Assembly (NCBI GenBank): GCA_030836185.1 | Contig: JAURQH010000025.1 | Span: 1 to 47,681, forward strand | Direction of reading: 5' to 3' | DNA length: 47,681 nt | Source of the DNA: Planctomycetota bacterium | Lineage (GTDB): Bacteria > Planctomycetota > Planctomycetia > Planctomycetales > Planctomycetaceae | In this document: positions 1 through 47,681 of the stretch, piece by piece | Position numbering within the stretch: position 1 is the stretch's first letter | Layout: each line of letters opens with the position of its first letter | Translations under genes and position numbers: made by a program | Notes under the pieces: model-generated | Seen by the model: only the letters and a program-made list of their open reading frames with translations | What the model was told of the DNA's origin: nothing | Databases searched by the model: none

Positions 1-139
1 GAAAGTGGAACGCACCTTCGCCTGGTTGAAGTATCTGCGGCGATTGGGGATGCGTTGGGAGTATCATGCTTTTTTGTTTGAAGGGTTCTGGCAACTCGGC
101 TGCGTGTTCACTATTCTCAAAGGGTTATAGGACAGGCTC
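1..139 (+). mobile_element. 3' end of an IS5-type insertion sequence
   Basis: The window opens inside an insertion sequence. It holds the last 42 transposase codons and the right inverted repeat. Read inward from base 139 the end is GAGCCTGTCCT, and the left end of the IS copy at 47545 starts with the same 11 bases. Of the first 16 bases, 14 agree (difference GA versus AT, then AAC). The next bases outside are TA (140-141), and TA also precedes the other copy, consistent with TA target duplication as in some IS5 subgroups. The element has inserted into the methyltransferase gene read leftward from 401. Family assignment rests on the transposase C-terminus and the repeat sequence. Confidence 0.85.
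2..130 (+). CDS. Transposase C-terminal fragment (IS5 family, DDE type)
   Basis: The frame starting at base 2 reads KVERTFAWLKYLRRLGMRWE and on to a TAG stop at 128-130. The VERTFAWL motif followed by arginines is the region of the catalytic glutamate in IS5/IS4-type DDE transposases, where the E of VERT is the last residue of the triad. The gene is cut by the window edge, so most of the protein, including both catalytic aspartates, is not visible. The stop codon lies 9 bp inside the IS end, so the gene runs almost to the inverted repeat. The start of what is probably the same gene is seen at 47627. Confidence 0.85.
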   Translation, partial: KVERTFAWLKYLRRLGMRWEYHAFLFEGFWQLGCVFTILKGL

Positions 140-401
140 TAAGTAATTTTCGTCCCGTAATGTCCCGTGCGTCCGCCTGAACACATCTGTCATCTAGATT
201 TCGACAATGGGTTTCAACGGCTTTCTCGTTGAAGTCAAATGCTACTCCAAGACTGAACCCTGCTCGCTTTAGCCCAAGAGTCATTCCTCCCGGCCCAGAA
301 AACCCTTCGATACAGAGGTAACCCTCAGATACCTTTTGGGCAGGTTCTGATTCGAATGGCTTCTTCTTCTTACAAATTCCTGCAGTAGCAGAACTTCCCA
401 T
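117..401 (-). pseudogene. DNA (cytosine-5) methyltransferase, truncated by IS insertion
   Basis: The N-terminus of a C5 methyltransferase of a restriction-modification system. The AdoMet-binding motif I is visible as FSGPGGMTLGLKRAGF (about residues 34-49), followed by an acidic motif II region around FDFNEKAVETHCRNL. The ATG at 401 is preceded by a strong AGGAGG site with 7-nt spacing. After about 87 native residues the frame enters the IS end, picks up seven foreign residues (ACPITL and its junction arginine) and stops at 117. The catalytic PCQ motif IV and the target-recognition region are absent, so this copy cannot methylate. It lies 83 bp downstream of a controller-protein gene on the same strand. 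No restriction endonuclease is visible; it may lie beyond the IS or be lost. Confidence 0.8.
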
Positions 402-484
402 CCGTGTTCCTCCTGATACCGTAGTATTCCTAAACTCAATTCCGGGTTTTAATAATCATTAGAATTCTAGATCAATGAATCGAT

Positions 485-709
485 TTAGAGTCCGGCATCT
501 TTGAATAATTCTGAAGGACGAATGCCAAGTGTAGCGGCAATTTTGCAAATATTTTCAAGAGAGACATTTCTCTCCCCTCTCTCGATTGAGCCTATGTATG
601 TGCGATGCAACTCGCAAGCATCTGCAAATGACTCTTGGGAAAACCCCAATGCCTTTCGCTTACTACGTATGACTTTGCCGAGGCTCTTAATATCGTTTGT
701 TATGTCCAC
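485..709 (-). CDS. XRE-family controller (C) protein of a restriction-modification system
   Basis: A 74-residue helix-turn-helix protein filling the whole length of the HTH_3/XRE fold. The recognition region reads [20 protein letters not shown], followed by the typical [18 protein letters not shown] and IRPSELF. Size, sequence and position just upstream of a C5 methyltransferase fragment match C proteins, small dimeric activators/repressors that time expression of restriction-modification genes. The start is GTG at 709; an in-frame TAG six codons upstream excludes a longer protein. No Shine-Dalgarno site is seen, and C genes are often leaderless or weakly initiated. A plausible promoter with an internal inverted repeat lies 43-71 bp upstream. 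It could also be an orphan XRE repressor, but the context favours a C protein. Confidence 0.8.
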
Positions 710-751
710 GAAACAATTGAAGCACTATGAACACTTTAAGACGACAGACAA

Positions 752-780
752 TAAGTAGCACAAAGGTGTACTTGCGTCAA
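752..780 (-). promoter_or_regulatory. Candidate promoter with C-box-like operator for the controller gene
   Basis: On the minus strand TTGACG (780-775) and TACTTA (757-752) are separated by exactly 17 bp, a good -35 and a weaker -10. Between and overlapping them lies an inverted repeat: on the plus strand AAGTAGCAC (753-761), a 4-nt spacer AAAG, then GTGTACTT (766-773). The arms match except for one extra base. An operator overlapping the promoter of a C gene is the usual autoregulatory arrangement. Transcription would start about 36 bp before the GTG at 709. The assignment is from pattern only. Confidence 0.45.
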
Positions 781-1115
781 TATCTATCATGCCGGATTGT
801 TATAATTTTACGAAACAGCGAACAAATGTCGAACAATTTATTGACAGCTATTTCACTATCAGACCACCGTCCGCTTCGCCATGAATAACCGGTCAATCAG
901 TGGTGGCTGAAGTCGGCTCTGAATTTCAATCAAATTTGTGCATCCACATACTAAAATCTGAAAGTCACGATGGACTCAGTCCACCAACTGATCATGACCT
1001 ACTTGAAATAGCATTCCTAAAATTCTCATCTGGAACAAATAAAGAAATAGTGATATGATGATTTCCGAATCAGCGCGAAGACATCTGATGGCCTGAATTG
1101 AATGGAAGTTGCCCG
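781..1115. other. Intergenic stretch between the controller gene and DUF1501 gene
   Basis: No convincing reading frame. It is AT-rich and contains TATAAT at 801-806 without a well-spaced -35 on the plus strand, plus a 13-nt palindrome TGGACTCAGTCCA at 971-983. It should hold the promoter of the DUF1501 gene at 1116. The boundary between the restriction-modification remnant and the planctomycete gene set falls here. Confidence 0.4.
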
Positions 1116-2480
1116 ATGCTCACTGTCCCTGGAAGCCATGAATCCAACCGTAATTTCTGTGACGGCATCTCTCGCCGGTCGGCGTTGAAGATTGGCAGCT
1201 TGGGATTAACGGGGCTCTCACTTCCACAACTTTTGCAAGCAGAAGCCGCTCAAGGGATCGGCAGTTCTCAGAAGTCGGTGATCTTGATTTATCTGGTGGG
1301 TGGACCACCCCATCAAGACATGTGGGATTTGAAACCGAATGCTCCCAAAGAAATTCGCGGGCCGTGGAATCCGATCGCCACCAATGCCCCCGGCATGGAA
1401 CTGTGTGAACAGTTTCCCATGCTGTCAAAAATTGGAGACAAGCTCACCATCGTCCGGTCGATTGTGGGATCGCAATCAGGACACGATGCCATTCAATGCT
1501 TTAATGGTTACGACCCCAAACAACCGAAGCCTTCGGGCGGATGGCCACAATTCGGATCGTCGGTAGCAAAAGTGCAAGGACACGCTCGCCAAGAAACACC
1601 ACCCTTTATCAGCCTGTGTTATCCATGCACTCATGGGCCGTATAACGAACCTGGTCCCGGATTTTTGGGGCCGGCATTATCGCCCTTTCAACCTCTCGGC
1701 CCGACCAAAAATGACATGGTACTCAACGGCATCACACTTGACCGCCTGGGCCATCGAAAGTCTCTATTGAAAAGTCTCGACCTATTCAATACCCAAGTTG
1801 ACCATCGCGGTTTGATGGAAGGGATGGACGCCTTCACCGAACAGGCGATGGGAATTTTGACGTCGTCCCGTTTAGCGGAAGCCCTCGACATCTCGCAGGA
1901 AGCCCCCGAAGTGATCGAACGATATGGCACTGGTGATCCTAAAAAGCATATGGACGGCAATGGCGCACCAAGAGTGCCTCAAAGCCTGTTAGTCGCCAGG
2001 CGATTGGTGGAAGCGGGAGCTCGCGTCGTCACTCTCAACTACAGTAAATGGGATTGGCATGGTGGGAACAACAATTCGATTTTCAAACGTGAAGGGGAAG
2101 ACTTTCCGGTGTTTGATCAATGTGTCTCTGCCTTGATCGAAGATCTGCATGAACGCGGCTTGGCCGAGACAACCACAGTGGCCATTTGGGGAGAATTTGG
2201 GAGAACACCTGTCATCAGCAGCCGAGTGGGACGCGACCACTGGCCGCGCGTCAATAGCGCACTACTTGCGGGTGGTGGCATGAATCACGGCCAGGTGATT
2301 GGAGCAACCGACCGACACGCGGGCGAAGCCGTTTCTCGCCCAGTGACATTCCCGGAACTGTTTTCAACGCTTTATCATCGTCTGGGAATTGATCCCAACA
2401 TGACGACCATCAACGACCTCAATGGCCGACCTCAGTATCTGGTCGCCGATAATGCGAAGCCGATCAAAGAACTGATTTGA
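1116..2480 (+). CDS. DUF1501 domain protein, Tat-exported (type A)
   Basis: A 454-residue DUF1501 protein, a large planctomycete family of exported proteins with an alkaline-phosphatase/sulfatase-like fold and unknown substrate. The N-terminus carries the twin-arginine signal SRRSALKIGSLGLTGLSLP. Family motifs visible are GGPPHQDMWDLKP near residue 60, WGEFGRTP, GRDHWP and the glycine-rich LLAGGGMNHGQVIGATD near the C-terminus. I start it at ATG 1116, which has GGAAG 8 nt upstream and gives the common MLTVPGS N-terminus of this subfamily; a TTG at 1098 would add six residues. Unlike the DUF1501 genes at 2490 and 31039 it has no PSD1 partner upstream. It converges with the next gene at 9-bp distance. 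Confidence 0.9.
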   Translation: MLTVPGSHESNRNFCDGISRRSALKIGSLGLTGLSLPQLLQAEAAQGIGSSQKSVILIYLVGGPPHQDMWDLKPNAPKEIRGPWNPIATNAPGMELCEQFPMLSKIGDKLTIVRSIVGSQSGHDAIQCFNGYDPKQPKPSGGWPQFGSSVAKVQGHARQETPPFISLCYPCTHGPYNEPGPGFLGPALSPFQPLGPTKNDMVLNGITLDRLGHRKSLLKSLDLFNTQVDHRGLMEGMDAFTEQAMGILTSSRLAEALDISQEAPEVIERYGTGDPKKHMDGNGAPRVPQSLLVARRLVEAGARVVTLNYSKWDWHGGNNNSIFKREGEDFPVFDQCVSALIEDLHERGLAETTTVAIWGEFGRTPVISSRVGRDHWPRVNSALLAGGGMNHGQVIGATDRHAGEAVSRPVTFPELFSTLYHRLGIDPNMTTINDLNGRPQYLVADNAKPIKELI

Positions 2481-2489
2481 TCACGACGA

Positions 2490-3929
2490 TCAGGCAATAA
2501 TCTTATCCACCACATGGCCGTGAATATCGGTGAGGCGGAAGTGACGGCCTTGAAACTTGAACGTCAATCGCTCGTGGTCGATGCCCAGTAGATGCATGAC
2601 GGTCGCTTGAAATTCGTGAACGTGGACTTTATCTTCCACGACGTTGTAGCCGTATTCATCAGTCTTGCCGAACGAAATTCCCGGTTTCACACCGCCGCCC
2701 GCCATCCAGATGGAATAACAATACGGATGATGATCGCGGCCATGCTTCTTTTTGTTATTGATGTCCCCTTGCCCGAAGGGCGTGCGACCGAATTCGCCCC
2801 CCCAAATAACCAAGGTTTCGTCGAGTAACCCGCGTTGCTTCAAATCTTTGACGAGTGCCGCAGCCGGTTGGTCGGTGTCTTTGCATTGTTCGACAAGTTG
2901 TGTCGGCAGGTTTTGATGTTGATCCCAGCCGGAGTGCATCAACTGAATGAACTTAACGCCGCGTTCGGCCAGTCGTCTTGCCATCATACAGTTGGAAGCA
3001 AACGTGCCGCGCTCCATGACTTGCGAACCGTACATGTCAAGAATATGTTTTGGTTCGGTGGTGTAATCGGTCAGTTCAGGAACCGAATCCTGCATCCGGT
3101 ACGCCATCTCGTATTGCGTGATGCGCGTTTGAATCTCAGGATCGCCAACCGCTTCGTATTTCAATTGATTCAAGTTTGACAAACCATCGAGCAGATCACG
3201 ACGTAACGACTTATTGATGCCCGGCGGGTTGGAGAGATAGAGCACCGGATCGCCTCCCCCGCGGAACTTGACTCCCTGATGACGCGAAGGCAAAAAGCCA
3301 CTGCCCCAATAGAAGTCGTAAAACAATTGGCCGCAGGTTCCTTCACGGTCGCGAGATGTCATCACGCAGAAGGTCGGCAAGTCGTCGTTATCACTGCCGA
3401 GACCATAATCGAGCCAGGCTCCCATACTCGGACGGCCCGGTTGTTCGGCTCCCGTCAATAAAAATGTCATGGCCGGCGCGTGATTGACGGCTTCCGTTTT
3501 CATGGAATGGACAAAACATAAATCGTCGGCAATTTCGGCAGTATGCGGCAAAAAGTCGGAGACCCAACGTCCTGATTCTCCGTGCTGCTGAAACGGGGCG
3601 ATGGCACCAAGGCACGGCTTGCCGGAATTAGCCGTCATGGTGGAAAGTTTTTGCGATTGATGAATCGATTCAGGGATCTCTTCTCCGCGACGTTCGCTGA
3701 GAATTGGTTTGTAGTCAAACAAATCAACATGCGAAGGAGCCCCCGACTGCATCAGATAAATCACCCGTTTCGCCTTGGGGGCAAAATGTGGTAAGCCGGG
3801 CAAACCCTCTGCGGCAGAGAGCTCTCCACCAGAGAGATGCGCGAGCGCGGCGGCTCCTAACCCGAGAGATGTTCGAGAGAGAAAATCTCGCCGAGCAATT
3901 TGATGATGAATTTGCTGAAATTCGTTCAT
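2490..3929 (-). CDS. DUF1501 domain protein, Tat-exported (type B), partner of PSD1
   Basis: A 479-residue DUF1501 protein with a twin-arginine signal (ARRDFLSRTSLGLGAAALAHL). Motifs include QSGAPSHVDLFDYKP, WGGEFGRTPFGQGD, HGRDHHPYCYSIWMAGGGV and a C-terminal FKFQGRHFRLTDIHG, typical of the subfamily encoded right after PSD1 proteins. The ATG at 3929 lies 8 bp after the stop of the upstream PSD1 gene; an in-frame GTG at 3941 overlaps that stop by 4 bp and would add four residues. Either way the two genes form a tight, probably translationally coupled pair. The partnership suggests they act together outside the cytoplasm, but the reaction is not known. Confidence 0.9.
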   Translation of the reverse strand: MNEFQQIHHQIARRDFLSRTSLGLGAAALAHLSGGELSAAEGLPGLPHFAPKAKRVIYLMQSGAPSHVDLFDYKPILSERRGEEIPESIHQSQKLSTMTANSGKPCLGAIAPFQQHGESGRWVSDFLPHTAEIADDLCFVHSMKTEAVNHAPAMTFLLTGAEQPGRPSMGAWLDYGLGSDNDDLPTFCVMTSRDREGTCGQLFYDFYWGSGFLPSRHQGVKFRGGGDPVLYLSNPPGINKSLRRDLLDGLSNLNQLKYEAVGDPEIQTRITQYEMAYRMQDSVPELTDYTTEPKHILDMYGSQVMERGTFASNCMMARRLAERGVKFIQLMHSGWDQHQNLPTQLVEQCKDTDQPAAALVKDLKQRGLLDETLVIWGGEFGRTPFGQGDINNKKKHGRDHHPYCYSIWMAGGGVKPGISFGKTDEYGYNVVEDKVHVHEFQATVMHLLGIDHERLTFKFQGRHFRLTDIHGHVVDKIIA

Positions 3930-3937
3930 GGGTAGTT

Positions 3938-6900
3938 TCACTCTCTCGTAAGCACTTCGTCGAGGTTAAAGATTAAATTCATCATGGCCGCGAAAGATGC
4001 GAGTTCTGTTCGGTCAATATTTTCACCGACTGGTGATTCGCCAATAGCCAGCAACTGCTCGACGGCTTTTTCGTCCTGCTCCATTTTTTGACGAACTTGA
4101 TTCAAAGTCTGCACGAGAGCCTGTTGCTCTTTCTCTGTCGGCTGACGACTTGTTGCCAAGCGGAACGCATAGCCAAGTTGAGCAAGATCATCGTCTCCCC
4201 CTTCCTCCATCACTCGCGCGGCCATGTTGCGGGCCGCTTCCAGATAAGCGGTTTCGTTCATCATCGTGAGTGCGTGTAATGGAGTATTCGTCCGCGATTG
4301 TTTGACAGTACAGACCTGGCGGGCTGTGGAATCGAACAACATCGTGGGACCGACCGAACGACGCCAAAAGATATAAATGCTGCGGCGATATAAGTCGTCG
4401 CCGTGATCCTGTTCGTATTTAATTTTACCCAACGTCATCTCCAGCCAGACACCTTCTGGCTGATACGGCTTCACAGGTTCACCCCCCACTTGCTCGTGCA
4501 ATAACCCACTCAAAAACAATGCCTGATCGCGGAGTGCCAAAGATGACAACCGATAACGGGGTCCACGTGCGAGAAAGCGATTGTAAGGATCAAGTTCGAG
4601 TTGCTTCGAAGTCACCTTGGACGACTGTTGGTAAGTGGACGACATGACGATCAGTTTGACCATATGCTTGAGATCCCAACCGGACTCCATCATTTCAACC
4701 GCCAGCCAGTCGAGTAACTTGGGATGCGATGGTAACTCTCCCTGAGTACCGAAGTCTTCAACTGTCTTCACCAGACCAACACCAAAGAATTGTTGCCAGA
4801 ATCGATTGATCGTCACGCGAGCCGTCAGTGGATTGTCTCGACTCACTAACCAGCGGGCCAATGCGAGACGGTTGGGAGTGGAGTTTTCAGGCATTGACGG
4901 CAACACCGAAGGAATTCCTCCCGCCAACTTCACCGACTTATCGGGATTGTCCCAAGCACCGCGTTGCAGGCGGTAGGTTTCGCGTGGCTTCTCTAACTCT
5001 TTCATCACCATCGTTTCGAGATAACTTTTGACGTGATTGGTGAGCGACGTTTTTGTCTTTTCAATCTGCTGATCCAAAGCAACCACTTCGTTGGCATTCT
5101 TGGCGTAATACTCGCTCAACGACTTCTTCAATTCTGCGGTTCGATCCGTAGGCGACTTCTTCAAAGCGGCCAGAACATTAGCCGGAATTTCGTTTTTGCC
5201 ATCGAGTTTGGGTTTCGATTCCGAGGTAGCCGACAGGCGAAACCAGTTCATCTGATGGAATTGATGAGGAGACTCAAACTTGAGAGAGACTTTCAAGATG
5301 GTTTTGTCAGCAACGGCAACCGGAGAGTCCAACACGAACATTGCCGAGCGATCATTCTTCATCTTGCCGGGATTGTTCACTGCCCAACCGGTATTGGGAT
5401 TGCCGTCATACGCTTTTTCGATGGTGAGACTTCCCTGCTCAAAATCCGCTTTTGCAGAAGTAATTTTGGGAGTCAAATTATTCCCGTCTGGCAATGTCAG
5501 CACAAAGCTGACATCGGTCAGGACAAAATTGCCACTATCGGAGCGGGCCAGACCACCATTCGTAAACGAGTCATGATGCAATGCGTCAATGCGAAGGCCT
5601 GCCAGAGTTCCCGGTTTCAGGGGATAACTGATTTCATAACTATCTTTGGCCGGATTCTTTCCCGAGAGAAAAATCGAACCATCTGGTTTGAACTCGTGTG
5701 TCTGTCCATTTTGCGAACGGAATTGATCAGGCGTAAGAGGTTGCCAAACTAGTGGCGTCTCACCGGAAGCAATCGTCTCCCGAAGCCGATTCTCCCACGC
5801 CAGAATTTTCTCCGCTGCGAACAGAGTCTTCCGCTGCGATTGCAGGTCGGCCACTTTTTGTTGGAGTTCCTGCTCTCGATTTAATTGCGATTCGGTCGGC
5901 AAATCGAGCACAGGCTTCGCGTTCCCTCCCGCATCAACCCGGCCCGTCTCATCAATGTGGTTGAAGTAGTCGTAGAACTGGTAAAACTCGACCTGCGTAA
6001 TGGGGTCGTACTTATGATCGTGACATTGGCAACAAGCCATCGTCAGTCCCAACCAAGTTGTTGACGTGGTGTTGACGCGGTCGATGACATAATTGACTCG
6101 GCTTTCTTCCGCGATACGCCCCCCCTCTCCGTTGAGCATATGATTGCGATTGAATCCGGTCGCCACCAATTGATCGCGAGTGGGGTTCTCCAACAGGTCT
6201 CCCGCTAACTGCTCAATTGTAAATTGGTCGAAGGGCATATTTTTGTTGAAGGCCCGAATGACCCAATCACGCCAAGGCCACATTGTGCGAGTCCGCTCTT
6301 GTTGATAGCCGTTGGAATCCGAATAACGTGCAACATCAAGCCAGGTGGCCGCCATGTGTTCCCCATAACGAGGAGACTTGAGCAAGCGATCAACGACTTT
6401 CTCATAAGCGTGGGATGAATCATCCTTGAGAAACGCATCGACTTCATCAAGAGTCGGAGGCAAGCCGGTGAGATCAAGCGTGACTCGACGGATCAAGGTT
6501 TCTCGCTCAGCATGAGCCGAAGGTAATATCCCTTTCTCCGTCAGTTTTTTCAGAATGAAATGATCGATGGGATTCTCAAGCCGTCCTCGATCATCGACCT
6601 TAGGCAACGAAGGACGCTCCGGTTTGACGAGAGACCAATGCTGTTGATAGATGGCCCCTTGTTTGATCCAGTCGATCAGCAGTTGTTTTTCCTCTTTCGA
6701 CAACGACCGTTTTGAATCAGGAGGTGGCATCTGTTCGAATTCATCGGTCGAGAGAATGCGTTCAACCAATGCACTGGCATCAGGATCACCCGGCGTGATG
6801 GCCGCGTATCCTCCGAGATCAGCCAGAGCACCATCTTGCGTATCGAGCCGCAAATCGGCCTGGCGATTGTCTTTGTCGGGACCGTGACAAAAGACACACT

Positions 6901-7000
6901 TATCAGAAAGAATCGGACGAATGTCGCGATTGAAGTCGATCTCTTGTGCGACAATTGGGAATGAGCTGCAACAAATTGCGAGGCAGAGTAAATAACGCAT
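3938..7000 (-). CDS. PSD1 protein: planctomycete cytochrome c, DUF1549, DUF1553
   Basis: A 1020-residue exported multi-domain protein. After a signal peptide (residues 1-18) comes a planctomycete-type cytochrome c domain with a CVFCH heme site at residues 35-39 and a downstream QMPPP methionine, a likely axial ligand. DUF1549 follows (about 130-350) with a second heme-binding motif CCQCH at 323-327 in the typical ACCQCHDHKYDPI context. A concanavalin-like beta-rich insert and a coiled stretch occupy roughly 360-680, and DUF1553 fills the C-terminus (about 700-1000, LARWLVSRDNPLTARV onward). The gene heads an operon with the overlapping DUF1501 gene. Such proteins are very abundant in Planctomycetes, but their redox partner and substrate are unknown. 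Confidence 0.92.
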   Translation of the reverse strand: MRYLLCLAICCSSFPIVAQEIDFNRDIRPILSDKCVFCHGPDKDNRQADLRLDTQDGALADLGGYAAITPGDPDASALVERILSTDEFEQMPPPDSKRSLSKEEKQLLIDWIKQGAIYQQHWSLVKPERPSLPKVDDRGRLENPIDHFILKKLTEKGILPSAHAERETLIRRVTLDLTGLPPTLDEVDAFLKDDSSHAYEKVVDRLLKSPRYGEHMAATWLDVARYSDSNGYQQERTRTMWPWRDWVIRAFNKNMPFDQFTIEQLAGDLLENPTRDQLVATGFNRNHMLNGEGGRIAEESRVNYVIDRVNTTSTTWLGLTMACCQCHDHKYDPITQVEFYQFYDYFNHIDETGRVDAGGNAKPVLDLPTESQLNREQELQQKVADLQSQRKTLFAAEKILAWENRLRETIASGETPLVWQPLTPDQFRSQNGQTHEFKPDGSIFLSGKNPAKDSYEISYPLKPGTLAGLRIDALHHDSFTNGGLARSDSGNFVLTDVSFVLTLPDGNNLTPKITSAKADFEQGSLTIEKAYDGNPNTGWAVNNPGKMKNDRSAMFVLDSPVAVADKTILKVSLKFESPHQFHQMNWFRLSATSESKPKLDGKNEIPANVLAALKKSPTDRTAELKKSLSEYYAKNANEVVALDQQIEKTKTSLTNHVKSYLETMVMKELEKPRETYRLQRGAWDNPDKSVKLAGGIPSVLPSMPENSTPNRLALARWLVSRDNPLTARVTINRFWQQFFGVGLVKTVEDFGTQGELPSHPKLLDWLAVEMMESGWDLKHMVKLIVMSSTYQQSSKVTSKQLELDPYNRFLARGPRYRLSSLALRDQALFLSGLLHEQVGGEPVKPYQPEGVWLEMTLGKIKYEQDHGDDLYRRSIYIFWRRSVGPTMLFDSTARQVCTVKQSRTNTPLHALTMMNETAYLEAARNMAARVMEEGGDDDLAQLGYAFRLATSRQPTEKEQQALVQTLNQVRQKMEQDEKAVEQLLAIGESPVGENIDRTELASFAAMMNLIFNLDEVLTRE

Positions 7001-7091
7001 GATATTGAATATCGCAGGGTTGGAAGGAATCAGGTAGGTACATCCATTCTAAACAAGTATGCGATTCATCCCAACATTTTTCTATATTCTT

Positions 7092-7355
7092 TCATCCGCC
7101 GCCTATGGCCGGTAGAAAATGAACTTCGCTGTTCGGCTTGAGTTTCTGCATCAAACCACGACTGCTCATCGCTCCATCAATGGCGACAGCCAGCCCAGGG
7201 CGAATTTCACCATCAACACGTAAACGATTGGCAATGCCGGGATATTTTTTCTCCAACACATCAATCACCTCGCCCACAGTGGCAGCATCGACCTGAATTT
7301 CGGCGACATCTCCAGTCATCTCGCGAAGTGGAGTCGGAATGATCACTATCGGCAT
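7092..7355 (-). CDS. MoaD/ThiS-like small sulfur-carrier protein
   Basis: An 87-residue beta-grasp (ubiquitin-like) protein. It shows the MoaD/ThiS layout: N-terminal strand MPIVIIPTPLRE, the segment ATVGEVIDVLEKKYPGI, the conserved hydrophobic stretch EVHFLPAIGGG, and a C-terminal glycine tail that in this family is adenylated and thiocarboxylated by a ThiF/MoeB enzyme. Here the tail is three glycines (GGG) rather than the usual GG. I start at ATG 7355; a TTG at 7376 would add seven residues. It lies 36 bp downstream of the propeller gene on the same strand. No ThiF/MoeB, MoaE or ThiG gene is nearby, so the acceptor pathway cannot be assigned. Confidence 0.8.
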   Translation of the reverse strand: MPIVIIPTPLREMTGDVAEIQVDAATVGEVIDVLEKKYPGIANRLRVDGEIRPGLAVAIDGAMSSRGLMQKLKPNSEVHFLPAIGGG

Positions 7356-7390
7356 CAGGTCTGCGTTTCCAATCAAGAACGAAGAATGAG

Positions 7391-10300
7391 TCAGGGTGCG
7401 GTAATCGCATCCGGTGAAGTGGGCACTGCAACAGGGCCAACCGATACCGAACTTTGGGGGCGAGGTGCTTGCAAAGGTTCCTTCATGGGAGGCACTGCGG
7501 AGAGCACCACGCGCGAGTTGTACGACATCAACGAAATCTGCTGGTCGGAATGATTCAGGTTTACGCTGCGGAAATCTGAGTTGAAAGGACTTTTGTGCGA
7601 GATAATTTCTCGGCCAGTCCTCTTATCCAAAACAAGCAGAGATTGTTCGGAACGGTGAATCTTTCCGACCTGTCGACTTCTCCGTGTGGCAAACATTAAT
7701 ACCGGTGAATCGTCGATCAAATCAAGAAGCAGATGTTGCGGCCCGACCTTCTGACTCCACAGCACCTTATTGGCTTGGGGATCAATCGCATGCACAGAAC
7801 CATTCACTACGACGGAACTCAGATAGTAGTTGCGGTAATATCCATTCGCCGAACCATTATTGAGAACGAGATATAGTTGACCTTCTGACGAAATGAGATA
7901 CGCCTCCTGCAGTGTTCTTGGAATATGTTCTTTCAGCGATGAAATTTTTTCGATTTTGCCCGTTTCATAATCGAGTTTGGAAAGTGTCTTCTCCTTCCTG
8001 TCGAGCAAATTGATCCCGCCAGTGTTCGCCGACATTAACGCATCGCGATTGTTTTCAATCTCCCAGACCGTCTCTTGTGTCTCAAGATTCACGCGACGAA
8101 TTGTCATCACGGTCCGAGTTTTTAGAAACAGCGTGCGGAAGGTTCGCGACTCCATGACGATCACATCATCACCCACAAGAGCAATCGAAGACCGTAAAAG
8201 GCTGGTCTGCGTTTCACTTAGAGGTGTCGTCTCGCCGTCGGACAAACGCACCTGAATAGAGGGGTTTTGATCTGTCGCTCCAATCAGGTACACCGACCTG
8301 TGATTGGCGACAATATTTGTATTGGGAGAAATTTTATCCATCACCCATAACAACTCGCCCGTCAGTGGGTGAAACGCTTGCAATTCGCGAGTAGAACGGA
8401 CACAAAGCAAATCGTCGGTCAGCGCGATAATGGCACCCTTCTTCTGTCGCGTGATGGCATTGAATCGTGTTTGAAACTGGTCTCCAGTCACCATCGCGGG
8501 AATACTACTGCCATAACTGATACTACTGCCATAACTGAAGTAGGAATTATTCGACGTAATCTTGAGATTGGACTGAAGCGAGCGAGTCCATAACACCTTC
8601 TTCTCCACTGGCGAGAGTGCCGTAATACTGCGAGACTGGATCACCAACATAATATGCCCCAACGAATTCACCGAACCGCGATACCGGTTGGAAATGGTGT
8701 CTGATGATCGCATGGGAACAGACCAGCTCTCTCCTTCGTTCGAAGTCGGATGCAGAATCAATCGAGAACTCGAATTGTTATATTCAAACCGATAGTCAGT
8801 CAGCATCGGCATCGGATTGCTTTTCATTTTATAGCGATACTGATTCACGATCTTATAACTGAGCGGTCGGTGTTTCAGATTGAGAGAAAACTCTCCCCAA
8901 TCAGACAGATCAATCGGTTCGTTCTTCGCAGCAACCTTGGTCTCCTGAGGATCACCGACGTTTGCAGGTTCTAACGAGAGCTCTGGAGACGCAACTCGCT
9001 CAAAAAGTTCTTTCAACTGTAGACGGTGCTGTCGTCGGGCCGCATGTCGCCCAAAACTTTGATAGAGTTCATCCAGTGCAAAGGCCGAATCGGCTGCGTG
9101 TGCCCGCAGAGAAGAACCCAGCACTTTGCGATAATGAAACTCCGCCTCGCTGAATCGTCCTCCTTCGGCGGCAGCATGCCCCACTTTCAAACGAAGTTTT
9201 TCAATCGCCGGATGGTCCGGGAACAACGCCAACAACCGATTGACGGCAAGGCGATCTCCGGGATCAACTTCTGCCGCCATCGATTGAATCTGTTGATTGT
9301 GTTCGGCACGAATCTCTGTCGGGGAATTGTCCAGAATTTCATTTAATCCGCGCGTAATCTGCGTGAGATAACGAACCCGAAATTGGCTGCCGGGTAACTC
9401 GGGAACTAATGACTCTAAATCTGCCTGATCGGCAAGATCGAGATATCGATTGAAGGCTTCCCGGTATTGCCCTAACGCCACAACGCGCGACAACACAAGT
9501 TGACCAAGTTCGCGTTGTTGTGAAGGATCAAGTTCCATTTGCTGGAGTTGCTCCAGATATCCTTCCGAAGTTTTGAGGTCTGCCCGAACCAGCGCGACTA
9601 ACGATTCGTAGCGTAACTCCTGATACCTTTGCCGATTGTGCGAAGAAAGAGAATTCACATCAATCATCGAAAGCAGCGAGAGAGTTTCTTCCGGCCGCTT
9701 GTTGAGTTGCTCCAGTTGCGCTTTTTGCATCAGGCTCCAAGCGTCCTGTGAATTCTGTTCGAGGCGAGCCGTCAATTTTTGATTGAATGAACTTTCCAAC
9801 TCAAAGGCGACGGTCCGCAAGGCGTCGGCAGAAATGAGAAGGTTTTTGTAAAACCGCAGATTCCCCAAGGGAGGTGCATCGGGATGTTGAGAAATGATTT
9901 TGACGACTTTTCCATCTTCCCGGTCGATCTGATGTAATTCTCCATTGGAAAGTGGCAGATAGATATCGGTGACGGTAACTGCAGGAAGCCCCGAAGGACG
10001 TGACACATCGCCGATGTCATAAGCCCAGGTTCCTCGTCCAGTTTGTGTGTCATAAACTTTAAGACCGCGTTGCGAAACCATGACGAATTGCTGTTCGTCC
10101 GCATGAACCAATGCTAATTTATCGGCCTTTTCAGTCTCCCACAACACCTTTCCATCAACCGTACGCAAGCAAAGCAATTTTTGACTCTCGCGAGGAGTGT
10201 GCAATACCCGATCACTCAAAATGACCGGAGCGGAGAGATGCCATTGATTACTCATTTCGACCCGTTTCACGAGTCCTTCCTGAGCTTGAGAGCTACGAGA

Positions 10301-12265
10301 ACGTGTTTGCCCCTGAGTTTGCGGTGATTCAAATCGTGTCTCCCAAACCACCGCATGAGAAGAAAGGTCAACACCCAACAACCAACCGGTTGTGTTGGGG
10401 ACAACAAGCAATCCATCGCGAATTGCCGGCTGTGCAGTCCACCAACGTCTTCCCAAATCAATGGCAGGCTCATGAAGCGAATATCCGATCAACGTACTCC
10501 ATCGCGGATGGCCGGTCTTCGCTTCCAGACAAAACAGCCGAATTTCGTTCTCTTTCTCACCCACCACATAGAGTGAGTCTCGACTGACGAGGGGGGCTCC
10601 GAAAAAATAATGGCCGGCCAATGGAAGCTCAAACTGCTCTCCGTAAGATTCGCCTCCCACTTCCCAGGCAACCCGTCCCGTTTTCAGGTGATAGGCCACC
10701 AGACGATTAGTGGACCATTCTCGCTTGAGCGGATCCCGGGATTCAATGTTCGAGCGTGTGGAGTAATAGCCCGGATGATATTGCGAGAGCCAGGCATGTT
10801 CTTCCGGTAGATAGAGACGGTCTTCATCGGCACTGATCAATCCATACATACCATTTCGAAACAGCAACCCGGTCAGTGGATGAGTTTCCGGGTTTGTTCC
10901 CTGATATTTGGGAATCACTGAGACTCGCTGGGCGTTGGGCGAAGACAACAAAGACTGTTGATTGTTGAGTATGCCAGTGACCACCTGCTGGGGTGAATGT
11001 CTCTGACGAGTTTGCCAAACCGGACGATCACTATTCTTCTGTGGGTCGGAAGCCAAATCAACAACCGCCACCCCTTCCATCGTCCGCACGATCAGTCGAT
11101 GATTGGCAACGACCGGCTGTATCACAGGTAACAAAGTCTGACCGGCACGGCGCAAATCCGTGTATAACTCTCGAATCTGTGCTTTGACGGAGGTGGCAGA
11201 AACCGATGCAATTTCCCATTGCGGAATTAAAACGGGTAACTCTCCACGACCAGTCGCAGAACGAGTTTCGTCACCACGAAACTGAAGCCAATCCGAAACA
11301 ACGGGAGTGACGGTCGGTTCCTCGACAGAAATTTTCTCCCACAATTCCAGAGGGTCCGTCGGTTGAGCCGCGATTGGTAATGACTGAAGCCCCTTCAACT
11401 CCACCAACATTTCTTTCGCCCGTTCTTCCAAACCGGCTCTCTGAAATGCCAACGCTGCTTTCAAAAACCAGACAGGTGGGCGTGTCGGGCGGGGATCAAC
11501 TGATAAGATTCGTTGATACCAGATTGCCGCAGCACTCCACTCTCCCCGGTCCAGGTGTGTCTGCCCCATCACGTCGGCAGCTTCTCGCCCCGCTTCCGTA
11601 TTGAGATAACGAGAGGCAACATCCGCAATTTCGGAAACACGACCACTCTGTGTCGCCTCCCGAAATGATCGTCGGGCAATGGCTCCAAATTGGAGTTCAT
11701 AACTCTCACGCGCTTCGGCAGGCAATTCTGAGATGATGCGATGAATTTCATCTCGTGAGAGTCGTGACACTCCCGGTTTGATACTGATGCGATGATTGGG
11801 TTGATCGAGTATCTGCTGCAATTGCTCGACAGCAATCTTCCAAGCTTTCAATTCAAGATTACGACTGACTTTATCCAGCATCTTTTCCAAGGCGTAATCA
11901 TGCGGTGCGCAGCGATCAATCCAGTCCCGCATATTCCGGGTCGAAGCAGAAGGTTTTTCAGTCGCTTCACCACCCGCTTCACCACCCGCTTCAATTTGCG
12001 GCTTTTCTACGGGAGCAGGCTTCGGGATGAGGCGTCCCTGCGGTTTTTTGAGAATCCCTTCGAGAAGTCGGCCAAGTGGATTGACCGGTTTTTTGACTTC
12101 TTCCACAGAATCCTTGGCATCTTCGCCATCCTTCACAACCTTCAACACAGTCTCCAATGCGAGAACTGAGTGAGGCAAACTCAATACCACAAAAAACGGC
12201 AATATAATGATCGACAAGCGGCGAACAGCATTTTTTTTCTTGATTATCGATGACCGTATCATCAT
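7391..12265 (-). CDS. Large exported PQQ-like beta-propeller/TPR protein
   Basis: A 1624-residue protein with a signal peptide or N-terminal anchor (RRLSIIILPFFVVLSLPHSVLA). Residues about 90-330 are helical and TPR-like (GEWSAAAIWYQRIL is one repeat). A first PQQ-like propeller begins near WLQFRGDETRSATGRGELP and has blades such as GRVAWEVGGESYG and GKVLWETEKADK. A second helical TPR-like block follows (GRFSEAEFHYRKVL), then a second propeller with ALSPVEKKVLW, GELLWVMDK and NKVLWSQKVGP. The dehydrogenase catalytic residues of true quinoproteins are not evident, so a scaffold/BamB-like binding role is more likely. The double ATG at 12265/12262 is the preferred start; an upstream GTG at 12370 would bury the signal peptide. 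A proline-rich stretch ends the protein. Confidence 0.85.
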   Translation of the reverse strand: MMIRSSIIKKKNAVRRLSIIILPFFVVLSLPHSVLALETVLKVVKDGEDAKDSVEEVKKPVNPLGRLLEGILKKPQGRLIPKPAPVEKPQIEAGGEAGGEATEKPSASTRNMRDWIDRCAPHDYALEKMLDKVSRNLELKAWKIAVEQLQQILDQPNHRISIKPGVSRLSRDEIHRIISELPAEARESYELQFGAIARRSFREATQSGRVSEIADVASRYLNTEAGREAADVMGQTHLDRGEWSAAAIWYQRILSVDPRPTRPPVWFLKAALAFQRAGLEERAKEMLVELKGLQSLPIAAQPTDPLELWEKISVEEPTVTPVVSDWLQFRGDETRSATGRGELPVLIPQWEIASVSATSVKAQIRELYTDLRRAGQTLLPVIQPVVANHRLIVRTMEGVAVVDLASDPQKNSDRPVWQTRQRHSPQQVVTGILNNQQSLLSSPNAQRVSVIPKYQGTNPETHPLTGLLFRNGMYGLISADEDRLYLPEEHAWLSQYHPGYYSTRSNIESRDPLKREWSTNRLVAYHLKTGRVAWEVGGESYGEQFELPLAGHYFFGAPLVSRDSLYVVGEKENEIRLFCLEAKTGHPRWSTLIGYSLHEPAIDLGRRWWTAQPAIRDGLLVVPNTTGWLLGVDLSSHAVVWETRFESPQTQGQTRSRSSQAQEGLVKRVEMSNQWHLSAPVILSDRVLHTPRESQKLLCLRTVDGKVLWETEKADKLALVHADEQQFVMVSQRGLKVYDTQTGRGTWAYDIGDVSRPSGLPAVTVTDIYLPLSNGELHQIDREDGKVVKIISQHPDAPPLGNLRFYKNLLISADALRTVAFELESSFNQKLTARLEQNSQDAWSLMQKAQLEQLNKRPEETLSLLSMIDVNSLSSHNRQRYQELRYESLVALVRADLKTSEGYLEQLQQMELDPSQQRELGQLVLSRVVALGQYREAFNRYLDLADQADLESLVPELPGSQFRVRYLTQITRGLNEILDNSPTEIRAEHNQQIQSMAAEVDPGDRLAVNRLLALFPDHPAIEKLRLKVGHAAAEGGRFSEAEFHYRKVLGSSLRAHAADSAFALDELYQSFGRHAARRQHRLQLKELFERVASPELSLEPANVGDPQETKVAAKNEPIDLSDWGEFSLNLKHRPLSYKIVNQYRYKMKSNPMPMLTDYRFEYNNSSSRLILHPTSNEGESWSVPMRSSDTISNRYRGSVNSLGHIMLVIQSRSITALSPVEKKVLWTRSLQSNLKITSNNSYFSYGSSISYGSSIPAMVTGDQFQTRFNAITRQKKGAIIALTDDLLCVRSTRELQAFHPLTGELLWVMDKISPNTNIVANHRSVYLIGATDQNPSIQVRLSDGETTPLSETQTSLLRSSIALVGDDVIVMESRTFRTLFLKTRTVMTIRRVNLETQETVWEIENNRDALMSANTGGINLLDRKEKTLSKLDYETGKIEKISSLKEHIPRTLQEAYLISSEGQLYLVLNNGSANGYYRNYYLSSVVVNGSVHAIDPQANKVLWSQKVGPQHLLLDLIDDSPVLMFATRRSRQVGKIHRSEQSLLVLDKRTGREIISHKSPFNSDFRSVNLNHSDQQISLMSYNSRVVLSAVPPMKEPLQAPRPQSSVSVGPVAVPTSPDAITAP

Positions 12266-12649
12266 TGATTTTCTGTAGTTATGTAAATTTAACGATGCCC
12301 GGACCAAGGCAGAAAGACGACCTATATCGCCCCATATACAGAGTATGCAAAAATGGAGTGAGGATACCACAAGTTTTCTCTCAGAATCCCGATAGAACGT
12401 GTTTGTGAAGCCTGGCAGAAATCAGGACGCATTTCAGACGAAAAAATCTCAACATTTCCTACAAAGCATGCTCTTTCGTTGAGTTGAAGATATCACTCGT
12501 TCACGGTATCCTTGCCCGACTCAGAATGCTGATCGATGTTCGTTGTCAAACACAAAGCAACGAAATCGACTAAAAGTCTGAATGACACTTAATTCCGATA
12601 ATCATCGGAAATCACGCTTATATCAGAGTTTGGAACGAGTATCTCCACT
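12266..12649. promoter_or_regulatory. Divergent intergenic region upstream of rplY, with stem-loop
   Basis: This 384-bp gap separates the leftward propeller gene from the rightward core-gene cluster and must hold promoters for both. I see no convincing -35/-10 pair. Its clearest structure is a perfect 7-bp stem-loop at 12593-12610 (TTCCGAT, loop AATC, ATCGGAA), 40 nt before the rplY start, without a following T-run. It is therefore more likely an operator or leader structure than a terminator. Confidence 0.4.
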
Positions 12650-13300
12650 ATGTCGGAAGCAACAATTTTATCTGCCGCGAAACGCGAACGCCTCGGAACC
12701 GCCGAATGTCGACGACTTCGACGAGAAGGAATGGTCCCCGGCAATCTCTACGGACATGGCGAAGGAGCCGTTTCGTTCAAGATTGGCCACGATGACGTTT
12801 TTCAGATGGTCAGTGACGGACATATCGCAATTGACCTCGATATCGACGGCAAAGTCGATAAGGCTGTGTTCAAGGAAGTCCAATGGGACACCTTTGGTCG
12901 GCACATTGTCCATGTTGACCTGATTCGCGTCGATCCGAACGAAAAAGTCGAAGTGGAAGTTCCCGTGGAAATCAAAGGGGATGCTCCGGGAGTGGAGAAT
13001 GGCGGTATTCTCGACACGCAAATGCACACATTGCTGGTCAAATGCCCTGTTTTCAAAATTCCATCCTCGGTCGTCATCCGCGTTGGCAAACTCGATATTG
13101 GCGAAGCCATTCGCATCGAAGATCTTGAACTCGACCCGGATGTCGAACCTCAGGCAACACCCGACGAAGTTATCGTACAGGTCGTTGAACCTCGAAAACC
13201 AGCCGAGCCGGAAGAAGATGAAGCCGCTGCGGAACCAGAAGCGGGTGAGGCCGCCTCTGCCGACGAAGGTGATAAGGCAGAAGCAGCCGAAGGAGAGTGA
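12650..13300 (+). CDS. rplY: 50S ribosomal protein bL25 (CTC/TL5 type)
   Basis: A 216-residue CTC-type bL25, the 5S-rRNA-binding protein of the large subunit. The N-terminal 5S-binding domain is recognisable from RERLGTAECRRLRREGMVPG through VDLIRVDPNEKVEVEVPVE, followed by the CTC beta domain (GDAPGVENGGILDTQMHTLLVKC, EAIRIEDLEL, TPDEVIVQVVEPRKP). The last 40 or so residues are a glutamate/alanine-rich acidic tail, common in long bL25 proteins. ATG 12650 is the first start after an in-frame stop. It is the first gene of the plus-strand cluster ending with dnaB, and is followed 66 bp later by pth, the usual rplY-pth pairing. Confidence 0.95.
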   Translation: MSEATILSAAKRERLGTAECRRLRREGMVPGNLYGHGEGAVSFKIGHDDVFQMVSDGHIAIDLDIDGKVDKAVFKEVQWDTFGRHIVHVDLIRVDPNEKVEVEVPVEIKGDAPGVENGGILDTQMHTLLVKCPVFKIPSSVVIRVGKLDIGEAIRIEDLELDPDVEPQATPDEVIVQVVEPRKPAEPEEDEAAAEPEAGEAASADEGDKAEAAEGE

Positions 13301-13366
13301 GTGCATCTGGCGGCAGATCACAGAGATTCGCCGCCTCGGATTGATTAAGCAGGAGAGGTCGGGGTT

Positions 13367-13945
13367 ATGAAACTGGTCGTAGGACTGGGAAATCCTGGCA
13401 AAAAATACCAAGGAACTCGACATAATGTCGGTTTCGAAGTGTTAGCCGAACTGGCAAACAGGTTTTCGGCCTCTCAACCGAGTTTGAAATATGATTCGGA
13501 AATTGCAGAAATAATGATCGGTAGCGAAAAGGTAATGCTTCTCGCACCTCAAACATATATGAATGAAAGCGGACGAGCCGTTCGCAAGTGTTTTGATTTT
13601 TATCAACCTGAACTGACCGATGTGACCGTCCTTTGTGACGATATGAACCTCGAACTTGGCCGACTCCGTTGGCGATCAAAAGGTTCTGCCGGAGGTCAAA
13701 AAGGGTTGGACGATATCATCCGTCATCTGGGAAATGATGAGTTTCCCCGTTTGCGGATTGGCATCGGTCGGCCTCCTGGTCAGATGAATCCTGCCGACTT
13801 CGTGTTGGGACGATTCACCTCCAGAGAACGCAGCACAATGGATCAAGTTGTGATGGCAGCGGCTGACAGCATCGAATGTTGGATTTCGGAGGGGGTTGGA
13901 TCGTGTATGAATCGATTCAACTCTCAAGATTTTGAAGAGTCTTGA
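13367..13945 (+). CDS. pth: Peptidyl-tRNA hydrolase
   Basis: A 192-residue Pth that recycles peptidyl-tRNA released from stalled ribosomes by cleaving the ester bond. The signatures are complete: GLGNPG with Asn9, TRHNVGF with the catalytic His19, the PQTYMNESG segment, CDDMNLELG with the conserved aspartate, and SAGGQKGLDDIIRHLG. Length matches the bacterial family. The start ATG 13367 has an AGGAGAGG site upstream. It lies between rplY and rpsF, in a conserved information-processing cluster. Confidence 0.97.
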   Translation: MKLVVGLGNPGKKYQGTRHNVGFEVLAELANRFSASQPSLKYDSEIAEIMIGSEKVMLLAPQTYMNESGRAVRKCFDFYQPELTDVTVLCDDMNLELGRLRWRSKGSAGGQKGLDDIIRHLGNDEFPRLRIGIGRPPGQMNPADFVLGRFTSRERSTMDQVVMAAADSIECWISEGVGSCMNRFNSQDFEES

Positions 13946-13957
13946 TGACTCCCGAAA

Positions 13958-13995
13958 TTTAACGACCAACCTTTTAACGACCAAACTAACGACAA
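13958..13995. repeat. Short tandem repeat in the rpsF leader
   Basis: TTTAACGACCAA occurs at 13958-13969 and again at 13973-13984 (15-bp period), followed by a partial third unit TAACGACAA at 13987-13995. It lies between the pth stop and the rpsF start. It may be leader sequence or a protein-binding array; nothing decisive is visible. Confidence 0.5.
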
Positions 13996-14068
13996 CTGAT
14001 AGTTTATACCGAACATCCCATACTCGGCGATCAACCCTGATTCGCCAACCAACACCGGGAGAATAAGA

Positions 14069-14485
14069 GTGTCTGCAGCAACTGAAACAGCAAATTACTA
14101 CGAAGGCATGTTCCTGATCCACAGCGGTCGTTTCGCTTCCGACTCGGAAGGCGTTACGAAAGAGCTGATGGAGATTTTGGAAAAGTGCGAAGCCGAAGTC
14201 GTCGCCCATCGTCCTTGGACAGAAGGAAAGTTGGCGTACGAAATCGAAAACCAACGCAAAGGCCTGCACTATTTGGTCATGTTCCGCATGCCTCCCACCA
14301 ACAATCCTCAACTGAACCGTTTATGCCAGTTGAGTGACAATCTCTTGCGACACATGATCATCAAACATCCACAATCGTTGTTTGATGCCAATGTCGCTGC
14401 GATTTCACAATCAGCGGCGCCACCGGCAAGCGATTCAGACGAAGTTGCAGAGAGTAAAGAAGACAAAAAAGACGAAGAGGAATAG
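14069..14485 (+). CDS. rpsF: 30S ribosomal protein bS6
   Basis: A 138-residue bS6, which binds 16S rRNA together with bS18 on the platform of the small subunit. Recognisable segments are YEGMFLIHS, ILEKCEAEVVAHRPWTEGKLAYEIENQRKG and the RNA-contacting NLLRHMIIKHPQ. An acidic C-terminal tail (DEVAESKEDKKDEEE) is typical. The start is GTG at 14069, preceded by GGGAGAA at good spacing; no ATG is available in the right place. ssb follows 28 bp downstream with its own AAGGAGA site. The bS18 gene normally found in this operon is not present here. Confidence 0.95.
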   Translation: MSAATETANYYEGMFLIHSGRFASDSEGVTKELMEILEKCEAEVVAHRPWTEGKLAYEIENQRKGLHYLVMFRMPPTNNPQLNRLCQLSDNLLRHMIIKHPQSLFDANVAAISQSAAPPASDSDEVAESKEDKKDEEE

Positions 14486-14513
14486 AACCCCCTCCAAGTA
14501 AGGAGACAGACGC

Positions 14514-15026
14514 ATGTCGAGTTTCAATAAAGTCATTCTGATGGGCAACCTCACTCGAGATCCTCAGGTTCGGTACACTCCCTCGGGAAGTGCTGTCACG
14601 GAACTCGGGCTCGCCGTGAATCGAACATGGTTCGACAAGCAGACAAACTCCAAAAAAGAAGACACTACTTTTGTGGACGTGACCGTCTGGGGACGCACAG
14701 CAGAAGTCGCCGGAGAATACCTTACCAAAGGTCGTCCCGTCCTCATCGAAGGCCGCCTGCAACTCGACCAATGGCAAGATAAAGAATCTGGCCAGAATCG
14801 CAGTAAACTCAAAGTTGTCTGCGAAAACATGACGATGTTAAGCAGCGGCGGTTCTGGAGGAGGCCAACGAGGTGGCGAAGGTGGTGGAAACTACCAAGGC
14901 AACCAAGGTGGCGGAGCCCCCCAAGGTGGTGGTGGCGCACCACAAGGCGGACCTCCACAAAACAGTGGTCCCGATCCTTCGGAAGCGTTTTATGATAGCG
15001 GCCCCAATGACGATGTGCCGTTCTAA
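14514..15026 (+). CDS. ssb: Single-stranded DNA-binding protein
   Basis: A 170-residue SSB. The OB-fold occupies about residues 1-107 (MSSFNKVILMGNLTRDPQVRY, then FVDVTVWGRTAEVAGEYLTKG and LIEGRLQLDQW). A glycine/glutamine-rich flexible linker (GGGQRGGEGGGNYQGNQGG) follows, and the conserved acidic tip ends in DDVPF, the docking site for partner enzymes of replication and repair. The start ATG 14514 follows AAGGAGA. Placement between rpsF and rplI is the classical bacterial arrangement. Confidence 0.97.
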   Translation: MSSFNKVILMGNLTRDPQVRYTPSGSAVTELGLAVNRTWFDKQTNSKKEDTTFVDVTVWGRTAEVAGEYLTKGRPVLIEGRLQLDQWQDKESGQNRSKLKVVCENMTMLSSGGSGGGQRGGEGGGNYQGNQGGGAPQGGGGAPQGGPPQNSGPDPSEAFYDSGPNDDVPF

Positions 15027-15116
15027 GTCCATTCTAAAGAATATTCGCCGGTGAGAAGCCATTTGAACCTTCCCGGTACCACATAGAGACAGACGAGTTA
15101 AGAGAAAGAGACAGAG

Positions 15117-15623
15117 ATGGTAAGACGAATCAAAGGCAAAGCCGTAACCGGTTCCACAAATTCGCAGGTGGAAGTCCTGCTCGCAGAAAAAGTGACTCAT
15201 CTCGGCGATCAAGGAGATATTGTTCGTGTGAAACCTGGTTACGCACGCAATTATCTACTCCCTCAAGGATTGGCCACAGTCGCAACCGACCACAACAAAC
15301 GTATGGTCGAACTGCATCGGTCCAATCAGGTCGAAGCGGAAAAAGATCGCCTCAAAAACTTGCGGAAGCTCAAAGACGATGTGGAAAACTACAGCGTCAC
15401 GGTCGAAGCCAACGCCAACGAAGAAGGACATCTGTACGGCTCGGTCATCGATTCCGACATCAGCCGCATGCTGAAACAAGCCAATTTCGAAGTGGCTCCC
15501 GAGCAAATCAAACTCGAAGGACCACTCAAAGAACTTGGCATGTACACCGTGAAGTTCCAGCTTCACGAAGATGTCAAAGGCGAAGTCAAAGTTTGGGTCG
15601 TTCCTGGAGCCAAACAAGAGTAG
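15117..15623 (+). CDS. rplI: 50S ribosomal protein bL9
   Basis: A 168-residue bL9. The N-terminal RNA-binding domain is clear in VEVLLAEKVTHLGDQGDIVR and VKPGYARNYLLPQGLA, followed by the long connecting helix and the C-terminal domain (GHLYGSVIDSDISRML, ending VKVWVVPG). Relative to most bL9 proteins, which start at the EVLLLE strand, this one has about 17 extra basic N-terminal residues (MVRRIKGKAVTGSTNSQ) and no internal methionine at the usual start. The 91-bp gap from ssb is too short for the usual rpsR. A strong terminator lies 35 bp downstream. Confidence 0.95.
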   Translation: MVRRIKGKAVTGSTNSQVEVLLAEKVTHLGDQGDIVRVKPGYARNYLLPQGLATVATDHNKRMVELHRSNQVEAEKDRLKNLRKLKDDVENYSVTVEANANEEGHLYGSVIDSDISRMLKQANFEVAPEQIKLEGPLKELGMYTVKFQLHEDVKGEVKVWVVPGAKQE

Positions 15624-15657
15624 AGAAATCGCCCCTTGCTGAACAATCAGTCAACCG

Positions 15658-15691
15658 AACACCGGCCGTCTCAAGATCGCCGGTGTTTTGT
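15658..15691 (+). terminator. Rho-independent terminator after rplI
   Basis: A perfect 9-bp stem, AACACCGGC (15658-15666) with GCCGGTGTT (15679-15687), closes a 12-nt loop and runs into a T-rich tract (TTTTGTATTT). It lies 35 bp past the rplI stop and separates the ribosomal/ssb transcript from dnaB, which therefore probably has its own promoter in 15692-15891. Confidence 0.8.
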
Positions 15692-15891
15692 ATTTACAGA
15701 GAATCAAAATGTGCAAAATCAGATAGCAGAGTGTCGAAAACTCAGAACTGATGAAATGACGCTTTCAATTCGAAAACAGAATCTCTACAACAGCTATTCG
15801 TGATACACGATCTCCGTTATCGAGGTGGCAACCCTCCACTGAGAGGGGATTACAGATATCTCACACCGGTTTCCTGCAGGAGTTCAACGGA

Positions 15892-17406
15892 ATGTCGAAT
15901 CAGGTCCGTTTTGACGGCAACCAGAAGAAAACCCTCGATCTTGAAGGCCGTGTTCCACCTCAGAATTTGGAAGCGGAACGCTCTCTGCTTGGCTGTATTC
16001 TGTTGGTGAGCGAATCGCTCGACGAAGTGGGCGAAATCATTCACGTCGACCACTTCTATTCGGACGCTCATCAAAAGATTTTTCGGGCAGCTCAAGAGCT
16101 CTACGAAAAAGGGGCACAGGGAATCGATGCGGTCACTATTGCCGAAGTTCTCTCAGCCCACAATCAACTCGAAGACGTCGGTGGCCCCCCCTACCTTGTC
16201 GCCCTCATGGAGACCGTTCCCCACGCGGCACATGCTCGCTACTACGCAAACATTGTCCGTGAAAAATCACTGCAACGTAATCTGATCTATTCCTGCACTG
16301 AAGTCTTAAAGGAATGCTACGACTCCAACATTCCTGTTACCGATCTCCTCGGTGTCGCCGAGTCATCGATCTTTCGCATCCTCGAAGCACAAAACACGAA
16401 TGAGGATATCGACCTTAAAGACATTCTGCTTTCTGCGTGGGATCGCGTGAATGATCGCATGTTGCAAACCGGAAAAATTACTGGTCTGCAAACGGGATTC
16501 AATGATTTCGATACGAAGACTTCCGGTTTTCAGCCGCAAGAACTTGTCATTCTTGCCGCTCGACCAAGTATGGGTAAGACCGCGTTGGTCTGTAATATTG
16601 CCGAAGGAATTGCCCGGCTTAATATCAAAAAAGATGAACAAGGTAACGCCATTGGCGGACGACGCGGCGTGCTCATGTTCTCATTGGAACAATCCAACCT
16701 GGAACTCGCCGAACGGATGATGTGCATCCGCGCAAAAGTTGATGCCGGTAAGGTACGCTCGGGAGAAATTCGAGACGATCCCGAGGCACAAGACAAGCTG
16801 CTCAATGCCATTAACGAACTCAACGACATGCCGGTATTTATTGACGACCAACCCGGTCGCAATATGATGCAAATTTCGACCATCGCACGCCGCCTCAAGC
16901 GACGCCTTCCCGACACCCATCAATGCGAACTCGGCACGATCATCATCGACTACCTGCAACTCATCGAGCCGGAAGACAAACGGGCACCGCGTGAACAACA
17001 AATTTCTGCCATCAGTCGACGCTTAAAGTTTATGGCTAAAGAACTCGACGTTCCCGTGATTGCCTTGTCGCAGTTGAACCGGGGTGTCGAACTCCGCGAA
17101 GACAAACGCCCGAAACTCTCGGACCTGCGTGAATCTGGGGCCATCGAACAAGACGCCGACCTGATCATGTTCCTGCACCGCCCGGAACAATACGACCCGG
17201 AAGACCGTAAAGGGGAAGCCGACTTAATCATCGCGAAACATCGTAGCGGTCCAACGGGAATGGTCACGCTGACATTCCGCAAACAGTTTATGCGGTTCGA
17301 GGACTACATCAACCGCGACATCCCGGACGGTGTCTTCTCGGGGCCGGAAACCAACTTCAGCCCGCCACCTGACATCGAACCTCCCGATCTGAATCAAGGC
17401 TTCTGA
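15892..17406 (+). CDS. dnaB: Replicative DNA helicase DnaB
   Basis: A 504-residue hexameric replicative helicase. The N-terminal DnaB domain starts at VPPQNLEAERSLLGCIL (about 21-125). The RecA-like C-terminal domain holds Walker A ARPSMGKT (223-230), the Walker B region TIIIDYLQL, and the conserved SRRLKFMAKELDVPVIALSQ, ESGAIEQDADLIMFL and IIAKHRSGPTG. No intein interrupts the usual insertion sites. ATG 15892 has AGGAG upstream. It follows a terminator, so is probably transcribed separately from rplI. It ends within a small palindrome and converges with the next gene. Confidence 0.97.
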   Translation: MSNQVRFDGNQKKTLDLEGRVPPQNLEAERSLLGCILLVSESLDEVGEIIHVDHFYSDAHQKIFRAAQELYEKGAQGIDAVTIAEVLSAHNQLEDVGGPPYLVALMETVPHAAHARYYANIVREKSLQRNLIYSCTEVLKECYDSNIPVTDLLGVAESSIFRILEAQNTNEDIDLKDILLSAWDRVNDRMLQTGKITGLQTGFNDFDTKTSGFQPQELVILAARPSMGKTALVCNIAEGIARLNIKKDEQGNAIGGRRGVLMFSLEQSNLELAERMMCIRAKVDAGKVRSGEIRDDPEAQDKLLNAINELNDMPVFIDDQPGRNMMQISTIARRLKRRLPDTHQCELGTIIIDYLQLIEPEDKRAPREQQISAISRRLKFMAKELDVPVIALSQLNRGVELREDKRPKLSDLRESGAIEQDADLIMFLHRPEQYDPEDRKGEADLIIAKHRSGPTGMVTLTFRKQFMRFEDYINRDIPDGVFSGPETNFSPPPDIEPPDLNQGF

Positions 17407-17413
17407 GAAGCCT
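17397..17413. terminator. Palindrome spanning the dnaB stop codon
   Basis: AGGCTTC (17397-17403) pairs perfectly with GAAGCCT (17407-17413), and the dnaB TGA stop is exactly the 3-nt loop. It lies between two convergent genes and could act as a weak bidirectional terminator, but no T-run follows on either strand. Confidence 0.35.
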
Positions 17414-17435
17414 AAGCATTGACTCCTCCTGCCAA

Positions 17436-19433
17436 TTAGTCTTTTTTCTTCTTGGATGACTTGTTGGAATTTGATGGTCGCCTGGAAGGTGCCCTTCCCT
17501 TTGAGGAATTACTGCTCTTCGACTTTTTCGATGAGTTGGATGACGAAGAAGACTTCTCCGGCTTTTTGTAGTCTTTGGAGGGCTGCTTGTACTCCCTTGT
17601 TGGCAGCTTAATCTCGCGTTTGGGCTCCGGCTTTCTTTGGCTGGGCTGCTGGGTTTTTTGACTAGGTTGTTGAGATTTTTGCTTAGACTGTTGGGGGTTT
17701 TGACTGGGGAGCCTGATCGTCGGCTGACTTCGATTTCCAGAAGGTTGAGATTGCCGACGACGAGCTTCTTCGATCTGCTTTTTCAAAAGAGCTGATCGAT
17801 TTTCGCTTTCTTTTTTCAGCATCTTGTTGCGTTGGTCGGCTTCCTTCCGTAATCGATCATTGCTCTCTTTCTGAATTTTCGCATTCTGTTCCCGCAGTTT
17901 TTTCAGTGCATCGGACGTATTGGTATTTCGTCCCGAAAACGTCGGAGGTTTGCTATTCCCCGGCACAAATCGAATTGAAGGTGAACGCTCCTCTTTTTTA
18001 TCTTTGCTGCCAGGAATAATAACAATTCCACTTCTTCCAGAATTACCAGGACGCCTCGAACGATCATCCTCGGACTTCTCTTTTGTTCGAATATTCAAAG
18101 GACCGATGGTCGTAATTTTTGATTTGGAATCTTTCGAATCCTTTTTGAATCGTTCATCCAGACTCTTCATCTTACTCAGCTTCTTCAACTCTTCCTCGTG
18201 CTGTTTTTTGAGTTTACGGTCACGCTCATTTTGTTGCACAATTTCTTGCCAACGCTTTTTGTCATCACCAAAACGAACACGTGAGCCCAAATCATTGCCT
18301 TTCAGCGACGAATTCGCTCCAGCCGAGACATACGCATCTTTATATTTCCCCTTCTTGAAATCATCATCATCGCGATGCTGCTCAGAATGCTTTCGTTGAT
18401 CTTTCCAGGTATGCTTGGGGCGATGATTGGAATGATCGTGATAGTAATCGTGTCGGTGGCGATGATGATCGAACCGGTCACGATGAAACGAGAAGAAAAA
18501 GAGCCTCAATGGATCGTACGAACGATAACTGCGACTCGTCCAGGAAATGAATACTCCCGGACGACGATAGTTGTAATAGTCGCCAAAACAGTAATGCCCA
18601 TAATTGCGATGCACGAATAAATGAGTCGGCAGGTAATCCACCCGCGTGATGACATTCGGTGTGTAGCGATAAGTGGGTCCGGGGACTTGATCGAATTCCA
18701 CAGGGCTATAGAGCACTCCGCGGTCTTCGAGTGCATAATCCCAATAACCTTTGGCCACAAGATAGCCTTGCGGTGTCCAAATATAACGGAACGGAATCCA
18801 AACCCGACCGGCATAAGCTCGCGACCAAAAGCCGGGCTTCCACGAAAAGCCACCCTGATTCTCAATCCAATGACCGGGCACCCAAAAATGTTGAGCCGAT
18901 GGAGGCTCTCCCGGATTCTCTTCGCGCGAATCGGGAGGAATCTGAGCCATTAAATAGACTTCGCCTTCTTTGACCCAACTCCCCGAGACCCAGGTATGTC
19001 CGCCTTCCACTTCTACCCAGTAACCGGGGCTCCAAACCATATTTTCAGGAGCGAGTCGCCAAGTGCCACTAATCCAGATGAAACGTTCTTCATCGGGCTC
19101 CCAACCCCAGTAACCCCCGACCCATTGATAAGCACTACTTTCAGGCAACTGATTGGGCGGATACTCTTCAATCGGTTCAGGAGGAGTTTGAGTGACGATG
19201 AAGTCACCCCCCGACTTCATCTCGAAGGGCTGCGCAAATGCCTCATGAATGGGGCCGCGCGTTAATTCGGTCGCTTCCGGCTGAGTACCGGGAACCACAG
19301 GCTCTGCCTGAGGTAGAGGCGGTAATGCCTGTTGTGCTGAAAGCGTGTGATTGACGGCCATAATCGCAGTCACTGCGAGACAAAAATTGATCGTTTTTAT
19401 CATGTGTAGCATCCCTGTGAGGCGAATGTTCAT
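17436..19433 (-). CDS. YXWGXW-repeat exported protein with basic C-terminal tail
   Basis: A 665-residue exported protein with a signal peptide (FCLAVTAIMAVNHTLSAQQ). Residues about 85-250 hold tandem aromatic repeats of the YXWGXW type found in planctomycete proteins: VGGYWGWEPDEERFIWISG, PGYWVEVEGGHTWVSGSW, VPGHWIENQGGFSWKPGFW and others. A histidine- and arginine-rich section (DRFDHHRHRHDYYHDHSNH) follows. The final 300 residues are low-complexity, charged and coiled-coil-like, ending in serine/lysine-rich tracts. I choose ATG 19433 (AAGGGA upstream); ATGs at 19412 and 19403 are also possible, and the frame continues upstream without a good start. The tail suggests binding to a polyanion or envelope polymer, but no function is established. 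Confidence 0.8.
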   Translation of the reverse strand: MNIRLTGMLHMIKTINFCLAVTAIMAVNHTLSAQQALPPLPQAEPVVPGTQPEATELTRGPIHEAFAQPFEMKSGGDFIVTQTPPEPIEEYPPNQLPESSAYQWVGGYWGWEPDEERFIWISGTWRLAPENMVWSPGYWVEVEGGHTWVSGSWVKEGEVYLMAQIPPDSREENPGEPPSAQHFWVPGHWIENQGGFSWKPGFWSRAYAGRVWIPFRYIWTPQGYLVAKGYWDYALEDRGVLYSPVEFDQVPGPTYRYTPNVITRVDYLPTHLFVHRNYGHYCFGDYYNYRRPGVFISWTSRSYRSYDPLRLFFFSFHRDRFDHHRHRHDYYHDHSNHRPKHTWKDQRKHSEQHRDDDDFKKGKYKDAYVSAGANSSLKGNDLGSRVRFGDDKKRWQEIVQQNERDRKLKKQHEEELKKLSKMKSLDERFKKDSKDSKSKITTIGPLNIRTKEKSEDDRSRRPGNSGRSGIVIIPGSKDKKEERSPSIRFVPGNSKPPTFSGRNTNTSDALKKLREQNAKIQKESNDRLRKEADQRNKMLKKESENRSALLKKQIEEARRRQSQPSGNRSQPTIRLPSQNPQQSKQKSQQPSQKTQQPSQRKPEPKREIKLPTREYKQPSKDYKKPEKSSSSSNSSKKSKSSNSSKGRAPSRRPSNSNKSSKKKKD

Positions 19434-19809
19434 CGTGAAAGATCCCTTGACCCCCGCCTGTCTATCCGAATTGTATGCAACTCTGGACACGAAAAATTCG
19501 GGAATTTCAAGATTAGAGCAACTTGCTCTTTTTCGTGGCCGCGATAACGCGTTTTGGCCCTTGAAAACAAGACTCCCACGAGCCTGTACCAACCGTGGAC
19601 TTTCGTAAACTGTTATAGTGATGTCTTCGGGATTTCAGCGGAAATTGTCACATTTTTGAGATCTCACAACCACAGACGACTTCTGAAGTTAGTCTCCGGT
19701 AACTGTCAGTTTTCTTTTGACCCCATCAGGCCTCGGGAATTAGAATAGAGATCTCACCAATTTGCTCCACTGACAGCTTCCTCGTCGACAGACACCGGAT
19801 TTACCTACC
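19434..19809. other. Divergent intergenic region
   Basis: A 376-bp gap between the leftward YXWGXW gene and the rightward pre-peptidase-domain gene. It should carry two promoters; I see no well-spaced -35/-10 pair, palindrome or repeat that I can defend. Confidence 0.4.
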
Positions 19810-22143
19810 ATGAGACTTTTCCTCGTTGCCCTTTTGAATGTGTCACTGTGCTCCGCGACTTTAATGGCACAAGTACCCACAATTACAAAAGTCACGCCAC
19901 AGGGAATCGCTCCGGGGCAGAAAACGTCTGTCAAAATCTCCGGCAGCAACCTGGAAAATGTCAAAGACTTTTCGGTGTCATTTTCTGTCTTAGAGACCGT
20001 GAACCTCACTCCCGAGGTCGAACAAAAACCGAATGAACTCGCATGCGACTTCACCGTCCCCGAAAACACCCCTAATGGAATCCACTCCCTGAGAGTCTTG
20101 ACCGACAAAGGTGTCTCACAGCCTGCATTGATCGTTATTGATACCCTTCCCGTCGTCGCACATTCCAATCAGAACAAAGCTCCTGAATCGGCACAGTCCA
20201 TACCTGCCGTTTGTACCGTCGAAGGACACGTCGACAGTCTCTCCAAGCTGTACTTCCGGTTTCCCGGAAAAACGAATCAACTTTTTTCACTGGAGGTCCA
20301 GGCAAGGCGTCTGGGTTCACCACTCGATCCCATCGTCCGACTCTTTGATCCGAACGGTCGCGAACTCACCTGGAGTGACGATGAGCCCGGCATGCAGGGT
20401 GACTGTTGGTTGCAGACCACACTTCCCGCCGATGGCGAATACACGATTGAGCTGGCCGACATCCGCTATCAAGGTGGTGGCAATCATCGATTTCGTTTAC
20501 GAATTGGCCATTTCGCCGTCTTCACTTCAGCCTATCCGATGATTTTCCAGAGCCCTGAAACTGCGGACTCCTCAGGAGAAATGAGTTCAGCCAACATCAC
20601 TCTCGGTGAATTTGTTCATGAATCTTCCGTTCCTAAAAATCTTTTTATCGGCATGGAAAACAAAACAGCAACAATTTGGGAGACTCCTAAATTGTCCACA
20701 AAAATTGATCGCCCAATTTTGAAAGACTCACTATGGCCCGCCATCGGATACAGCCCTCACCCGCAGATCCTGGAAACAGAACCCAACAATACTGCCGAGC
20801 AATCACAACGTGTTGAACTGGGACACGGCATCAACGGACGTTCCAACCAACCGGGCGACATCGACCGATTTGTCTTCACAGCAAAGAAGGACCAAAAATA
20901 TACCTTCAACGCAATCACCCGTTCTGCCGGCTCACCGACTGATCTGACACTAAGGATTCTCAAGCCGGATGGTAGGCAACTGGCGGCTGCCGAAGATACC
21001 GGCCTGACCGACGGACAAGTCGATGTCACCTTCCCTGCTGACGGAGATTACACTCTGGAAATTCGCGATCTGCACGAACGTGGCGGAAAAGAATTTACTT
21101 GGCACGTCAGCGTGATCGAGACAAAACCGGGCTTCACTCTCACCGCCGCCGATGACACTCTCAACATTCCCGCCGGGGGAACCGTCGCCGTTCAGGTGAA
21201 TGCACAGAGAAAAGGGTATGGAGGACCGATTCAGATCTCGGCCACGGAGTTGCCAGCCGGAGTGACCTCTCATTCGACCATCATTGGTCCCGGTCGGAAT
21301 GATGCCATCTTGACACTCAAAGCCTCCAAAGAAGCCAAGCTGGAGACATTGAATGTACTTCCAGGAATCATCGGAACCGCCGACATTGGTGGGCAACCTT
21401 TTCTGGCCGTCGCCTCTCTCCACGATCATCTCAAAGCCTCGATGAACAACACCCCCTGGCCATCTCGAAATCTGATTCATGCCTACGCAGCAGCAGTGAC
21501 GACACCAGCACCTGTCAACCTACGAATCGAACCAGCAGAAGTAGTCTTCGGCAAGAATCTTTCGGCCAAGTTCAAAGTGATCGCCGAACGGACGGAAGGT
21601 TGGGATGCCGATATTGCGTTGGCCATCAATCCCGCGAAGAACGGGTTGCCCGGCAACATCACACTCGCTCCTCAACCGATCAAAAAAGGATCAAATGAGG
21701 TCGAACTCACCGTTACTGCAAACGACAAAGCCGCATTGGGAGATTTTACGATTGCTCTTACTGGCACCATCAAGAAAGACAAAACGACCAGTGTGCAACC
21801 GGCTCCCGGTTTGACGATCAAACTTCAAGCCCCCTTGACGATTGCCGTGGATCCAGCGGGAGGAAACATTACCAAGGGAGGCGAACTTAAACTGAAGGCG
21901 ACCATCAGTCGGAATCCGGCTCTTGCGGCCCCAATCACATTGACTGCCGTCGATTTACCCGCCGGAGTCACCGCAGAAGCCGTCACAATCCCTGCCGATC
22001 AAACAGAAGCCGAATTCGTACTCAAAGCGGCCGCAGACGCCGCCAATGCCGATGTCAAAAACCTGCAAATCAAAGCCGATGCAAAAGTCGGTGATAAAAC
22101 ATTCAGCGTGAATACCGGAAATCTTTCTTTGAAAGTGGAGTAA
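19810..22143 (+). CDS. Exported protein with IPT/TIG-like and two pre-peptidase (PPC) domains
   Basis: A 777-residue exported beta-rich protein. After a signal peptide (MRLFLVALLNVSLCSATLMA) comes an IPT/TIG-like domain (ITKVTPQGIAPGQKTSVKIS). Two PPC domains follow: one at about 120-235 (VRLFDPNGRELTWSDDEPG) and one at about 315-435, opening with ETEPNNTAEQSQ, the classic PPC start. The C-terminal half consists of Ig-like repeats with the recurring LPAGVT motif. No catalytic domain is visible, so it is probably a binding or scaffold protein. It is followed 123 bp later by a Big2/DUF1549/DUF1553 protein on the same strand, and such pairs are frequent in Planctomycetes. Confidence 0.85.
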   Translation: MRLFLVALLNVSLCSATLMAQVPTITKVTPQGIAPGQKTSVKISGSNLENVKDFSVSFSVLETVNLTPEVEQKPNELACDFTVPENTPNGIHSLRVLTDKGVSQPALIVIDTLPVVAHSNQNKAPESAQSIPAVCTVEGHVDSLSKLYFRFPGKTNQLFSLEVQARRLGSPLDPIVRLFDPNGRELTWSDDEPGMQGDCWLQTTLPADGEYTIELADIRYQGGGNHRFRLRIGHFAVFTSAYPMIFQSPETADSSGEMSSANITLGEFVHESSVPKNLFIGMENKTATIWETPKLSTKIDRPILKDSLWPAIGYSPHPQILETEPNNTAEQSQRVELGHGINGRSNQPGDIDRFVFTAKKDQKYTFNAITRSAGSPTDLTLRILKPDGRQLAAAEDTGLTDGQVDVTFPADGDYTLEIRDLHERGGKEFTWHVSVIETKPGFTLTAADDTLNIPAGGTVAVQVNAQRKGYGGPIQISATELPAGVTSHSTIIGPGRNDAILTLKASKEAKLETLNVLPGIIGTADIGGQPFLAVASLHDHLKASMNNTPWPSRNLIHAYAAAVTTPAPVNLRIEPAEVVFGKNLSAKFKVIAERTEGWDADIALAINPAKNGLPGNITLAPQPIKKGSNEVELTVTANDKAALGDFTIALTGTIKKDKTTSVQPAPGLTIKLQAPLTIAVDPAGGNITKGGELKLKATISRNPALAAPITLTAVDLPAGVTAEAVTIPADQTEAEFVLKAAADAANADVKNLQIKADAKVGDKTFSVNTGNLSLKVE

Positions 22144-22266
22144 TCACAAACTCTTGTTCCATCAGCGGTTTTGCGCGTTACAATTGAATAGTTAGATATG
22201 TTGATGCGTCCTGCCTCATCTCGCCTCATGAAATCCTACCCGACTGACGTCACTGGAGTGACTAAG

Positions 22267-24693
22267 ATGCGACTGAATACCTTCCTCGCCTTCTGCTGCC
22301 TGATGTTCTCCGCCGGAATCGGTTCTGCCGAGACCAAGGCGACCGGGCTCTCACTACATCCTGCAAATTTTGAATTGCTGGATGCTCGTAGTCGTCAACA
22401 ATTGGTTCTCACGGGAACTTTTGAAGATGGCACCGTACGCGATTTAACGCATGAAGCAACTTACGTTAGTAGCAACCCGGCCATCGTGAAAGTGGAACAG
22501 GGAATCGTCATTCCGACCGGAACCGGGTCGGCCACCGTGACGGCAGAGGTCGGTGCCTTGAAAACTACGACCACGGTCAACATCAAACAATTTGACGATC
22601 ACCGCCCAGTTAGTTTTCAGAATGAAACACTCGCCGCGCTCACGAAATCAGGTTGCAACATGGGAGCCTGTCACGGCTCACCCTCTGGAAAAGGTGGTTT
22701 TCGACTCTCACTTCGTGGCTACGATCCACCACTCGATATTCTAACCCTTCGCAGCGAAGCTTACGCTCGTCGCACCAATGTGATGGAACCGGACGCCTCG
22801 TTGATTCTCCGCAAGCCGTTAATGGAAGTTTCCCACGCAGGTGGACGACGTTTAAGAGTGGGAGATGCTTCCCACACTGTTTTGCGAACCTGGATTGCAG
22901 AGGGTTTGAAACTCGACCCTAAAGAAGTCCCCACGTTACAAAAAATTGAAGTCTTCCCCCGCCAGCGTGTCTTGAATCAACCGGCTGAAAAACAACAACT
23001 CACGGTGACGGGAACTTTCAGTGATGGATCAAAGCGAGACCTGACTGCTCTCACGGTCTTCTCATCATCGAATGAAAACGTGGCGGGTGTCGATGAACAA
23101 GGTCTCGTCGAAAAAACAGGTCGCGGTGAGAGTGCCATCCTCGCTCGCTATCTCGACAAAATGGACACCAGCTATCTCACATTCCTCGAAGAAGTCCCCG
23201 GCTTCGCCTGGAACAACCCCGCCGAGCATAACTTCATCGATCAAATTGCCTTCTCCAAAATGAAGCAATTGCAGATTCTTCCCTCCGAAATTTGCAACGA
23301 TGAAGAGTTTCTTCGCCGAGCCACACTTGATGCCATCGGTCGTCTTCCAACAATCTCGGAAACTCAGGCATTCCTGAATGATGAATCACCCGACAAACGA
23401 AACCGCTTGATTGATCGGCTTCTCGATTCTGAAGACTACGCCACCTTCTGGACGCTCAAATGGTCCGACGTGTTGCGAGCCAACTCCAAAAAACTGAAAG
23501 CAACCGGCGTTCACAAGTTTAATCGCTGGTTGTTCGAATCGGTCCGCACCGACAAACCGCTCGATCAACTCGCGCAAGAACTATTAACAGCACGTGGCAG
23601 CACCAACATCAATCCCGCCGCCAACTACTGGCGTGCCAGTCGCGATCCTCTTGATGCCACCGAAACCACCGCACAACTCTTTCTCGGCATCCGCATTCAG
23701 TGTGCGAAATGTCATAACCACCCCTTCGAGCGATGGTCGCAAGACAACTATTACGGCATCGCCGCCGCCTTTGCCCGAATCGGTCGCAAGAACGGTGCTG
23801 GCGTCGAAGAAGAAATTATTTTCACTCAGAATTCGGGTGAAGTGAAACAACCACGAACCGGCCAGACCATGAAAGTCCATCTACTACTCAAAGGCGATGT
23901 CGATGTTCCCGCGGAAGAAGACCGCCGAGAAGTCTTCGCCGACTGGCTCACTTCTGAAGAAAACCCCTTCTTCGCCAAAGCCACGGTCAACCGCATCTGG
24001 GGACATTTGCTGGGGCGAGGCATCGTCGAACCGGTCGATGACTTCCGCGATTCTAACCCACCTTCTAACGCAGAGCTTCTCGACACCCTCTCAAAGAAAT
24101 TTGCTGAAAACAATTTCTCGCAGAAATGGGCCATCCGCACGATCATGCAATCGCGGCTGTACCAACTCAGCTCTAAAAAGAACCAGTTCAACGCCGAGGA
24201 TGAGATTTACAATTCGCACGCCTCTACGCGGCTGCTTTCTGCCGAACAACTGCTTGATGCGATCTGCCAAGTGACCGATGTCCCCGAGAAATTTGCCGGC
24301 GTCCCGGTCGGCATGCGAGCGACTCAACTGGCCGACCCTCCTTCCAATCATTACTTTCTGAAAATCTTCGGCCAACCACAACGTGAGATGGCCTGCGAAT
24401 GCGAACGATCAGACGAGTCTAACTTGTCGCAAGCCTTGCAGATGATCAACGGCCCCGTGGTTCATAACAAACTGCGCGACAGTAAGGGCCGTATCGCGAA
24501 AATGATGGCTGAAAAGAAAACAGACGAAGAGATCATCACGACTCTCTATCTCTCTGCCGTCGCTCGACCTCCCGCGGAAGCAGAAATGACGGCTGCGAAA
24601 GCACACATTGCCAATTCGGAAGACCGCAAGCTGGCGTTAGAGGATGTCGGCTGGGCCATCCTGAACTCGAAAGAGTTCCTGTTTCAACACTGA
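22267..24693 (+). CDS. Big2-like/DUF1549/DUF1553 exported protein (PSD1 relative)
   Basis: An 808-residue exported protein. Domain order: signal peptide (1-21), Big2-like Ig domain (about 25-107, GTFEDGTVRDLTHEATYVSS), a cytochrome-like segment with C-X4-CH (CNMGACH, 130-136) instead of the usual C-X2-CH, a second Big2-like domain (GTFSDGSKRDLTALTVFSSS), then DUF1549 with a canonical CAKCH motif in QCAKCHNHPFERW, and DUF1553 (SEENPFFAKATVNRIW to the end). ATG 22267 is preceded by GGAG at 8 nt; an ATG at 22198 would add 23 unlikely residues. It follows the PPC-domain gene and, unlike the other two PSD1 genes here, has no DUF1501 gene next to it. Confidence 0.9.
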   Translation: MRLNTFLAFCCLMFSAGIGSAETKATGLSLHPANFELLDARSRQQLVLTGTFEDGTVRDLTHEATYVSSNPAIVKVEQGIVIPTGTGSATVTAEVGALKTTTTVNIKQFDDHRPVSFQNETLAALTKSGCNMGACHGSPSGKGGFRLSLRGYDPPLDILTLRSEAYARRTNVMEPDASLILRKPLMEVSHAGGRRLRVGDASHTVLRTWIAEGLKLDPKEVPTLQKIEVFPRQRVLNQPAEKQQLTVTGTFSDGSKRDLTALTVFSSSNENVAGVDEQGLVEKTGRGESAILARYLDKMDTSYLTFLEEVPGFAWNNPAEHNFIDQIAFSKMKQLQILPSEICNDEEFLRRATLDAIGRLPTISETQAFLNDESPDKRNRLIDRLLDSEDYATFWTLKWSDVLRANSKKLKATGVHKFNRWLFESVRTDKPLDQLAQELLTARGSTNINPAANYWRASRDPLDATETTAQLFLGIRIQCAKCHNHPFERWSQDNYYGIAAAFARIGRKNGAGVEEEIIFTQNSGEVKQPRTGQTMKVHLLLKGDVDVPAEEDRREVFADWLTSEENPFFAKATVNRIWGHLLGRGIVEPVDDFRDSNPPSNAELLDTLSKKFAENNFSQKWAIRTIMQSRLYQLSSKKNQFNAEDEIYNSHASTRLLSAEQLLDAICQVTDVPEKFAGVPVGMRATQLADPPSNHYFLKIFGQPQREMACECERSDESNLSQALQMINGPVVHNKLRDSKGRIAKMMAEKKTDEEIITTLYLSAVARPPAEAEMTAAKAHIANSEDRKLALEDVGWAILNSKEFLFQH

Positions 24694-24716
24694 TCTTCCA
24701 GCACTGAGTATTTTCA

Positions 24717-24755
24717 GACGAGAACTGCGCCTCATTCCGTAAGCAGGAACTCGTC
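24717..24755. repeat. Imperfect stem-loop after the Big2/DUF1553 gene
   Basis: GACGAG (24717-24722) pairs with CTCGTC (24750-24755), and inside it CTGC (24725-24728) pairs with GCAG (24743-24746), giving a 10-bp interrupted stem 24 bp past the upstream stop codon. A second small palindrome, TGTTG and CAACA around GGCTAGG, lies at 24771-24787. No T-run follows, so these may be intergenic repeat elements rather than terminators. Confidence 0.4.
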
Positions 24756-24890
24756 CCAAAATCGCTGTTCTGTTGGGCTAGGCAACAAACCTCAAGGTAA
24801 GATTACGCAGTCTCAACGGAATACATTTCTTGGCGGTCCACCTTCGGTTAAGATAATCTCTTCATTAGGAAGCTCAACCGGAGGTCGCTC

Positions 24891-26297
24891 ATGCGTTCGT
24901 TGTTGTTTGTCATTGCCTGTCTTGTTGTTCTCCCCCTTCACGCCGCCGACCGTCCAAACGTCATCCTCGTCTTTATCGACGATATGGGATGGGGTGACTT
25001 CTCCTGTTTCGGCAACACCGAAGCCAAAACACCCAACATCGACCGTCTTGCCGCTGAGGGAATTGCCTTTGAGCAGTTTTATGTCAATTCGCCCATCTGT
25101 TCTCCTTCACGAGTCGCCATCTCCACCGGCCAATACCCACAACGGTGGGATATCACCTCCTATCTCAACAATCGTAAAGACAACGCGCGTCGCGGCATCG
25201 CCAATTGGCTCGACCTCAAAGCCCCCATATTGGCAAACATCCTGAACGACTCCGGTTATGCCACCGGTCATTTCGGGAAATGGCACATGGGCGGGCAACG
25301 CGACATCCATGAAGCCCCACTGATCACCGAATACGGATTCGACGAATCGATCACCAATTTTGAAGGTCTCGGCGCACGTGTCCTCCCCCTTAAATACACA
25401 CCCAACAAACAAAAACCGATCCCCCATAACCTCGGATCGCACACTCTTGGCCACGGCCCGGTCATCTGGCACGACCGAGCTTATGTCACGGAAAAGTTTG
25501 TCGAGTCAGCCACCGTCTTTATAATTTTCTCTACCAGTCAGGACCAACCTTTCTATCTGAACCTGTGGCCCGATGATGTTCACACGCCCATGCACCCGCC
25601 GCTCGACTTATGGGGTGATGGCGGCAATCGGCATCTGTATCTCAAAGTGTTGGAAACAATGGACAGTCAACTCGGCGTGTTGTTCGATACCGTCCACAAC
25701 AATCCCAAACTTCGCGACAACACCATCATTTTAGTCTGTTCCGATAACGGCCCCGAAGTTGGCTTTGGTTCCGCAGGACACCTGAAAGGTCATAAAGCCA
25801 CTCTGTACGAAGGAGGTATCCGGTCGTCGCTCATCGTCTGGGCTCCCGGACTGATGCCGAAAGACGCACTAGGCACACGCAACAAAACCTCCGTCTTCTC
25901 AGCCATCGACCTCACGCCGTCATTACTGGACATCACCGCCACACCCACTCCTACCGCAATTCAATTTGATGGCGAAAATCTGGCCGGCACATTGCTGGGC
26001 AAAGAAGAGAAGTCGAGGCAAGCCCCCCTTTACTTCCGTCGTCCTCCCGACCGTAAGACGTTCCGACATTACAAAAATCTGCCCGACTTGGCAGTCCGCA
26101 ACGGTGACTGGAAACTCTACTGCGATTACAACGGCAACAACCCCCGGCTGTTTAATTTGAAACTCGATCCTTCGGAAGAAACGAACGTCGCGAACGAGAA
26201 TCTCGGAGTCGTTCAGAAATTGCGCCCCGGACTCGTCAAGTGGAACATATCAATGCCCGATGACAACGGAAAAATGTTGGGTCAGAAAGCGAAGTAA
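24891..26297 (+). CDS. Secreted sulfatase (FGly type, CSPSR)
   Basis: A 468-residue sulfatase of the alkaline phosphatase superfamily, hydrolysing sulfate esters after export (signal peptide MRSLLFVIACLVVLPLHA). The metal-binding start RPNVILVFIDDMGWGD is followed by the formylglycine motif CSPSR with Cys70 as the residue to be converted. Further signatures are GKWHMGG, DNGPEVG and the substrate-proximal HLKGHKATLYEGGIR. ATG 24891 has a GGAGG site 6 nt upstream. The maturation enzyme is not encoded in the window. Specificity cannot be read from the sequence. It stands alone, separated from the sulfatase cluster further right. Confidence 0.92.
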   Translation: MRSLLFVIACLVVLPLHAADRPNVILVFIDDMGWGDFSCFGNTEAKTPNIDRLAAEGIAFEQFYVNSPICSPSRVAISTGQYPQRWDITSYLNNRKDNARRGIANWLDLKAPILANILNDSGYATGHFGKWHMGGQRDIHEAPLITEYGFDESITNFEGLGARVLPLKYTPNKQKPIPHNLGSHTLGHGPVIWHDRAYVTEKFVESATVFIIFSTSQDQPFYLNLWPDDVHTPMHPPLDLWGDGGNRHLYLKVLETMDSQLGVLFDTVHNNPKLRDNTIILVCSDNGPEVGFGSAGHLKGHKATLYEGGIRSSLIVWAPGLMPKDALGTRNKTSVFSAIDLTPSLLDITATPTPTAIQFDGENLAGTLLGKEEKSRQAPLYFRRPPDRKTFRHYKNLPDLAVRNGDWKLYCDYNGNNPRLFNLKLDPSEETNVANENLGVVQKLRPGLVKWNISMPDDNGKMLGQKAK

Positions 26298-26315
26298 TAA
26301 ATTCTCACAATTTTG

Positions 26316-26693
26316 ATGATCTGTTTGGACACTCCTTTCGTTGTGAATAAAAGGTCCTCAATCAAAAGGCTCATACCAACGATCCACCCCATTTCAGGGT
26401 TTTCTTCACTAATCAGTTTGTACGGACGATTGATGACAGGTCATTGGATCATTCCCGATTATGACAAGGTTTTCCTCAGTCCTCTGATTGTTGGAGGTGT
26501 CTTATTGATCTCCAATCTGTTCGCGACAGCCTTTCCCGAACTCATATCGATCAACGCAGGGATCACAACAGTCGCGAGCGTTTTTCTCACCATCATTCTC
26601 ACGCCCGATCTTGATGAATGGCGATTGACGGGCAACCACCGTATTCATCCCGGATTTGGTATCAATAAAACAGAACTCGTGCAAACACAGTAA
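26316..26693 (+). CDS. Small hypothetical membrane protein
   Basis: A 125-residue reading frame starting at ATG 26316, 18 bp after the sulfatase stop (a TTG one codon earlier is possible). No Shine-Dalgarno site is evident. Two hydrophobic segments, VFLSPLIVGGVLLISNLFAT and INAGITTVASVFLTIIL, flank a short loop. The second is followed by TPDLDEWRL, reminiscent of the PDLD signature in small membrane proteins of the DUF2227 kind, but the rest does not match well enough for assignment. It might be a remnant of a longer gene, since repeat-rich DNA begins right after it. Confidence 0.45.
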   Translation: MICLDTPFVVNKRSSIKRLIPTIHPISGFSSLISLYGRLMTGHWIIPDYDKVFLSPLIVGGVLLISNLFATAFPELISINAGITTVASVFLTIILTPDLDEWRLTGNHRIHPGFGINKTELVQTQ

Positions 26694-26739
26694 TTGCCAA
26701 CAAGGCATTTACTTGCTCATTGTCGTCCTCAAACAAGAC

Positions 26740-26761
26740 GTAGGCTGGGACGAGTCCCAGC
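26740..26761 (+). repeat. GTAG-headed REP-like hairpin, copy 1
   Basis: GTAG (26740-26743) is followed directly by GCTGGGAC (26744-26751), a GA spacer, and its perfect complement GTCCCAGC (26754-26761). TTTTGTGTTT follows, so it could also terminate transcripts coming from 26693. A degenerate relative of the same stem sequence occurs at 32553-32574. Confidence 0.75.
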
Positions 26762-26798
26762 TTTTGTGTTTGGGAATACAGTCTACGGTTGGCCTCCT

Positions 26799-26811
26799 GT
26801 GGCTTTGCCAC
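26799..26811. repeat. Small perfect hairpin
   Basis: GTGGC (26799-26803), loop TTT, GCCAC (26807-26811). It has no GTAG head. It is one of several unrelated palindromes in this gap. Confidence 0.4.
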
Positions 26812-26997
26812 TCCGTTTGACGAATAACGGGGCGACCCATTCATTTGAGCCGCTAGCGAACAAAGATGCCCGCCGAGCAAAGTGAGGAAACAAGGGCAAC
26901 TGCGTTAGAAGAAGCATCTCCTTCCGCTAGCCAGTCGATCTGAACTATTTTCTCAGCGCCGCCGCGCCGCAGCGTGAATCAACAAAGGTTTGGTCCT

Positions 26998-27013
26998 GCC
27001 GACTTCTGTCGGC
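26998..27013. repeat. Small perfect hairpin
   Basis: GCCGAC (26998-27003), loop TTCT, GTCGGC (27008-27013). It has no GTAG head. GTCC-type sequence precedes it; no T-run follows. Confidence 0.45.
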
Positions 27014-27059
27014 GACGATAATTTCTTTCCCCCTTTCCGTTTCTTCACGTCGAACGGAT

Positions 27060-27080
27060 GGTCCGCACAGCGGACCCTAC
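27060..27080 (-). repeat. GTAG-headed REP-like hairpin, copy 2 (different stem)
   Basis: On the minus strand GTAG (27080-27077) leads directly into GGTCCGC, loop TGT, and the perfect complement GCGGACC (ending 27060). The stem sequence is unrelated to copies 1 and 3, yet the head, stem length and small loop are the same design. Confidence 0.75.
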
Positions 27081-27140
27081 AAAATTCGTCTTGCCAAACG
27101 TGATCTACCAGAGTTAGCGTTCGTGGTTCGTTGATATTTT

Positions 27141-27213
27141 GAGCCGTCGGCGCAAGCCGGCAGGGAGCATCAAAGATAATCCAACGCTCCCTGCGTGCTC
27201 GCGCACGCGGCTC
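27141..27213. repeat. REPIN-like inverted pair of 28-nt units
   Basis: Two 28-nt units in opposite orientation (27141-27168 and 27186-27213) are separated by 17 nt. Both read GAGCCG at the outer side and CAGGGAGC at the inner side. Between these constant parts each folds into a 5-bp stem with a GNRA tetraloop: TCGGC-GCAA-GCCGG in the left unit, and CGTGC-GCGA-GCACG in the right unit read on the minus strand. The stem bases differ while pairing is kept (one G-T wobble). The two units can also pair with each other. Confidence 0.75.
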
Positions 27214-27277
27214 AATTCACGAACTCGATTTTTGGTAATTTGAATGTCATCACAACTCAACGACGAGCATAGATTCT

Positions 27278-27298
27278 GTAGGGCCGGTTCCACCGGCC
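27278..27298 (+). repeat. GTAG-headed REP-like hairpin, copy 3 (third stem type)
   Basis: GTAG (27278-27281) is followed directly by GGCCGGT (27282-27288), loop TCC, and the perfect complement ACCGGCC (27292-27298). It is the third distinct stem under the same GTAG head within 560 bp. Confidence 0.75.
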
Positions 27299-27489
27299 AA
27301 GGATTATGTTGTCAGCTTTTTGATTCGTCGAGTGTTAAAGAATAACGACCGCTGCAACGTGAGAAAGGAGGCAATCTCGCGTCACATGGAAAATGCGTAC
27401 CGGCATAATGCGTGACTCACTCACAAAATGAAGATCAACGCAAACCCATGAACGACAACAACTTGCTCAAGAGTATGGAACATTCGGGA

Positions 27490-27565
27490 TCAAGATTCGG
27501 CAACATTTGATTCAAGATTTGGTCAACATTCGGTCAAGGTGTGTCCCCGATTCTCCGAATCTTGA
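27490..27565. repeat. 76-bp structure with 11-bp inverted ends and 22-bp tandem units
   Basis: TCAAGATTCGG (27490-27500) has its exact reverse complement CCGAATCTTGA at 27555-27565. The left part consists of two imperfect 22-bp tandem units (27490-27511 and 27512-27533), each starting TCAAGATT and containing CAACATT, with the first bases of a third. It is small and non-coding, like a miniature inverted-repeat element or its remnant. Confidence 0.55.
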
Positions 27566-27597
27566 CATCTTGAAACGGCGGTTGAGTGTTTGACTGA

Positions 27598-27625
27598 GTG
27601 CCTATCGACTGTAACCGATAGGCAC
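27598..27625. repeat. Perfect 10-bp stem-loop
   Basis: GTGCCTATCG (27598-27607), an 8-nt loop ACTGTAAC, and the exact complement CGATAGGCAC (27616-27625). No T-run follows. It lies 160 bp upstream of the phosphodiesterase-like gene at 27785. Confidence 0.6.
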
Positions 27626-27784
27626 GACCTGCCGGTCATCTCCAGCCACGCCAACAAGTGAAAAACTACGTCTCGCAAACATCATTATCAAAAACATGAA
27701 AACCGCTGCTTGTACTCGCAGTGTTGACCCTACAAACTATAAGACTCACCATTGATATCTCACCTGCCTGAAGGAAATCCCGCC

Positions 27785-29164
27785 ATGCGTTTCTCCTGCC
27801 TGCTTGCCTGTTGTCTATTTCTAAATTCTTTTGTGAGTGCTGCGGAACCGATCCCGGCTTCCGAACGATGTGTGATTCTGATTAGCGTTGATGGCTTGGC
27901 AAACATTTATCTGGATGACCCCAAAGCTCACCTTCCCACCATTCGCTCAATGGCCAAGAACGGGGCCCGCGCGGATGGACTTGTTTGCTCCTTTCCGACT
28001 GTCACCTGGCCGAATCATACAACATTGGTCACAGGAGTTCCTCCCGGCAAGCATGGCGTGATCGGCAACAATTATCTCGACCGCAACAGCGGTGAGAAAA
28101 TCGCTCTGATTCCCGACCCTCTCTTTGACAAAGACGAAATTCTGCGGGTGCCGACAATTTACGATGCCGCACATCGGCAGGGCTTAGTGACAGCGGGAAT
28201 CATCTGGCCGGCAACTCGGAATGCACGAACTCTCGACTTCACGGTCCCCGATATGTTCGGCAACAATTCATGGAGTGAGTTTGGAACCAAAGTATGGCTC
28301 GACGAACTGCGAGAAGATGGCATTCCAGTCGATGAGTATGGTCGTTGGGTGAAAGAAAAAACGGGCGGCGTTCAAAGAGATTGGCTCTATGCACGCATGG
28401 CTGAAAACCTGCTCAAAAAACACTCTCCCAACCTGATCATGATCCATTTAGTGGAAGTCGACCATGTTCAGCATCGTGTGGGTCCGAAAGAACCCGATTC
28501 CTATTGGTCAGTCAGTTATGCCGACTCGATCATCCAACAAATTCAGGATGCCGCCGCAGATTCCAAATACAAAGATAAAACGACTTTCATCATTTGCAGC
28601 GATCATGGATTCTTCCCGATCGAGAAAAACATCAATGCCAATGTGTTGCTGAAGAAGCATGGCTTGATCGAAGTGAAAGATGGTAAAACCATCAAGAAAG
28701 CGTTCGCCGTCGCTCAGGGTGGTGGGTGCATGGTCTATCTGCTCGATGTCGAAGACAAAATGGAAATCAGCACAAAACTGAAAGCGGAATTCACCAAAAT
28801 CGAAGGAGTGCAACACGTTTTCACTCCTGATGAATATTCAATGATCGGCCATGTTGTTCCTGAAAAAGATGCGAGGCAACCTGATTTGTGGTTGGCCGCT
28901 AAATCAGGATACTCTTTCTCGGAAAGCACCTCGGGCGAAGAAGTCGTCACTGATCGCGGCTCGAAAGCCGGGACACATGGTTTCCTTCCCGACCAACCCG
29001 ACATGCTGGGAACACTGGTTATGTGGGGATACGGCATCAAGCCGGGAACCCAGCTTGGGAAAGTACAAAGTTTGGATGTCGCCCCAACGATGGCCGAGTT
29101 ACTGGAAGTGAAGCTTCCTTCCGCTGATGGAAAACCGTTATCAAAATCTTTGCGCATCAAGTAA
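27785..29164 (+). CDS. Exported nucleotide pyrophosphatase/phosphodiesterase-like protein
   Basis: A 459-residue exported enzyme of the type I phosphodiesterase/NPP branch of the alkaline phosphatase superfamily, which hydrolyses phosphodiester or pyrophosphate bonds with two zinc ions. The signal peptide is MRFSCLLACCLFLNSFVSAA. The metal site starts VILISVDGL, and the nucleophile motif is FPTVTWPNHTTLVTGVPPG with Thr74. Later metal ligands are MIHLVEVDHVQHRVGP, ICSDHGFF and GTHGFLPDQPDM. A threonine nucleophile separates it from the sulfatases, which use formylglycine. ATG 27785 (AAGGA upstream) is preferred to the TTG at 27752. The natural substrate is not evident. Confidence 0.88.
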   Translation: MRFSCLLACCLFLNSFVSAAEPIPASERCVILISVDGLANIYLDDPKAHLPTIRSMAKNGARADGLVCSFPTVTWPNHTTLVTGVPPGKHGVIGNNYLDRNSGEKIALIPDPLFDKDEILRVPTIYDAAHRQGLVTAGIIWPATRNARTLDFTVPDMFGNNSWSEFGTKVWLDELREDGIPVDEYGRWVKEKTGGVQRDWLYARMAENLLKKHSPNLIMIHLVEVDHVQHRVGPKEPDSYWSVSYADSIIQQIQDAAADSKYKDKTTFIICSDHGFFPIEKNINANVLLKKHGLIEVKDGKTIKKAFAVAQGGGCMVYLLDVEDKMEISTKLKAEFTKIEGVQHVFTPDEYSMIGHVVPEKDARQPDLWLAAKSGYSFSESTSGEEVVTDRGSKAGTHGFLPDQPDMLGTLVMWGYGIKPGTQLGKVQSLDVAPTMAELLEVKLPSADGKPLSKSLRIK

Positions 29165-29306
29165 TGTGAAAATTTAACGACGGGCATTCGGTTAATCTGT
29201 AACGATTCTAGGAATTCTTCTGATATTACTGTTCACTGAGATAATGTGTCGTCGATGAGATGACTTTGAGAAATAAGTTTTCAAAGTCCTTCATCGGCGA
29301 GTGACT

Positions 29307-30392
29307 ATGCGCGTCCTTTTAGCCAATTTTGCGATCTTATTGACCATCTCGTGTTCAGGATGTTTTTCTGTGCCCGACGCCGGTCATGTCAATTTTGAAC
29401 CTTCTGGAAACCCATCGCGCGCGGAGCTTTTTGCATCCGATCTGGCTGCCACCGACTCGCTCAAAACGGTTTCTTTAGGCAGTTTTACCACCGCAGATAA
29501 TCCGCGAGCAATCGTTCCCTCAAACCGACTCGTAAAACAGGAAACAGAAGAAGAGATCATCTCCCCCGAGATACAGGACGCCCTGGCCTATCTGGATGCT
29601 GCCAACTCACAACTTGCTACTCAAATCGGATATGAAGAGGCGGGATGCTCGGATCTCGAATCAGCAGTCTGTGGTGATAGCGGACCGAGAAACTTCTTTG
29701 AACGTGTTGCCGAAGACCATAGAAACTTTTACTCTCCCCACACTATGAAATATTTGGGGGTTGGGTTTCTTGTCGGTGGGGTCATCGCCAACACGAATGC
29801 TGACAAAGAGATTCTGGAGGCCTTCGACGATTCATTCAATAGCGGATCGGGCAGTGCCGGGAACTTCGTGCATCAGTTCAAAGATATTGGTGATCATTGG
29901 GTGATGCTACCGATCTACGGAGCGACTTGGGGCGTTGGTACTCTACTCGAACGAACCCCGGCAGGAGGTTATGTCGGAGAATGGGGAGAACGTTCTTTGC
30001 GAGCCACAGCGGTCGGCTTCCCGCCACTCATTTTGACACAACTAATGACGGGTGCCGGACGGCCCGAAGAGGGTGGATCGGAGTGGAGTTTCTGGAATGA
30101 TTCCAACGGGGTGAGTGGTCACAGTTTTATCGGAGCGATCCCTTTTATGACGGCGGCTCAACAAGTCGACAACCCGTGGGCCAAAGCTCTGTTTTATGCC
30201 GGTTCGACACTTGTACCGATCTCTCGAATGACCGACGGCGATCATTACCCGTCTCAGTCATTCCTAGGTTGGTGGTTGGCGATGGCGTCTGTGATGTCGG
30301 TCGATGCCACAGAAGATCACGACACACAATGGCGGACGATCCCACTCATCGGTCCCGATTACTCGGGACTGAATCTGGAGTTCAGATGGTGA
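29307..30392 (+). CDS. PAP2-superfamily phosphatase-like protein, degenerate active site
   Basis: A 361-residue protein with an N-terminal hydrophobic export segment rich in cysteine (LLTISCSGCFS), possibly a lipoprotein signal. The C-terminal half matches the PAP2 acid phosphatase layout: GAGRP (RP at 252-253), SGHSF (270-272) and SRMTDGDHYPSQ. Spacing fits KX6RP, PSGH and SRX5HX3D, and both catalytic histidines are present. However, the lysine of the first motif is replaced by glutamine and the last aspartate by Gln317. ATG 29307 is chosen; GTG 29301 would add two residues. Its last codons are duplicated just beyond its stop. It may be a phosphatase of altered activity or a binding protein. 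Confidence 0.75.
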   Translation: MRVLLANFAILLTISCSGCFSVPDAGHVNFEPSGNPSRAELFASDLAATDSLKTVSLGSFTTADNPRAIVPSNRLVKQETEEEIISPEIQDALAYLDAANSQLATQIGYEEAGCSDLESAVCGDSGPRNFFERVAEDHRNFYSPHTMKYLGVGFLVGGVIANTNADKEILEAFDDSFNSGSGSAGNFVHQFKDIGDHWVMLPIYGATWGVGTLLERTPAGGYVGEWGERSLRATAVGFPPLILTQLMTGAGRPEEGGSEWSFWNDSNGVSGHSFIGAIPFMTAAQQVDNPWAKALFYAGSTLVPISRMTDGDHYPSQSFLGWWLAMASVMSVDATEDHDTQWRTIPLIGPDYSGLNLEFRW

Positions 30393-30449
30393 ATTCTTCC
30401 CCTTTTCGGTCCTGATTACTCGGGAATCGGATACGAAAGACGCTGGTGA
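30393..30449 (+). pseudogene. In-frame duplicate of the PAP2-like gene's C-terminus
   Basis: Directly after the TGA at 30390-30392, in the same frame, the DNA encodes ILPLFGPDYSGIGYERRW and then TGA (30447-30449). The gene itself ends IPLIGPDYSGLNLEFRW. Both halves also share the GGTGAATT bases at the stop. This is a diverged tandem duplicate, or the surviving tail of a second paralogous gene whose body was deleted. Stop readthrough would append it to the protein. Confidence 0.65.
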
Positions 30450-30579
30450 ATTGAAGACAGATCTTGAGACCGGATCTTGAAATCGCTCAAGTCTCCCGCA
30501 TCCAGAATCCTCTTCTTTGGATGAGTTCAATTTGATACAAATACGCGTACTCAAGTCCGTGTATTTTAAGGAATCCGAT

Positions 30580-31032
30580 ATGACCCGCATGTTTCGAAGT
30601 TTTTCATCACCTATCTTAACCATGATCGCTTGCGCCTTGATCGCCGCCAGCGCGCAGACGGCAAGCGCCGAAGAGCCGCTTCTTGGGGAAGTCAAAATGT
30701 TTGCTGGTAACTTTGCTCCGCGAGGGTATGCATTCTGCAATGGTCAATTGTTTCCGATTGCCAGTAATACTGCACTCTTCTCTCTGTTAGGCACCACTTA
30801 CGGTGGAGACGGACGCACCACATTCGGTCTACCCGATTTGCGTGGTCGTGCTCCCGTTCATGCGGGTGGATCGACAGGCCCAGGTCTTAAACCGATCAAA
30901 TTGGGGCAGAAGGGGTCCGCTTATGGATTCAAGAAAGCAAACCCGGATGACCCTAACACAGGCGAGACGACACCGACTCTTGGCATCAACTATATCATCG
31001 CCCTTCAGGGGATTTACCCCTCGAGAAATTAA
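30580..31032 (+). CDS. Secreted phage tail-collar domain protein, shortened MdpB-like
   Basis: A 150-residue protein with a signal peptide (IACALIAASAQTASAEE). The tail-collar domain is clear: GEVKMFAGNFAPRGYAFCNG, SNTALFSLLGTTYGGDGRTT and FGLPDLRGRAPVH. It ends INYIIALQGIYPSRN, the C-terminus of microcystin-dependent-protein (MdpB) relatives. In those relatives about 70 residues lie between the collar and this end; here only about 40 remain and the histidine-rich PAHTH region is missing. Most relatives also lack a signal peptide. ATG 30580 has AAGGAA 7 nt upstream; an ATG at 30517 would mask the signal peptide. No phage genes are nearby. Confidence 0.85.
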   Translation: MTRMFRSFSSPILTMIACALIAASAQTASAEEPLLGEVKMFAGNFAPRGYAFCNGQLFPIASNTALFSLLGTTYGGDGRTTFGLPDLRGRAPVHAGGSTGPGLKPIKLGQKGSAYGFKKANPDDPNTGETTPTLGINYIIALQGIYPSRN

Positions 31033-31038
31033 GGAGCT

Positions 31039-32487
31039 TCAGGCCAACAACTCCTCGACGATATGACACGATTGCCCGTCGAGGAGTGAGCGGTCCTGGT
31101 TATTCCGTTTGAACGTCAATTCTTCGTGACTCATGCCAAACAAATGCAGCAATGTGGCATGGTAATCGTTGTGGGTGACCGTTCCTGAGATCGCTTTGTG
31201 ACCAAATTCGTCGGTCTCACCATGAACATAACCGCCTTTGAATCCACCACCAGCCAGCCACATGCTGAAGCCGTATGTGTTGTGGTCGCGTCCGATTTTC
31301 TTACGCCCGGCATCATTCTGAATCACCGGCAAACGTCCCATTTCTCCGCCCCAATGGACGACGGTTTTATCAAGTAAACCGCGTTGCTTGAGATCTTTCA
31401 CCAGTGCAGCCGATGGCTTGTCGACTTTTTTGCAGGAGGCGGGGAGTTTACTGATGATCGAACCATGGTGGTCCCAGAATTGATTTTGTGTGAAGACTTG
31501 CACATAGCGAACCCCACGTTCGACCAATCGTCGAGCAATTAAACACCGCTCGCCATAATCTTTGGTCGCAGGATCATCAATGCCGTACATTTGATGGGTG
31601 GCTTTACTTTCTTTGGAGATATCGAGAGCTTCGGTCGCGGAGAGTTGCATCTTGGCGGCAAGTTCATAGGTCGAGATGCGAGCCTGCAAGTCGTGTTGAC
31701 CGGGACGAGAGACCAAGTGCCGTTCGTTCAATCTTTGTAATAACGAAAGAGCTTTCTCTTGTGGCTCTCCCCGCAAATGTTTTGGAGCATCGAGGTTCAA
31801 AATTCGTGGTTCTTGTGGACGCACAACTGTACCCTGATACAACGACGGTAGCCATCCATTCGACCAATTTTCCACACCGAGAACCGGTAATTGCCCTGGA
31901 TCGATCAGCGCCATGTAAGCGGGCAGATCACGAGCCTCGGCACCGAGTCCATAAGTCAGCCAACTACCAAGTGTTGGACGCCCGGCTTGTGATTTCCCCG
32001 TGTTCAAGGCATTAATCGATTGGCCATGATTGTTGACGCCGGTTTGTGTTCCGCGAACTAATGTGATGTCATCGGCAATTTCGCCAATGTGCGGTATCAA
32101 TTCTGAGAGTTCCATGCCACATTCTCCCTGATGAGAGAATTTCCATGGTGACGCGAAAACTTTGGAACTCGCTTGAGCGGCATTGTCGTACTTGATCTCT
32201 CCTGGAAACGGCTTCCCATCGTACTTCATCATCTCGGGCTTGGGGTCAAACAAATCGTGATGACTGGGACCACCCTGCATCCAAAGCGAGATCATCGCTT
32301 TTGCGCTCGGTTCGTGGTGCGTCTCTTTTGGAAATGTATTAAAGACCAACGGTTCTAACGGCGGCTTGGAAAAATCAGCCGCCGAAACGGCATCGTCTCG
32401 AAGCATCTGTGCGAGTGCCAACCCACCTAATGAAAATGAGGAGGAGGCCAGAAAGTGGCGTCTGGATGATTGTTGTTGTGAATTCAT
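31039..32487 (-). CDS. DUF1501 domain protein, Tat-exported (type B), partner of PSD1
   Basis: A 482-residue DUF1501 protein with the twin-arginine signal SRRHFLASSSFSLGGLALAQ. Motifs include MQGGPSHHDLFDPKP, NHGQSINALNTGKSQAGRPT, WGGEMGRLPVIQNDAGRKK, IGRDHNTYGFSMWLAGGGFK and the C-terminal FKRNNQDRSLLDGQ. Note GEMGRLP in place of the GEFGRTP seen in the other three copies. It lies downstream of the PSD1 gene on the same strand with a 112-bp gap that contains a REP-like element. Probably co-exported and functionally tied to that PSD1 protein. Confidence 0.9.
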   Translation of the reverse strand: MNSQQQSSRRHFLASSSFSLGGLALAQMLRDDAVSAADFSKPPLEPLVFNTFPKETHHEPSAKAMISLWMQGGPSHHDLFDPKPEMMKYDGKPFPGEIKYDNAAQASSKVFASPWKFSHQGECGMELSELIPHIGEIADDITLVRGTQTGVNNHGQSINALNTGKSQAGRPTLGSWLTYGLGAEARDLPAYMALIDPGQLPVLGVENWSNGWLPSLYQGTVVRPQEPRILNLDAPKHLRGEPQEKALSLLQRLNERHLVSRPGQHDLQARISTYELAAKMQLSATEALDISKESKATHQMYGIDDPATKDYGERCLIARRLVERGVRYVQVFTQNQFWDHHGSIISKLPASCKKVDKPSAALVKDLKQRGLLDKTVVHWGGEMGRLPVIQNDAGRKKIGRDHNTYGFSMWLAGGGFKGGYVHGETDEFGHKAISGTVTHNDYHATLLHLFGMSHEELTFKRNNQDRSLLDGQSCHIVEELLA

Positions 32488-32552
32488 GTGAAAATCATCT
32501 TTATCGAAAAGGCAATGCCTGAGAACATAGTTCAGATTGATTTCAGCTTCTT

Positions 32553-32574
32553 GTTGAGACCAGTCCCAGCCTAC
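32553..32574 (-). repeat. GTAG-headed REP-like hairpin, copy 4 (decayed copy-1 type)
   Basis: On the minus strand GTAG (32574-32571) leads into GCTGGGAC, spacer TG, then GTCTCAAC. The left arm is identical to copy 1 at 26740, while the right arm has drifted so that one C-A mismatch and one G-T wobble appear. It sits in the gap between the PSD1 gene and its DUF1501 partner. Confidence 0.6.
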
Positions 32575-32599
32575 CGCCTAATTACTAATTGCTAGTCAA

Positions 32600-35263
32600 T
32601 CAATCGACATACAAAAACTCATTGGAGCTAAGCAACACTTGACACAAGCTGGCAATGGCTTGCAGTTGAGGATCGTCTTCTTTCCCAGCGCGAGTTTTCA
32701 GAAGTTCCAATTGTTCGGTCAGAAACTGTTCGGCATCGGCAATCTCCGAATCAGACGGCGTGCGACTATAGATCAGCTCCCACGCTCGACGAATCAAAGC
32801 TTGTTGATCGTCTCCGATTTCCGATTTTAATCGAGTCGCCAGATGGTCTGATTGATCGAGAACGAACATGCCGTTCATCAGCATCAACGATTGGGGAGCA
32901 ACTGTAGAGAAAGTCCGCTCGGCACAGTTGGGCTCCATACGAGGACTATCAAATGTCTCCAGGACTGCCAACGGTCGACTACGTCTCACTTGCACATAAA
33001 CGCTGCGACGAAACTCTTCTCCTTTGAGGTCAATTCTTGCTCCCGGACGACCGGCGTTCAGATTTTCTTTGCCGATCACCCATTGACCGACAAGATCGGC
33101 CATCACGGGAATCGGTGGCCCGGACGGTTTATCGTTGATCTTGCCACTGATGGCAAGCACCGTGTCCCGCAGAACTTCCGCTTCCAGTCGTTTCATCCGA
33201 GCACCACCAAACAATGTATTATCGGGATCGACGGCAATCAGTTCCTTATCTGTCAATAACGATTGACGGTAGGTGGTGGAGAGCATGACCTGCTTGATCA
33301 TCGCTTTCATATCCCACCCGGTGGTTACGAATTCATCAGCCAACCAATCCAATAACCTAGGATGCGTGGGAACTGCACCGAGCTTCCCGAAGTCTCCCGG
33401 CGTATCGACAATGCCGCGTCCAGTGAGATGCAACCAGATTCGATTGACCATAACCCGTGAGGTGAGAGGATGTTTTCCATTCGTGATGTATTTGGCATAT
33501 GCCAAGCGACGACCGGTGGTCGGCAAATCGGGATTGTTGGCGGGAATCGGCTGTTTGTCGGTCTGATCAGTCAGTGCTACTTCCTGCAAAACCGTCAACC
33601 CATTCGGTTGGACTTCTTCTTTCGGTTGCTCATGATCGCCCCGGTAAAACACAAACGATGCGGGAACCTTGCCCGGTGTTTCTGTCAATGCTCGCAGAAA
33701 TTCCTGTTGCGGTTTCTTCGCACGAATCGCACTCGCATCCGCGGCCATCTTCTTTAATTCGTCGGCCGCTTTTTTGTCATACAGATAAAGAGAACCTGCT
33801 GAAACATTCAGGCTCGGATATTTTTTGAGGATTTTTTTCTGTTCGTCAGTACGTTCTTTCGCATTCGTCTCGCGAGCCGTTTTGGCCAGCGGTTGTTCCT
33901 CCTCAGGCAGCTTGGCAAGTTCCTGTTGGAAGACTCTTTCAATATGTTCGTTCTGAATTTTTATTCGCTCGGCATCAATGACCTTCGCCTCTTTCTCCAA
34001 TTCGGCAGCCGCTGCACGGTCAGCCTCGGTGTAGAGAGAAATTTGGCGTTGAGCCGGTTTCTTCCATTCCTTCCAATTAAACGCGGGATCGAACACTGCC
34101 CGCAAGCGATAATAATCAGCCTGTGGAATGGGGTCGTAACGATGCTCGTGACATTGAGCACAATTGACCGTTAATCCCAGAATAGACGAACCGACAATCT
34201 GCATCGTATCGGCGATGACCTGATTGCGGGCCAGGTTTTGATCAATCCCGCCACCCATCGTGCCATCGGGAGCCATCCGCAGAAAACCGGTGGCTGTTAG
34301 TTTGGCGATTTCCTCTTCTGCCAATTCTTTGTGAGGCTGTTCGACGAGTTCATCGCCGGCGAGTTGCTCTATCAAAAACTGATCGTACGGCTTGTTGTCG
34401 TTGAAGGCTTCAATCACATAGTCACGATACTTCCACGACCACTTTCGTTCGGGGTCTGTGTTACTGACACCTTCCGAATCGGCATAGCCGGCCACATCCA
34501 GCCAGTGACGCCCCCAACGCTCACCGAATCGTTTATCGGCCAGCAATGAATCAATCAATCGCTCCCAAGCTTCTGACTCTGCATCGTTTTCAAAAGCATG
34601 AACCTGTTCGGGAGTTGGCAGAACTCCCAACAGGTCAATATAGGCGCGACGGATCAATGTCTTACGGTCAGCATCAGCAGAAAACGAGAACCCCTTCGCT
34701 TCGAGTGGGCTCAAAATGAAGTTATCCAGCGGCGAACGGACACGGTCGGCATGTTTGATTTGTGGAGCATCAGGACGAATAACCGGCTGGAACGACCACC
34801 AACTGCGGTCTTCCTCAGTGATCAGCATGCCACGAGCCACTTCGGTGGGCTCCGAACGTAATGTCGGTGCTCCCGCTTTGATCCATTTTTCCAACAACGC
34901 GATTTGCTTTTCACTAAGCGGATGACCGGAACCTTCGGGAGGCATCTCGGCACTCTTCACACGGTCGAGCAGATAACTTTTCCCCAAATTGCCCGGCACA
35001 ACCGAAGCCCCGGAATCACCTCCGACGATGAGCAATCGGCGTAGACGAACATCGAGACCGCCACTGAGCTCTTCTTCCTCACCATGACACTGGGCACATG
35101 CTGCTTTGAACATCGGACGAATATCGCGTTCAAACGAGACCTCGGCATCAGGCTGGATTTTTTCGGCTGAAATCTTTGTAGAGGGAGCATCTTCCGCACG
35201 TAATACCAACGGGCACACAATCGCGCAGAAGAGATACAGGAAGTTCAAAAATCGGTGGGACAT
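32600..35263 (-). CDS. PSD1 protein: planctomycete cytochrome c, DUF1549, DUF1553
   Basis: An 887-residue exported protein. Order: signal peptide (1-23), planctomycete cytochrome c domain with CAQCH at residues 56-60 and a downstream EMPPEGSGHP methionine, DUF1549 with a second heme motif in NCAQCHEHRYDPIPQADYY, a lysine/glutamate-rich coiled-coil-like stretch around residues 420-500 (ELEKEAKVIDAERIKIQNEH), and DUF1553 from about NGKHPLTSRVMVNRIW to the end. Compared with the 1020-residue homologue at 3938 it lacks the concanavalin-like insert. ATG 35263 has GGAAAG upstream. The DUF1501 gene follows 112 bp downstream. Confidence 0.92.
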   Translation of the reverse strand: MSHRFLNFLYLFCAIVCPLVLRAEDAPSTKISAEKIQPDAEVSFERDIRPMFKAACAQCHGEEEELSGGLDVRLRRLLIVGGDSGASVVPGNLGKSYLLDRVKSAEMPPEGSGHPLSEKQIALLEKWIKAGAPTLRSEPTEVARGMLITEEDRSWWSFQPVIRPDAPQIKHADRVRSPLDNFILSPLEAKGFSFSADADRKTLIRRAYIDLLGVLPTPEQVHAFENDAESEAWERLIDSLLADKRFGERWGRHWLDVAGYADSEGVSNTDPERKWSWKYRDYVIEAFNDNKPYDQFLIEQLAGDELVEQPHKELAEEEIAKLTATGFLRMAPDGTMGGGIDQNLARNQVIADTMQIVGSSILGLTVNCAQCHEHRYDPIPQADYYRLRAVFDPAFNWKEWKKPAQRQISLYTEADRAAAAELEKEAKVIDAERIKIQNEHIERVFQQELAKLPEEEQPLAKTARETNAKERTDEQKKILKKYPSLNVSAGSLYLYDKKAADELKKMAADASAIRAKKPQQEFLRALTETPGKVPASFVFYRGDHEQPKEEVQPNGLTVLQEVALTDQTDKQPIPANNPDLPTTGRRLAYAKYITNGKHPLTSRVMVNRIWLHLTGRGIVDTPGDFGKLGAVPTHPRLLDWLADEFVTTGWDMKAMIKQVMLSTTYRQSLLTDKELIAVDPDNTLFGGARMKRLEAEVLRDTVLAISGKINDKPSGPPIPVMADLVGQWVIGKENLNAGRPGARIDLKGEEFRRSVYVQVRRSRPLAVLETFDSPRMEPNCAERTFSTVAPQSLMLMNGMFVLDQSDHLATRLKSEIGDDQQALIRRAWELIYSRTPSDSEIADAEQFLTEQLELLKTRAGKEDDPQLQAIASLCQVLLSSNEFLYVD

Positions 35264-35376
35264 GGAGTGCTTTCCATCAGGAGGGAAAGGCGAGGCAATT
35301 CATCAACTATTATAGATGTATCGGACAGAATTGCACGAATTATGTTGGGGAAACAGTCGATTTCAGGAGGATTGCT

Positions 35377-35502
35377 TTGAGCGTCCAGATTGATACACGG
35401 ATAAACCGACAAAACGGGTTCTCACGAATCAAAGCCGAGTGTATCGAGAAGATTTCGGATCTCGTGGATCTGTACCAACTTGAACTTGATGTCAGTGTTT
35501 AA
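35377..35502 (+). CDS. Possible 41-residue small ORF with strong ribosome-binding site
   Basis: A perfect AGGAGG (35365-35370) precedes a TTG at 35377 by 6 nt. The frame then encodes 41 mostly polar residues (MSVQIDTRINRQNGFSRIKA and on) and ends with TAA at 35500-35502. It lies in the gap between two leftward genes and overlaps the sulfatase stop codon tail to tail. No family is recognised. The ribosome-binding site is the main support, and a chance open frame cannot be excluded. Confidence 0.25.
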   Translation: MSVQIDTRINRQNGFSRIKAECIEKISDLVDLYQLELDVSV

Positions 35503-36821
35503 CGAACGATCTCATTTTCGAACACTGCCTGCAATTGTTTCCGGGCGGTTTTCGCTTCGTCGCTCCCCTGCCCCGGCGAGATAGCGGCCTGCTCGCGAAC
35601 GTCGTTTTGCATGTCGAACAACCGGCCATCGTAGTAGAGTTTCCAGCGAGCCGTCCGCACCCAAGCCGTGTTCTTTTTGGCCGAGCTTGCATCAAATGTA
35701 CGGCCTTGAGCAAAGACCCAATCTCGGGCAGTATCAACTTCTCTTTTGAGCACGGGAATAAAACTACTTCCTTCCAATTGCCAAGAGGAAGGAACCGGTT
35801 GCCCCATTGCATCGGCGACTGTCGGCAGATAATCGACCATATCAACCAACGCATTGGTGGTCTGTCCCGGCTTGATCACCGCTGGCCAGCGAACAAGAAG
35901 CGGCACGCGCGTTCCTGTGTCATAAAGAGATGTTTTGCCACCTTGCAACATCTCGCCGTTGATCTTGGAAAAGAGCGGCTTGCGAATGTATTTGCCATTT
36001 TCGTGATGAGTAAGTTCCTTCATCGGCGTGCCGTTATCCCCGGTGAAGATGACCAATGTCTCTTCGCGAAGTTTCAGTTGATCGAGAGCGTCCAGCAATC
36101 GTCCGACCTGATGATCCATCTCGATTGCCATCTCCGAGTAACTATCGAATCGATCTTTGCCGGGAGCATAAGGAACGGGTTCTTTGAGATCATCCGTCAC
36201 ATCGTGACAAAGTGCCATGGAGTAATACGCGAAGAACGGCTGATCGCGATTCTCGGTCATGAAGTTAATGAGAAACTGCGTATAAAGTTCGGGTCCGTAC
36301 TTTTCTTCAATCCCCTCCCACAGTTCACCGTTCTTCCAGATGTATGGTTCGTAATAGCGTGATCCTTCGTGCCAACCGAACAGGGCTGACTGATCAAAGC
36401 CGCAACGCGCGGGACTTTGTCGATCTTTCCCTTGCAGCGCCAATTGCCATTTCCCGGAGATTGCCGTTTTGTAGCCAGCTTTTTTGGCAATCTGACCGAT
36501 CGTTTCGTTTTCCTGATCCTGGGGAAAGCTGCCCCACTTCGGATGATCGAGACGGAACGGATACTGCCCCGTCATCAACGCAATGCGTGTCGGATGACAG
36601 GCTGGCATGGCATACCCGTGCTGAAAAAGCATCCCTTCTGATGCCAGCTTGTCGAGACGAGGAGTCGGGTAAGATTCACCGCCATAGCATCCGAGCACTT
36701 CCTGACCAACATCGTCGGCCAGAATCAACAAGATATTCGGCCTCTCCTCTGCGAAACTCACGCTGCTTGGAATCAAAGCAGAAAACAATAGAACGATTCG
36801 AAGCAGGTTTGTACGAGGCAT
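35499..36821 (-). CDS. Secreted sulfatase (FGly type, CHPTR)
   Basis: A 440-residue exported sulfatase (signal peptide to VSFAEE). The N-terminal metal site is RPNILLILADDVGQEVLG, and the formylglycine motif is CHPTR with Cys75. ISGKWQLA and VIFTGDNGTPMKEL supply further active-site residues, and GGKTSLYDTGTRVPLLVRWP is the usual late lysine/glycine segment. It lies on the minus strand upstream of the small ORF and 26 bp downstream of the cyclophilin-like gene, so those two probably share a transcript. Substrate class is not readable. Confidence 0.92.
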   Translation of the reverse strand: MPRTNLLRIVLLFSALIPSSVSFAEERPNILLILADDVGQEVLGCYGGESYPTPRLDKLASEGMLFQHGYAMPACHPTRIALMTGQYPFRLDHPKWGSFPQDQENETIGQIAKKAGYKTAISGKWQLALQGKDRQSPARCGFDQSALFGWHEGSRYYEPYIWKNGELWEGIEEKYGPELYTQFLINFMTENRDQPFFAYYSMALCHDVTDDLKEPVPYAPGKDRFDSYSEMAIEMDHQVGRLLDALDQLKLREETLVIFTGDNGTPMKELTHHENGKYIRKPLFSKINGEMLQGGKTSLYDTGTRVPLLVRWPAVIKPGQTTNALVDMVDYLPTVADAMGQPVPSSWQLEGSSFIPVLKREVDTARDWVFAQGRTFDASSAKKNTAWVRTARWKLYYDGRLFDMQNDVREQAAISPGQGSDEAKTARKQLQAVFENEIVR

Positions 36822-36846
36822 CAGAGGCTCGCTTTCGATAAGTAGT

Positions 36847-37224
36847 TCAGGCCAGTTCGACCTTCATCGGAACACGCGGGCCCATCGACATCAACGGTAA
36901 AATGTCATCGCGGACACGTCCAATCGGGATTCCAGGATTGGCCATTCGTGGTTCTGTTCCTTGAGAGACTGGTGTGGGACCGAAGAAAATGCAGAACGCA
37001 TTGCCGGCTTCCCAGAAACCAAGTTCTCCGACCGAAAAAACATCCCGTTTGGGCGTTTCGTCGCCGTTGGAATGAACATCGACCGAGAAATAATATTCGT
37101 CGCCCCAGCGGCTGGCAGAGCTATCAAAAGGCAATGCGGCGACAATCGCTTGCGCGGTGGGAGAATCGTTCAGTTCGGCGGTCAGTGACTCGCCGCCTGC
37201 GGTAATCTTAATGGCTGTCGGCAT
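36847..37224 (-). CDS. Cyclophilin-like fold protein (PF04126 type)
   Basis: A 125-residue cytoplasmic protein without a signal peptide. It matches the small cyclophilin-like family formerly called DUF369: IKITAGGESLTAELNDSPTA, SRWGDEYYFSV, VGELGFWEAGNAFCIFFGPTP and IGRVRDD are its conserved blocks. These proteins have a cyclophilin-type beta barrel, but prolyl isomerase activity is unproven and the catalytic arginine/phenylalanine set of true cyclophilins is not apparent. It is transcribed leftward just before the sulfatase at 35499 and divergently from the sulfatase cluster at 37384. Confidence 0.8.
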   Translation of the reverse strand: MPTAIKITAGGESLTAELNDSPTAQAIVAALPFDSSASRWGDEYYFSVDVHSNGDETPKRDVFSVGELGFWEAGNAFCIFFGPTPVSQGTEPRMANPGIPIGRVRDDILPLMSMGPRVPMKVELA

Positions 37225-37383
37225 AAGTAGTGGTCTTTCCTGAAAAAACCCGGACAGGTTATTCTAACAAAATGTTGCCGCCTTCGCACTCGTGAGAGGG
37301 TCTGCTTCCTTCTAGGAATTCAGATTCGATTGCCTTACCCTGAAAAGAAAGAAAATCATCGCCCACGCTCGGAGCCTCGCCCT

Positions 37384-38841
37384 ATGTCCCGTCTCTGCCT
37401 CACTTTGTTCCTATTGGTATTGCCACTAACTCTGCAAGCCGCCGAACAGAAAACAAAACCCCTGAACGTAATTTTTCTGCTGGTGGATGATTGGGGATGG
37501 ACGGACGCGGGCTGTTTCGGCAGTGATCTGTATGAAACCCCGAACATCAACAAACTCGCAACGGACGGCATGAAGTTCACCAATGCATACGCAGCTTGCA
37601 CGGTTTGTTCTCCGACTCGTGCTTCTGTGATGACGGGCATGTACCCCGGTCGCACTCACGTGACCGATTTCATTCCCGGGCATTACCGTCGTTTTCCGAC
37701 CAAGCATCCACTCATGCCTCCTAATTGGACGCAACAACTGGAACACAAACATACCACGATTGCCGAAGCCCTTCACGAAGCCGGATACCGAACCGCCCAC
37801 ATCGGGAAATGGCATCTCACTCCACGCACCGAAGACATCGAAGTTCTCACCAAATATTACCCCGAGCGGCATGGTTTTCAGGTCAATGTCGCCGGCAACC
37901 AATGGGGGCTACCGGGAAGTTACTTTTGGCCTTTTGAAAGTAAGAACGCGAAAAATCGATTCGAGAAACGAACCATGAACTTTCCCGAGGGTGGGAAGAA
38001 GGGAGATTACCTGACCGACACGCTGACTGATCACACCTTAGAGATCATTGACAGTTTTCAGGAAGACCCTTTTTACATCTATTTACCATTCTATGCCGTC
38101 CACACTCCGATTCAGGGAAAGCCGGAACTGATCGAGAAATACAAACCGCTTGTCAAAGACGGCATGCGTCACACCAATGCCACATATGCCGCAATGGTCA
38201 CTGCCGTTGATCAAGCCGTGGGACGCATCCGAAAGAAACTGGACGAGTTACACCTTGCCGACAACACGGTCATTTTTCTGACGGGTGATAATGGTGGTCT
38301 TGATAACAGAAAAGGAAACCCAACCGAGAACAAACCGTTGAGAGCCGGCAAAGGATCAGCCTATGAAGGAGGAGTCCGCGTGCCTCTCATTGCATTATGG
38401 CCGGGTGTCACACCGGCGGGATCAGTCAACGAAACTCCCGTCATCACGCCCGACTATTATCCCACCATTCTGAAAATGACCGGCGTCGCAGGAAACTCTC
38501 AGCACAACCAAAAAGTAGACGGCGTCGATCTGTCCCAAATACTGCGAGACCCAACCTCCGATCTGGGACGAGAGGATCTGTTTTGGCATTACCCCCATTA
38601 TCACACAGGAGGCGCCGTTCCTCACTCGGTCATTCGTTCGGGCGATTACCGACTGGTCAAGTTTCATCTTGATGATCGCTACGAACTCTACAATCTCGCG
38701 GACGACATCGGGGAATCAAAAGACCTGTCCCATGCCGAACCCGAGAAAGCTAAAGAACTGCTCGACAAGTTACACCGCTGGCAGAAAACCGTGAATGCCC
38801 AAATGGCTGTGAAGAATCCAAATTACAAAACGGAAAGATAA
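37384..38841 (+). CDS. Secreted sulfatase (FGly type, CSPTR)
   Basis: A 485-residue exported sulfatase; the signal peptide is MSRLCLTLFLLVLPLTLQAA. Metal site LNVIFLLVDDWGWTDAG, formylglycine motif CSPTR (Cys75), HIGKWHL, VIFLTGDNGGLDNR and GKGSAYEGGVRVPLIALWPG are all in place. ATG 37384 gives a clean signal peptide; a TTG at 37330 would add 18 residues. It opens the plus-strand run sulfatase, sulfatase, GH88/105-like hydrolase, DapA-like aldolase, whose later gaps are only 30 and 42 bp, implying a catabolic operon for a sulfated polysaccharide. Confidence 0.92.
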   Translation: MSRLCLTLFLLVLPLTLQAAEQKTKPLNVIFLLVDDWGWTDAGCFGSDLYETPNINKLATDGMKFTNAYAACTVCSPTRASVMTGMYPGRTHVTDFIPGHYRRFPTKHPLMPPNWTQQLEHKHTTIAEALHEAGYRTAHIGKWHLTPRTEDIEVLTKYYPERHGFQVNVAGNQWGLPGSYFWPFESKNAKNRFEKRTMNFPEGGKKGDYLTDTLTDHTLEIIDSFQEDPFYIYLPFYAVHTPIQGKPELIEKYKPLVKDGMRHTNATYAAMVTAVDQAVGRIRKKLDELHLADNTVIFLTGDNGGLDNRKGNPTENKPLRAGKGSAYEGGVRVPLIALWPGVTPAGSVNETPVITPDYYPTILKMTGVAGNSQHNQKVDGVDLSQILRDPTSDLGREDLFWHYPHYHTGGAVPHSVIRSGDYRLVKFHLDDRYELYNLADDIGESKDLSHAEPEKAKELLDKLHRWQKTVNAQMAVKNPNYKTER

Positions 38842-38980
38842 TTCAAAATCTGCGGTAACCCTAGAGTCTGGCGAAATAGCTCTCAAATCAGAGAGTCTGA
38901 AATTCATGGCGATTCGTCTTGAATCAGGTTATCGTGACGTTTCGCTGAAAATCCGCACACACATTCGGAGACGAACCCCA

Positions 38981-41161
38981 ATGCGCTTCGCCCTGCTCGC
39001 CGCTTTGCTGACAATATCTTTGAACACACAGGCATTCGCCGAGGACTGCACTGCAACATCATCCGCACACAACGCCCGACCGAATATTATTCTCATCATG
39101 TCAGACGACATGGGCTATTCGGATATTGGTTGTTATGGCAGCGAGATCGACACACCCAACCTGAATCGCCTTGCTTCCAATGGCCTGCGATTTACACAGT
39201 TCTACAACACAGGTCGTTGTTGCCCGACACGAGCGTCGCTGTTGACCGGCGTCTATCCGCATCAAGCCGGTATTGGCCACATGATGAACGACCGTGGTCA
39301 CGACGGATACCGGGGAGACCTCAACAAACAGACGGTCACGATCGCGGAAGTCCTTAAGAGTTCCGGCTATGCAACCTACATGTCGGGCAAGTGGCACGTC
39401 ACCAAACATACCGCCAATGACGGTCCCAAATTCAACTGGCCTCAACAACGTGGCTTCGAGAACTTCTACGGTACCATCCACGGAGCGGGAAGCTTCTACG
39501 ATCCCAACAGTCTCACTCGTGGCAATGAATGGGTTTCACCTCATAACGACCCAAAATACACACCAGACACCTACTATTACACCGATGCCATCAGCGATAA
39601 CGCGTCAATGTTCATCAACGAACATTATCAACAAGAAGCTGACAAGCCGTTCTTCATGTACGTCGCCTACACGGCGGCCCACTGGCCAATGCACGCTTTG
39701 CCTCAAGACATTGCCAAGTATCAAGGGAAGTACGACAAAGGTTACGCCGCCATCCGCCAAGCGCGTTACGAACGGATGAAAAAGATGGGGCTCATCAAAC
39801 CTGAATGGAAATTGACGCCGCAAGCCTGGGACTGGAGACACGTTGAAGAAGAAGACTGGGAGATCCGCTGCATGGAAGTCTACGCGGCAATGATCGACAA
39901 CATGGATCAAGGCATTGGTCGCATCGTCAACACGCTCGAACAACATCAGCAACTCGACAATACATTGATTCTCTTCTTCCAGGACAACGGCGGTTGCGCG
40001 GAAGGGCTCGGTCGTAAACCGCGAAACAATCTTCTCACCCGTCCCGACAAACCGACGCTCGCCGTCATGAAACCGACCGATTTCCAAACCGACATGATTC
40101 CCAAGCAGACTCGCGACGGCTATCCAACGGTTCTCGGACCAGGCGCAATGCCGGGCCCCGATGGAACCTACATCGCCTACGGCGAAGGCTGGGCAAATGT
40201 TTCTAACACTCCATTTCGCATGTATAAACACTATGTCCATGAAGGAGGGATTTCCACGCCTTTGATTGCTCATTGGCCCAAGACCATCACTCGTCACGGA
40301 GAATTCGAAGAGACCCCCAGCCACTTGATTGACCTGATGGCGACCTGTGTCGATGTGTCAAAAGCCGACTATCCAAAAATGTTCAACGGCGAAACGATTA
40401 AGCCAATGGAAGGTCGCAGCTTGGCTCCCGCATTTGTCGGTAATGAAGTCGAGCGAGAAGCCATCTACTGGGAACACGAAGGCAACCGAGCGATTCGTGT
40501 GGGTGACTGGAAGCTTGTTGCTCGTGGCAAGAATGGCAAATGGGAATTGTACAACCTTGCCGAAGATCGTAGTGAACTGAATGACCTCTCGGAAACTCAA
40601 CCCGCCCGTGCAAACCAACTCGCCGAGATGTGGCAAGCATGGGCCAAGCGTGCGGATGTTTTACCGGTTGACCCTCGCGCCGAACCGAAACTGAAAAAGA
40701 ACATAAAGAAATTCAAACTTTCACACGGTGATGACCTGAATCGTGAGAATGCACCATTTGTCGAAAAGCGGGGCTTCATCGCATTAGCTAATATCAAGCT
40801 GGACGGCAAGAATGGTGTCATCATGGCACAGGGAGGAACATCTGCCGGCTGGTCACTCTATTTGAAAGAAGGCAAATTGACGTTCAGCATTCGACGTGGG
40901 GGTAAGATGCACACGATCTCAGCGACAAACAAATTGACACAGAAAACTGGAACTGTGTCTGTCAGTCTGGAAAGCAATGGACGTGCTCGCTTAGGGTTCA
41001 ACAACGACACCGTTGCAGACGGGCAAACAGGATTGGTTGATGTCATGCCATTGGATGGATTACAGGTTGGCTCGGATCTTCTTGGTGCAGTGGGCGATTA
41101 TCAAGTCCCCTTTGCACTCGAAGGAAAAGTCACGCAGGGGCACGTGATCTTTGATGACTGA
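38981..41161 (+). CDS. Secreted arylsulfatase with C-terminal beta-sandwich (CCPTR)
   Basis: A 726-residue exported arylsulfatase. After the signal peptide (MRFALLAALLTISLNTQAFA) come RPNIILIMSDDMGYSDIGCY, the formylglycine motif CCPTR (Cys80), MSGKWHVTKH and LFFQDNGGCAEGLG. The catalytic domain ends near residue 560. The remaining 150 or so residues (RGFIALANIKLDGKNGVIMA, SLYLKEGKLTFSIRRGG) look like a concanavalin/LamG-type beta sandwich, probably carbohydrate binding. ATG 38981 is preferred because it starts the signal peptide; ATG 38906 would add 25 residues. It lies 30 bp before the GH88/105-like gene. Confidence 0.92.
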   Translation: MRFALLAALLTISLNTQAFAEDCTATSSAHNARPNIILIMSDDMGYSDIGCYGSEIDTPNLNRLASNGLRFTQFYNTGRCCPTRASLLTGVYPHQAGIGHMMNDRGHDGYRGDLNKQTVTIAEVLKSSGYATYMSGKWHVTKHTANDGPKFNWPQQRGFENFYGTIHGAGSFYDPNSLTRGNEWVSPHNDPKYTPDTYYYTDAISDNASMFINEHYQQEADKPFFMYVAYTAAHWPMHALPQDIAKYQGKYDKGYAAIRQARYERMKKMGLIKPEWKLTPQAWDWRHVEEEDWEIRCMEVYAAMIDNMDQGIGRIVNTLEQHQQLDNTLILFFQDNGGCAEGLGRKPRNNLLTRPDKPTLAVMKPTDFQTDMIPKQTRDGYPTVLGPGAMPGPDGTYIAYGEGWANVSNTPFRMYKHYVHEGGISTPLIAHWPKTITRHGEFEETPSHLIDLMATCVDVSKADYPKMFNGETIKPMEGRSLAPAFVGNEVEREAIYWEHEGNRAIRVGDWKLVARGKNGKWELYNLAEDRSELNDLSETQPARANQLAEMWQAWAKRADVLPVDPRAEPKLKKNIKKFKLSHGDDLNRENAPFVEKRGFIALANIKLDGKNGVIMAQGGTSAGWSLYLKEGKLTFSIRRGGKMHTISATNKLTQKTGTVSVSLESNGRARLGFNNDTVADGQTGLVDVMPLDGLQVGSDLLGAVGDYQVPFALEGKVTQGHVIFDD

Positions 41162-41191
41162 AATGAAACGACAAGTGCGAGAAAACTCACT

Positions 41192-42925
41192 ATGAATATT
41201 TCCATTCCCTCACTGATCGCCCTGTTGACAGTTTGTCTGACTCAACAGCAACTTCATGCACAACCTGTATTTGATGAGGGGAACGCGGTTTCCTTTGAAA
41301 TCTGTTCGCACCCCAAGGCCACACCCATCTCAGGCCTCGCATCCTCCTCATTTCTCGCCGGTGATTTCAAGCAACGACAAGTCCTGTTCATCACCGCCAA
41401 CACAACCAATCGTCAAGAGATGATTAAATCCAGTCAGTTGTTTCATGCTCAAGCCGGGACATCTCAAGTTGGCCGTGACTTACTGCGTGTCGGTGGTCTG
41501 TTCACGTCGAGTGACGTGATCGATTCCAAGTATCCCCCCGAATCCAAAACACCTTACTACTCGGGTGATCAAATCAGCCAGAAATATCTCTGGCGGTCCC
41601 TCGGTTGGCTGGCTCCCGACATGGTCATCGTTTGGAAAGAAGGACCTGAAGCAAAAATTGGTCTTCCCAAATCAGCCTCCGACAAACTTCGTACCGCCTG
41701 CAAGAAATTCTACCTGACAGTTTATGATCTGGAAGATCATCATCTCGCTTCGGCTCTGACCTCGGCCAAGCAGACACCCGCCAACATCGGCAATGTTCCG
41801 GCCATCGAGCTCATCTGTGCCGAAAAACTGTTTCCCGATGTGGCCCATGCTCTGCTCGATCATCTGGCCACAGAATCGATTCCCCAAATCTCACCCGCTC
41901 ACGCAGAACTCATTGACCGACGATTCCGCACGCCGTTGGAAGTCGCCAAACAGTTGGATGCAGCCTACGGTCATCACTTGAAAAAAGTCAGTTATCAACC
42001 GGCCCTATCACTCATTGCCCGCTTGAATCTCGATGACTTGTTGGTGGAACATTCGCGACACGCAGAAGTCGAGAAAATGGTTGCCGAGTATGTCTCCGGG
42101 AAGAAGCCGACTCTTGAAAAAAACGCAAACGGTTCGGTCACCTCCGGACATCTCATTTTCTCTGAACTGGCCCATCGTGTCGACAAAGACAAATACACAC
42201 ACCTCGTGAAACAAGCCGCCGATCAAGTCTTCGGCCCTGATGGTCTCCCTCTGCCCGTCATGCCGGCACATAATGAGATGTCAGACGCGGTCTTCATGGG
42301 AGGCCCCATTCTCGCTGCAGCCGGCAACCTGACTGGAGAGGAGCGTTATTACGACCTCTGCCTGCAACATGTTCACTTCATGCAGAAACTTTGCTTGAGA
42401 AAAGACGGCATCTATCGGCACTCACCTCTCGACGATGCCGCCTGGGGACGAGGTAACGGCTTCCCCGCGTTGGGTCTCGCACTCGTTCTCTCGGAAGTCT
42501 CAGAGACACACCCCGTTCATAAAAAGTTACGTCGTGGACTTCAGGCTCATCTGCGAGCATTGGTCAAACATCAGGATCCGACCGGCATGTGGCATCAGCT
42601 TATCGACGAACCGGGAAGTTACCGTGAAATGACATCCACCTGCATGATGACATTCGCCATGCTTCGCGGACTACGAAATGGTTGGCTCGAAGAAGATGAG
42701 TTCTTACCTGCCATCAATAGTGCGATGCCGGCTATCATGTCGCGAATATCTCCGACAGGAGAGTTGATCGATGTCTGTACGGGAACCGGCAAACAAAAGA
42801 ATCAACAAGCCTATTACGACCGCACCGCGATCCTCGGAAAAGACGAACGCGGCGGAGCAATGGCATTTCTTGTGGTCACCGAATATGCTCGATATCTACA
42901 GGAACGACCTGACAAGGAAGAATAG
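41192..42925 (+). CDS. GH88/GH105-like unsaturated uronyl hydrolase with N-terminal extra domain
   Basis: A 577-residue exported protein. The C-terminal part (about 250-575) resembles the (alpha/alpha)6 barrel of GH88/GH105 enzymes, which remove the 4,5-unsaturated uronic acid left by polysaccharide lyases: NEMSDAVFMGGPILAAAG (Asp365 likely catalytic), AAWGRGNGFPALGLA and PTGMWHQLIDEPGSYREMTS. Residues about 50-230 are a separate alpha/beta domain (QVLFITANTTN, SGDQISQKYLWRSLGWLAPD) that may be a degenerate M14-peptidase/esterase-like fold. Typical GH88/105 enzymes have only 350-400 residues. It follows the arylsulfatase by 30 bp and precedes the aldolase by 42 bp. Confidence 0.82.
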   Translation: MNISIPSLIALLTVCLTQQQLHAQPVFDEGNAVSFEICSHPKATPISGLASSSFLAGDFKQRQVLFITANTTNRQEMIKSSQLFHAQAGTSQVGRDLLRVGGLFTSSDVIDSKYPPESKTPYYSGDQISQKYLWRSLGWLAPDMVIVWKEGPEAKIGLPKSASDKLRTACKKFYLTVYDLEDHHLASALTSAKQTPANIGNVPAIELICAEKLFPDVAHALLDHLATESIPQISPAHAELIDRRFRTPLEVAKQLDAAYGHHLKKVSYQPALSLIARLNLDDLLVEHSRHAEVEKMVAEYVSGKKPTLEKNANGSVTSGHLIFSELAHRVDKDKYTHLVKQAADQVFGPDGLPLPVMPAHNEMSDAVFMGGPILAAAGNLTGEERYYDLCLQHVHFMQKLCLRKDGIYRHSPLDDAAWGRGNGFPALGLALVLSEVSETHPVHKKLRRGLQAHLRALVKHQDPTGMWHQLIDEPGSYREMTSTCMMTFAMLRGLRNGWLEEDEFLPAINSAMPAIMSRISPTGELIDVCTGTGKQKNQQAYYDRTAILGKDERGGAMAFLVVTEYARYLQERPDKEE

Positions 42926-42967
42926 GCATTCAACGAAATCATCTTTTCTCGAATCAACCAAACCATC

Positions 42968-43927
42968 ATGAATACACAATCCACCACCATTGATCCCACA
43001 ACGATGCTCAAGCCGCGTCGCAAACTGACCGGCATCTCGGCAATCCTCCTGACACTCACCAGCGATCATCAGATTGATGAAGAGTCGCTCCGAAATCATG
43101 TCGCCAGAACTGCCGAGCATGGTCTCATTCCAGCCGTCAACATGGACACCGGCTATGTCCACCTCATTGATGATGACTGGCGACGACGCGTCCTGGACAT
43201 CACCAAAGAAACCCTCGGTGGTGGTCCCTTCGTCGCGGGTGCATTCGTCAAAGACAATCTCGACAGCTCATTCAATCTCGACGAATACGCCCGACAGATG
43301 GGGATGATCGAAGAACATGGCGGAACACCGGTCATCTTCCAGTCGTTTGGTCTGATCGAGCAGGAGGGCGACGCGATTGTGGAATCGTATCAACAAATTG
43401 CTGATCAGTGTGACAAGTTCATCGGCTTTGAATTGACCAAAGAACTGGCACCGTTTGGATCCGTTTATGATCTAGAAACCTACGCGGGGATGATGAGCAT
43501 CGAAAAGTGTCTTGGTGCGAAGCATTCCTCTTTTCGACGCGAACCGGAATGGCAACGACTGCAATTGCGGGATGCTAATCGCCCCGACTTCAAAGTTTTC
43601 ACAGGCAATGACTTTGCCATCGACATGGTGCAGTACGGCAGTGACTACCTATTAGGACTCAGTACATTCGCACCCGACCTGTTCGCTAAACGAGACGCTT
43701 TCTGGGAACAGGGAGATTCTGCATTCTACGAATTGAATGATCTGCTTCAGTATCTCGGCTTCTTCGCGTTTCGTTCACCCGGCCCAGGATACAAACACAC
43801 GGCGGCTCAGTTTTTGAACCTCCGTGGCTGGTGTAATACCAACGAAACTCATCCTGACAGCCCCCAACGTCCCGAAAGTGACATCGCCGTGCTGAAAGAA
43901 CTCGGCGAACGATTGGGAGTGTTGTAG
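42968..43927 (+). CDS. DapA-superfamily aldolase-like protein
   Basis: A 319-residue TIM-barrel protein of the dihydrodipicolinate synthase/N-acetylneuraminate lyase superfamily. GISAILLTLTSDHQIDEESL is the family opening, and the Schiff-base lysine is most likely Lys185 in CLGAKHSSF. The GTP/YNP-type segment with the catalytic tyrosine of true DHDPS is replaced by PVIFQSFG, so lysine biosynthesis is unlikely. Cytoplasmic, no signal peptide. Placed last in the sulfatase/uronyl hydrolase run, it plausibly cleaves a keto-deoxy sugar acid to pyruvate plus an aldehyde; this is inferred from context, not motif. Confidence 0.8.
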   Translation: MNTQSTTIDPTTMLKPRRKLTGISAILLTLTSDHQIDEESLRNHVARTAEHGLIPAVNMDTGYVHLIDDDWRRRVLDITKETLGGGPFVAGAFVKDNLDSSFNLDEYARQMGMIEEHGGTPVIFQSFGLIEQEGDAIVESYQQIADQCDKFIGFELTKELAPFGSVYDLETYAGMMSIEKCLGAKHSSFRREPEWQRLQLRDANRPDFKVFTGNDFAIDMVQYGSDYLLGLSTFAPDLFAKRDAFWEQGDSAFYELNDLLQYLGFFAFRSPGPGYKHTAAQFLNLRGWCNTNETHPDSPQRPESDIAVLKELGERLGVL

Positions 43928-43940
43928 AGAAACACTCAAG

Positions 43941-45311
43941 CTATTTTTCTTCTAACTGTTTGAGACGTATTGGAGTCACATTTTCGGATTCTAGATTGCC
44001 ATAGATCACTCGATAGGTACCGTCCTCCAGTTTCCAACGTAAGAGAACCTGATCCGTCTCTTCCGGCCCCACACTTGACCCGTACCAAACGGCGTCAGAA
44101 TTTTCACGGAGTATCTTGTTAATGTATGCAAATCCAAGAACCGCTTCTTGGACTCTTGAGTAGTTGGGATCCTTGCGCTGCTTTGCAGAAGGGATTCCTC
44201 TAACACCAATTTTCTGAAGCAACTCGTCTCGTGTCACGTCACCGTATACGATCTTGACGCGAGGATAGTGACCTCCCATCAGCTCTGCATACGTCTTCAG
44301 AGAAAACGAAATGGCTTTGACTTGCTCCGAAATCGTGGGGGGAATCGGCGTTTTATCGCTGTAGCCCACAGGTGGAGTGGTATCGAACAATTTTGGGTCG
44401 AGATCGAGATTCCAACGGATGTTCTCGAACCGAATCTTCAAATCAATCCCATCGGTTTGCATTGCCAGTTCGACGGACACAGGAAGTTGCGACTTGGAAT
44501 TCAGCCAAATCTGAACAGGGTTAGCGAGGAGATCGGAATCGATTTTTTTGGAATCGACCTCAAACCCAATCGCTTCGATACCTCCAATCATCTTGGCCCC
44601 CAGCGAGCGATCCGCTTCACCCTGAAAATCACCCAGTTTCTGCAGAATCATCAGTGTCGACATCTGCCCGCTACGCGCTGGAATGATTCGGTACGACTTT
44701 CCTTTGGGAACCATTTCAATACCGGGCTTGTCTGTGTAAATAATACTGGTCGTCATTTCTCCACCAAACTTTTTAGCGGAAACCATCTCCCACCGATATG
44801 CGTTCGGGGCCCGCCAATACATTTCTTGTGTGATGTTCCCGGTCGTAGGTTCTTTCCCCGGTTTGGCAACCCACTTCATCTCTTGAACCATCGTCAACTG
44901 ATAGCTCTTCGCTTCGCGAATCTGCTTTGCCATTTCTTCCATGGCAGAAACAGGAGTCGAGCCGAAAGTGCCCCAAAGGACCATAAATCCCAACATGGGT
45001 ATCAAACTAACTGTGAACAATGCAATACGTTGTCTCATCGTCAATTCTCCTATCCAATAGGTTGCGCGGGGGAAGTTGCCAACTTCGGTTTCAGATTCTA
45101 TTTGAGTAATTGTGTCCAGAAGACGTTTTCTCGAAGTTTGGTGAAGCTGCTCGACGGAAGCATGCAACTGCTCCAAAATGTTGACCAGCGAACGCGCTGA
45201 CTCCAGTCTCGCTTGGCATTCAGCACAAGAGTCGATGTGATCTGCAACGTGCAGGTCATCGTTTTGCCCTAATGCCAGCGAAACGAATTGTTCTCGCGTG
45301 AGGCAACTCAT
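43941..45311 (-). CDS. Transmembrane anti-sigma factor with zinc-finger N-terminus
   Basis: A 456-residue single-pass membrane protein. The N-terminal cytoplasmic part carries the zinc anti-sigma motif H-X3-C-X2-C (HIDSCAEC, His25, Cys29, Cys32), which clamps an ECF sigma factor. A membrane helix spans about 96-116 (IALFTVSLIPMLGFMVLWG). The periplasmic part has a LolA/RseB-like character (SYQLTMVQEMKWVAK, EAIGFEVDSKKIDSDLLANP), suggesting it senses a lipid or envelope ligand. Its ATG overlaps the sigma-factor stop by 4 bp (ATGA), the usual coupled pair. Confidence 0.85.
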   Translation of the reverse strand: MSCLTREQFVSLALGQNDDLHVADHIDSCAECQARLESARSLVNILEQLHASVEQLHQTSRKRLLDTITQIESETEVGNFPRATYWIGELTMRQRIALFTVSLIPMLGFMVLWGTFGSTPVSAMEEMAKQIREAKSYQLTMVQEMKWVAKPGKEPTTGNITQEMYWRAPNAYRWEMVSAKKFGGEMTTSIIYTDKPGIEMVPKGKSYRIIPARSGQMSTLMILQKLGDFQGEADRSLGAKMIGGIEAIGFEVDSKKIDSDLLANPVQIWLNSKSQLPVSVELAMQTDGIDLKIRFENIRWNLDLDPKLFDTTPPVGYSDKTPIPPTISEQVKAISFSLKTYAELMGGHYPRVKIVYGDVTRDELLQKIGVRGIPSAKQRKDPNYSRVQEAVLGFAYINKILRENSDAVWYGSSVGPEETDQVLLRWKLEDGTYRVIYGNLESENVTPIRLKQLEEK

Positions 45312-45886
45312 GGACTCTCCTTTCCTGAATCGAGACTACTGAACATTTTTTCTAATCGAGCAACTGCCCGATTCAAAATTGCATAAAATCCAGATCGTGA
45401 AAGGTCCATCTGTTCCGCTGCCTGCAGTGCAGTTTGTTCGTCGAAGAAGAAAGCGTGAATCGCCAATCGTTCGCCTTCAGGCAGGACTCCAAGATACTCT
45501 TGCAGCAGATGAAACTCTTCAGCCGACTGCGCTTCCAGAATCAAATCGTCCGGTGATAAAACATCAACCAAACCGTCCCCCAGAAATTGATGGCGGTCTC
45601 GTAAAAATGATCGCCGTTGTTCCTGAGAGATCATTCGAGCGATCCCTGCCATCCAAGGACCAAAACGATCCGATTTCCTTAATGTTCCCAACTTCCGATA
45701 AGCTCTCAAGAAACACTCCTGAGTTAAATCCTCAACTAAGGACCACGGCATGCCAACGGCACAGAAAACCGCACGAACCAATCGGGCATGCCGATCATAC
45801 AGTTGCCCATACGCTTCGCGATTACCCGCAAGCGTTTCTACTACCAGCTCTGAATCCGTTGGGTCGTGTGTCTCCATGGTCACCAT
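45308..45886 (-). CDS. ECF-type RNA polymerase sigma factor
   Basis: A 192-residue sigma-70-family factor of the ECF group. Region 2 reads YDRHARLVRAVFCAVGMPWS, LVEDLTQECFLRAYRKLGTL, RFGPWMAGIARMISQEQRR; region 4 reads LGVLPEGERLAIHAFFFDEQ, TALQAAEQMDLSRSGFYAIL, NRAVARLEKMF. Start: ATG 45886 or 45877; TTG 45916 is less likely. The 4-bp overlap with the anti-sigma gene indicates co-expression. Its regulon is unknown; an autoregulated promoter should lie in 45897-46029, where I cannot recognise one. Confidence 0.9.
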   Translation of the reverse strand: MVTMETHDPTDSELVVETLAGNREAYGQLYDRHARLVRAVFCAVGMPWSLVEDLTQECFLRAYRKLGTLRKSDRFGPWMAGIARMISQEQRRSFLRDRHQFLGDGLVDVLSPDDLILEAQSAEEFHLLQEYLGVLPEGERLAIHAFFFDEQTALQAAEQMDLSRSGFYAILNRAVARLEKMFSSLDSGKESP

Positions 45887-45896
45887 ACTAGTGACC
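45878..45896 (-). promoter_or_regulatory. Inverted repeat over the sigma-factor start
   Basis: GGTCAC (45878-45883) and GTGACC (45891-45896) form a perfect 6-bp inverted repeat with a 7-nt spacer. It contains the ATG at 45886 and lies just upstream of the ATG at 45877. It could be an operator or an mRNA hairpin limiting initiation. Confidence 0.3.
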
Positions 45897-46029
45897 GTTT
45901 GGAGACATCCGTCCAATTTTTTTTTGAGATTTTTTAGTGAAAGAGTTTCTTCAAAGTGGTGCAGTTCTACAGAGGTTTTGCAATTACCACTTCGGAAGAC
46001 TCACTAGAGAAAAAGGACCAGGCATCATT

Positions 46030-47496
46030 TCAGCCCCACAACTCATTCACCGGTTGGCCGTTGTGTTGCACCAGAAATTGGGGGCGTCCGCGGTCATCTT
46101 CGTAGACAGTATCGAGCGGTATGCCCATGTGCTTGTAAATGGTTGCTCCCAAGTCGGCGGGAGTGACCGGGCGGGAGGCAATCTGTCCGCCATCCGGTTC
46201 CGTGGCACCTATGACTTGTCCGTGAGACATGCCACCACCGGCGAGGCACATTGACATCACGTACGGCCAATGATTGCGGCCATCAGTGCTGCCTTGCGTG
46301 CCGAGATTGGGTGTTCGACCGAATTCACCCATTGCCACCACTAACGAATCGTCTAATAAGCCATGATCTTCGAGATCGGTCACGAGCGTTGTGATTAGAT
46401 GGTCGAAGAGTGGCAACAACGGTTTGAGCCCTTTGCTGATCCCTCCGTAGGGAGGAATGTTGTCGCCGTGATTGTCCCATGTTCCTGATGCGGTGTGGTA
46501 ACTGAGATCGAGAGTCACAAAGCTGACGCCCGATTGGACAAGTCGACGAGCCAGCAACGCCTGCTGACACCAGAGATGATCACCATACTGCTGGCGAATG
46601 GCGACCGGTTCGTCCTTCACATCGAATGCTTTTTGTGCTCGTCGACCGAGGACAATGTCGACGGCTTTCTGTTGATAGTAATCCCAGGCGTCCATCGAAC
46701 CGCTGTGATCAATTTCTGCCCGAATGTGATCGAGTTGTTGCATCAGAGATTGACGTTCGGTCATTCGTCCACCCGAAAGCGAACCATTCGTCTGAAAGAC
46801 CTGCGCCGAGGTCAGTTTCCCGGAGTCTTTTCCGACGAGATCGTAGATCGGTAACTTCGCCGCGTCATTCCCCTGAAACGGATCGTATTGTTGTCCCAGA
46901 TAACCGCCGAAGCCGACATGAGTGGGATGTTTGTAGAACGCCACATACGGTGGCATTTGCGGATGATTGGGGCCGTGATACTTGGCGACAGCCGAACCGA
47001 AAGACGGCCAGCGGTCTCCCTTGGGATTAGTACGCGGGGCCGCTTCGAGGCTCCCGGTTTGCATCACCATATTGGGCTGATGACTACTTTTGCGACAATC
47101 GACCGAGCGAATCAGCGAGAACTTGTCCATCATCGCCGCCTGCTTTGGCAGGTGTTCGCAAATCTGGATGTCGGGAACGGCGGTTGAAATGGGATTGAAT
47201 GGCCCACGATTTTCGAGGGGACGTTGCGGCTTCATATCCCAGATATCAAGCTGGCTGGGTCCACCCGTCATCCATAACAGAATCACGCTTTTGCCGGTCA
47301 CACTTGACTGGTTCGCCTCGACGGCTGCCGCCTGTGACTTCAGAACATCGGGCAGAGAGAGCCCGGCAAGTCCTGCGACTCCCGCCTTCAGCATGTTACG
47401 GCGAGTCTGTAAGACAAGCCCTTCACGAGTCGTTCCGTGAAAAGATTCGAAGGCATGCCGAGCATGGGCGGCTGTTGAACATTGTGGTTTGGCCAT
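46030..47496 (-). CDS. DUF1501 domain protein, Tat-exported (type A)
   Basis: A 488-residue DUF1501 protein of the same subtype as that at 1116. The twin-arginine signal is QTRRNMLKAGVAGLAGLSLP, preceded by about 30 extra residues. Motifs: WMTGGPSQLDIWDMKPQRPL, DCRKSSHQPNMVMQTGS, MGEFGRTPNLGTQGSTDGRN, HWPYVMSMCLAGGGMSHGQV. Start ATG 47496 has GGAG at 6 nt, but this site sits inside a hairpin. The IS copy begins only 48 bp upstream, so any original operon partner (usually a PSD1 gene) or promoter has been displaced. Sigma factor genes follow downstream on the same strand. Confidence 0.9.
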   Translation of the reverse strand: MAKPQCSTAAHARHAFESFHGTTREGLVLQTRRNMLKAGVAGLAGLSLPDVLKSQAAAVEANQSSVTGKSVILLWMTGGPSQLDIWDMKPQRPLENRGPFNPISTAVPDIQICEHLPKQAAMMDKFSLIRSVDCRKSSHQPNMVMQTGSLEAAPRTNPKGDRWPSFGSAVAKYHGPNHPQMPPYVAFYKHPTHVGFGGYLGQQYDPFQGNDAAKLPIYDLVGKDSGKLTSAQVFQTNGSLSGGRMTERQSLMQQLDHIRAEIDHSGSMDAWDYYQQKAVDIVLGRRAQKAFDVKDEPVAIRQQYGDHLWCQQALLARRLVQSGVSFVTLDLSYHTASGTWDNHGDNIPPYGGISKGLKPLLPLFDHLITTLVTDLEDHGLLDDSLVVAMGEFGRTPNLGTQGSTDGRNHWPYVMSMCLAGGGMSHGQVIGATEPDGGQIASRPVTPADLGATIYKHMGIPLDTVYEDDRGRPQFLVQHNGQPVNELWG

Positions 47497-47502
47497 GATT
47501 TT

Positions 47503-47522
47503 CTCCGGTGGTAATTCCGGAG
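47503..47522 (-). promoter_or_regulatory. Hairpin sequestering the DUF1501 ribosome-binding site
   Basis: CTCCGG and CCGGAG (47503-47508 and 47517-47522) pair perfectly around an 8-nt loop. In the minus-strand mRNA the 3' arm CCGGAG contains the GGAG ribosome-binding site 6 nt before the ATG at 47496. Confidence 0.45.
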
Positions 47523-47605
47523 CGCTGGGGCGTTACTTTAACTAGAGCCTGTCCTGAAACATCTATTTTAGTGAACGGTTTGGCCTGAGACTTGCATTAA
47601 TGTCT

Positions 47606-47619
47606 CCTCCGAAAGGAGG
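47606..47619 (+). promoter_or_regulatory. GNRA-capped hairpin hiding the transposase ribosome-binding site
   Basis: CCTCC (47606-47610), loop GAAA, GGAGG (47615-47619). The 3' arm is a perfect Shine-Dalgarno sequence 7 nt upstream of the transposase ATG at 47627. A GAAA tetraloop stabilises the stem, so initiation should be repressed unless the hairpin opens. Confidence 0.55.
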
Positions 47620-47626
47620 CATAACC

Positions 47627-47681
47627 ATGCCCACAAGATCCCGCAACGAGTCAGGCCGACTCCACGCAGCGGGATCCAGGA
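47627..47681 (+). CDS. Transposase N-terminal fragment (IS5 family)
   Basis: ATG 47627 opens a frame of 18 residues (MPTRSRNESGRLHAAGSR) before the window ends. The start is supported by GGAGG at 7-nt spacing and by its position just inside a recognisable IS left end. The fragment itself is too short for family assignment; the link to the IS5-type fragment at 2-130 is through the shared inverted repeat. Confidence 0.65.
   Translation, partial: MPTRSRNESGRLHAAGSR

Follow-up and report, generated by a model that had tools for sequence, protein, structure and literature searches.

The window, that is, the whole stretch of 47,681 bases of planctomycete DNA analysed here, contains a spacer in which three short hairpins, each headed by GTAG, lie between a gene for a 126-aa protein and a gene of the type I phosphodiesterase family. 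A scan of the full window for a GTAG head followed by a perfect stem of at least 6 bp and a loop of 2 to 8 nt returned these three hairpins only (26740-26761, 27060-27080 and 27278-27298), at the sites and on the strands claimed by the sequence-only reading, while 40 Markov resamples gave a mean of 0.075 GTAG hairpins with a stem of at least 7 bp per window. A decayed fourth copy with the first stem, claimed in the same reading, is confirmed as an element of family F1 with two mismatches, for which the chance expectation was 0 in 100 shuffles. The 126-aa upstream gene had no Pfam match at E 0.001. The features of the locus are as follows.

26313 to 26693, plus strand: upstream gene of the spacer, 126 aa, syntenic in the sister genome G001 (open reading frame, synteny)
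26740 to 26761, plus strand: REP of family F1, GTAG with the 8-bp stem GCTGGGAC and a 2-nt loop (hairpin scan, genome copies)
26828 to 27593, plus strand: mosaic composite that includes the second and third hairpins, every part of which matches elsewhere in the genome (self-genome search)
27060 to 27080, minus strand: REP of family F2, GTAG with the 7-bp stem GGTCCGC and a 3-nt loop (hairpin scan, genome copies)
27278 to 27298, plus strand: REP of family F3, GTAG with the 7-bp stem GGCCGGT and a 3-nt loop (hairpin scan, genome copies)
27333 to 27590, plus strand: non-REP dispersed core repeat of 258 bp whose 3' end is sharp (self-genome search)
27752 to 29164, plus strand: downstream neighbour gene, a member of the type I phosphodiesterase family (PF01663), with a syntenic, 82% identical counterpart in G001
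32553 to 32574, minus strand: decayed F1 copy, with GTAG and the 5' arm whole and two mismatches within the 3' arm (family comparison)

The genome that holds the window (G000; 5,160,223 bases in 107 contigs, 97.9% complete, 0.44% contamination) was searched for exact copies of each hairpin, counted as GTAG, the stem, 2 to 6 nt and the stem again. The hairpins, which had been claimed as repeats, belong to multi-copy families: F1 (GCTGGGAC) has 26 exact copies, F2 (GGTCCGC) 8 and F3 (GGCCGGT) 41. A fourth family, F4, with the stem GGCAGGG, was spotted beside a RAYT gene and has 11 exact copies, and the reversed-pattern controls for all four families gave 0 copies in the same genome. In each family GTAG stands directly 5' of a stem that falls within the 6-13 bp of a GTAG REP element and carries a short loop. 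When palindromes were searched without the tag, which was done for two of the stems, GTAG was kept in 26 of 27 GCTGGGAC palindromes, the sole exception reading GTGG, and in 41 of 43 GGCCGGT palindromes with a 3-nt loop, so the conservation on which the sequence-only reading had made its case depend is borne out. The flanks outside the tag and hairpin are weakly conserved, except for a preferred base at position +1 and some F3 context; because they share little sequence, the tagged hairpin is what counts as the repeat unit. As a hairpin head in general, GTAG showed no enrichment in a 400-kb sample of the genome (parts of contigs C7 and C26; stem of at least 7, loop of 2 to 4), which held 3 GTAG hairpins, all of F1 or F3, where the other 255 heads averaged 1.4 and reached 7 at most. 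Head enrichment was therefore dropped as proof of REPs; what proves the families is that each hairpin recurs exactly across the genome, not how often its head occurs.

The copies occur in both orientations (forward/reverse: F1 16/10, F2 4/4, F3 20/21, F4 6/5) and lie mostly outside long open frames, as predicted from the window. The open-frame test took in 75 copies (26 F1, 8 F2, 30 of the 41 F3 and 11 F4), and 60 of them fell outside frames of at least 200 codons, compared with 285 of 2000 random positions; the other 15 fell inside, compared with 1715 of 2000, and in 8 of these 15 the hairpin precedes the first ATG of the frame. F2 alone had 5 of its 8 copies within such frames and 3 outside. 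Neighbouring copies of one family at most 200 bp apart formed 6 outward, 0 inward and 3 tandem pairs among the 86 copies of the genome, and 5 mixed-family neighbours were found within the same distance. An F2 copy is inserted in frame within a 2-phosphosulpholactate phosphatase gene (PF04029; L036 1318-2088, contig C41). Its counterpart in G002 (L308) has the copy in common, with 21 of 21 bases identical in a gene that is itself 84.6% identical, and the counterpart in G001 (L309) is without it, its aligned length being 36 bases less.

A profile search of the genome with PF01797 returned six Y1 genes, and the RAYT of contig C82, used as query, found itself and five further loci. The C82 RAYT is an open frame with an F4 hairpin on either side, 44 bp before the gene and 8 bp behind it; it scored 184.6 bits against the model of REP-associated tyrosine transposases (REP_Tyr_transpos, cut-off 80), and at E 0.001 a single PDB relative came up, E. 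coli TnpA-REP (4er8, E=1e-42). The C45 RAYT, an open frame of 203 codons that is 55% identical to C82 and carries the motifs DHLH and YIHYNP in its translation, has one F3 hairpin overlapping its estimated start and another 7 bp after its stop. The C67 RAYT has F1 hairpins (GCTGGGAC) at both ends and is frameshifted in its first third. The remaining RAYT copies are broken or truncated (L213 163-492, L212 2148-2492 and L214 2064-2357). Contig C101 holds a shortened RAYT fragment that matches best to the RAYT with F1 flanks from another planctomycete (L142), and both F1 RAYT loci of the genome are broken; C15 retains the last 101 residues of a C45-like RAYT (88% identical) with F3 7 bp behind, and C43 carries a broken RAYT.

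No F2-flanked RAYT was found among the RAYT loci of this 97.9%-complete assembly. F2 stands on both sides of RAYTs in the sister species G002 (same genus), in G005 and in three named planctomycete MAGs (L129, L130 and L131). The C43 fragment was considered as the lost F2 RAYT and given no assignment, since it scores almost equally against F4, F2-like and other RAYTs. RAYT genes with a copy of their family's hairpin at each end, the companions that the sequence-only reading had said to look for, are present in the genome for F1, F3 and F4, but its proposal that each family has its own RAYT in one genome stands only in part: GGCCGGT has an open frame and GCTGGGAC a broken gene, and for GGTCCGC none was found in G000. 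The three outcomes that it had named as refuting the idea were single-copy hairpins, an unconserved GTAG and a species devoid of RAYTs; the genome shows repeated hairpins, a conserved tag and RAYT genes.

The linkage between stem and RAYT lineage was examined over 115 RAYT loci (own genome, relatives, 80 named). The same 6-nt stem stood behind GTAG on both sides within 250 bp at 60 of the 115 loci, compared with 0 of 720 mock genes, all set in G000; at the remaining 55 loci no such shared stem was seen. Before the tree was built, 12 short or interrupted loci were taken out, which left 103. Of these, 20 lacked a GTAG hairpin within 120 bp, and the shuffling test omitted a further 4 near-duplicates, so that it covered 79 labelled RAYTs. 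The stem changed 37 times on the tree of these 79, compared with a mean of 64 and a minimum of 59 in 1000 shuffles, and 20 times among the 38 planctomycete rows alone (shuffled mean 28.9, minimum 24). In 18 of the 38 planctomycete rows, the 6-nt stem is shared with the nearest labelled RAYT (shuffled mean 3.4, maximum 12); in the other 20 it differs. The tree was made by a quick method, and 45 of its 96 inner branches fall below 80. On it, all five F3 rows group in a single branch (SH-aLRT 93), as do the two F1 rows (SH-aLRT 85) and seven rows with GGTCCGC or GGTCTGC (SH-aLRT 98), while L129 and L131, which also have GGTCCGC, are placed apart from that GGTCCGC clade, on branches with weak support. 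Over the 79 RAYTs, stem and RAYT phylogeny go together. Membership in the phylum is backed by relatives of the same family, whose RAYT proteins are identical to those from MAGs labelled Planctomycetaceae or Planctomycetota.

A search of the spacer in the genome that holds it gave matches at other places for at least 766 of its 1058 bases. GCAAACA occurs at both spacer ends (26680-26690 and 27673-27682) and was spotted after the fact as a possible target duplication. The core repeat, which is the most regular portion of the spacer, is present at 40 or more places in the genome, the window copy counted, with a mean pairwise identity of 80% among 34 aligned copies, and several alternative modules lie upstream of it. 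Its 3' end is often followed by CGGGAAT, and several of its copies are found at contig ends. At least 19 copies occur in G002, where a GTAG hairpin with a stem of at least 7 was present in 2 of 10 stretches with cores, neither of them of F1 to F4; across the 40 genomes searched, the only further core matches were short fragments in G001 and G006. At the syntenic locus of G001, about 93 bases separate the neighbour genes, compared with 1,091 to the corresponding ATG in G000, and no GTAG hairpin was found there. Judged from this one site, an insertion in this spacer is a simpler reading than a deletion in G001.

Several other identities were considered for these sequences. No transposase was found for the core, and BLAST against the six Y1 loci (L001-L006) gave only short matches, to other composite modules. 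No sign was found in support of the core being an attC-like site or an IS end. As a structured RNA, the core gave an RNAalifold energy of -22.3 compared with a mean of -3.0 in 60 column shuffles, but such shuffles also destroy plain palindromes, so that the energy difference carries no conclusion, and the covariation term gives no support; this candidate was set aside. An Rfam search of the spacer at E up to 5 returned four matches, all to eukaryotic families and all far below the gathering score, and an RNA reading of the spacer was dropped because no match came near that score.

How the hairpins came to be repeated might be explained without a RAYT acting on single hairpins, if the copies had spread mainly as passengers of a larger composite repeat. 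Ten of the 41 F3 copies, the window copy included, lie just upstream of a listed core, all in the orientation of the core, and the window spacer is such a composite, absent from G001. However, 31 of the 41 F3 copies, 25 of 26 F1, 7 of 8 F2 and all 11 F4 lie outside the 1-kb stretch that precedes the 3' end of each of the 40 listed cores, a list that gives a lower bound, and the contexts of the F1 copies share little sequence, which makes spread chiefly as passengers improbable. The placement of most copies outside long open frames also suits ordinary intrinsic terminators, or mRNA-stabilising RNA hairpins, selected at gene ends with GTAG as an incidental neighbour, and the F1 copy of the window is indeed followed by TTTT. 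Yet 4 or more T among the 6 bases that follow were seen at 5 of 26 F1 copies and are rare in the other families (1 of 8 F2, 0 of 29 F3, 0 of 11 F4), identical units of 21 to 22 bp recur in unrelated contexts with a GTAG that is conserved on just one side, and RAYT genes are flanked by these same hairpins. We rejected the terminator explanation, most copies having no T-tract, and consider it very unlikely; REP copies may take on a role in RNA later. Finally, the families would be an artefact if assembly or binning had produced them in this draft genome of 107 contigs, several core copies of which lie at contig ends, but contamination is 0.44%, the same stems flank RAYTs in other genomes, including the single-contig G005, and the in-gene F2 copy is common to G002, so that we see hardly any chance of this.

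We are thus highly confident that the hairpins of the window are REP elements of three families with cognate RAYTs, most likely non-autonomous, single-strand substrates of the Y1 (HUH) transposase RAYT. Judging by what is known of the RAYT family, the enzyme would bind, cleave and copy the hairpins and mobilise them in trans. A RAYT gene would sit between copies of its own hairpin and would recognise the GTAG foot together with a particular stem, and it would then spread hairpin copies in trans, some of them as outward-facing pairs (REPIN-like). Different stems would coexist because different RAYT lineages coexist, and the spreading of a family would end once its RAYT decays or is lost.

Other Y1 genes are also associated with repeats. 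The RAYT-like gene L003 has at its ends perfect 29-nt inverted repeats beginning CACTGGCGGGC, without GTAG (1118-1146 and 1867-1895), and the 23-nt palindrome of these repeats recurs in the composites L236, L241, L244, L245, L247 and L282, the last of which overlaps L236. L004 (1294-1818) is a Y1 gene with the motifs NHVH, WT and YVDEAQ, which resemble those of planctomycete class 3 in the available text of PMC6006769, and it lies between imperfect inverted repeats. Imperfect inverted repeats (75-82%) occur at L004, at L001 (IS200 type) and at L002, and none were found at the Y1 gene L006. The pattern suggests that several Y1 enzymes may feed the spacer mosaic. It is conceivable, though we think it rather unlikely, that the long spacers of the genus are nested hairpin insertions from several Y1 enzymes (GTAG-type RAYTs, L003-type and class-3-like) and that the resulting composites, in which the 258-bp 3' core is fixed, are themselves spreading as one more element, so far undescribed; if so, REPs would have two ways to move, through their own RAYT and as passengers of composites.

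GTAG repeat families have been described in eight phyla including Planctomycetes, and Rhodopirellula baltica has coexisting GTAG families and, flanked by repeats, a 'plethora' of tyrosine transposase genes, according to the available portion of Di Nocera 2013 (PMC3733652). The sequence-only reading had held such elements to be undescribed for the phylum, and this priority is lost to that paper, which already names GTAG repeats in Planctomycetes and several families with transposases in R. baltica. In the same portion, GTAG families have repeat-specific RAYTs (REPtrons), REPs also occur inside genes, and the tag is conserved at more than 90% in most families. The available text of PMC6749651 held nothing that bears on the question. 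The present hairpins resemble those systems in the GTAG foot, stems of 6-9 bp, loops of 2-3 nt, several families per genome, repeat-specific transposases, the same phylum and outward dimers as the commonest; they differ from those of R. baltica in belonging to another planctomycete genome, and the likeness is one of description. For Pseudomonas fluorescens and Stenotrophomonas, Nunvar 2013 (PMC3686654) treats the classes of REPs, the RAYTs cognate to them and the loss of RAYTs; in its available sections, as here, a REP class is tied to a RAYT, families outlive a broken or lost RAYT, and the RAYT is present in a relative. Unlike the tens to over a thousand copies given there, each family here has 8 to 41 exact copies, and the hosts are planctomycetes. 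Neisseria has mosaic intergenic repeats with CGTC (PMC3733652, same portion), in which, as in the window, REPs are interleaved with other families in long spacers; by description, they differ from the GTAG REPs and the composite with a fixed 3' core found here.

The enzymes are similar as well. E. coli TnpA-REP (4ER8) and C82 are alike over two long stretches, between which lie 21 residues in one enzyme against 4 in the other. Among the five GTAG-region residues of the E. coli enzyme named in the available part of PMC6006769, W94, Q95, E100 and H101 are identical in C82, whereas the fifth, R104, is E. The DHLH and YIHFNP of C82 resemble Y1 subclass 2.2 (DHLH, YIHYNP), a likeness by motifs, but that subclass has WE in Table 1 of the same part and C82 has WQ. 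All the hairpin findings fit the systems of PMC3733652 and PMC3686654, as far as their available text describes them, and the principle is already known.

What the locus offers is a compact natural case of it. A single genome combines four REP stems with three RAYT lineages assignable to them, and in related planctomycetes the same stems accompany intact RAYTs. Natural pairs make the recognition of stems by RAYTs testable, such as C45 and C82, which are 55% identical and go with GGCCGGT and GGCAGGG, respectively; meanwhile, the genus offers sites both with and without the repeats.
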